From Archangiaceae bacterium (GTDB lineage: Bacteria > Myxococcota > Myxococcia > Myxococcales > Myxococcaceae), in NCBI GenBank assembly GCA_016879935.1, contig JAACJQ010000440.1, positions 1 through 37,405 of the forward strand: DNA of 37,405 bases. The letters are read 5' to 3'. The notes below the pieces were generated by a model. The model had not been told where the DNA came from. It saw nothing but the letters and a program-made list of their open reading frames with translations, and ran no database searches. How positions within the stretch are numbered: position 1 is the first letter of the stretch; each line of letters opens with the position of its first letter. This document shows positions 1-37,405 of the stretch, in pieces. Both the position numbers and the translations under genes were made by a program.

Positions 1-1329
1 CCGAACGTTCCACCCGCCATCACCCGCACCACGCCCGCGAAGGTGCTGGTCGAGCTCGAGGTCATCGAGAAGGTGATGCAGCTGGCCGACGGCGTCGACT
101 ACACGTTCTGGACGTTCGGCGGCACGGTGCCCGGCCGCTGCATTCGCATTCGTGAAGGCGACACGGTGGAGTTCTGGCTCGAGAACCACCCGAACAACAA
201 GCTGCCGCACAACATCGACCTGCACGCGGTGACTGGCCCGGGCGGCGGCGCGGCGAGCACCTTCACGGCGCCGGGCCACAAGAGCCGCTTCACCTTTCAG
301 GCGCTCAACCCCGGCCTCTACATCTACCACTGCGCCACCGCGCCGGTCGGCATGCACATCGCCAACGGCATGTACGGGCTCATCTACGTGCAGCCCAAGA
401 AGCCGCTGCCGAAGGTCGATCGCGAGTACTACGTGGTGCAGGGCGACTTCTACACCGACGCCGACTTCGGCCAGAAAGGCCTGCAGCCGTTCTCGATGAA
501 GCGCGCCATCGACGAGCGCCCCTCGTACGTCGTCTTCAACGGCAGCGCGTTGTCGATGGTCGGAGACCGCGCCATCAAGGGCAAGGTCGGTGAGACGGTG
601 CGGCTCTTCGTCGGTAACGGCGGCCCGAACCTGGTCTCGAGCTTCCACGTCATCGGCGAAATCTTCGACCGCGTGTACACGGAGGGCGGCACCAGGGCGC
701 AGGAGAACGTGCAGACGACCATCGTGCCCGCGGGCGGCAGCGCCATCGTCGAGTTCAAGCTCGACACCGACGGCACGTACATTCTCGTCGACCACTCCAT
801 CTTCCGAACGTTCAACAAGGGCTCGCTCGGCATGCTGAAGGTCGAGGGCCCGGGTCGAAAAGACATCTACTCGGGCAAAGAGGTCGACGACGTGTACCTG
901 GGCGACGAGGCGGTCGCGACCTCGATCAAGGCGGGCCCGGCGGTGACTCCGGCGGCGCAGGTGAAGCCCGACGGCAAGGCGCTGTTCATGACGAGCTGCG
1001 CGATGTGCCATCAGGGTGAAGGTCAGGGCGTGCCCGGCGCGTTCCCTCCGCTCGCGAAGAGCGACTTCCTCGCGAACATCTCGAACAACAAGCGCCAGGA
1101 GCTCGTCGAGATCGTGCTCCGCGGCAAGACGGGCAAGGTGACGGTGAACGGCACCGAGTACAACGGCGTGATGACGGCGGTGGCCGGCCTCGACGACGAG
1201 AAGCTCGCCACCCTGCTCTCCTGGGTGACGAACCAGTGGGGCAACAAAGCGCCGGCCTTCACCGCCGACGAGGTGAAGAAGCTGCGTGAGGCGTTGCCCG
1301 AGGTGAAGCCCGCCACGCCGGGTCACTGA
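1..1329 (+). CDS. nirK: Copper nitrite reductase NirK with C-terminal cytochrome c domain (5' partial)
   Basis: Reduces nitrite to nitric oxide in the periplasm during denitrification. The frame is open from base 1 and its first codons (PNVPPAITR) already match the mature start of NirK, so only the signal peptide and true start are missing. Two cupredoxin domains fill about 1-860. Type 1 copper ligands are His at 208, Cys at 331, His at 355 and Met at 370. Type 2 ligands are His at 223, 328 and 793. The catalytic Asp (217) and His (646) are present. A cytochrome c domain follows, with CAMCH heme-binding Cys codons at 997 and 1006 and His at 1009. Fused heme domains are known in some NirK enzymes and can deliver electrons directly to the type 1 copper. 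nirV and a SCO gene follow as an operon. The family call is secure; the N-terminus is unseen. Confidence 0.96.
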
Positions 1330-1339
1330 GGAAGAAGCC

Positions 1340-2098
1340 ATGCGCCGCGCGCTCTTCATGCTGACGATGGTGGTGAGCGTCGCGGGCGCTGCGCAGCCGA
1401 TGGTCTCGATACCCGACGGGCGGTTCGCGCCGCTCTTCGGGCTCGACGTCGGGCAGCAGGCCTTCCCCATCGCGGGCTTTCGCATCGACGTTCGCCCGGT
1501 GACGCGTGCCCGGTTCGCCGCGTTCCTCTCGGCGAACCCGCAGTGGACGAAGGCGCGCGTGGCGAAGGCCCTCGCTGACGAGAAGTACCTCGACGGCTTC
1601 GACGCGAAGACGAACCCCGAAGCGCCGGTGACGGGCATCTCGTACTTCGCGGCCCGGGCCTTCTGCGCCGACCGCGGTGGTCGGCTCCCCACGACGCTCG
1701 AGTGGGAATACGTGGCCGCGGCCGACGAGACGAGACGCGACGCCGCGCGAGAGGCCGACTTCGCGCAGCGCATTCTCGACTGGTACGGCAAACCGAACCG
1801 GCCCGACGACCTGCTGCAGCCGGGCAGTCCGCGCAACGTGTACGGCGTCGAGGCGTTGCATGGCCTCGTCTGGGAGTGGACCGACGACTTCAACGGCCTC
1901 TTCGTCACCGGCGACAACCGGCAGGACGGCGACAAGGACCCGAAGGCGATGTGTGGCGCCGGTGCGACCGGCAGCGCCCGCCGCGAGGACTACGCGGCCT
2001 TCATGCGGTACGCGATGCGCTCGAGCCTCACGCCCCGCTCGTCGCTGCCACGCCTGGGCTTTCGCTGCGTGATGAACGTCGAACGGAGCACGCCATGA
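1340..2098 (+). CDS. nirV: NirV-like formylglycine-generating-enzyme-fold protein, exported
   Basis: A 252-residue protein with a signal peptide (residues 1 to about 18, ending VAGAA) and an FGE/SUMF1-type fold. Recognisable blocks are GGRLPTTLEWEYVAAA, GLVWEWTDDF and the terminal LGFRC. Proteins of this family encoded next to nirK are called NirV; their biochemical role is unsettled. The two copper-binding cysteines of true FGE (human Cys336 and Cys341) align with Ala and Tyr in DYAAFMRYAMRSS, so sulfatase activation is unlikely. I infer a structural or maturation role for nitrite reductase. The start follows a GAGGAAGAA ribosome-binding sequence 11 bases after the nirK stop. The stop overlaps the next start as ATGA, which suggests coupled translation. 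Confidence 0.85.
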   Translation: MRRALFMLTMVVSVAGAAQPMVSIPDGRFAPLFGLDVGQQAFPIAGFRIDVRPVTRARFAAFLSANPQWTKARVAKALADEKYLDGFDAKTNPEAPVTGISYFAARAFCADRGGRLPTTLEWEYVAAADETRRDAAREADFAQRILDWYGKPNRPDDLLQPGSPRNVYGVEALHGLVWEWTDDFNGLFVTGDNRQDGDKDPKAMCGAGATGSARREDYAAFMRYAMRSSLTPRSSLPRLGFRCVMNVERSTP

Positions 2099-2664
2099 GA
2101 TTTCTGCTCTCGTTGTGTCTGGCCACATCGGCCCTCGCCGCGCCCGAAGAGAAGAACGTGCTCGCGCTGCCGACGCAGTGGAACACCGAGGCCGGCAAAC
2201 GCACGACGCTCGAGGCGTGGAAGGGGCGCCATTACGCGCTCACGTTCGTCTACACCTCGTGCGCCGGCAGCTGCCCGCTCACCACGAAGAAGCTGAAGCG
2301 GCTCGACGCGGCGCTCGAGAAGGCCGGTAAGCCGCTCGACCTCGTCATCGTCAGCCTCGACCCGAGCCACGACACGCCCGAGCAGGTGAAGCAGTACCGC
2401 GCGCGCTACGGCGTGGAAGACGCGAAGCGCTGGAACGTGCTCGTGGGCGACGACGCGCAGGTGCGCACGCTGACGATGCTGCTCGAGTTCAAGTACACGA
2501 AGAACCCCGAGTCGGGCGTCATCCTCCACGACAACACGGTGTTCCTCGTCGGCCCCGACGGCAGCGTTCAGACCTCGATGTCGTCGCTCGACCAGCCGAT
2601 GGAGGCGTTCATCGACGCAGTGCCCGCGTCCCCTGCACGAGGGCAGAAACGGCCTTCTCGATGA
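2095..2664 (+). CDS. SCO1/SenC-family copper chaperone
   Basis: A 189-residue exported thioredoxin-fold protein. The signal peptide spans residues 1 to about 15 (ends SALAA). The copper/redox motif CAGSC puts Cys at 56 and 60, and the third ligand is His145 in ILHDNTVFLV. SCO proteins deliver copper to cuproenzymes, classically the CuA site of cytochrome oxidase. As the third gene of a nirK-nirV operon this one probably metallates NirK, which is inference from context. The start codon overlaps the nirV stop (ATGA). The last 56 bases overlap the 3' end of the convergent aldehyde dehydrogenase gene, giving a Pro/Arg-rich tail outside the conserved domain. Confidence 0.92.
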   Translation: MRFLLSLCLATSALAAPEEKNVLALPTQWNTEAGKRTTLEAWKGRHYALTFVYTSCAGSCPLTTKKLKRLDAALEKAGKPLDLVIVSLDPSHDTPEQVKQYRARYGVEDAKRWNVLVGDDAQVRTLTMLLEFKYTKNPESGVILHDNTVFLVGPDGSVQTSMSSLDQPMEAFIDAVPASPARGQKRPSR

Positions 2665-4024
2665 GCGTGCCCATGGGTGGCGCCATCAACTTCCGCGCGG
2701 GGCTGAAGCGACTGGCGACGAGTACCGAGCGCGCGTGGCTGAACGTCTCGAAGCCCTGACGGCCGTGGTACGCGCCCAGGCCGCTGGCGCCGACGCCGCC
2801 AAAGGGCAGTGACTCCTGCGCGAAGTGCACGAGTGTGTCGTTGACGCAGGCGCCGCCAGACTTCACGCGCGCGAGGATGCGGTCGGCGCGGCGGGCGTCG
2901 TCGTCGAAGTAGTAGAACGCGGGCGGGTGCGGCCGTGAGGCGATGCGGCTGATGGCTTCGTCCATCGAGTCGTACGTCTCGATGGGCAGCACGGGGCCGA
3001 AGAGCTCTTCCTGCATCGCGATGGAGTCGGGCCGAACATCGAGCAGCGCGACCGGCGCCATCACGCGACCACTCGTCACAGCGTCGCTCAGCACCTCGAC
3101 CCGCGCGCCCTTCACCTTCGCGTCTTCGACGATGCGCAAGAGTCGTGCGTGCGCCCGCTCGTTGATGATGCCGGTGAGCCCGTCGAGCCGCGGGTACGCC
3201 TTCGCCACGCTGCGCTTCAACGCCTCGACGAAGCGGTGCTCGCTGCCCTTCTTCACCAGCACGTAGTCGGGTGCGATGCAGGTCTGGCCGGCGTTGAAGA
3301 GCTTTCCGACGACGATGCGCTCGGCGGCGAGGTCGAGGTCGTACGACTCGTGCACGAGCGCGGGAGACTTACCGCCCAGCTCGAGCGTCACCGGCGTGAG
3401 GTTCTTCGCACAGGCTTCGGCGACCAGCCGGCCCACCTGCGTCGAGCCGGTGAACAGCAGCGCGTCGAGCGGCAGCTGCGTGACCGCGCGCGCGATGTCG
3501 GCGCCACCCGTCACCACCACGACCTCTTCTGCGGTGAACACGTCGGCGACGAGGCGCGCGAGCAGCGCAGACGTCTGGGGCGTGAGCTCCGAAGGCTTGA
3601 GCAGCACGCGATTACCCGCGGCGAGTGCAGGAGCGAGCGGCCCGAGCGCGAGGTTCACCGGGTAGTTCCACGGCGCGATGATGCCGACGACACCGCGAGG
3701 CAGGTGCTCGACGAACGCCTTCGACGGCAGGAAGAACGGGTGTGGCCGCGCGGGCGTCCGCTCCATCCACTTCGCGAGGTGGCGGCGGGCGTACCGAACG
3801 GCGTCGACGGTGAGCAGCACGTCGGCGGTCAACGTCTCTCCCCGGCCGCGCACGCTGAAGTCTTCGGCGATGGCGTCGACGAAGGCGTCACGGTGGTCGA
3901 CGAGCAACCGCTCGAGGCGCGCGAGGCGATCATCACGCTCGTCGAAGGAGGGCACCGGCACGGCATCGGCCGCACGGCGCAGGTGACCAAAGGCACGAGA
4001 GACAGGGTCGAGCGGTGCTTGCAT
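2609..4024 (-). CDS. NAD(P)-dependent aldehyde dehydrogenase, coniferyl-aldehyde-dehydrogenase type
   Basis: Oxidises an aldehyde to the carboxylic acid in the cytosol. It is a full-length ALDH of 471 residues with the coenzyme-binding block APWNYP (about 117-122), FTGSTQVGR (about 191-199), the general base Glu215 in LELGGKSP and the catalytic Cys249 in NAGQTC. The short form without an N-terminal extension, and the motif RGVVGIIAPWNYP, resemble the coniferyl/long-chain aldehyde dehydrogenase branch. It is divergent from a FadR-like regulator, and a degenerate FadR-type site lies about 21 bases upstream of its start. With the nearby GMC alcohol oxidase, an aldehyde made by that enzyme is a reasonable substrate (inference). 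Its 3' end overlaps the SCO gene by 56 bases. Confidence 0.9.
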   Translation of the reverse strand: MQAPLDPVSRAFGHLRRAADAVPVPSFDERDDRLARLERLLVDHRDAFVDAIAEDFSVRGRGETLTADVLLTVDAVRYARRHLAKWMERTPARPHPFFLPSKAFVEHLPRGVVGIIAPWNYPVNLALGPLAPALAAGNRVLLKPSELTPQTSALLARLVADVFTAEEVVVVTGGADIARAVTQLPLDALLFTGSTQVGRLVAEACAKNLTPVTLELGGKSPALVHESYDLDLAAERIVVGKLFNAGQTCIAPDYVLVKKGSEHRFVEALKRSVAKAYPRLDGLTGIINERAHARLLRIVEDAKVKGARVEVLSDAVTSGRVMAPVALLDVRPDSIAMQEELFGPVLPIETYDSMDEAISRIASRPHPPAFYYFDDDARRADRILARVKSGGACVNDTLVHFAQESLPFGGVGASGLGAYHGRQGFETFSHARSVLVASRFSPARKLMAPPMGTLIEKAVSALVQGTRALRR

Positions 4025-4044
4025 GGCGAATTCTCCAAAGGATC

Positions 4045-4061
4045 GACTGGCCCGACCACTT
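4045..4061. promoter_or_regulatory. Degenerate FadR-type operator upstream of the aldehyde dehydrogenase
   Basis: GACTGGCCCGACCACTT matches the nearby perfect palindrome at 13 of 17 positions and keeps the CTGG...GACCA core. It lies 21 bases upstream of the ALDH start on the other strand. A role in repressing ALDH is inferred from the match and position. Confidence 0.5.
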
Positions 4062-4122
4062 CTCCACCCTCGCCACCCTCGGCGTCAAGGAGGGGGCTTG
4101 TGGAAGGCCCAACCAGTCAGCT

Positions 4123-4139
4123 AACTGGTCGGACCAGTT
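4123..4139. promoter_or_regulatory. Perfect FadR/GntR-type operator abutting the regulator start codon
   Basis: AACTGGTCGGACCAGTT is a perfect inverted repeat with 8-base arms around one central base. It contains the TGGTNNNACCA core recognised by FadR-subfamily GntR proteins and closely resembles the E. coli FadR consensus. The ATG of the regulator gene begins at the next base. An upstream half-site ACCAGT (4112-4117) forms a second nested palindrome with ACTGGT (4124-4129). A regulator bound here would block its own transcription or translation start, so autoregulation is likely. The site is read directly; binding is inference. Confidence 0.8.
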
Positions 4140-4841
4140 ATGACCCAGACCGCCCGAAAGAACGTCGCCGAGAAGATCGCCAGCACCCTGCGCACGGCCA
4201 TCGTGAAGGGGCGCCTCCAGCCCGGCGACGCGCTGCCGTCGGAGCGTGAGCTCGCCGAGAAGTACGACGTGAACCGCTCGAGCGTGCGTGAAGCGATGAA
4301 GCGGCTCGAGGCGTGGGGGCTGGTGAAGATTCGGCAGGGCGGCGCGACGCGCGTGGCCGACCTGCTGCTCGACGCGGGCCTGGGGCTCGTTCCCGCGCTC
4401 ATCGAAGCCGGCGGCGAGATGGGCATGGGCATCATGCGCGACCTGCACGAGGTGCGTGGGCTGCTGCTTGGCTGGGGTGCAGAGCAGGCGGCGAAGAAGG
4501 CCGACGCGGCGTCGATGGCGCGACTCGAAGAGCTCGCGAAGCAGCTCGCCGACCCGAAGGCGAAGGCCGCTCAGCTGCAGCAGCTCGACTACGACTTCTT
4601 CCAGGAGCTGATGCTCATCTCGGGCAACCAGCTGCTCACGCTGCTCTCGCGCGTGGTGCGTGACGTCTACTTCCAGGGCGCGGAGCGGTTTCTGCCGCTG
4701 TACCGCTCCGACGTCTTCGACCCGAAGCACCACCGCCGCGCCGTGATGGCCATTCGCGCAAGAGACGCACAGGCGGCTTCCGATGCGATGCGCGCTCACG
4801 CCGCGTCTGCGCTCGCTCTGCTCGAGGAGAAAGCCCGATGA
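4140..4841 (+). CDS. GntR-family transcriptional regulator, FadR-like
   Basis: A 233-residue DNA-binding repressor or activator. The N-terminal winged helix (about 8-75) has the GntR signature LPSERELAEKYDVNRSSVRE followed by LVKIRQGG. The C-terminal helical ligand domain (about 85-230) contains LDYDFFQELMLISGN, which resembles both the FCD domain and the equivalent LDYNIFRGLAFASGN of E. coli FadR. FadR proteins respond to long-chain acyl-CoA; the ligand here is unknown. A perfect FadR-type palindrome ends one base before the start codon. The gene heads a run ending with the GMC oxidoreductase and MYXO-CTERM-like genes, and its stop overlaps the next start (ATGA). Regulation of this run and of the divergent aldehyde dehydrogenase is inferred. 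Confidence 0.9.
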   Translation: MTQTARKNVAEKIASTLRTAIVKGRLQPGDALPSERELAEKYDVNRSSVREAMKRLEAWGLVKIRQGGATRVADLLLDAGLGLVPALIEAGGEMGMGIMRDLHEVRGLLLGWGAEQAAKKADAASMARLEELAKQLADPKAKAAQLQQLDYDFFQELMLISGNQLLTLLSRVVRDVYFQGAERFLPLYRSDVFDPKHHRRAVMAIRARDAQAASDAMRAHAASALALLEEKAR

Positions 4842-5848
4842 CTGCGCTGACTTCGCTGTTCACGAAAGAGCCGGCCGACAACGCGCTCCGCTTTCACGGC
4901 CAGGCTGGCCACGTTGAGAGCTACTTCCTGCGCGCGAACGACCCGCACCGCCCACGCGCGTTCTGGCTGAAACAGTGCGTGCTCGCGCCACTGGAAGGCC
5001 CCGCGCTCGCCGAGAGCTGGTTCATCTGGTTCGACGGAGAGCAGCGCCGCACCATCGCGCAGCGCGTGTAGCAGCCGTTCTCCGAGGTCTCGTTCTCGGG
5101 CGACGACGTGAACTCGAAGGCCATCACGCTCGACCTGCGCGGGAAGGCCCGCGGCTCCCTCGACGCGCCCGAGGGTACGGCGGGCTTCGACGTCTCGTGG
5201 AAGCCGGTCGACTCGCCGATGGCCGCGCCGCTCTCGATTCTGCCGTGGAAGCTGCTTCGCGCCGGGCCGTTTCCGAAGTCGAAGCTGCTCACGCCCTCCC
5301 CTGCGCTGACCTTCGCGGGCTCGCTCACGCTTCCCGGTGAGACGGTGAACGTCGACGGGTGGCTCGGCATGCAGGGCCACAACTGGGGCGTCGAGCACAC
5401 GTTCGAGTACGCGTGGGGCCAGTGCGTCTTCCCCGAGGCCGACGCGATGCTCGAGGGCTTCAGCGCGCGCGTGAAGGTCGGCGGCCGCACCACGCCGCGC
5501 CTCTCGGGGCTCGTCGTTCGTCGCGGCGCGCGCACGTACCGCTTCGACCGCATCTTCGACGGCTGGCGGCAACGCGCGACGGTCGACGACGACCGGTGGA
5601 CGCTCTCGCTGCGCAGCGACGACGGCGACGTCACGCTCGCGATGGACGCACGCAGCCAGCCGATGGTGTGCCTCGGCTACGACAACCCGAACGGTGAGCG
5701 GTCGTACTGCTTCAACAGCAAGCTCGCGGCGGTCGAAGCCACGGTGCGACCGAGCGACGGCGCCTCGTTCACCTTGAAGAGCGCTCACGGCGGCGCGCTC
5801 GAGTTCCTTCGTCGTCAGGCCGACCCCCGCTTCACCCGCGTCGTCTGA
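4838..5848 (+). pseudogene. AttH/CrtC lipocalin-like protein interrupted by an in-frame amber codon
   Basis: One reading frame of 336 codons is broken only by TAG at 5069-5071 (codon 78). On both sides the sequence is protein-like and in the same frame: DGEQRRTIAQRV, then the stop, then QPFSEVSFSGDD. The downstream part has GMQGHNWGVEHTFEYAWGQC, reminiscent of the AttH/hydroxyneurosporene-dehydrogenase (CrtC) lipocalin-like fold found beside lipid or isoprenoid oxidation genes. The start overlaps the regulator stop (ATGA), so it belongs to that operon. A recent nonsense mutation, a sequencing error or readthrough would each explain the stop. Reinitiation at the GTG at 5108 could make a 246-residue C-terminal piece. 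The family assignment is tentative. Confidence 0.7.
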
Positions 5849-5858
5849 GGAGCCACCC

Positions 5859-6314
5859 ATGAAGCTCTCGTTCCAGGAGACGATGCGCGGCGAAGTGATG
5901 AGCCTGAGCGGCTACGTCTCGCCCATCGCGTTTCACATTCGCACCCGGCAGACGCACGGCGGGCACTTCGAGTTCGACGGCGTGGTGCACGCGGGGCCGT
6001 TCGGTGACGAAGCGACGTGCACTGGCGAGCTCGTCATCTCGCTCGGCGCGCTCGTGTACGAGGTGCGGTGGGGCGACTTCGTGCTGAAGGGGAAGAAGAC
6101 GCCGAGTGTCTTGTCTCCGCTGCGCTCGATGACGGTGCTGCCGGTGACGCTCGAGCGAAAGGGAGAGACGGTCGCCTCGGGCACCATGACGTTCGACCTG
6201 CTCGACCTGCCGTCGTTCCTCGCGTCGTGGCTGCCGATGCCGAGCCGTCACACGCGGCGCTTCGAAGCGCGTCACGCCGCCGTCGCTCGCCGCCAGCTCG
6301 TCGGAGGGTCGTGA
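5859..6314 (+). CDS. Conserved protein of unknown function in the GMC oxidoreductase operon
   Basis: A 151-residue protein with no signal peptide or membrane segment. It is beta-rich in appearance (FQETMRGEVMSLSGYVSPIAFHIRTRQ...). I do not recognise the family with confidence. Opening strands of the type 'F.ETM.G' occur in proteins or domains accompanying large GMC oxidoreductases, so it may be an accessory or lipid-binding partner of the next gene product. It starts 10 bases after the lipocalin-like gene, behind a GAGGAG ribosome-binding sequence, and its stop overlaps the GMC start as TGATG. That arrangement argues for coordinated production with the oxidase. Confidence 0.75.
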   Translation: MKLSFQETMRGEVMSLSGYVSPIAFHIRTRQTHGGHFEFDGVVHAGPFGDEATCTGELVISLGALVYEVRWGDFVLKGKKTPSVLSPLRSMTVLPVTLERKGETVASGTMTFDLLDLPSFLASWLPMPSRHTRRFEARHAAVARRQLVGGS

Positions 6315-8254
6315 TGTTCTCGGCCGACGAGCTTCGCCGCCTCGAAGTGTTCGCCAGCACGGTGCTCCCCGCTGGTCAGGTGCTGCCCGCTGCTGGAGCT
6401 CGAGCCGCCACTCGCGCCGCCGCGCTCATCGAGAAGTTGCCTCGCGCGGCCCAGACGGGCTTTCACGCGTTGCTGCGCTCGCTCGATGCGCAGGCCCTGG
6501 TGTCGTTTCGCAGCCGGTTCTCGCAGCTGCCGCTGGGCCGACGCGTCGAAGTGCTCGAAGCGCTCGACGCCAATGAAGCGACGAGCCTCGCGCTGCGGGC
6601 GCTCCTGTCTCCCGTGAAGCTCGGGTACTTCGACGACCGCGCCGTCTTCGAAGCGCTGGGCTGCACGTACGAGGTGCAACGGCCGAAGGTGCTCGAGCAC
6701 GCGCGCTGGCGGGAGCAACACGTCGACGCCGCCACGCTGCCCGATGGCGAGACGCTCGAGTGTGACGTCGTCATCGTCGGCACCGGTGCAGGTGGTGCTC
6801 CCCTCGCCCACGCGCTCGCGAGCCAGGGTCACGCCGTGCTGCTCGTCGAAGAAGGCGGGTTCTTCACCCGCAAGGACTTCACCGGCCGCTCGATGGAGAT
6901 GATGCAGACGCTCTATCGGCAGAGCGGGCTCACGGTCGCGTTCGGCAACACGGCGATTCCCATTCCCATCGGCAAGGGCGTCGGCGGCACCACCCTCATC
7001 AACTCAGGCACGTGTTTTCGCGTTCCATCGTCCGTGCTCGCGAGCTGGCGCAGCAGCGGGCTCGGTGAGTTCACCGATGACGCGCTCGCGCCGCACTACG
7101 AAGCCGTCGAGAAGTTCCTCGAGGTGGGCCCGTCGTCGAAGGCCGCGCTTGGAAAACCGGCGGAGCTCATCGCGAAGGGCTGTGACGCGCTCGGGTACTC
7201 GCACCAAGCGCTGAAACGAAACGCTCCGGGCTGCGACGGCCAGGGGCTGTGCTGCTTCGGCTGCCCGACCGACGCGAAGCGCTCGATGAACGTCTCGTAC
7301 GTTCCCGCGGCGCTCGACAAGGGCGCGCAGCTGCTCACCGGCTTCAAGGTCGAGCGCGTGCTCACCGAGCGTGGCGTCGCGACGGGCGTCTCCGGCACCG
7401 CGCAGGGAAAGCCGCTCACGGTGCGCGCGAAGGTCGTCGTCGTGTCGTGCGGCTCGCTCATGACGCCGGTGCTGCTCGAGCGCAGCGGGCTCGCGAAGAC
7501 GTCGGGCCAGCTCGGCCGCAACCTCTCCATTCACCCCGCGTCGGCGGCCATCGGGCTCTTCGAGGAGTCGGTGAATCCTTCGCGCACGGTTCCGCAGGGC
7601 TACGCCATCGACGAGTTCGCGAGCGAGGGCCTGTACTTCGAAGGCGGCACCACGCCGGCAGACCTCTCGGCCGTCGCGCTCGCGGGCTTCGGGCCGTCGT
7701 TCACGGCGTTCATGGAGCAGTTCGACCACACGTTCGGGTTCGGCTTCATGGTGAAGGACACCTCGCGTGGGCGCGTGACGGCGAACCGCGATGGAACGCC
7801 CTCCATCTCGTACTGGCTCAACGACCACGACCTCGCGCAGGTGCGGCGCGGCTTCGGCATTCTCGCGCGCGTGTACTTCGCGGCCGGTGCGAAAGAAGTT
7901 CGCGTGCCCGTGCGTGGTCACGAGCGGCTGCGGTCACTGAATGACGTGCAGGCGCTCGAGCAGGCCCGCTTCGCCGCGCGGCACGTCGACCTCACCGCGT
8001 ACCACCCGCTCGGCACCGCACGCATGGGCATCGACCCGCTCGCCTCGGTCGTCGACGGCACGCACGAGACCCACGACGTCACCAACCTGTTCATCGTCGA
8101 TGGCTCAGCGGTGCCCAGCTCACTCGGCGTGAATCCTCAGCTCACCATCATGGCGATGGCGTTGCGGGCGGCGCGCTTCGTGGGACAGCGGCTCGAGCGG
8201 CTCCACATGAACTCGGCGAACGACGGAGCTACGCTGCACGCCAGGGCCGGATGA
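6314..8254 (+). CDS. GMC-family FAD-dependent oxidoreductase, long-chain alcohol oxidase-like
   Basis: A 646-residue flavoenzyme that oxidises an alcohol group. The ADP-binding Rossmann motif VIVGTGAGGAPLAHALASQG lies at about 153-172. A second FAD block, GKGVGGTTLINSG, is near 220. A Cys-rich segment CDGQGLCCFGCP (about 307-318) resembles that of plant and microbial long-chain fatty alcohol oxidases. Near the C-terminus are HPLGTARMG and VPSSLGVNPQLTIMAMA, carrying the catalytic His/Asn region. The first 100 residues are a helical extension of the kind seen ahead of such oxidases. The substrate is not visible in the sequence. The FadR-type operator upstream and the divergent aldehyde dehydrogenase favour a fatty or isoprenoid alcohol. 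It overlaps both neighbours by a few bases. Confidence 0.9.
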   Translation: MFSADELRRLEVFASTVLPAGQVLPAAGARAATRAAALIEKLPRAAQTGFHALLRSLDAQALVSFRSRFSQLPLGRRVEVLEALDANEATSLALRALLSPVKLGYFDDRAVFEALGCTYEVQRPKVLEHARWREQHVDAATLPDGETLECDVVIVGTGAGGAPLAHALASQGHAVLLVEEGGFFTRKDFTGRSMEMMQTLYRQSGLTVAFGNTAIPIPIGKGVGGTTLINSGTCFRVPSSVLASWRSSGLGEFTDDALAPHYEAVEKFLEVGPSSKAALGKPAELIAKGCDALGYSHQALKRNAPGCDGQGLCCFGCPTDAKRSMNVSYVPAALDKGAQLLTGFKVERVLTERGVATGVSGTAQGKPLTVRAKVVVVSCGSLMTPVLLERSGLAKTSGQLGRNLSIHPASAAIGLFEESVNPSRTVPQGYAIDEFASEGLYFEGGTTPADLSAVALAGFGPSFTAFMEQFDHTFGFGFMVKDTSRGRVTANRDGTPSISYWLNDHDLAQVRRGFGILARVYFAAGAKEVRVPVRGHERLRSLNDVQALEQARFAARHVDLTAYHPLGTARMGIDPLASVVDGTHETHDVTNLFIVDGSAVPSSLGVNPQLTIMAMALRAARFVGQRLERLHMNSANDGATLHARAG

Positions 8255-8721
8255 ACGAGGTCGTCGTGCGCGTGTCCCGTTTGGCCGTCGTTGCCACGTT
8301 GGTCGCTTCCCTTGCGTGGAGCAAAGGAGTCGCGCCCGCAGAGATTCCTCCGGTCAGCGACGGCGTGCTTCGGTACGAAGCGCCACACCAGCTCGGCCCC
8401 TGTCTGCAGCGCGGCGGCTGCGTGGTCGCGCGCGATGCCATCACTGGCGAACAGAAGTGGGTGGTGCAGGTCTACACGACTGTCTACGACCCATTCCTCG
8501 AGCAAGACGTGCAGGACGTGTTCATCACCTCGCTCACCCTCGCGAACGGGGTGCTCTCGGTGGTCGATCAGAAGGGCAGGCACTTTCAGATCTCGACGAC
8601 GACGCGGGTCGTGACCGGCGACGGAGGCTGCAGCTCGGCACCAGCGTCGTGGTGGTTGGGGCTGCCGGCGTTGCTGTGGCTCGTTCGACGGCGGGTTCAC
8701 GGCGGCCAGCGAACGGACTGA
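8251..8721 (+). CDS. Secreted protein with MYXO-CTERM-like sorting tail, unknown function
   Basis: A 156-residue protein with an N-terminal signal (about 1-24, VVATLVASLAWS). Its short beta-rich body includes ITGEQKWVVQVYTTVYD and VLSVVDQKGRHFQI, like a single PQQ-propeller blade. The C-terminus is GGCSSAPASWWLGLPALLWL followed by VRRR: a Cys, a hydrophobic helix and a basic end. That architecture is the MYXO-CTERM surface-sorting tail of myxobacteria. The start overlaps the GMC stop (ATGA), so it is the last gene of that operon. The function is unknown; surface or outer-membrane location is inferred from the tail. Confidence 0.75.
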   Translation: MNEVVVRVSRLAVVATLVASLAWSKGVAPAEIPPVSDGVLRYEAPHQLGPCLQRGGCVVARDAITGEQKWVVQVYTTVYDPFLEQDVQDVFITSLTLANGVLSVVDQKGRHFQISTTTRVVTGDGGCSSAPASWWLGLPALLWLVRRRVHGGQRTD

Positions 8722-8743
8722 AGGGCGGAGAGGATCCGGTTCG

Positions 8744-9418
8744 TCAGCGCGCTTCTCGCTGAACCGAACGCAGCGCGAGCACGAGCGGCACGCCCAGCAC
8801 CGGCACCAGTCCCACCCACCGCAACGCCGGCTGCTGACGAACGCGCGCTTCTTCTGCCGCGAGCAGCGCACCGAGCACGCAGCACGCGGCGAAGTCGAGC
8901 GTCATCGCGAACGGAAACTGCTGCGTGCGCACCAGCGTCACGAACCCGTTCACGTCGCCCATCACGAAGAGCGCCACCAACGTCAGCCCGAGCGCGGTCA
9001 ACACCATGCCGAGCAGCCGGCTCGACAGGAGCCGCAACCACCACGTCTCCGGCGGCCTGCGCGGCAGCTCCCACTGGCGCAGCACCAGGTACGGCAGCAG
9101 CGCGTACGCTCCGAGCGCGAAGCTCGCGATGACGAAGGGCCACTTCGGCACCCGCTGCGCCTTCGCGTCGAACGCCAGCACCGCGAGGAACGACATCGGC
9201 AACACGCCCATCACGTTGAAGAGCGCGAAGAGCGACACGTTGATGCCCTCGAGCTGGCCCGCGAGCAGGCGTCGAATGGCGTCGTTGGTGTCGGGCGCAG
9301 CCGGCGGCGAGAAGACGAACGCCGTCGTCAGCAACAGCACCCACGTCACGAGCGCGACGAGACGGCTCAGGTCGTGGCTCCGGCGCGGCGCTTCTTCCAC
9401 CGGCCCCACCGGTCCCAC
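8744..9418 (-). CDS. Polytopic membrane protein, DUF2834-like
   Basis: A protein of about 224 residues with five or six hydrophobic segments (LVALVTWVLLLTTAFVF, ALFNVMGVLPMSFLAVLAF, VIASFALGAYALLPYLVL, LLGMVLTALGLTLVALFVM and two more). The block INVSLFALFNVMGVLP followed by FALGAYALLPYL recalls a family of small membrane proteins known mainly from cyanobacteria and plastids; this link is from memory and moderate. The GTG start at 9418 gives a 52-base overlap with the upstream permease gene. A start just before LSRLV would shorten the overlap. It is probably cotranscribed with the permease. The function is unknown. Confidence 0.7.
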   Translation of the reverse strand: MGPVGPVEEAPRRSHDLSRLVALVTWVLLLTTAFVFSPPAAPDTNDAIRRLLAGQLEGINVSLFALFNVMGVLPMSFLAVLAFDAKAQRVPKWPFVIASFALGAYALLPYLVLRQWELPRRPPETWWLRLLSSRLLGMVLTALGLTLVALFVMGDVNGFVTLVRTQQFPFAMTLDFAACCVLGALLAAEEARVRQQPALRWVGLVPVLGVPLVLALRSVQREAR

Positions 9419-10440
9419 GCTTCGTGGGTGCCGAAGATGCCCTGCGAACGCGTCAGCATGATGAGCACCAGCAGCCCGCCGTAGATGGGCATGCGAATCT
9501 GGTCGACCTTCTGCGCGAGCGACGCGTCTCCGCCGCCCATCTGCAGGAAGACCGTGCGCAGCGCCTCGGGGAGCAGCGTGAGAATGACGGCCGCGACGAT
9601 GGCGCCAGTCGTGCTGCCCAGGCCGCCCGCGACGATCATCACCACCACCTCCATCGACTTCACGAAGGTGAAGCTGCCCGGGTTGATGATGGGCACGAAG
9701 TGCGCGAACAGCCCGCCCGCGATGCCGGCGAAGAAGCTCGACACGACGAAGGCGCGCACCTTGTAGCTCGTGGTGTCGACGCCCATCGCCTCGGCGGCGA
9801 CCTCGTCTTCACGAATCGCCTTGAGCGACCGCCCGTGCGACGAATCAGCGAGCCGCCTCGCGAGCAGCACGACCACGAACACCCAGAACCACACCATGAA
9901 GAACGTCGACGTCTGCGGCACGCCCGACACGCCGAGCGCGCCGCCGAAGTGGCCCACGAAGCCGCCGATGAGCGACAGCACCGGAATGCCGTCGAACGCC
10001 TTCGCGATGCTGTCGGAGTTCTGGATGACGACGCGAATGATCTCTCCGAACCCCAGCGTCACGATAGCCAGGTAGTCGCCGCGCAGGCGAAGGCTGGGCA
10101 ACCCGACGAGGAAGCCGAAGACGCCAGCCGACACACCGCCGACGAGCAACGAGACGAGCAGAAAGAGCTGATCAGACGCGACGGGCCCGAGGAACGAGAG
10201 CTGATCATCTTTCAGGAGCAGCGACGTGACGCCCGAGACGTACGCGCCGACGGCCATGAAGCCCGCGTGCCCGATGCTGAACTGGCCCGTCATGCCGTTG
10301 ATGATGTTGAGCGAGACCGCGAGCACCACGTTCACGCCGACGAGCGACGCCAGGTAGACGAAGTAGTCCGACGAGCCGAGCGCCCACTGGAGCACTCCGA
10401 GCACCACCACCGCGGCGACGACGGGCAGGAAGGACTTCAC
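9367..10440 (-). CDS. livM: Branched-chain amino acid ABC transporter permease, LivM-type
   Basis: An inner-membrane permease that would form half of a heterodimeric channel for branched-chain amino acids, urea or related substrates. It has many hydrophobic helices. LivM hallmarks are LSLNIINGMTGQFSIGHAGFMAVGAY near the N-terminus (the motif GQFSIGHAGFMAVGAY is diagnostic), LRLRGDYLAIVTLGFGEIIR, and the EAA loop GRSLKAIREDEVAAEAMGVD, which contacts the ATPase. I place the start at GTG 10440 (VKSFLPVV), giving 357 residues. The open frame continues to 10545, but the added residues are Arg-rich and unlike the family. No livH, livG, livF or binding-protein gene is nearby, so the partners must be encoded elsewhere. 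Confidence 0.88.
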   Translation of the reverse strand: MKSFLPVVAAVVVLGVLQWALGSSDYFVYLASLVGVNVVLAVSLNIINGMTGQFSIGHAGFMAVGAYVSGVTSLLLKDDQLSFLGPVASDQLFLLVSLLVGGVSAGVFGFLVGLPSLRLRGDYLAIVTLGFGEIIRVVIQNSDSIAKAFDGIPVLSLIGGFVGHFGGALGVSGVPQTSTFFMVWFWVFVVVLLARRLADSSHGRSLKAIREDEVAAEAMGVDTTSYKVRAFVVSSFFAGIAGGLFAHFVPIINPGSFTFVKSMEVVVMIVAGGLGSTTGAIVAAVILTLLPEALRTVFLQMGGGDASLAQKVDQIRMPIYGGLLVLIMLTRSQGIFGTHEAWDRWGRWKKRRAGATT

Positions 10441-10725
10441 GGGCACGGCGTCTACACCAGCGACGCGCCGACACCAGCCCCGCGCTCTCGTCGTCTCGTG
10501 CGCCGCGTCTTGCTGGCGGTGACACTGGCGGGCTCGCGAACGCACAGGCGCTCAGTCTCGACCCTCGGTCGCCGGCAGAGGCTTCACCACGCTCGACGTG
10601 CGGCAGGTGAACGAGGTCGAAGATGCCGCAGGAGCGCTCCGACGCTCATGCGCTCGAGGCAGGGCTTCTGTTTCTCCGTCTTCCTTCTCGCGAGACTCCG
10701 ACGACGACTTCGCTAGCTTCGCCGC

Positions 10726-11622
10726 ATGAACCTGCTCGCCTCGTACGGAAAGCGCGCCCAGGGAATGCCCGTCGTCAACGTGGTGTCCGAGTCGGTGATT
10801 CGTCACGGCGCCGCGCTCATCGACCTGCGCCAGGGCACGCCGGTGGGAAGTCTGCGAACCATCGACCACGTCTGGTCGCGTGAGGGCCGCGTGCTCCGCA
10901 ACGTGAAGGGCGTGTTGCGCATCGTTCAGCCTGGCGGCGCAGCGGTCGACCTGCAGACGACGAGCCTCGCCGTGAAGGGGCCTGTCTTCGTGGGGGAGGC
11001 GCTCGTCGTGAAAGATGGCAGCGAGCCATTCGGCGTCTTCGACGGCACCACCGGCGCGCTCCGAGGCCGGCTCACGCACTCGGCGAGGGAGCTCCCGTTT
11101 CTCTTCCCCGACCGCGACAGCCACCATGTCTGGCTGAGTGATGAGACCGAGCTGACCTGCTGGAACGTCGCGCGGGTCGAGCGCACTGCACGCATCGAGA
11201 CGCCATCGCGCTGCTCTCGCGTGGCCGTGACGCCCTCGGGCAACCTCATCACCTCGCTGATGGCGAAGCGCGCGAGCACCGTCCTCATGCTCTCGAAGCA
11301 GGGCACCGAGGTCGCACGGCACGACGTCGACCACCACAGCTTCTGCATCGCCGGTGACGTCATCGTCGTCGCCTCGAGCGAACGACCTGAGCTGCTCGTG
11401 TTCGACGAGAAGCTCTCGCTGCTGTCGACGCTGCCCATGCCTCCGAAGGTCGACGTGGTCGAGCTGCTGTCGCTGCCGACCGACGCGCGCGAGTTCCTCG
11501 CGGTCGACTGGCACAACCAGGTGCATCACTACGGAACAGGCGCGACGAAGTCGCCGTCGACGCCCGAGAAGAAGCCGTCGAAGCCCGCGAAGAAGCCCGC
11601 CGCAAAGACGAAGAAGCGCTGA
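10726..11622 (+). CDS. Protein of unknown function, beta-propeller-like, with Lys-rich tail
   Basis: A 298-residue protein that I do not recognise. It lacks a signal peptide or membrane helix. The body alternates short strands and turns (GVFDGTTGALRGRLTH, LTCWNVARVERTARIE, RVAVTPSGNLITSLM, LLVFDEKLSLLSTLPMP), which looks like successive blades of a WD40/YVTN-type propeller. The last 30 residues are Lys/Pro/Ala-rich (KKPSKPAKKPAAKTKKR), similar to basic tails that bind nucleic acid or acidic surfaces. It is divergent from the permease gene, leaving 285 bases between the likely starts in which I see no clear promoter or operator. It is followed 104 bases later by the P-type ATPase gene. Confidence 0.7.
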   Translation: MNLLASYGKRAQGMPVVNVVSESVIRHGAALIDLRQGTPVGSLRTIDHVWSREGRVLRNVKGVLRIVQPGGAAVDLQTTSLAVKGPVFVGEALVVKDGSEPFGVFDGTTGALRGRLTHSARELPFLFPDRDSHHVWLSDETELTCWNVARVERTARIETPSRCSRVAVTPSGNLITSLMAKRASTVLMLSKQGTEVARHDVDHHSFCIAGDVIVVASSERPELLVFDEKLSLLSTLPMPPKVDVVELLSLPTDAREFLAVDWHNQVHHYGTGATKSPSTPEKKPSKPAKKPAAKTKKR

Positions 11623-11725
11623 CGCAGACGTTTCGTCCACGCCGCCATCGCGAAAGGCCTGCGTCCCGGGGCTGTCCAGTCACCCGCGTTTCCGGGCCCG
11701 CACGGTTGATGCATTCGCCAGAGGC

Positions 11726-14221
11726 ATGACCGAGCCTGCCCCACTCTGGTCGCTCGACGCCGAGGCGGTGCTCACGGCGCTGAAGTCGGCGCGTACTGGA
11801 CTGACCGGGGACGAGGCCGCGCGGCGACTGGCCGAAACGGGCCCCAACACGCTCTCGGCGGGCCGACGCTTCGTGATGCTGCGGCTCGTCTGGGCACAGG
11901 TGGCGAACCCGCTCGTGTTGATTCTGCTCTTCGCGGCCATCGTCTCGATGGTGGCCCGGGAGTGGACCGACGCCGCCGTGGTGACGACCATCGTCGTGCT
12001 CTCGAGCGTCATCGGCTTCTGGCGCGAGTACGGCGCGGGCAAAGCCGTGGAGCAACTGCGCGCGCGCATCGTCTCGAAGAGCCGCGTGCTGCGTGAAGGC
12101 CGCGAGCAGCTGGTGCCCACGACGAGCCTCGTCACGGGAGACGTGGTGCTGCTCAACGCCGGCAGCCTCGTGCCTGCCGACGCAGTGGTGCTCGAGGCGC
12201 ACGACTTCTTCGTGAGCGAAGCCGCGCTGACGGGCGAGACCTTTCCCCGCGAGAAGAAGCGCCAGCCCTCTGCTGCCGCGACACCGCTCGCGGCGAGAGA
12301 CAACGTCGTCTTCCTCGGCACCAACGTGCGCAGCGGCATGGCGAAGGCGGTCGTCATCGCCACCGGCCAGCGCACGGCCTTCGGGCACATCGCGCAGTCA
12401 CTGGAGGAGAAGGCGCCCGAGACCGAGTTCGACGCGGGCCTTCGACACTTCGGCAGCATGCTCACGCGCGTCATGGGCGTGATGACGCTGCTCGTGCTCT
12501 CGGTGAACCTGCTGCTGCACCGCCCTGCCATCGAGTCGCTGCTGTTCGCCATCGCGCTCGCAGTGGGGCTGGCGCCCGAGCTGCTCCCGGCGATTCTGTC
12601 GGTGAACCTGTCACGCGCCGCCGTGGCGATGGTGAAGGCGGGCGTCGTCGTGCGCCGCCTCAACGCCATCGAGAACTTCGGCAGCATGGACGTGCTGTGC
12701 ACCGACAAGACGGGCACGTTGACGGAAGGCGAAGTGCGGCTCGCAGCGGCGGTCGACCTCGGCGACGTCGCCTCCGACTCGGTGCTGACGGCGGCCTTCA
12801 TCAACGCCTCGCTGCAGACCGGTGTGACGAATGCGCTCGACGAAGCCATCGTCGCCGCAGCGCCCGCGGGAACGGTGGTGCCCGAGAAGCTCGATGAGGT
12901 GCCGTACGACTTCGAGCGCAGGCGGCTCTCCATCATCGTGCGTGACGGAGCCCAGGCGCGGCTCATCACCAAAGGCGCGGTCTCGTCGGTGTTGCCGGTG
13001 TGCAGCGGGCTCGACGACGCGCGGCTCGAGGCGGTGCACGCGTTCGTCGAACGAAAGGGCAACGACGGCTTCCGGGTGCTGGCGGTCGCGAGCCGCCATT
13101 GCCCGGAGCAACCGCACTGGTCGCGCGACGACGAGAAGGACCTCACGCTCGATGGCTTTCTGCTCTTCGCCGACCCACCGAAGGAAGGCGTGGCGAAGAC
13201 GCTGACGTCGCTGGCCGCGCTCGGTGTCGCCGTGAAGGTCGTCACTGGAGACAACCAGTTCGTCGCAGCGCACGTCGCGCGGCAGGTGGGCCTGGGCGGA
13301 GCCGACCTGCGCGTCATCACCGGCGCCCGCGTCGACGCCACCGCTCCAGAAGCGCTGGCAGCCCTCGCCGACGAGACCGACGTCTTCGCCGAGGTCGACC
13401 CTGCTCAGAAAGAACGTGTGCTGCTCGCCCTCAAGGCCCGCGGCCACGTGGTTGGTTTTCTCGGAGACGGCATCAACGACGCGCCCTCGCTGCATACGGC
13501 CGACGTCGGCATCTCGGTCGACACCGCCGTCGACGTGGCGCGAGAGGCTGCCGACCTCGTCTTGTTGCAGCACGACCTCGCGGTGCTCGAGCGCGGCATC
13601 ATCTCAGGCCGACGCACCTTCGCGAACACGCTCAAGTACATCCTCACCACCACCAGCGCGAACCTGGGGAACATGGTGAGCATGGCCATCGCCTCGGTGG
13701 TGTTGCCCTTCTTCCCGCTGCTCGCCGGCCAGGTGCTGCTGAACAACTTCCTCTCCGACATTCCCGCGTTCGGGCTCGCCAACGACGACGTCGACGAAGA
13801 GTGGCTCGCACGCCCGCACCGGTGGGACCAGCCGTTCCTCCGCCGCTTCATGCTGCGCTTCGGGGTGATGAGCTCGCTCTTCGACCTGCTCACCTTCGCC
13901 GTGCTGCTGCTGCCGTTTCGCGCGACGCCCGAGACGTTTCGCACCGGCTGGTTCATCGAGTCGTTGCTGACCGAGGTCGTCGTCGCGCTCGTGGTGCGTA
14001 CGCAGCGGCCCGCGCTGAAGAGCCGGCCCGGGCGGTTGTTGTGGTGGAGCTCCATCGCCGTGGCGGTGCTCGCCTTCACGATTCCGTTTCTTCCGGGCAC
14101 CGGGCTGCTCGGCTTCGTGCCGGTGCCGTTCACCATGCTGCTCGCGCTCGCCCTCATCACCGCGGCGTACGTGGTGGTGGCCGAGGCGCTCAAACGCCGG
14201 CTGTTTCCCGCCGGCTCGTGA
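11726..14221 (+). CDS. mgtA: Magnesium-type P-type ATPase, MgtA/P3B-like
   Basis: A cation-transporting ATPase of 831 residues in the inner membrane. The order is an N-terminal cation-ATPase domain (LTGDEAARRLAETGPN), two helices, the actuator loop with TGET (about 169-172), the helix with GLAPELLP, the phosphorylation motif DKTGTLT (Asp327), the nucleotide-binding domain (KGAVSSVLPVC), the hinge GDGIND (about 580-585) and six C-terminal helices. The block VVVRRLNAIENFGSMDVLCTDK (RLNAIENFGSMDVLCTDK is near-invariant in MgtA) places it in the Mg2+ import group. The ATG at 11726 follows a CAGAGG sequence. The frame extends upstream to 11354, but that part overlaps another gene in a different frame. 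No M-box leader is visible in the 104 upstream bases. Confidence 0.9.
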   Translation: MTEPAPLWSLDAEAVLTALKSARTGLTGDEAARRLAETGPNTLSAGRRFVMLRLVWAQVANPLVLILLFAAIVSMVAREWTDAAVVTTIVVLSSVIGFWREYGAGKAVEQLRARIVSKSRVLREGREQLVPTTSLVTGDVVLLNAGSLVPADAVVLEAHDFFVSEAALTGETFPREKKRQPSAAATPLAARDNVVFLGTNVRSGMAKAVVIATGQRTAFGHIAQSLEEKAPETEFDAGLRHFGSMLTRVMGVMTLLVLSVNLLLHRPAIESLLFAIALAVGLAPELLPAILSVNLSRAAVAMVKAGVVVRRLNAIENFGSMDVLCTDKTGTLTEGEVRLAAAVDLGDVASDSVLTAAFINASLQTGVTNALDEAIVAAAPAGTVVPEKLDEVPYDFERRRLSIIVRDGAQARLITKGAVSSVLPVCSGLDDARLEAVHAFVERKGNDGFRVLAVASRHCPEQPHWSRDDEKDLTLDGFLLFADPPKEGVAKTLTSLAALGVAVKVVTGDNQFVAAHVARQVGLGGADLRVITGARVDATAPEALAALADETDVFAEVDPAQKERVLLALKARGHVVGFLGDGINDAPSLHTADVGISVDTAVDVAREAADLVLLQHDLAVLERGIISGRRTFANTLKYILTTTSANLGNMVSMAIASVVLPFFPLLAGQVLLNNFLSDIPAFGLANDDVDEEWLARPHRWDQPFLRRFMLRFGVMSSLFDLLTFAVLLLPFRATPETFRTGWFIESLLTEVVVALVVRTQRPALKSRPGRLLWWSSIAVAVLAFTIPFLPGTGLLGFVPVPFTMLLALALITAAYVVVAEALKRRLFPAGS

Positions 14222-14224
14222 CCG

Positions 14225-14653
14225 TCACTTCTTTCGCTTCGCGCGCTCCTTGAGGCGCTTCTGCACGGCGGCGCGGCAGACCTTGTGGTTCTCGAAGTAG
14301 CCAGAGAACTTCTTGAAGTCGCCGTCGAGGTACGCGAGCGCCGTGGCCCGCACCCACCAGCAGCCGTCATCGTCACAGTCGGGCACGTCGAGCGCGTCCC
14401 ACATGACGTCGGCGAGCACCGGGTCGTGCGAGTCCTGCACGAGCTCGATGATGAACGACTTCTCGGCCCACTTCTTCGAGGCGAGGTACTCACGCGCGTA
14501 GTGCGGCACGTCTTCGGGCTTCACGCGGTCGCGTTCGCTCTCGGTGTCGACGGTGCCGTTGCGCACCCGCGCCATCACCTCGTCGACGTACGGGCGACGC
14601 GCGGAGATTCCACCGTCGGGAGCAGCGAGCAGCAGCGCGAGCACGAGGACCAT
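14225..14653 (-). CDS. Small secreted protein of unknown function
   Basis: A 142-residue protein with a short signal sequence (MVLVLALLLAAPDGG) and a helical, charged body. It contains WDALDVPDCDDDGCWWVRATALAYLDG (note the paired Cys in DCDDDGCWW) and a strongly basic C-terminus (KRLKERAKRKK). The helical blocks with YLASKKWAEKSFI and FIIELVQDSHDP recall HEAT-like repeat proteins, but I cannot assign a family. The ATG at 14653 is chosen because GAGAGG lies 9 bases upstream; the ATG at 14662 would sit one base from it. It is the last gene of the minus-strand run, only a few bases after the lipase stop, and it ends 3 bases from the convergent MgtA stop. Confidence 0.7.
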   Translation of the reverse strand: MVLVLALLLAAPDGGISARRPYVDEVMARVRNGTVDTESERDRVKPEDVPHYAREYLASKKWAEKSFIIELVQDSHDPVLADVMWDALDVPDCDDDGCWWVRATALAYLDGDFKKFSGYFENHKVCRAAVQKRLKERAKRKK

Positions 14654-14666
14654 GGGCGTCATCCTC

Positions 14667-15785
14667 TCACTTCACGAACTGCCGCAGCACTTCCCGAACA
14701 CCCTCGTCGTTGAGCAACGCGCTGTGTTCGGCGCCTGTGTTCACCACCTCGGCCACGATGGGCTTTGGCGGCACCGCGCGGTTCGCCGCGACCGTTCCAT
14801 CACCATCTCCACGGAGCGGCGCCGACAGGTCGACGACGTCACCCTTCGCCCGCCACGCGACGTCGCACGGCCGGCCGGTGCCGATGATGGCCAGCGCCTT
14901 CCACTCCGGAGCCGCGCCTTCGAGGTCACCCAGCTCTTTCCAGAAGCTGTCGTGCTCAGCGAGGCGGGCCTCGAGCTGCGCGCGATAGGCCGGGTTCTCG
15001 CGCACCGTCTGCTCAGCGAAGAGGCCCCACCCTCGAGTGAGCCACGTCTGCGCGTCGTACGCGGGCACCGGCACCTTCGCGCCCTGCTCGTCGACGAAGA
15101 AGTCAGGCTCGGGCGGCAGCAGCTGCCACGAGGCGGGGAAGGTGAGCAACGCCTCGGCGCCGAGCAGCGCGGTGTTGCTCGACGACTTCGTGCCCAGCTG
15201 CAGGTCGTCCCACTGGCCGGGGCCGCCCTTGAACGGCGTGCCGACGAAGGCCACCTTCACCACCGACTTCGCGCCCGGGTGACCCGAGCGCAGACATGCC
15301 AGCGAGACGAGCCCGCCCATGGAGTGCCCGATGAGCCGCACCTTGCGGTTGGGCCCCAGCGCCGAGATGCGTTCACACAACAGCCGGCCGCTCTCCCGAA
15401 TGTCCTGCCGCCAGTCGTACGCGTAGACCTGAAACCCCGGCAGCGCCGTCTTCGCCCAGTCCATCCACGAGGCGTACGGGTCGAGCTCGAGAATCAGCGG
15501 AATCGCGGTGAGGCGCGTGAGGGGGCCGACGGCATGCAGCGCCGGGTACTTCGGGAAATCGCGTTGGCCCGCGAACGGGAGCGCGAGCGACAAGTCGCCC
15601 TTCGAGAGCCCCTGCCCCGGCGTGATGTACGCGAGCTCACCCGACTCGGTGGCGAGGAAGCTGGCGCGATAGCCGTGAATGAAGAACGTGACGTCTTCAC
15701 CGGCGGGCGGCGCGAGAATGGGCTGCGGAGCGATGCAGCCAACAATCTGAACAGCGAAAACACTTAGCCAAGCTCGAAAACTCAT
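14667..15785 (-). CDS. LCAT-like alpha/beta-hydrolase (lipase/acyltransferase) lipoprotein
   Basis: A predicted lipoprotein of 372 residues with lipobox QIVGC (Cys17). The alpha/beta-hydrolase fold shows an oxyanion region FFIHGYRAS, a nucleophile elbow GHSMGG (Ser155), a probable acid in GDGDGTVAANRA (about 325) and His in GAEHSALL (about 353). The DGDGTV...H spacing and the short YAYDWRQD segment resemble lecithin:cholesterol acyltransferase-type phospholipases. It probably acts on lipids or esters at the cell envelope. The start codon overlaps the stop of the OLD-like nuclease gene (ATGA). About the first 50 bases, coding the signal peptide, share the lower GC of that gene, whereas the rest is host-like, so the 5' end may be a replacement. 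Confidence 0.85.
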   Translation of the reverse strand: MSFRAWLSVFAVQIVGCIAPQPILAPPAGEDVTFFIHGYRASFLATESGELAYITPGQGLSKGDLSLALPFAGQRDFPKYPALHAVGPLTRLTAIPLILELDPYASWMDWAKTALPGFQVYAYDWRQDIRESGRLLCERISALGPNRKVRLIGHSMGGLVSLACLRSGHPGAKSVVKVAFVGTPFKGGPGQWDDLQLGTKSSSNTALLGAEALLTFPASWQLLPPEPDFFVDEQGAKVPVPAYDAQTWLTRGWGLFAEQTVRENPAYRAQLEARLAEHDSFWKELGDLEGAAPEWKALAIIGTGRPCDVAWRAKGDVVDLSAPLRGDGDGTVAANRAVPPKPIVAEVVNTGAEHSALLNDEGVREVLRQFVK

Positions 15786-17540
15786 CCAGCATCACCACCT
15801 AGGAAAGTGGGCGCTGTCAGAATGCGCAAGACGAAGTCGCGGGCCTCTTTGAGGTCTGGGTCCCCCGCAAGGTCCTTCAGGAGCACCTGTCCAAGCCATG
15901 TGCTCTTGTGAGAGGACAAACCGCGGTGAAAACACTCAAGCTCCCCCACCGGCACGACCAGAATACCAATCTGCCCAAGGCGATGGAGCAGGCGCTTGGC
16001 TGAATTGAACGCATCGCCCTTGAATGCGCTGAGACCAACCTGCTTTGGCTCGACCCAGGCTTCTTTGATCGCGGCCAACTTCGACCTGACAGACTTCACC
16101 TTGGCATCTGAGCAGTCACTCCCCTTGACAGCAGTCTGAATCTCCTCACGCACCTCTTCAAGGATCTTGATCCGATCTTTGGACCCAGTTGCGGAATTGC
16201 GTGCAGCAGAATCAACAACCACCCATTCGGCTTCCAATGCCCCCTTCTCATCATCGGCAACACCGTGCGCATCCAGCAATCTCTGAATCAAACCCCAATC
16301 CCGCAACACGTCCATGTCAAGAACAGACACAATTCGAACACCTAGAGGGTGAAGAGCGAGGATAATCCCAGGGAAGGCGTCCTTCCCTCCCGCGCCCAAG
16401 AAGAGCGGGACCTCCACTGAACGCTCGTAAGGAAGTGAATCCGCGATCGCCTGATAGAATCGGCAATCGCCCTCAGACTCACAGAGAACACTCTTCTGAT
16501 GAAAGAGCGAATCTAGAAGGTTTGAGTTCCTAACCACCGGATTGTTCCAGAGTTCATTCAACTCGCGCTGACCCAACTGAGTAATCGACGGTTCACCTCC
16601 GTCAACCCGGGTCGTGCGAAGAACCCTGACTCGACTGCTGGAGTTCTTGGAATCTAGCAGGCCTTGAAGAAGCTGAATGCTATGGGTTGCAATGAACATC
16701 TGTGAGTCGGGGGACACCTCATCGACTAGCAACTGACCGAGTTTCGGGCATTGGGGCGGATGAAGAAATGCCTCTGGCTCGTCAATAAAGAAGAGCGACT
16801 TTGAACGCTCAATCAGCGCCAACAAGAGACCGATATAGCTTCGAACGCCGTCTCCCTCGGCGTGAACAGGAGGCATTCTAAGCGTGTCAGTCTCAGACCC
16901 ATCAACGAACTTCCGGAGAGAAATTGTGGTTCCGACTGGTTGCAGAACCACGTCAAACCCAAATGCCGATCTAACCCAAGCGCTGAGTTGAGCGACCAGC
17001 TTAGGATTGAGAAGAAGCGTTTGGAGACCAGTGGTCGGCGGTTGTTGAGATTCAACGTCAAACGTTTGACCAGCCTTGCATTCATGTAGTCGGTTTTCAG
17101 TCTCCACCACGGCGGCAAAGAACGGCGCCAGCTGCTCAAGACCGGTCGATGTCGAACTCCACCGAATTTCCGCAGTCGACCAATCGACCTGGGCGCCCCG
17201 ACTTACATACACACCTGAGACGCTCGACCTGCGGAAGTTGGAATCGAGCCAGGCCCGTAGATCTTCTACAGAACCGTCGCGAGCACTGCGGTACTGAGAT
17301 AGCCACTGCGGGCCGGGGCGATTAACTGGCAGTGTCGTGAGGCCCTCTCGGATCCGACGGAGCAACGTGCTCTTGCCGGAGTTATTGGGGCCGACGACGA
17401 CAACAATGCTGTCTCTCTCGAGGTTCAGCTCAAAGTTCGAGCCGACAACAATCTTCTCGACCCATGCGCGTGCTCGACCGTTTTTCTGGGGCTCCATTTG
17501 AAAAGCCTAGCAGAGACCGGTCGTTGGACCATTCTTGCCG
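15735..17540. other. Low-GC, probably horizontally acquired segment carrying the OLD-like nuclease
   Basis: Base composition drops sharply here compared with both sides. For example 16501-16560 has 26 G+C in 60, while 18001-18060 in the next gene has 37 in 60, and codon third positions lose their G/C bias. The left edge falls inside the signal-peptide codons of the lipase gene and the right edge within the short gap before the lipid kinase gene. I found no flanking direct repeats, integrase or transposase. Edges are approximate to a few tens of bases. Confidence 0.7.
15782..17497 (-). CDS. OLD-family ATPase with TOPRIM nuclease domain (probable phage defence)
   Basis: A 571-residue two-domain protein. 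The N-terminal ABC-type ATPase has Walker A GPNNSGKST (36-44), a degenerate signature in AEGDGVRSY (about 213-221), Walker B LFFIDEPEAFLHP (about 235-247) and an H-loop ATHSIQLLQG (about 270). The C-terminal TOPRIM domain has its acidic residues in LCESEGDCRFY (about 338-348) and LDMDV (about 393-397). The layout matches the overcoming-lysogenization-defect (OLD) nucleases, which cut DNA and often act in phage defence. No UvrD-like helicase (GajB) is adjacent, so it is class 1-like rather than Gabija. It lies in a low-GC segment between a lipid kinase gene and a lipase gene whose start it overlaps by ATGA. Defence is inferred from family and context. Confidence 0.85.
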   Translation of the reverse strand: MEPQKNGRARAWVEKIVVGSNFELNLERDSIVVVVGPNNSGKSTLLRRIREGLTTLPVNRPGPQWLSQYRSARDGSVEDLRAWLDSNFRRSSVSGVYVSRGAQVDWSTAEIRWSSTSTGLEQLAPFFAAVVETENRLHECKAGQTFDVESQQPPTTGLQTLLLNPKLVAQLSAWVRSAFGFDVVLQPVGTTISLRKFVDGSETDTLRMPPVHAEGDGVRSYIGLLLALIERSKSLFFIDEPEAFLHPPQCPKLGQLLVDEVSPDSQMFIATHSIQLLQGLLDSKNSSSRVRVLRTTRVDGGEPSITQLGQRELNELWNNPVVRNSNLLDSLFHQKSVLCESEGDCRFYQAIADSLPYERSVEVPLFLGAGGKDAFPGIILALHPLGVRIVSVLDMDVLRDWGLIQRLLDAHGVADDEKGALEAEWVVVDSAARNSATGSKDRIKILEEVREEIQTAVKGSDCSDAKVKSVRSKLAAIKEAWVEPKQVGLSAFKGDAFNSAKRLLHRLGQIGILVVPVGELECFHRGLSSHKSTWLGQVLLKDLAGDPDLKEARDFVLRILTAPTFLGGDAG

Positions 17541-17543
17541 ATG

Positions 17544-18551
17544 TCAGGCGCGCGCTTTGAGCCGGCTCCAGTCGACGACGGGCACGATGTGCGGCGCGAT
17601 GCGGTACTCCACCTGTCGCCGCAGCCCGATGATGTCGCCGCCCACCTCGACCGGCACGTCGCGATCGAACTCCATGCGGCACGCGGTGACGAGAAAGTCG
17701 TGGCTGTGCGGCAGCGGGTGCACGCCATTCCACAGCGATGGAATCTTGAGCGTCGCCTGCGCGGGCGTCGCGGCGTACACGCGCGCGTGCATGAAGCCGG
17801 GCTTCGTTCGCGCGAAGTGGAGCGCCTTCATGCCGAAGCCGAGCTCCATCGTGGTGCCTGCGCCAGCGACGCCGTACGGCCCCTCGTAGAGCACGGTGCC
17901 CGGCCCGCCGTTCGGCACCTCGACGACGTTGCCGTGCGGGTCGAACGTGTACGCGCGCTCGCCCAGGTTCGTCACGCGCACCTGCGGCCGCGTCTTCGCC
18001 ATCACGTTGCGCGGAATGGTGCGGCCGAAGAGCGAGGTGAAGTAGCCGAGCTCTCCTTCGACGAGCTTCTTGAACATCTTCGCCTGCGCGCGCTGCACCT
18101 TGTAGTCGTGAAGAATCTCGGCGCCCCACCCTGCGTCGGCGAACGGCGTGAGGCGGCCTTCGACCTCGAGCAGCCAGAAGTCGCTCGTCGGTACCGTCGC
18201 GTCTCCGCGCTCGAGCACCTTTTGCATCGTCTCGAGCGCAGCCTTCGGAGACGGCGCGCTCGTGCTGAACGCCCACGCGTTGCCCGTGCCGAGCGGCACC
18301 AGCCCGAGGGTGGGGAACGAGAGGCCCCGCGCCCGCATCGCGTCGAGAATGCCGATGGCCGTGCCGTCACCGCCACCCGAGAGCACCACCCGTGGCGTCG
18401 GGCCCTTCATCGCGTCGTCGACGAAGCGGTTCACGTCGTCGACGGTACGCGTGGCGACCACCTTCGAGTTCGGCAACAGCTTGCGGGCCCACGCTGCGAA
18501 TCGTTCGGAGCCTCTGCGCGCGTTCAGGTTCACCACCACGGCGATGTCCAT
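17544..18551 (-). CDS. Diacylglycerol/sphingosine-kinase-family lipid kinase
   Basis: A 335-residue soluble kinase that would phosphorylate a lipid such as diacylglycerol at the membrane surface. The DAGK catalytic domain opens with VVVNLNARRG, followed by the ATP-binding motif VVLSGGGDGTAIG (about 55-67) and GLVPLGTGNAWAFS (about 83-96). The C-terminal beta-sandwich (about 125-330) follows, including a residue run GWGAEILHDY equivalent to the G.D family motif. The start ATG at 18551 gives a full-length YegS/DagK-like protein. It is codirectional with the nuclease gene downstream (46-base gap) and has host-like composition, unlike that gene. The exact lipid substrate cannot be read from the sequence. 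Confidence 0.9.
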   Translation of the reverse strand: MDIAVVVNLNARRGSERFAAWARKLLPNSKVVATRTVDDVNRFVDDAMKGPTPRVVLSGGGDGTAIGILDAMRARGLSFPTLGLVPLGTGNAWAFSTSAPSPKAALETMQKVLERGDATVPTSDFWLLEVEGRLTPFADAGWGAEILHDYKVQRAQAKMFKKLVEGELGYFTSLFGRTIPRNVMAKTRPQVRVTNLGERAYTFDPHGNVVEVPNGGPGTVLYEGPYGVAGAGTTMELGFGMKALHFARTKPGFMHARVYAATPAQATLKIPSLWNGVHPLPHSHDFLVTACRMEFDRDVPVEVGGDIIGLRRQVEYRIAPHIVPVVDWSRLKARA

Positions 18552-18698
18552 GGCGTGATTCGTAAGACGGCTCTGTCACCGGGCTGTCAGCGCACCAGTC
18601 CCCTACCCGGCCGATTGGAATGACCCAGTTTCGAGCGGGCCAACCCCTCGAAGCGTCGAGGGTCGCGCAAGGCATGCGTGATGCTGGGCCGAGGGTTC

Positions 18699-19619
18699 AT
18701 GCCCTCCCGCATCGTCTTTGCATTGTGCACGGTGGCTTCGTTTGCGTTCGCCGAGGTGAAGCCTGCCGCGATTCAGCTGTGTGTCGAGCTGCCGTTGAAC
18801 GAGCCGGTGTTCGTCAGCGCGGCGGGGCCGAAGCAGAAGAGCGTGGGGCGCGAGCTGTGGATGTTGGACTTCGACGTGCGCGTCGACGGCGTGCCGGCCG
18901 AGCGGGTGACGAAGGTGAGCGCCTCGTGTCTGCGCGCGTGGGTGTCACCGCGAAAGGTGAAGCGCATCGAGCTCGACTTCTCGCGGCTGGCGAACAACTT
19001 CACCTCGCACGGCCGCGACGTCGCCTTCGACCTGAAGTCAGACCTGCTCTACGACGCGGGCTCGTTCGTCGTCGAACAGGAGCCGTTCGCGACCATCTCG
19101 ACGAATCACCCCGGCACGCTGGTGCTCGAGCGCCTGACGGCGAATGGCCCGGTGCCCGAGCAGGCCGACCGTCTGCCCGTCGGTGAGTACCGCGTCTCGT
19201 TTCGGCCCGAGGTCGCGGCGCCGGGCCCGTGTGAGACGAAGCTCGAGGTCGCGACGATTGGCACGGTGACGCCCGAGCGGCAGCCTGCGCTCTTCGAAGA
19301 GCTGAAGACGCACTACGAGGCCGAGCTGCTGCCAGACGTGCTCTCGAAGCTGCACCTCACCTGTGACGCAGCCGAGGTGGCCGTCGTGCACACGAAGCTG
19401 GTCGACGGTGTGTTCTCGAAACCGTTCGAGCCGCTGGTCGAGCGTCACCGCCTCAAGTCGCGCGAGCCGACGGTGGAGCTCAAGCACCAGAGCGAGACGA
19501 CACCGATGGGCGAGCCGCTCGTCATCACCGTCGGCGCGGGTCAGCACTTCGACATCGTGACGACGGTACCGACCGAGGCAGAGGCCGCAGCGACGCCCGC
19601 GCTCAGCGCCACGCGGTGA
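18699..19619 (+). CDS. Secreted protein of unknown function
   Basis: A 306-residue exported protein with a clear signal peptide (IVFALCTVASFAFA, about 4-18). The body is beta-rich (VELPLNEPVFVSAAGPKQKS, LWMLDFDVRVDGVPAERV, GSFVVEQEPFATIST), with a conserved-looking GEYRVSFRPEV. I do not recognise a family. It may be a periplasmic or outer-membrane-associated myxobacterial protein. I chose ATG 18699, which follows GAGGG. GTG 18678 or ATG 18681 would add six or seven residues ahead of the signal peptide. It ends three bases before the convergent secretin-N-like gene, leaving no room for a conventional terminator. Confidence 0.7.
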   Translation: MPSRIVFALCTVASFAFAEVKPAAIQLCVELPLNEPVFVSAAGPKQKSVGRELWMLDFDVRVDGVPAERVTKVSASCLRAWVSPRKVKRIELDFSRLANNFTSHGRDVAFDLKSDLLYDAGSFVVEQEPFATISTNHPGTLVLERLTANGPVPEQADRLPVGEYRVSFRPEVAAPGPCETKLEVATIGTVTPERQPALFEELKTHYEAELLPDVLSKLHLTCDAAEVAVVHTKLVDGVFSKPFEPLVERHRLKSREPTVELKHQSETTPMGEPLVITVGAGQHFDIVTTVPTEAEAAATPALSATR

Positions 19620-19622
19620 AGG

Positions 19623-20192
19623 TCACTGGTCGACGTCGAGCTCGAGCGAGCGGCGGCGGCTGTTCGCGTACCAGAGGAACACGGTGACGGGCCCCGCCTC
19701 GGCGCAGCGGAAGCGCAGCTGATCATTCCCGATGGAGCTCATGGTGCACCGCCGGTGACTGCCCGGCGCCACCTTCTCGAGACCGCCTGGGCCTTGAACG
19801 TCGAACTCCACGCCGCGCGGCACGTGAAAGCCGTGCTCACCGTCCCACGTGAAGAGGGGAATGCCCGCGTCGACGGTGGCGGCCTCGACGGGCACCTGCT
19901 TCGGAGCGACCTCGACCTGCACGCCCTTCATCGCCATGCCGTACCAGAGCGCGATGGTGACGATGCCCGGCTTCTTCGCGATGAGCGTGAGCGAGGTCGG
20001 CTTGTCGGCCTGCACGTCGCAGATGGCGGCGTTGCTCGCGGCGACCCGGCTCAGCGGCTTCTTCAAGACGAGCTGCACCGTCTGCCCTTCGACGAGCTTC
20101 ACGGCCGAGCGGTCGTCCCAGACGATGGTCGAGACGCCGGCATCGGGAGCAGTGTTCAGCACGGTCAACGTGAGCGCCAGCAGCATGGGCAT
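19623..20192 (-). CDS. Exported protein with pilus/secretin N-terminal-like domain
   Basis: A 189-residue exported protein with a short signal sequence (MPMLLALTLTVLNTA). The segment at about 25-90 (KLVEGQTVQLVLKKPLSRV, then SNAAICDVQADKPTSLTLIA and KKPGIVTIALWYG) follows the pattern of the small domain at the N-terminus of RcpA/CpaC-type pilus secretins. Here it stands alone, without the secretin channel. The remainder has a second beta domain and two Cys (HRRCTMSS and RFRCAEAG) that could pair. The ATG at 20192 is preferred over upstream starts because it gives the signal peptide directly. The function is unknown. It is convergent with the preceding secreted protein gene and divergent from the pirin gene. 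Confidence 0.7.
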   Translation of the reverse strand: MPMLLALTLTVLNTAPDAGVSTIVWDDRSAVKLVEGQTVQLVLKKPLSRVAASNAAICDVQADKPTSLTLIAKKPGIVTIALWYGMAMKGVQVEVAPKQVPVEAATVDAGIPLFTWDGEHGFHVPRGVEFDVQGPGGLEKVAPGSHRRCTMSSIGNDQLRFRCAEAGPVTVFLWYANSRRRSLELDVDQ

Positions 20193-20299
20193 GTCGTACC
20201 TCGACAGCAGCGACACCGACCGGGTTTCGTGTTTCGGCGAACGCAGTGTCCCAGACGAGCGGGCTCGCCGAAGCTTCACCAGCGTGGCAAAGACAGACC

Positions 20300-21040
20300 G
20301 TGCCGCTGACCCGACGAGCGCTGGTGCTGGGTGCTTCGACGCTCGTCGCGTGCCGGAAGACGCCCATGCCCACCGTTCGCCATCGCCCGCTCTCGGAGTT
20401 GCCGTCGACCACCCTGCCGTGGCTCGCGCTGAAGGACCACTTCATCGCGACGGTGGGGCCGTCTGCCGGGCAGGGGTCGAGGCTGGGCCCGCTGCTCGTG
20501 CTGGCCGACGCGACCTTCATGCCGCGCTCGCGCTTTCCGCTGCACCCGCATCAGGAGGTCGAGATTCTCTCCATCGTCGTCGACGGAGAGCTGAGCCATC
20601 ACGGCGACCAGGCGCACGGCGCGACGCTGAAGGCCCGCGAGGTGCAGCTCATCTCGTCACGCGACGGCATGTTCCACGCCGAGGGCAACGACACCGACGC
20701 GAAGACACGCATGCTGCAGATCTGGTTCGAGCCGACCTCGCACGGAGGTGCGCCAGCGTATTTCCGTCGAACGGTGGCGCGCGGTGGGCGTCAGTTCGTG
20801 GCGGGAGATGATGCGGTGCCGCTGCGCTGTGACGCGAAGGTCTGGTGGAGCGATCTCGACGACTCGAAGCAGACGCTGACGGTGGCTCCGGGCCGCGCGG
20901 CGTACGTGATGTCGTTGACGGCGCCGGTGACGTTGTCGACGGGCCAGACGCTCGCGGTGGGTGAAGGCGCTGAGGTCGGCTCCGGAGAGGTGACCCTGAG
21001 CTCGACGGGCGCTGCGCTCATCATCGATGTGCCGCGCTGA
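20300..21040 (+). CDS. Pirin-family bicupin with export signal
   Basis: A pirin-like double cupin of about 246 residues. Metal-binding residues of the N-terminal cupin are visible: HPHQEVEIL (the two His), SHHGD and FHAEGN (Glu). Pirins are usually cytosolic or nuclear, and some act as quercetinases. This one begins VPLTRRALVLGASTLVAC, a twin-arginine-type signal ending in a possible lipobox (LVAC). Export as a folded metalloprotein, perhaps as a lipoprotein, is therefore likely, and that is unusual. I chose GTG 20300 because the signal then sits at the N-terminus; GTG 20246 would add 18 residues. The gene is divergent from the secretin-N-like gene. The substrate is unknown. Confidence 0.85.
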   Translation: MPLTRRALVLGASTLVACRKTPMPTVRHRPLSELPSTTLPWLALKDHFIATVGPSAGQGSRLGPLLVLADATFMPRSRFPLHPHQEVEILSIVVDGELSHHGDQAHGATLKAREVQLISSRDGMFHAEGNDTDAKTRMLQIWFEPTSHGGAPAYFRRTVARGGRQFVAGDDAVPLRCDAKVWWSDLDDSKQTLTVAPGRAAYVMSLTAPVTLSTGQTLAVGEGAEVGSGEVTLSSTGAALIIDVPR

Positions 21041-21098
21041 GGGCGCGCGTGAAGACCGCCACTCGGCTCCCAGAATCGGCTCGACGACCTGGCCGGCC

Positions 21099-21398
21099 TC
21101 ACCCGCAGATGGGCAGCACGCCGTAGCGCCGTTCGAGCACCTGACTGCACGACACGCAGTTCGTCGCCTTCTGGAAGTCGGACGCGAGGCAATCGACCGA
21201 CGACGGCAGCACGGCGAAGTCGCGAATCAACTGCTCGCGCACGCGGTTGCACGTCTGCACGCAGTACGACCACGGGCCCGGCGGAGTCGACGTCAGCGAG
21301 GTGGTGGTGCGCGGAGGAGCGCCCTCGGACGACTCGATGTACTCCGCCCCGCCACAGCCCATCGACCCAACCAGCAGCACCACGAGCAATCGGTTCAT
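21099..21398 (-). CDS. Small Cys-rich lipoprotein, unknown function
   Basis: A 99-residue predicted lipoprotein with lipobox GSMGC (Cys15) after a short hydrophobic signal, then a Ser/Thr/Pro-rich linker. The compact domain has six Cys (YCVQTCNRV, VDCLASDF, NCVSCSQV, PICG) that could form three disulfides. No family is recognised. It lies 65 bases downstream of the caspase-like gene in the same direction, so it may be the last gene of that ECF operon. Confidence 0.65.
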   Translation of the reverse strand: MNRLLVVLLVGSMGCGGAEYIESSEGAPPRTTTSLTSTPPGPWSYCVQTCNRVREQLIRDFAVLPSSVDCLASDFQKATNCVSCSQVLERRYGVLPICG

Positions 21399-21463
21399 GC
21401 CCGAAGGACGAAGGAGCTCGCCAGAACCGGCCAGTCAGCGGGGCGAGTTCTTGTCCCACGACA

Positions 21464-22999
21464 TCAGCGCGGCGCTCCGGCCAGCAGCACCACTCCGAGG
21501 TTCGCGGTGACGTAGTGAAGCGCGCCAAGCGAACTCACGCTCACCTGGTCTCCGGCGTCGAGCTTCAACCCGAGCGCGCCGAACGAACCGAGACGGGCGA
21601 ACGCAAGCACCAGGCCCGCGTCGAAGCTCAGGGCCGGTGCGACCTCGAGCCGCTTCGTTCCGTACCGCTCGCCGACGACGCCACCACCGACAGAGACCGT
21701 CAGGCGCAGCTCGGAGGCGCCGGAGATGAGCGTGGGCTCCCAGGTCGCCGCCGTCGACGCGGTGAACTCGGGGACCACGAAGGTGGTCGGCACCACGCCG
21801 AAATCACGCTCGAGCTGGTCTCGTGTCGAGCGCGGGCTCTGGAACACGTAGGCCGCGCGCAGCACGCGCCACCCGAACGCGTGCGCGAAGAAGTGCGTGA
21901 AGTCGACCTGCGGCGCGAGGCCCACCGTGTAGATGTCGACCGGCGCGACGCTGAACTGCACACCAACCACTTCACGACCGCGCAGCTGCGAGGGCCCCTT
22001 CGTCGGCAACGTGAGCATGCCCACGAGCGTGAGGTCGGCTTCGTCGAGCTTCGTCGCCTGATCGGCGCTCACCTGCACCTCGCGCGAGTACACCTCTCCG
22101 TTGCGCACGCGCCGCACGAGGTACGGGCCGGGCACCAGCGCGAGCCGGAGCACCTGTTCCCCCGGCGCCGCCTCGACCACGGTGATGCCCGTCGACAACT
22201 GCACCACCTCGAGTGGGCCCTGCGACTGCGCGACGACGAGCTGCGTGCCCGCCTTCGGAGCCGTCGTCAGCACCACGTCTTGCCGGCCACGAAGCCGCAA
22301 GTCGAAGCTCGGGTGCTGCGGCTCGAGGCTGCGCGTCGCGGTGTCTCGAATCGTGAGCCGGTTCGCGTACGCGAACGCCTCCGAGAGCGTCACCTGGCCA
22401 TCGCCCGAGGTGTCTGCCGCGCCACGAAGCCCTCCGACGAGGTGGTGCGTGAAGAAGCTGCCGCGCAGCACCTCGGCCTCGTGGGCGTCTTCGAGCCCGG
22501 AGCTCGCGGCCAGCAACGCGGTGCCTTCGCTCGAGAGCGCGGGCACGCCGACCTCGAAGGCCTTCGTGGGTTTGAGGCCCTTCGCCTGCGTCCAACCTCC
22601 GCCGCGGCAGGCGTCGATGATGCCGATGCGCACGCCGCTGCCGGAGTCACCGAGGCGCTCCTTCAACGTCGCGAACGAGAGCGCCCGGCCTCCGGGGAAG
22701 AGCGCGGCCTCGTCGGCGTGGCCCGAGTAGTAGAAGACGAGCAGGCCGTCGTTGGCGGTCTCGGCGCGAGCGGTGTCGAGCGCCGCCAGCACGGCGTCTG
22801 GGTTCGGGTCGAGCAGCACCGTCACGTCGGAAGTCGCGAACCCTCCGCTCGTCTGCAACACGTCGGCGAGGTTCTGCGCGTCTCGATGCGCGAAGTGCAG
22901 CGGCGTGCGGCCATCGATGGCGGTGTTCGAGCCGACGAGCACCGCGCGACGTGCCGGCGTGGCGCTCACCAGCAGACTCAACAGGAGCGCACCCATCAT
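21464..22999 (-). CDS. Secreted caspase-like (peptidase C14) protease with EF-hand and beta-rich C-terminal domain
   Basis: A 511-residue exported protein. The signal peptide (about 1-15) is followed by a caspase p20-type domain with catalytic His94 in YYSGHAD and Cys131 in IIDACRGG. An EF-hand loop DTSGDGQVTLSE (about 196-207) could bind calcium, which activates several metacaspases and orthocaspases. Residues about 235-330 form a PEGA-like beta region. The last 180 residues resemble an outer-membrane beta-barrel or surface domain (LRLTVSVGGGVVG, LGALHYVTANLGVVLL). The start at 22999 overlaps the anti-sigma stop (ATGA), making it third in an ECF sigma / anti-sigma / protease operon. An envelope-stress-induced protease is the simplest inference. 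The substrate is unknown. Confidence 0.85.
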   Translation of the reverse strand: MMGALLLSLLVSATPARRAVLVGSNTAIDGRTPLHFAHRDAQNLADVLQTSGGFATSDVTVLLDPNPDAVLAALDTARAETANDGLLVFYYSGHADEAALFPGGRALSFATLKERLGDSGSGVRIGIIDACRGGGWTQAKGLKPTKAFEVGVPALSSEGTALLAASSGLEDAHEAEVLRGSFFTHHLVGGLRGAADTSGDGQVTLSEAFAYANRLTIRDTATRSLEPQHPSFDLRLRGRQDVVLTTAPKAGTQLVVAQSQGPLEVVQLSTGITVVEAAPGEQVLRLALVPGPYLVRRVRNGEVYSREVQVSADQATKLDEADLTLVGMLTLPTKGPSQLRGREVVGVQFSVAPVDIYTVGLAPQVDFTHFFAHAFGWRVLRAAYVFQSPRSTRDQLERDFGVVPTTFVVPEFTASTAATWEPTLISGASELRLTVSVGGGVVGERYGTKRLEVAPALSFDAGLVLAFARLGSFGALGLKLDAGDQVSVSSLGALHYVTANLGVVLLAGAPR

Positions 23000-23604
23000 C
23001 GGCTCCCCGCGCGCAGGTCGAAGCGGCGACACCACACCGCCACGCCGTCACACGCTTCGATGATGGCCGGCGTCACCACGTCGTTCGAGAGCACGACCCA
23101 GACGACGTCTCCACCGGGAGTGCCGTCGAGCGTCCACGCGGGCGTCATCGTCGTCTCCTTCACGAGCGCTTCGTAGAGCACGGTCCTGGTGGTGCCGTCG
23201 ATGACCGTCACCCGGCTCAACCCCTCGGGCGCGACCTGAAATCGAACGGAGTCGCCGACCGTGAGCGGCGCCCCTTTCCACTGCGAGACGTCGTCGCCGC
23301 GCTTCACCCACGCGATGGCCGTCGGCGGTCCCTTTGCGCGCAGCTCATCGGCAGGCCGAGCGCTGATCAGCACGACCATCACCAGCGCGGCCGCGACGGG
23401 AAGCAGCACCTGAAACCAGCGCTGCTTCCACCACGGCGCCGACGGGCGAAGCCCGAGCACGCGAGGGGGAATGGGAGCCGCGACGGACACCGCGTCGAGA
23501 TGCGCGCGGCACACGGAACACGCGCCCACGTGCGCCGCGACCTCGGGTGTCGAGGCTCCGAGCGCGTGCCGGTCGAGCGCGAGGAAAGAAGGGTGCTCGT
23601 TCAT
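22996..23604 (-). CDS. Transmembrane anti-sigma factor with zinc-finger motif
   Basis: A 202-residue single-pass membrane protein. The N-terminal cytosolic part has the HxxxCxxC anti-sigma zinc finger as HVGACSVC (His25, Cys29, Cys32). The membrane helix is at about 67-87 (VLLPVAAALVMVVLISA). The periplasmic part, about 115 residues, is beta-rich (VGDSVRFQVAPEGLSRVTVID) and may sense the signal. It should hold the upstream ECF sigma inactive until an envelope signal triggers release. Its start overlaps the sigma stop and its stop overlaps the caspase-like start, both as ATGA, so the three products are probably made together. Confidence 0.88.
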   Translation of the reverse strand: MNEHPSFLALDRHALGASTPEVAAHVGACSVCRAHLDAVSVAAPIPPRVLGLRPSAPWWKQRWFQVLLPVAAALVMVVLISARPADELRAKGPPTAIAWVKRGDDVSQWKGAPLTVGDSVRFQVAPEGLSRVTVIDGTTRTVLYEALVKETTMTPAWTLDGTPGGDVVWVVLSNDVVTPAIIEACDGVAVWCRRFDLRAGSR

Positions 23605-24062
23605 GACTTCACCTCGAGGCGGGCGACGCGTTCATCGAAGCGGGAGAGCAGGCGGCGCACGGTGCGCTCCGAGATGCCGAGCACGGCCGCGGCTTCGGGC
23701 TGCGTGAGACCGTCGAGACGCGAGAGCACCGCGACGTGCAGCTCGTCGGCATCGGCAACGCTCACGAGCCGCTGGAGCGTCTGACGATGACCCGTCGTCG
23801 CTTCGAGGTCGGGCGACACCGTCGCCTGCGGAACCGGGCGCTGGTGCATCGCGCGCTGCCGGAGCCGGTCGATGCACAGGTGCGTCGCCGACTTGTACAG
23901 CCACGCCGTCACGTCGCGAACGTCGTCAGACAGGCCGCGCTGCCAGAGCCGAACGAACACGTCTTGCGCCACGTCGTCGGCCTCGTCTGCGTCTTTCAAG
24001 ACACGTCGACACTTCTCGCGAACGAGCGGTGAAAAGCGTCGCCAGGCCTCCTGCACGTCCAC
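23601..24062 (-). CDS. ECF-family RNA polymerase sigma factor
   Basis: A 153-residue sigma-70 family protein with only regions 2 and 4. Region 2 is recognised by DEADDVAQDVFVRLWQRG and VTAWLYKSATHLCIDRLRQ. Region 4 is recognised by LDGLTQPEAAAVLGISERTVRRLLSRF (the helix-turn-helix LGISERTVRRLL is clear). It would direct transcription of its own operon and others when freed from the anti-sigma encoded next. The GTG start at 24062 has AGGGGA about 7 bases upstream. It is head to head with a second ECF gene across about 230 bases that hold two inverted repeats. Confidence 0.92.
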   Translation of the reverse strand: MDVQEAWRRFSPLVREKCRRVLKDADEADDVAQDVFVRLWQRGLSDDVRDVTAWLYKSATHLCIDRLRQRAMHQRPVPQATVSPDLEATTGHRQTLQRLVSVADADELHVAVLSRLDGLTQPEAAAVLGISERTVRRLLSRFDERVARLEVKS

Positions 24063-24189
24063 TCGGTTCCCCTGCGCCCTCGACTTCGCCGCTTCGTCCT
24101 CAGTTCGACTCCGCCGTCGCGAGCCAACCTCGCCGCGGCACGGAGCCGAAGTGATGATGGAGCCGTCGCTCCTCAGGCTCGCTTTGGGC

Positions 24190-24207
24190 TTCGTCTCAGG
24201 AGACGAA
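24190..24207. repeat. Perfect inverted repeat between two divergent ECF sigma genes
   Basis: TTCGTCTC and GAGACGAA form 8-base arms around a 2-base spacer. The spacing is too tight for a good RNA hairpin, so a dimeric protein-binding site is the more likely role. It lies about 130 bases from the minus-strand sigma start and about 85 to 120 from the plus-strand one. Function is inferred only from position. Confidence 0.5.
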
Positions 24208-24284
24208 CGAGGGTCGTACTTCCGGCCACGTCATCGCTGATCTGATTTCTGGGGGAATTTCCATCGGCCAAGCCGTTGAACTCG

Positions 24285-24308
24285 CCCGGAATGCCCGACA
24301 ATTCCGGG
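24285..24308. repeat. Perfect inverted repeat at the start of the right-hand ECF sigma gene
   Basis: CCCGGAAT and ATTCCGGG form 8-base arms around an 8-base spacer. The ATG candidate at 24291 lies inside it. It could be a regulator site, or an RNA hairpin that masks this ATG. Either reading favours translation from GTG 24312 or 24327, just downstream. Confidence 0.5.
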
Positions 24309-24821
24309 TTGGTGTCTAAGGCCTTCGTGACTGCGACCCCTGCGGCGGCAGAGCTCTACCAGCGCTACGGCGCGCTCGTGCTGCGAAGGGCCCGGGCCCT
24401 GCTCGGCGAAGAACAGGCCGCGCGCGACGCCACCCACGACGTCTTCGTGAAGGTGCTCTCGACGCTCGACTCGTTTCGCCACGAGGCCTCGCCCGTCACC
24501 TGGCTGTACCGGGCGACGACGAACCACTGCCTCAACGTGCTGCGCGACCAATCGCGGCGAGGCCGGGTGGTGCCGCTGCTGCGCGCCGACCCCGAGCCGA
24601 CCGAGGTGACGCTCGACGAGAAGCTCTCGCTCACCACGGTGCTCGCGCGGGTGCCCGACGAGCTGCGCGAAATCGCCGTCTATTACTACCTGGACCAGAT
24701 GAGCCACGACGAGATCGCGAAGCTCACGGGGCTGTCGCGGCGCACCATCGGCAACCGGCTCGTCGAGTTCCACACCGCGGCGAAGCTGGCGGCCGTCGAC
24801 GTGAAGGAGGCCGCGCGATGA
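24291..24821 (+). CDS. ECF-family RNA polymerase sigma factor
   Basis: A sigma-70 family protein of about 164-176 residues with region 2 (ELYQRYGALVLRRARALLG, then DATHDVFVKVLSTL and VTWLYRATTNHCLNVLRDQ) and region 4 (LREIAVYYYLDQMSHDEIAK, then LTGLSRRTIGNRLVEF). The start is uncertain. ATG 24291 lies inside an inverted repeat and lacks a ribosome-binding sequence. GTG 24327 has AAGG five bases upstream and begins right before the conserved region. Upstream, GGAAT at 24254 followed about 15 bases later by CGTT is a weak ECF-type promoter candidate, which would suit autoregulation. The stop overlaps the start of a zinc-finger/FHA fusion gene (ATGA), which probably encodes its anti-sigma partner. 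Confidence 0.92.
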   Translation: MPDNSGLVSKAFVTATPAAAELYQRYGALVLRRARALLGEEQAARDATHDVFVKVLSTLDSFRHEASPVTWLYRATTNHCLNVLRDQSRRGRVVPLLRADPEPTEVTLDEKLSLTTVLARVPDELREIAVYYYLDQMSHDEIAKLTGLSRRTIGNRLVEFHTAAKLAAVDVKEAAR

Positions 24822-26557
24822 ACGTGCCCATCACCCGTCGCAGCGTCGGCTGTGTGTCGGACCTCACCATCGACCGCTGGCTCCTCGGCGAGACGCCCGG
24901 CTCCGACGAAGCGCGCCGCCTCGAGGAGCACATGAAGCACTGCGCGGTCTGCGCGGCGCGGCTGGGCTCGCTGCGAAACCTGTACACGACGCAGCCGAAC
25001 GCCACGGCCGCCATCACGGCGCACGCGCTCGACGAGGCTCCACGCGCGACACCGAGCGAGACCGGTGTGCTGCAGGTCATCGTGTTGCGTGACGGCCTGC
25101 TCGTCGGCACCGAGTACTTCACGCCCGGCAAGTGGCTCGTCGGGAGCGGCCAGGGCTGCGACCTGAACCTCGCCGAAGGGCCTGCGGCTCGGCACGCGTC
25201 GCTCGTCTTCCACGCGGGCACCGTCGCCGTCGAGTCTCGCGAGGGCCCCATCTTCGTGAATGGCGTTCGCCTGCAGCGCGCCGAGGTGCGGCCCATCGAC
25301 GAGGTCTGGGTCGGGCCCTACGTGCTGCGCGTGCGGCTCATCACCGAGCGGTGGAGCTGGCCGGCGATGGTGACGGCGCCGGTGAAGACGCAGGAGCTGC
25401 CCACGGTGGTGATGGAGCGGCCCGCCACCCCGCTCGTCACGTGCCTGCACGCGACGCTCTGGTGGGGCGACACGCAGGTCTCGTCGCTCGTTGCCTCCGA
25501 GCAGCTCCTGGCCTCGCAGGTCTCGACGCTCGGCTTCGACGTCGACGTGCACGCGCGGCGAGATGCAGGCCAGTGGAAGGTGACGAGTCCGACGGGCGTG
25601 GTCTCGCTCTCGCTCAACGAGGCCACCTCCCTCGAGGCCGGAGCGCTGCGCCTGGTGCTGACCGTTCGTGAACCGGCGGCGTCGCTGCCGAAGACGCGCA
25701 GCACCGAGCGCCTGTTTCCTGCCGTGCTCGCGGCGACGGTGCTCGCGTCTGCGCTGGTGCTCATGGTGATGCCAGAGCCGAGCGAAGAAGACTTCGCGCC
25801 GCGCCCGATTCCGCCCGTGAAGGTCGTCGTCACGCAGCCCGCGCCGAAGCCGACCCCGACGCCGCAGCCTTCGGCAGCGCCCACGCCGAACACGCCGCCC
25901 GCCGTCGCCACGCGGCCGTCGTCGAAGTCGCAGCGCGCGTCGCCGCCGCCTCCGCGCAACCGCTTCGAGGCGCTCGACCGCGTGATGAAGTCGGCCCTCA
26001 ATGCGTCCACCACCCTCGCGCGTGCCGGAGCTGGCGCGAAGACCTCGGGCGCCCGCTCGCCGCTGGTCGCGATGCCCGGCGTCGGCCCAGCGAAGTTCAC
26101 GCTCGGCCTCTCGGAGGCGGGTCTCGGCATCGGCCAGCGCGGCGCGATTCACGGCGGTGAGATGCACGCCGGCGGCTATGGGAAAGACGGAAAGGTCGGC
26201 GGCCGCGTCGTGGGGCCCGTGCGTGCGGCGAGCGTCGGCCTCCCGAAGAAGGAAGGCGGCGTCATCGACCGTGACGCGGTGGCGAAGGTCATCGGCGAAC
26301 ACCTGCAAGAGGTGCAGCGCTGCTACGAGGCGAGCCTGTTGCTCGAGGGCAGCGCGGGCGGCCGGCTCTCGGTGGAGTGGACCATCACGCCGAGCGGCTC
26401 CGTGGCGAACGCGCGCGTCTCGTCGACGACGCTGAAGCAGGCCTCGGTGCCCCAGTGCGTGCTGATGGCGCTCAAGCGCTGGGCGTTCCCCAAAGCGAAG
26501 GGCGGCAACGTCGTCATCACCTACCCGTTCGTGTTTCAGTCGTCGATGTACCGCTGA
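24818..26557 (+). CDS. Zinc-finger/FHA/transmembrane/AgmX-domain fusion, probable anti-sigma factor
   Basis: A 579-residue multidomain membrane protein. The N-terminus carries the anti-sigma-type zinc motif HMKHCAVC (His38, Cys42, Cys45). An FHA-like domain (about 85-173) follows, with GKWLVGSGQGCDLNL, ARHASLVF and FVNGVRL, a fold that binds phosphothreonine. A second beta domain (about 190-285) comes next, then one membrane helix (about 299-318). A Pro-rich spacer leads to a C-terminal AgmX/PglI (TonB-C-like) domain (about 480-579, VIGEHLQEVQRCYEASL and GSVANARVSSTTL). The zinc finger and FHA should face the cytosol and the AgmX domain the periplasm. Its start overlaps the sigma stop (ATGA). 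I infer that it restrains the sigma factor and links it to Ser/Thr kinase signalling and envelope state. Confidence 0.85.
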   Translation: MNVPITRRSVGCVSDLTIDRWLLGETPGSDEARRLEEHMKHCAVCAARLGSLRNLYTTQPNATAAITAHALDEAPRATPSETGVLQVIVLRDGLLVGTEYFTPGKWLVGSGQGCDLNLAEGPAARHASLVFHAGTVAVESREGPIFVNGVRLQRAEVRPIDEVWVGPYVLRVRLITERWSWPAMVTAPVKTQELPTVVMERPATPLVTCLHATLWWGDTQVSSLVASEQLLASQVSTLGFDVDVHARRDAGQWKVTSPTGVVSLSLNEATSLEAGALRLVLTVREPAASLPKTRSTERLFPAVLAATVLASALVLMVMPEPSEEDFAPRPIPPVKVVVTQPAPKPTPTPQPSAAPTPNTPPAVATRPSSKSQRASPPPPRNRFEALDRVMKSALNASTTLARAGAGAKTSGARSPLVAMPGVGPAKFTLGLSEAGLGIGQRGAIHGGEMHAGGYGKDGKVGGRVVGPVRAASVGLPKKEGGVIDRDAVAKVIGEHLQEVQRCYEASLLLEGSAGGRLSVEWTITPSGSVANARVSSTTLKQASVPQCVLMALKRWAFPKAKGGNVVITYPFVFQSSMYR

Positions 26558-26672
26558 TCAGCGACACGAGTCGCCCGACCGAACGCGCGTCGCCGAGTTC
26601 GACGACGCTGCATCCTTCTCGCGCTGACGGACTCACGCTCGGCTGGAGCCGCTTGCGCTACGGTGCCGCGCC

Positions 26673-28094
26673 ATGCGCTCCGTCTCGAAGGCGATTCTCG
26701 CGGTCACGCTCTGTGCAGGCTTCGTCGCCTGCGGCCCGCCGACCACGAACACGCCGTACACGCCCAAGCCCATCGTGCTCACCGAGCCGACGACGAAGGC
26801 GGCAGTCACTGCGGTCGGCACCGTCATCGATGACGCCACGACGGCGATGATTGGCGCCGACGGCGGCACGCTCACCACCCTCGACGGCATGCTCACCATC
26901 ACGGTCGAGCCCGGCACCGTGCCCGACGGCACGCTGTTCTCGGCGCAGCCCATCACCAACAACGCGCCCGGCGGCTTCGGCACCGCGTTTCGGCTGAGCA
27001 AGCCCGCGTCGGTCACCTTCGCGAAGCCGGTCACGCTGTCGTTCCGCTTCCTGCCCAACGACCTCGTCGGCACCGCGCCCGGCTACCTGCGCATCGGCAC
27101 CCAGCGCGCGGGCGGCACCTGGAAGCTGCTCACGCCCACCATCGACATGGCGAAGCAGACCATGACCGTCACCACGACGACCTTCAGCGACTGGGGCCCG
27201 CTCTCGGGTCTGCAGCTGCTGCCGCGCTTCGCCGAGGTGCGCACGAAGAAGAAGCTCCAGCTGTACCTCAAGTACTGCCGCGGCAAGGAATACCCCGACC
27301 CCGAGAACCCCGGAGAGACGCTCAGCGGCATCGGCATCGGCGAATGCAACATGACGGCGAACCTCGCCATCACGAAGTGGTCGGTCAACGGCGTCGAGGG
27401 CGGCAACCCGACGCTCGGCACCGTCGTCGGCAACGGCGGCACGGCCGTCTTCACCGCGCCCGAGAACGTGCCTTCGCCTGACACCGTGTCGGTCAGCGTC
27501 GAGGTGCCGCAGCTCGACACCTTCGACAAGCAGGTGGTGCTCACCAACATTCGCGTCGTCAACTTCGATGGCTACATCGGCAACCTGCGCGTGCGCGCGA
27601 AGGGCACCAGCAGCGGTGAGACCATCACCATGACGGCGTTCGCGAAGCTCAAGTTCCAGAAGATGAAGTCGAACGGAGACACCGAGACGCGCTTCTCGCT
27701 GCTCGGCGACGAGAGCGAAGTGTCGGTCGCCGAGTGGCGCGCCGAGAGCTCGGGCCGTACCTGCGTGAAGAGCGGCGCGGCCACCGTCTTCCCCGGCGGC
27801 TTCATGGGCGACCTCGCCACGACGACCAACCCAGACACGTATGGCGTCGCGGGCACCGTCACGCTGCAGGTCCCTGCGCTGTGCACGCCCCGCAGCGGCG
27901 GCAGCATGTCGATGCGCAGCTACGACGGCCTCGCGTTCGTCTTCGGCACCGGGCTCACCATCGGCAGCAAGCGACCGATGCCAGACCGTGAGCTGCTCCT
28001 CGTCGACGGGCTCGGCCTCAACGCCACGTTCGGCGGGAACGACGGCGTCGTCGTCACCCAGGACTGGGGCCTCGTGCGTTCGTTCGACGAGTGA
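26673..28094 (+). CDS. Large lipoprotein with ZU5-like domain, unknown function
   Basis: A 473-residue predicted lipoprotein. The signal peptide ends in lipobox GFVAC (Cys20). Residues about 60-135 (IGADGGTLTTLDGMLTITV, EPGTVPDGTLF) follow the ZU5-like pattern common in surface lipoproteins of myxobacteria. The middle part has an Ig-like stretch (ITKWSVNGVEGG, GTAVFTAPENVP). The rest is beta-rich and unassigned, with scattered Cys (YCRGKEY, GECNMTA, TCVKSG, LCTPRSG) that could form disulfides. It is likely on the outer membrane or cell surface. Its last codons and the flanking DNA are part of a tandem duplication shared with the end of prs. Confidence 0.8.
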   Translation: MRSVSKAILAVTLCAGFVACGPPTTNTPYTPKPIVLTEPTTKAAVTAVGTVIDDATTAMIGADGGTLTTLDGMLTITVEPGTVPDGTLFSAQPITNNAPGGFGTAFRLSKPASVTFAKPVTLSFRFLPNDLVGTAPGYLRIGTQRAGGTWKLLTPTIDMAKQTMTVTTTTFSDWGPLSGLQLLPRFAEVRTKKKLQLYLKYCRGKEYPDPENPGETLSGIGIGECNMTANLAITKWSVNGVEGGNPTLGTVVGNGGTAVFTAPENVPSPDTVSVSVEVPQLDTFDKQVVLTNIRVVNFDGYIGNLRVRAKGTSSGETITMTAFAKLKFQKMKSNGDTETRFSLLGDESEVSVAEWRAESSGRTCVKSGAATVFPGGFMGDLATTTNPDTYGVAGTVTLQVPALCTPRSGGSMSMRSYDGLAFVFGTGLTIGSKRPMPDRELLLVDGLGLNATFGGNDGVVVTQDWGLVRSFDE

Positions 28095-28285
28095 CGCTCA
28101 GGTCGAGCGACCGCCGAATCACGTCGGCCACGGCCCGCACGACACCTCGAGTGGAAACGTGAGGCGCGCTCGAGCGGCTCGTGCGTTCGTTCGACGAGTG
28201 ACGCTCACGCCTGCGTGAGCAGCCGCCGAATCACGTCGGCCAGCACCGGCGCGCACGACACCCGCTCGAGCGGAAAGGTGAGACC
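28071..28285. repeat. Decayed tandem duplication at the lipoprotein/prs junction
   Basis: The 30-base string at 28071-28100 (last codons and stop of the lipoprotein gene) recurs exactly at 28178-28207. A 20-base string CCGCCGAATCACGTCGGCCA at 28111-28130 recurs at 28223-28242, and CGCACGACACC at 28136-28146 recurs at 28252-28262. The offset grows from 107 to 116 bases, showing small deletions in the left copy. The right copy is the intact 3' end of prs. The left copy is a degraded prs 3' end, and the right copy also holds a spare lipoprotein stop region. Confidence 0.85.
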
Positions 28286-29116
28286 CGCGGGCTTGGGCAC
28301 GCTGTCGCTCACCACCACGCGGGCGAGCGGCACCTTCGACAGCCGCTCGTTCGCCGGCCCGACGAACAACCCATGTGACGCCACCACCGTCACCGGCCCT
28401 TCGGCGCCTTCGTCGAGCACCGCCTGCGCGGCGGCGGCGAGCGTGCCTCCGGTGCTGATCATGTCGTCGACCAGCACCGGGTGTTTGCCCTTCACGTCAC
28501 CGACGACGCCCTGGGCCTTCACGTCGCGTCCCGAGAGGCGCTGCTTGTGCACGACGGCCACCGGCAAGCCGAGCGGCCGGGCGAACATCTCGGCGCGCTT
28601 CACGGCGCCCAGGTCGGGAGAGATGACGACGGCGTTCTCGGGCAGGTGCCGCTTCAGGTACTCGGTGAGCGCGGGAATCGCCGAGGCGTGCTCGACCGGC
28701 AGCGGAAAGCAGCCTTCGACGGCGCGCGAGTGCAGGTCCATGCAGATGATGCGCTGCAGGTGCGAGGCGCCCAGCAGGTCGGCCACCACACGCGCGCCCA
28801 GGGGCTCACGGCCCGCGTCACGGCGGTCTTGGCGCGCATAGCCCAGGTACGGCACCACCGCCGTCACCGACGAGGCGCCCGAGCGGTGACACGCATCGGC
28901 GATGAGGGCCAGCTCGAGCAGGTGCTCTCCCACGGGCGCGTGCAGCGACTGCACCACGAAGACCTCGGCGCCGCGCACGCGGTCGTGCAGGTCGACGTCG
29001 CACTCGCCATCGGGAAAACGCTCGACCGTGCAGCGTGAGAGCGGAGTACCCAGAGCGTTCGCGACGTCGGCAGCGAGGCCAGGGTGCGATGAGCCAGACA
29101 GGAGCACGCAGCGCAT
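28205..29116 (-). CDS. prs: Ribose-phosphate pyrophosphokinase (PRPP synthetase)
   Basis: Makes 5-phosphoribosyl 1-pyrophosphate from ribose 5-phosphate and ATP in the cytosol, for nucleotide, His and Trp synthesis. It is a 303-residue class I-like enzyme with ERFPDGECDV (about 32-41), the ATP-loop region YLGYARQDRR (about 91-100), DLHSRAVEGCF, the catalytic flexible loop HKQRLSGRDV, and the PRPP-binding signature VLVDDMISTGGTL (about 213-225). The ATG at 29116 is the natural start. It follows the broken response regulator gene on the same strand by about 50 bases. Its 3' end was duplicated towards the convergent lipoprotein gene. The call is firm. Confidence 0.95.
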   Translation of the reverse strand: MRCVLLSGSSHPGLAADVANALGTPLSRCTVERFPDGECDVDLHDRVRGAEVFVVQSLHAPVGEHLLELALIADACHRSGASSVTAVVPYLGYARQDRRDAGREPLGARVVADLLGASHLQRIICMDLHSRAVEGCFPLPVEHASAIPALTEYLKRHLPENAVVISPDLGAVKRAEMFARPLGLPVAVVHKQRLSGRDVKAQGVVGDVKGKHPVLVDDMISTGGTLAAAAQAVLDEGAEGPVTVVASHGLFVGPANERLSKVPLARVVVSDSVPKPAGLTFPLERVSCAPVLADVIRRLLTQA

Positions 29117-29164
29117 GGCGTGTGTTGTGGCAGCCGTGCGCGCGACAGTCGAGCCCGCTCCGGC

Positions 29165-29526
29165 TCAACGACTCGCCAGCACCTCGAGCAGCGCCGCCGC
29201 GAGCGCCGGGGGCTCGAAGGGCTTGGCCAGCACCATGGCGGCCCCTTCCCGATGAGCTCGGCGTCGGTGAGGTCGTTGTAGCCCGTGAGGAACACGACGG
29301 GCGCCGTGACGCCGCGCAGCTTCAGCGCCGCGAGCAGGGCCGTCCCATCCATTCTCGGCATGCGCACGTCGGACAAGACGAGGTCTGGCTGAAACGTCTG
29401 GGCCCTCTCGAGCGCGTCTTCGCCGTCAGTGGCGGACTCGACGACGAAGTCGCGGCGCACGAGGTAGCGGCAGACCATGCGGAGCAGCACCGGGTCGTCG
29501 TCGACGACCAGCACCTTGTGGCTCAT
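29165..29526 (-). pseudogene. Response regulator receiver protein, frameshifted
   Basis: A single-domain CheY-like receiver. The frame begins at ATG 29526 (MSHKVLVVDDDPVLLRMV) with acidic residues DDD, the phosphoacceptor Asp in DLVLSDVRMPRMDG and FLTGYND. After AELIGKG the frame is lost at the four-base C run 29242-29245 (G run on the coding strand). In the next frame the expected end appears: AMVLAKPFEPPALAAALLEV and a stop at 29165. The conserved Lys of AKPFEP therefore lies beyond a one-base deletion. This may be a real mutation or a homopolymer error. If error, the protein has about 120 residues. Its start overlaps the kinase stop (ATGA), so the pair form a two-component system. Confidence 0.85.
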
Positions 29527-30662
29527 GGCGCCACCTCGAGGGTGAGCTCGAACGTGGTGTGGGGCGTACCGGAGAGCAAGACGAGCGTGCCGCGGTTCTT
29601 GCGCGCGAGGTGCTGCGAGATGGGCAGCCCGAGCCCCATGCCCCCGTCGCTGCCTTTGGTGCTGAAGAAGGGCTCCATGACGCGGGTGGCGTTCGCCTTC
29701 GAGACGCCCGGGCCGCTGTCGATGCAACGCAGCCGCACCGTGCCGCCGTCGACCGCCGTCTCGAGGCGCACCCAGCCATCGCCGGCTCCAATGGCGTCAC
29801 ACGCGTTGTTCACGAGGTTCAGCACCACGTGCGTCAGCTCGCTGGCACGCCCACACACCTTCAGGCACGGCCCGTCTTCTTTCACCGTGAGCGTTCTGCC
29901 CGGCGAGAAGCGCGGCTTCGTCAACGACTCCACGTTGCGCAGCACGTCGCCCAGTGAGCAGCTCGACGGCGGCTCGTCGCCCGAGCGCGACACCGAGCGC
30001 AGCGCGTTCGTCAGCTCGGCGGCGCGGCGGCCCGTGGTGACGATGATGTCGACCAGCCGGGTGAGGGCCACGACGTCGAGCGAGGGCGCCGTCAGCGCGG
30101 CCTTCAGCTCCTCGGCCGCCAGGGTGATGGCCTGCAGCGGCGAGTTCAGCTCGTGCGCGAGGCCTCCGGCGGCGAGCCCCAACGACGCCAGCCGGTTCTC
30201 GAAGAGCTCACGACGGTGGGCGTCTTCGGTGGCGGTGACGTCGAGGTGGGTGCCCGTGAACCGCGTCGGCTTCCCGGTCGCGTCACGAGCCGAGATGCGG
30301 CCGCGGTCGAGAATCCAGCGCCACTCGCCGTTCGCGTGTCTGACGCGGTGGAGACACTCGTAGCGCTCGGTCTTGCCGTCGAGGTGGGCCTGCACCTCGC
30401 GGTAACACCCGGCCAGGTCGTCAGGGTGAACACGCGACCGCCAGGTGTCGAGGTGCTGCGGCGTGGTGGCGTGGTCGAGCCCCAGCATCTCGCACCAGCG
30501 ACGGTCGAACTGCACGGCGTCGTTCGTCAGGTCCCAGTCCCACACGCCCAGGTTCGCGCCCTCGAGCGCGAGCTCGAGCCGGGCCACCAGTTGTTCATGC
30601 GTGAGTTGGTCGAGAAACACGGGGGAACGCGCAGTGTGCCAAAGGGCGCGGGCGCGGGCCAC
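29523..30662 (-). CDS. PAS-domain sensor histidine kinase
   Basis: A 379-residue cytosolic histidine kinase without membrane helices. A PAS_3-type sensor domain (about 28-147) has WDWDLTNDAVQFDRRWCEML, the turn VHPDDL and a closing GTHLDVT. Then come the dimerisation H-box GLAHELNSPLQAI (His170), N-box NLVNNACDAIG (about 283-293), G1 DSGPGV, F-box FFSTKG and G2 GMGLGLPISQHLA. The sequence GGLAHELNSPLQ is typical of soluble HisKA kinases paired with single-domain receivers. The GTG start at 30662 has GGAG nine bases upstream; a second GTG at 30620 is possible. It lies 14 bases after the VWA lipoprotein gene and overlaps the response regulator gene (ATGA). The signal is unknown. Confidence 0.92.
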   Translation of the reverse strand: MARARALWHTARSPVFLDQLTHEQLVARLELALEGANLGVWDWDLTNDAVQFDRRWCEMLGLDHATTPQHLDTWRSRVHPDDLAGCYREVQAHLDGKTERYECLHRVRHANGEWRWILDRGRISARDATGKPTRFTGTHLDVTATEDAHRRELFENRLASLGLAAGGLAHELNSPLQAITLAAEELKAALTAPSLDVVALTRLVDIIVTTGRRAAELTNALRSVSRSGDEPPSSCSLGDVLRNVESLTKPRFSPGRTLTVKEDGPCLKVCGRASELTHVVLNLVNNACDAIGAGDGWVRLETAVDGGTVRLRCIDSGPGVSKANATRVMEPFFSTKGSDGGMGLGLPISQHLARKNRGTLVLLSGTPHTTFELTLEVAP

Positions 30663-30676
30663 GTGAAGCCGCTCCG

Positions 30677-31717
30677 CTATGGCGCGCGGCGGCTACACGA
30701 GACGGTGACGACGAGGCTCGAGGGCTGCGCCACGGCGCGCGAACAGACGGCGCCGACGAGCGCGAGCTCTCCGTTCTCGCGGTCGGTCCACCTCCAACCA
30801 CCCGAGCCGTTGACGTCGACTGGTAGCTCGGTGCCCTCGAACGTCACCCGAATGCCGCCGTCACCGTCGGGCACCGAGCTGGTGAGAAACGAGCACGCGC
30901 CGACCTGGTCGCGCACGGTGCGAAAGGCGAGCTGCAGCTCGGCGGGAGACTGGGCCGAATAGAAGGCCTGTGCACCGGGTCGCGGCCGCGAGCCCGCGAC
31001 GGCCATGGCCTGGAGCGACGGCCGCAGCGTCGCGTCGTCTGCGATGCCGATGACGTAGGTGGGAATGCCGTCGGTGGCCGCGCGGCGCAGCTCGAGCAGC
31101 ACGTCGTCGAGGGGGCTCGAGGTGCAGGTCGGCTCTCCATCGGTCGCGAGCACGAGGGCGCGGGCTGAGTTGCCCGCACGCCGGCCGCGCAGCACCTGAC
31201 TGGCCACGTTCAGCGCAGACTGCGTGGGCGTCGGGCCGCTCGGCGTGAGCGCGCCCAGGTTCGAGAGCAGCAACGGCACGTTTCCCCGCGCAGGCCAGAT
31301 GCCGGCCACCGACGGAACGATGCAGGCGTCGGTGTTGCTCGAGGGAAACGCGAGGCCACCCAGCTGCATGCGTTGGTCGACCTGCGGCAAGGTGGCCTGG
31401 AGCGACGCGACGAGCGCCTCCCACCGCGTCTGCGTCGGAGAGATGAGCGCGTCCATCGAGCAGGAGCGGTCGAGCACCATCATCACCACCGGCTCTGCGG
31501 GGCTCAGCGAGAACGTGCCGTCGATGCACGGCTTGGGCACGAAGCCCGCGTCGAGGCCTGCGTCGACTCCGGCGTCGATTCCTGCGTCCACCCCCGCATC
31601 ACGAAACCCCGCGTCACGGCCCGCGTCGACGACGACGGGCAGTGGTTCGAACGTCACCACCTCGGTGCGGCCACACGCGAACCAGACGACGGGGAGCAGC
31701 AGCAGCAGCCAGCGCAT
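30677..31717 (-). CDS. VWA-domain lipoprotein with DAG-repeat linker
   Basis: A 346-residue predicted surface lipoprotein. Lipobox WFAC (Cys15) is followed by a linker of repeated Asp-Ala-Gly triplets with one variable residue (about 31-59). A von Willebrand factor A domain (about 70-260) has the metal-ion-dependent adhesion site in VLDRSCSMDA (DxSxS as D-R-S-C-S), a Thr in SGPTPT and the third Asp in VLATDGEPTC. The C-terminal stretch (about 265-346) has several Cys and a beta pattern. VWA domains bind protein ligands through a divalent metal. It is the first gene of a run with the histidine kinase and response regulator, and may report surface contact or adhesion to them (inference). Confidence 0.85.
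   Translation of the reverse strand: MRWLLLLLPVVWFACGRTEVVTFEPLPVVVDAGRDAGFRDAGVDAGIDAGVDAGLDAGFVPKPCIDGTFSLSPAEPVVMMVLDRSCSMDALISPTQTRWEALVASLQATLPQVDQRMQLGGLAFPSSNTDACIVPSVAGIWPARGNVPLLLSNLGALTPSGPTPTQSALNVASQVLRGRRAGNSARALVLATDGEPTCTSSPLDDVLLELRRAATDGIPTYVIGIADDATLRPSLQAMAVAGSRPRPGAQAFYSAQSPAELQLAFRTVRDQVGACSFLTSSVPDGDGGIRVTFEGTELPVDVNGSGGWRWTDRENGELALVGAVCSRAVAQPSSLVVTVSCSRRAP
31541..31627 (-). repeat. Short DNA repeat coding for the DAG linker of the VWA lipoprotein
   Basis: Repeated GC-rich 12-base units encode Asp-Ala-Gly plus one variable residue (Ile, Val, Leu or Phe), about seven times. Such a run can change length by slippage in steps of 12 bases without frameshift. It acts as a flexible, negatively charged spacer after the lipid anchor. 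Confidence 0.8.
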
Positions 31718-31812
31718 GTCGAAGCACCCTGACAGAAAGCGCGCGGCTCGTCGCGTCGTGCCGTGAAGGGCCGATGCCGGGGAGTCCCGTGGTACATCGG
31801 CGGCTCCTCTGC

Positions 31813-34800
31813 ATGTCTGCTCCCGTCGCTGGCCGGTACCATCTGATCAGAAAGCTCGCGACGGGCGGCATGGCCGAGGTCTTCCTCGCGAAGCAGCAGG
31901 GCAAGAAGGGCTTCGAGAAGCTGGTGTGCCTCAAGCGCATTCTGCCCGGCTACGCCGACGACCCCGACTTCGTGCGCATGTTCGTCGACGAAGCGCGCGT
32001 GGCGGCCGACCTGCGGCACCCGAACCTGGTGAACGTCTTCGACGCCGGCGAAGACGAGGGCGCCTGGTACATGGTGATGGAGTACCTCGAGGGCCACGAC
32101 GTGGCCTCCATCATTCGCCAGGCGCACGCGCGGCAGGCCGAGGTGCCCGTCTCGGTGGCGGTGCAGGTGGTGGCCGACGCCGCGCGAGGGCTGCACGCCG
32201 CGCACGTGAAGACCGACCTCTCGGGCCAGCCGATGGCCATCGTGCACCGCGACATCTCGCCGCAGAACCTCTTCGTCACCCGCGACGGCATCACCAAGGT
32301 GCTCGACTTCGGCGTGGCGCGCTCGGCGCATCGCAGCTCGAAGACCGAGGTCGGCGTGGTGAAGGGCAAGCTCGGCTACGTGTCGCCGGAGCAGCTCGAG
32401 GCGGTCGAGCTCGACGGGCGCTCCGACCTCTATTCGCTGGGCGTGGTGCTGTGGGAGCTGCTGGTGCTCGAGCGCCTCTTCGCGCGCGCCAGTGACGCCG
32501 AGGTGCTGCGCGCCATCATCGAAGGCCGCGTCGCGGCGCCGTCGACGAAACGAAAAGGTCTGCCGAAGGAGCTCGACGCGCTGGTGCTCAAGGCGCTCTC
32601 CCTCGACCGCGACAAGCGCTTCGCCACCTGCGAGGCCTTCGCGACTGCGCTCGAAGACTTCCTCTCGGAGCACAAGACGCCGTCGTCGCCTTCCCGCCTG
32701 ACGCGCTGGCTGGCGGGCTTGTTCGAAGGCGCGCCCACGGTGACGGCGCCTGCTGCGCCTGCGCCCCGCAGCCCCGACGAGAAGACGAAGACGCGCAAGC
32801 TGAAGGCCGTCGACAAGAAGAAGGAGCCGAAGCTCGAGCAGGCCGACGACTTCCTCGGCGCGGTCGAACAGTTCCTCGGCCGTGACACGCGCCGCAAGAC
32901 GAACCTGCTGCCCGCGGCGAGTGCCTTCATCGGCCGGGAGAAGGACCTGAGCGCCCTGACGGCCTCGTTCGACGAAGGCGCGCGGCTGGTGACGCTCGTG
33001 GGCTTCGGCGGCATGGGCAAGACGCGGCTCGCGCAGCAGTACGCCTCGACGCAGCTGCCCGCGTACGAGGCCGATGGTGGCGTGTGGTTCGTCGACCTCG
33101 CCGAGTGTCATTCGCTCGAGCAGGTGGCGAAGGCCGTGGCGCAGGCGCTCGACGTGCAGGTGCCGATGAACGCCACCTCCGACGCGACGGTGACGCACGC
33201 GGGGCGAACGCTGAAGTCGCTCGGCCGCGCGCTGGTGGTGCTCGACAACTTCGAGCAGCTGGTGCCCTTCGCACAGGGGTCGGTCGGCGCGTGGCTGACG
33301 AAAGCGCCCGAGCTGCGGGTGCTCGTCACCAGCCGTGAAGCACTGCAGGTTGCCGATGAAGTCGTGCAACCGCTCGAGCCCCTGCCCGTCGGCGGCGTGG
33401 AGTCGGCCGCGATGCAGCTGTTCCGCGCGCGCGCCGAGCTCGTTCGGCCCAAAGCGCTCAGCCGCGCCGAGCTCGAAGACGTCGCCCACATCGTCGAGCG
33501 GCTCGAAGGCCACCCGCTCGCGCTCGAGCTGGCGGCGTCACGCTTGTCGGAGCTGTCGGTGCGTGAAGTGCGCGACCGGCTGCGTGAACGCTTCGACCTG
33601 CTCGGCGGGCGCGCGACGAAGAACACCTACCGGCACGCGACGCTGTGGAACACCATCGACTGGTCGTGGCAGCTGCTCACGCCCGCGGAGCAGCAGGCGC
33701 TCTCGCAGCTCTCGGTCTTCCGCGGTGGCTTCACGCTCCAGGCAGCGAGCGCCGTCATCGACGTCGACGGCAAGAAGGGCAAAGACCCGGTCGACCTCGT
33801 GCGCGCGCTGCACCGCAAGAGCCTGGTGCGCTACTTCGCCGTGCCCACGCTGCCCCAAGAGCTGCGGCTGGGGCTGCTCGAGTCGATTCACGAGTTCGCC
33901 GCCGAGAAGCTGACCGCGATGGATGGTGAAGGCCGCACGCGAAAGCGTCACGCCGCGCACTACCTCGACGTCGGGCGCGAGTGGGCCAGCGCGGTCGCCA
34001 ATGGAACGTCGCTCGACGCGCTCACGCACCTCGAGGTCGAGCGCGAGAACCTCACCGAGGTGTTCGACCGCGCGCTCTCGGCCATGCCGCCGACGCAGGC
34101 CACCGCCACCACCGCGCTGGGCGCCCTCGAAGCGCTCGAGCCCGTCTTCCTTCGCAAGGGGCCCTTCTCGGCGCACATGGCGCTGCTCGACGACGCGCTC
34201 ACCGTGGCGCGCAACGTGGGCGTGAAGAGCACCGTCATCGCGCGGGCCATGCAGCAGCGCGGGAATCTGCAGCGCACGCTCGGCCGGCCGCAGCTCGCGG
34301 TGGAGGACCTGAGCCGCGCCGTCAGCATCGTCGAGTCGACGGGAGAGAAGGCGCTCGAGGGCCGCATTCGCAGAGACCTCGCGGTCGCGCGCTTCGTCTC
34401 GGGTGACGTCGAGTCGGCGCGTGACTGGCTCGTGAGCGCGTTGTCGGCGGCGAGAGAGAGCAAAGACGAAGCGCTCGTGCTGCAGACGTTGTCGTCGCTC
34501 GCCATCGTGCAGGTGGCGATGGGTGAGGTCGACGAAGCGGCGCTGTGCTGCGACGAAGGGCTGCCGCTGGCGAGGAAGCGTGGCGACTCCACCACCGAAG
34601 CGCGCCTGCTGGGCAGCCTCGGCACCATCTACCAGGAGCAGGAGAAGCTCGACCTCGCGCTCACCTTCTTCACCGAGGCCGTCGCGCGGGCCAACGCCGT
34701 GCGAGACGTGCGGCTCGAGGGCTACTTCGTCGGCAAACGCGCGGGCACGCTGCTGGCGCGCGGCGAATACGAGGCCGCCGAGAAGCCGCTCGAAGACGCC

Positions 34801-35139
34801 ATCACCCGGCTCGCCGAGGTGGGAGACCTTCGTCACGAGGGCCTCTTCCTCACCTACCTCGCCGTCGTGCAGCTGCACCGTGGCCACTTCGCGCAGGCCC
34901 GCATCACCTTGTCGGCGGCGCAGGTGCGGCTCGAGGCCGTGAAAGACCCACTCTCGCTCACCGCGCTCGCGATTCGCCGGTTGCACGTCGAGGTGGCAGC
35001 GAAAGACGCGGGTCCGAAAGAGGCGCGCGCGATGCTGGCCGACGTTCGCGCCGCGCGTGGCAGCCGGCGGGCACGCACCGGGCAGAGCGAAGAGGTGCGC
35101 ATCGCAGCCCGGGCGCTCGAAGACGCGCTCTCGAGCTGA
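31813..35139 (+). CDS. Ser/Thr protein kinase fused to STAND-type ATPase and TPR domain
   Basis: A 1108-residue soluble signalling protein. The N-terminal Hanks-type kinase (about 9-285) has the Gly loop LATGGMAEVFLA, catalytic Lys in LVCLKRI, VHRDISPQN (Asp147), DFG (Asp165) and YVSPEQ. A Pro/Lys-rich linker leads to a STAND/AAA ATPase (about 375-640) with Walker A GFGGMGKT (397-404), Walker B ALVVLDNFEQ (Asp478), LVTSREAL and GHPLALELAA. A helical TPR array fills about 720-1100. STAND domains switch between closed ADP and open ATP states, and PknK-type kinases share the kinase-ATPase order. No membrane helix is seen. ATG 31813 is chosen because the kinase starts right after it. It is divergent from the VWA gene (95 bases) and its stop abuts the next convergent stop. 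Confidence 0.92.
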   Translation: MSAPVAGRYHLIRKLATGGMAEVFLAKQQGKKGFEKLVCLKRILPGYADDPDFVRMFVDEARVAADLRHPNLVNVFDAGEDEGAWYMVMEYLEGHDVASIIRQAHARQAEVPVSVAVQVVADAARGLHAAHVKTDLSGQPMAIVHRDISPQNLFVTRDGITKVLDFGVARSAHRSSKTEVGVVKGKLGYVSPEQLEAVELDGRSDLYSLGVVLWELLVLERLFARASDAEVLRAIIEGRVAAPSTKRKGLPKELDALVLKALSLDRDKRFATCEAFATALEDFLSEHKTPSSPSRLTRWLAGLFEGAPTVTAPAAPAPRSPDEKTKTRKLKAVDKKKEPKLEQADDFLGAVEQFLGRDTRRKTNLLPAASAFIGREKDLSALTASFDEGARLVTLVGFGGMGKTRLAQQYASTQLPAYEADGGVWFVDLAECHSLEQVAKAVAQALDVQVPMNATSDATVTHAGRTLKSLGRALVVLDNFEQLVPFAQGSVGAWLTKAPELRVLVTSREALQVADEVVQPLEPLPVGGVESAAMQLFRARAELVRPKALSRAELEDVAHIVERLEGHPLALELAASRLSELSVREVRDRLRERFDLLGGRATKNTYRHATLWNTIDWSWQLLTPAEQQALSQLSVFRGGFTLQAASAVIDVDGKKGKDPVDLVRALHRKSLVRYFAVPTLPQELRLGLLESIHEFAAEKLTAMDGEGRTRKRHAAHYLDVGREWASAVANGTSLDALTHLEVERENLTEVFDRALSAMPPTQATATTALGALEALEPVFLRKGPFSAHMALLDDALTVARNVGVKSTVIARAMQQRGNLQRTLGRPQLAVEDLSRAVSIVESTGEKALEGRIRRDLAVARFVSGDVESARDWLVSALSAARESKDEALVLQTLSSLAIVQVAMGEVDEAALCCDEGLPLARKRGDSTTEARLLGSLGTIYQEQEKLDLALTFFTEAVARANAVRDVRLEGYFVGKRAGTLLARGEYEAAEKPLEDAITRLAEVGDLRHEGLFLTYLAVVQLHRGHFAQARITLSAAQVRLEAVKDPLSLTALAIRRLHVEVAAKDAGPKEARAMLADVRAARGSRRARTGQSEEVRIAARALEDALSS

Positions 35140-35415
35140 TCAGGGGCACGTCTCCCGCGCGTCGCAGTCGAGAAAGCAGCTCACCTCGCGACGGCACCCT
35201 TGCGTGGTGGTGCAGGTTCCGCTGCCGTTGCCATCGGCGTCGCTCACGGTCGAAGGCAGGCACTCGGGGTGGGCCGCTTCGAACGCTGCCCGGTACTTCG
35301 CGCCATGCACGACGCGGTCGAGTGCATCGCCGACGACCCACACCACCGCTCCCGCGACGTGACGAGGGTCGCCGGAGCAACCGTTCAGCAACAAGCCCAG
35401 CGCGAACCATCTCAT
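35140..35415 (-). CDS. Small lipoprotein with C-terminal Cys cluster
   Basis: A 91-residue predicted lipoprotein. The signal MRWFALGLLLNGC gives lipobox LLNGC (Cys13). The mature part includes HPECLPSTVSDADGNGSGTC, with an Asp/Gly-rich turn like a calcium loop, and closes with TQGCRREVSCFLDCDARETC, so six Cys lie near the end. No family is recognised. The ATG at 35415 is chosen for the signal peptide; an upstream ATG at 35514 adds an unlikely Arg-rich leader. Its stop and that of the convergent kinase gene form TGATCA with no base between. Confidence 0.65.
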   Translation of the reverse strand: MRWFALGLLLNGCSGDPRHVAGAVVWVVGDALDRVVHGAKYRAAFEAAHPECLPSTVSDADGNGSGTCTTTQGCRREVSCFLDCDARETCP

Positions 35416-35566
35416 GAAGGCACCGTACGCCCGACCATCGGAGGGCTCGCGACGATCCAGTCCCAGCGGTCGCGGACCGTGGGTGAGCAGTCGTCGAAAC
35501 GACTGGCAGCACACCCGCTGGGTGCCCGAAAGTGCACTGTCGCCACCACTCGAGGGTCACCCCGTC

Positions 35567-37405
35567 ATGCGCTCGTCCACGCTCGCTCTTCTCGCCGTCG
35601 TCGCGATGGCCTTCACCGCCTGTCCCGACACCAGCAAACCGCCGTGTGGGCCCTCGAACTGTACGGGCTGTTGTGACTCAGCCGGCGCGTGCGTCGCGGG
35701 CGTCACCCTGCAGGCATGCGGAGCGATGGGCGTCACCTGCGCGGCCTGCAGCGTCACCGACTCCTGCAGCTTCGGAAGGTGCACGCCGCCGACGCCCTTC
35801 AACCAGGGCGGTGGCTCAGCGGGTGGCCAGGGCGGCGGAACCGGTGGCGGCTCCACCACGGCCGACGGCGGCACGCTCGATGGCGGAGCACCAGTCGACG
35901 CCGGCACGCCCAACCCCTGCGCGGGCACGCTGACCTCGTGCAACGGGCGCTGCCTCGACCTCACCGCCGAGCTCGAGAACTGCGGCGCGTGCGGCAAGAC
36001 GTGCGGCCAGGGAGAAGTCTGCAACCGCGGCCGCTGCGCCGTGCTGCCCGACGACTGCACGCAGATGCCGATGGGCTGCGGCTCGGGCTTCTACTGCGAC
36101 CCGGTCTCGAAGAAGTGCATGACGGGCTGCCGCCTCACCGCCGACTGCCCCATGGGCGCCACCTGCAGCAGCGGCACCTGCAGCTGTCCCACGGGCCAGC
36201 ACGCGTGCGGCCAGACCTGCGTGCCCGATGACGCGACGGCCTCGTGTGGCACGCGGTGCAGCGTGTGTGCGCAGCCCGCGAACTCCACCTCGACCTGCTC
36301 CGCCGGCACCTGCGGCTTCACCTGCGCGACGGGCTACCTGCAGAGCGGCGGCGCCTGCGTCGACATCGACGAGTGCACCACCAACAACGGCGGCTGCTCG
36401 CCGAGCGCGACGTGCACCAACACGCCCGGCGCCCGCACCTGCGCGTGCAACGCCGGCTTCTCTGGAGACGGCGTCACCTGCAACGACATCAACGAGTGCG
36501 TCACCAACAACGGCGGCTGCGCGAGCGAGGCCACCTGCACCAACACGCCGGGCGCGCGCACCTGCGCCTGCAACACCGGGTACACGGGCGACGGCCTCAC
36601 CTGCACGGACATCAACGAGTGCGCCACCGGCAACGGCGGCTGCAGCACCAACGCCACCTGCGCCAACACGCCCGGCGCCCGCACCTGCACGTGCATCTCG
36701 GGCTTCACCGGCGACGGCGTCACCTGCACCGACATCAACGAGTGCCTCACTGGCAACGGCGGCTGCTCCATGAGCGCGACGTGCACCAACACGCCCGGCA
36801 CGCGCACCTGCGCCTGCAACATGGGCTTCACGGGTGACGGCCTCACCTGCGCCGACGTCGACGAGTGCGCCACCAACAACGGCGGCTGCGCCACCACCGC
36901 GACCTGCGCGAACACCGTCGGCTCGCGCACCTGCACCTGCAACACCGGCTACACGGGCAACGGCGTCACCTGCGCCGACGTGAACGAGTGCCTCTCGGGC
37001 AACGGCGGCTGCGCGTCGCTCGGCGGCGTCTGCACCAACACCGTCGGCTCCCGCACCTGCGCCTGCGCCACCGGCTACACGGGTGACGGCTTCACCTGCG
37101 CCGACATCGACGAGTGCGCGACGAACAACGGCGGCTGCGCGGCGGTCGCCTCGGGAGGCCTCTGCACCAACACGCCCGGCTCGCGCAGCTGCTCGTGCAG
37201 CGCGGGCTTCACCGGCACCGGCCTCACCTGCACCGACGTGAACGAGTGCCTCGTCGGCAACGGCGGCTGCGCGTCGGTGGCGTCGGGCGGCGTGTGCACC
37301 AACACGGTCGGCTCCCGCACCTGCGCGTGCGCGAGCGGCTTCACCGGCACCGGCCTCGTCTGCACCGACATCGACGAGTGCGCGACGAACAACGGCGGCT
37401 GCGCG
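35567..37405 (+). CDS. EGF-repeat, Cys-rich surface lipoprotein (3' partial)
   Basis: An open frame from ATG 35567 to the window end, at least 613 residues. The signal peptide (LALLAVVAMAFTAC) gives a lipoprotein-like cleavage before Cys19, although Phe at -3 is atypical. Next come a Cys-rich segment (CTGCCDSAGACVAG), a Gly/Ser/Thr linker and two or three small Cys modules (CNGRCLDLTAELENCGACGK, CSSGTCSCPTGQHACG). From base 36362 begins a tandem array of calcium-binding EGF-like modules, each opening with D[IV][DN]EC and containing NGGC, C.NT.G.R.C.C and G[YF].G.G. At least eight are complete. Such proteins are extracellular adhesins or matrix proteins whose modules are stiffened by calcium. 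The C-terminal anchor or domain is not visible. Confidence 0.88.
   Translation, partial: MRSSTLALLAVVAMAFTACPDTSKPPCGPSNCTGCCDSAGACVAGVTLQACGAMGVTCAACSVTDSCSFGRCTPPTPFNQGGGSAGGQGGGTGGGSTTADGGTLDGGAPVDAGTPNPCAGTLTSCNGRCLDLTAELENCGACGKTCGQGEVCNRGRCAVLPDDCTQMPMGCGSGFYCDPVSKKCMTGCRLTADCPMGATCSSGTCSCPTGQHACGQTCVPDDATASCGTRCSVCAQPANSTSTCSAGTCGFTCATGYLQSGGACVDIDECTTNNGGCSPSATCTNTPGARTCACNAGFSGDGVTCNDINECVTNNGGCASEATCTNTPGARTCACNTGYTGDGLTCTDINECATGNGGCSTNATCANTPGARTCTCISGFTGDGVTCTDINECLTGNGGCSMSATCTNTPGTRTCACNMGFTGDGLTCADVDECATNNGGCATTATCANTVGSRTCTCNTGYTGNGVTCADVNECLSGNGGCASLGGVCTNTVGSRTCACATGYTGDGFTCADIDECATNNGGCAAVASGGLCTNTPGSRSCSCSAGFTGTGLTCTDVNECLVGNGGCASVASGGVCTNTVGSRTCACASGFTGTGLVCTDIDECATNNGGCA
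36362..37405 (+). repeat. Tandem EGF_CA-coding repeats
   Basis: Units start at 36362, 36485, 36608, 36731, 36854, 36977, 37103, 37235 and 37367. The first five are exactly 123 bases, the sixth is 126 and the seventh and eighth are 132, lengthened by an inserted ASVASGG-like loop between the second and third Cys. The ninth is cut by the window end. The first unit of each pair tends to carry TNNGGC and the next GNGGC. High DNA similarity between units points to recent expansion or gene conversion. Confidence 0.9.

Follow-up and report, generated by a model that had tools for sequence, protein, structure and literature searches.

A predicted sigma/anti-sigma gene pair in Archangiaceae bacterium in which a zinc-type anti-sigma domain precedes a paralogue of the gliding-machine protein GltG

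We analyzed a window of 37,405 nucleotides from Archangiaceae bacterium, which comprises one whole contig (JAACJQ010000440.1 of assembly GCA_016879935.1). The window contains a gene pair coding for an ECF sigma factor and for a multidomain membrane protein, referred to here as the fusion, with a zinc-type anti-sigma (ZAS) domain at its N-terminus. The features of the pair and of its surroundings are:

24292–24319, + strand: predicted ECF promoter TGCCCG-N15-TGTCTAA, 7 bases before the GTG start of the sigma gene
24327–24821, + strand: ECF sigma factor, 164 amino acids from GTG 24327
24818–26557, + strand: ZAS-FHA-beta-TM-(Pro-rich)-AgmX fusion, 579 amino acids, a GltG paralogue with the predicted anti-sigma domain N-terminal
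24818–24985, + strand: zinc-type class I anti-sigma domain (predicted), residues 1–56, ligands C12, H38, C42 and C45
25064–25351, + strand: FHA domain with degenerate pocket, residues 83–178, Z 14 to FHA structures
25430–25678, + strand: second all-beta domain, residues 205–287, collinear with GltG, pLDDT about 95
25712–25768, + strand: single transmembrane (TM) helix, residues 299–317, positive before and negative after
25778–26257, + strand: Pro-rich linker, residues 321–480, predicted periplasmic
26264–26539, + strand: AgmX/PglI (TonB-C-like) tail, residues 483–574, NF033768 E 5e-29, above cut-off
23601–24062, − strand: second ECF sigma factor, divergent, in a separate cassette (context)
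22996–23604, − strand: zinc-motif membrane anti-sigma-like protein of the divergent cassette, with an HVGACSVC motif and a TM helix by sequence (context)
21464–23035, − strand: caspase-domain (Peptidase_C14) protein of the divergent cassette, E 8e-11 (context)
31816–35139, + strand: Ser/Thr kinase-NB-ARC-TPR protein (context)

The anti-sigma-like protein at 22996–23604 gave no Pfam match, and searches of phage and defence libraries yielded no matches. An orthologue of the kinase-NB-ARC-TPR protein with 82% identity is located directly behind the fusion gene in G006 (L039, 9915–13223).

The sigma factor consists of regions sigma2 and sigma4 only and is recognized by the profiles Sigma70_r2 (E 3e-14), Sigma70_r4_2 (E 8e-9) and TIGR02937 (E 1.5e-22). 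Its stop codon is joined to the start of the fusion gene by a 4-bp ATGA overlap (24818–24821). An initial annotation of the window had described this overlap and both open reading frames as we find them, and the sigma gene it reported is real; the start codon it had chosen, TTG 24276, is however too early. Translation most likely begins at GTG 24327, because two orthologous loci (G003 and G004) carry an in-frame TAA two codons 5' of the GTG and because a conserved promoter-like element lies upstream of it. The fusion is present in 6 of 96 genomes of the family, namely in four of the seven genomes of the genus and in G010 and G065 from two other genera. Since the fusion gene is in all six orthologues immediately preceded by the same sigma gene and overlaps it by the same 4 bp, the pairing is, judged by conserved gene order, not due to chance. 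Homologues that never sit beside a sigma gene, which the initial annotation had named as evidence against its reading, were not encountered; no homologue was found away from one.

In five of the six orthologous loci the two halves of the promoter-like element are separated by exactly 15 bases. The halves in G010 are the variants TACCCG and TGTCCAA, and the G004 locus, which is located at a contig end, retains only a decayed version of the pattern. Allowing three mismatches gave matches in the window at chance level only, so searches relied on the exact pattern alone. Each of the genomes G000, G003, G006 and G065 contains it a single time, in every case at the sigma gene of this pair, and it has no other site in the nine genomes scanned, including G001, G002 and G005, which do not have the fusion locus; as the pattern was derived from these loci, its exactness there is partly by construction, whereas its absence elsewhere is not. 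From the exact match at its own start it is likely that the sigma factor autoregulates its operon, and the location of the pattern just before the start codon would fit a near-leaderless transcript. A wider regulon was considered and discarded, given that no second exact site exists in the nine genomes. Most matches with one mismatch read TGTCGAA in the second half, and one that keeps TGTCTAA (G000:C328:16877) does not precede a convincing gene.

The N-terminal domain of the fusion contains the ligand set of the ZAS family, H/C-x24-26-H-x3-C-x2-C. Its zinc site, C12-x25-H38-x3-C42-x2-C45, is invariant in the six orthologues, down to 38% identity. The domain is the best conserved part of the protein (86–91% within the genus) and was modeled as three helices with block-mean pLDDT values of 55–71 over residues 11–50. 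The Pfam model zf-HC2 matches it with an E-value of 0.016 and 15.7 bits, i.e. below the cut-off of 22.2 bits. Because the zinc ligands are invariant in all six orthologues, we consider the ZAS assignment credible despite this score, and we infer that the domain binds the cognate sigma factor.

The remaining part of the protein was compared with a GltG-type protein encoded in the same genome. Residues 82–578 aligned with it over the full length (hhalign probability 100, E 1e-47), the FHA domain, the second beta domain, the TM helix, the Pro-rich linker and the AgmX tail all being collinear with GltG. The fusion reported in the initial annotation is confirmed, but by this comparison its parts from residue 82 on are a full-length GltG paralogue with a predicted anti-sigma domain in front, rather than a new set of domains. 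The protein is not filed as GltG itself, because it scores far below the NCBIfam equivalog cut-off for GltG (88.7 versus 650 bits); the GltG-type protein of the same genome is also below this cut-off (159.8 bits). The gene of the latter sits in a glt-like cluster together with CglF- and GltC-like genes, whereas the fusion gene is paired with a sigma gene. Nine channels of the MotA/ExbB family are encoded in the genome.

The Pfam matches of the window protein to FHA (E 0.06) and to Yop-YscD_cpl (E 6e-4) are below the cut-offs. Its predicted FHA structure matches solved FHA domains with a Foldseek E-value of 3e-6 and, in VIA, with a Z-score of 14 for 93–96 aligned residues at an rmsd of about 2. 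The second beta domain shows a weak FHA-like resemblance (best Z 6.9, Foldseek E above 0.1). A juxtamembrane DF motif in the region of the Pro-rich linker is common to the fusion and GltG, and the AgmX tail resembles structures of TonB C-terminal domains. The predicted topology has a cytoplasmic N-terminus and a periplasmic tail. The previously proposed domain order of ZAS, FHA, TM and AgmX/TonB-C is thus retained, with the second beta domain, which had been missed, inserted at residues 205–287. Of the two folds on which the earlier proposal depended, the FHA fold is clear and the helices of the anti-sigma domain are predicted with moderate confidence.

GltG is a TolA/TonB-like component of the gliding machine and is bound to its motor (PMC3169522, PMC5349195). 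It has one TM helix and a TonB-C motif, and its binding partner AglR is a TolQ-like motor subunit (PMC3169522, PMC3858216, PMC5349195). NfsG, a paralogue of GltG involved in spore-coat assembly, also binds AglR (PMC3858216). Upon deletion of gltG the transcripts of gltH increased 4–5 fold, and the authors noted a possible regulatory function (PMC3169522). GltG and NfsG from the Agl-Glt gliding and Agl-Nfs spore-coat systems of Myxococcus resemble the fusion in having an FHA domain, a single TM helix, a Pro-rich periplasmic part and a TonB-C tail, but GltG-type proteins are devoid of the N-terminal zinc anti-sigma domain. With the membrane-bound, zinc-containing class I anti-sigma factors (ZAS/ASDI) the fusion shares the Hx3Cx2C motif with an upstream ligand, a gene that immediately follows the ECF gene and overlaps it, and one TM helix (PMC7406223). 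It differs from them in its sensor half, which is a whole envelope-machine transducer. The PUMA3 system of Pseudomonas (VreA/VreI/VreR) is likewise an ECF system with a TolA/TonB-C-like periplasmic domain (PMC2729926). There, however, this domain belongs to a separate, mostly soluble periplasmic STN protein and the anti-sigma factor VreR is another protein (PMC2729926), whereas the fusion holds both parts in one chain. ECF/ZAS pairs are already known, as is GltG, and TonB-C-like parts have a precedent in sigma signalling; in the open-licence literature we found no description of an anti-sigma factor with FHA or GltG/AgmX parts.

A survey of 195 genomes from the phylum yielded two further loci in which a sigma gene accompanies a ZAS-FHA-TM-AgmX protein, G194 and G131, both from other families of Myxococcota. 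At the G194 locus (L093, 6180–9388), zf-HC2 (26.4 bits), FHA and AgmX all exceed their curated cut-offs. The G131 locus (L206) shows the ATGA overlap and the motif C-x25-H-x3-C-x2-C. The x25 spacing of the zinc ligands is found in seven of the eight fusions; in the G194 protein (L093, ORF start 6857) a run of Asn-Ala repeats after the first Cys extends it to x33. Apparent ZAS-FHA matches in L202–L205 were dismissed, as these are FHA proteins with neither a zinc motif nor a recognized sigma factor. In a tree built from the FHA domain and the tail, the six Myxococcaceae-type fusions form a group next to the GltG proteins of their family. The G194 fusion clusters with GltG from its own genome and from kin, and the G131 fusion is placed next to its genome's own GltG. 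A single origin, with all fusions held together, is rejected (p-AU 3.9e-9). In the sigma tree, the G194 sigma factor is of another kind than that of the Myxococcaceae fusions; the G131 sigma factor was too divergent and was left out. The joining of ZAS and GltG thus appears, on phylogenetic grounds, to have occurred three separate times. The remaining alternative is gene conversion between a fusion and the GltG gene in the same genome, which could mimic independent origins.

The separate sigma-ZAS-caspase cassette of the window lies back to back with the fusion pair. In order to place the sigma factor, its 20 closest other relatives in the phylum were picked on sigma similarity alone, and all 20 examined have a caspase (Peptidase_C14) gene close behind. 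In nearly all of these cassettes a zinc-motif protein is encoded between the two, although the boundary between the ZAS and caspase genes is sometimes difficult to place by ORF calling. The sigma and ZAS kin in the cassettes of Myxococcota are the nearest relatives of the window pair, and the motif C-x-SDL..DR...GE is common to the ZAS domains of the fusions and of the cassettes. The nearest sigma factor outside the fusions (G040, 57% identical) joins the fusion sigma factors with a support of 92 (SH-aLRT). The cassettes differ from the fusions in that their ZAS is a protein of about 250 amino acids followed by a separate caspase gene, whereas no caspase gene lies behind the fusions and GltG is carried instead. 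In the simplest history, the pair would descend from a caspase-linked sigma-ZAS pair, the ZAS of which was grafted onto a copy of GltG while the caspase was lost.

Cassettes of the sigma-ZAS-caspase type occur phylum-wide (window 21464–24062, − strand; L043–L049, L086–L088, L090–L092, L162–L181), and we found no published account of them. Two more proteins are encoded close to the fusion locus of G010. A few kb away (L042, 11114–14265, − strand), a sigma gene is followed by ZAS, VIT, VWA and AgmX parts in one protein, which is a candidate for another AgmX-tailed anti-sigma factor. Adjoining the locus (L042, 3139–6675, − strand), a kinase-TPR protein carries a zf-HC2 motif before its kinase domain and is possibly a ZAS-kinase fusion.

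Coupling of a sigma switch to an envelope machine had been suggested in the initial annotation. This idea is supported because the fusion is a paralogue of GltG, because GltG acts in gliding and because the linkage to the sigma gene is fixed (six of six orthologues); the two independent fusions are a further point in its favor. Based on these comparisons of sequence, we think that the pair is, on balance, probably an autoregulated module of an ECF sigma factor and a membrane anti-sigma factor, with a GltG-type transducer as the sensor half. We propose the following mechanism. The zinc anti-sigma domain at the N-terminus would hold the sigma factor on the cytoplasmic side. The FHA and second beta domains would form the cytoplasmic platform of a GltG protein and serve as a scaffold for protein-protein contacts instead of reading phosphothreonine. 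The TM helix and the stretch following it would be placed where GltG would touch a TolQ/AglR-like proton channel, and the Pro-rich linker and the TonB-C-like tail would span the periplasm towards partners in the outer membrane. A change of state of the tail or of the channel (outer-membrane contact, tension, loss or assembly of the machine) would be the trigger. It would pass through the TM helix and free the sigma factor by a conformational change or by proteolysis, and the freed sigma factor would then direct transcription of the operon that encodes it from TGCCCG-N15-TGTCTAA. In this scheme, contact with the motor, the signal and the step of release are presumed elements. More tentatively, the anti-sigma factor may itself be the force-transmitting arm, of the TolA/TonB/GltG type, of a proton-driven motor, so that engagement or stalling of this arm frees the sigma factor; such a mechanical or contact-dependent sigma switch may have evolved three times from local copies of GltG.

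We regard it as unlikely that the fusion is a cytoplasmic redox or metal switch, in which sensing would occur at the zinc site, as in RsrA, with the GltG part serving only as a membrane anchor. The ligand set and its spacing, which we take to be that of RsrA, are indeed the same in all six orthologues and also in the G131 fusion. However, a C or H as first ligand at x24–25 is common in the ZAS of the caspase cassettes and hence not special, and about half of the membrane-bound anti-sigma factors have a zinc motif, the role of which may be structural there (PMC7406223). The repeated joining of GltG in particular would also be left unexplained.

Regulated proteolysis is a well-known mode of action of anti-sigma factors with a single TM helix, and the topology of the fusion fits it. 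The tail might then sense general envelope stress, and site-1 and site-2 proteases would free the sigma factor, with no motor or GltG-type partner involved. This we consider quite unlikely, since a complete GltG with a tail conserved to 80% within the genus, as well as the repeated choice of GltG, argues for a specific partner.

The initial annotation had suggested that Ser/Thr kinases read the sigma switch from the inside, with the FHA domain as phosphothreonine reader. In FHA domains, phosphothreonine is bound by the Arg of a GR motif and the Ser of an SxxH motif. The window protein and all five orthologues have S or G in place of the pocket Arg and lack the Ser, so that the fold is present and the pocket is missing in six of six; for the window protein we have dropped a phosphothreonine reader. 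Both residues are also gone in the GltG of Myxococcaceae, whereas they are intact in nearly all aligned GltG proteins outside this family, and the FHA domain of the gliding machine may therefore have changed its function in Myxococcaceae (compare L051 and L226–L230, with Arg and Ser lost, with L211–L224 from other Myxococcota, where they are mostly intact). In the face of this loss, a phospho-switch is improbable; in such a switch the fusion or one of its partners would be phosphorylated by a Ser/Thr kinase, and the sigma factor would be released once the FHA domain has bound the phosphothreonine. The FHA fold itself would suit it, and a kinase gene is found near four of the six fusion loci (G000, G006, G010 and G065); this neighbourhood is weak evidence, because with about 150 kinase genes in the genome, or about one in every 63 kb, a kinase neighbour is not rare. 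The fusions of G194 and G131 have the canonical GR...SR.HA residues, and with the pocket intact a phospho input is plausible in these two proteins.

That the fusion is a GltG-like structural part merely sharing an operon with the sigma gene, its zinc domain having another task, would agree with the sub-cut-off Pfam score of the ZAS, but is highly improbable given the motif shared with the ZAS paired with the closest sigma relatives, the linkage to sigma in six of six orthologues and the two further fusions.

If the pair is indeed a sigma/anti-sigma module with a GltG-type sensor half, it would represent a direct line from a machine for surface gliding or surface transport to gene expression, and it would bear on contact sensing by surface-moving bacteria. 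Being small and equipped with a predicted promoter, the pair is accessible to reporter assays in a laboratory myxobacterium. The apparently separate origins constitute natural replicates and suggest that ZAS and GltG are a useful combination.
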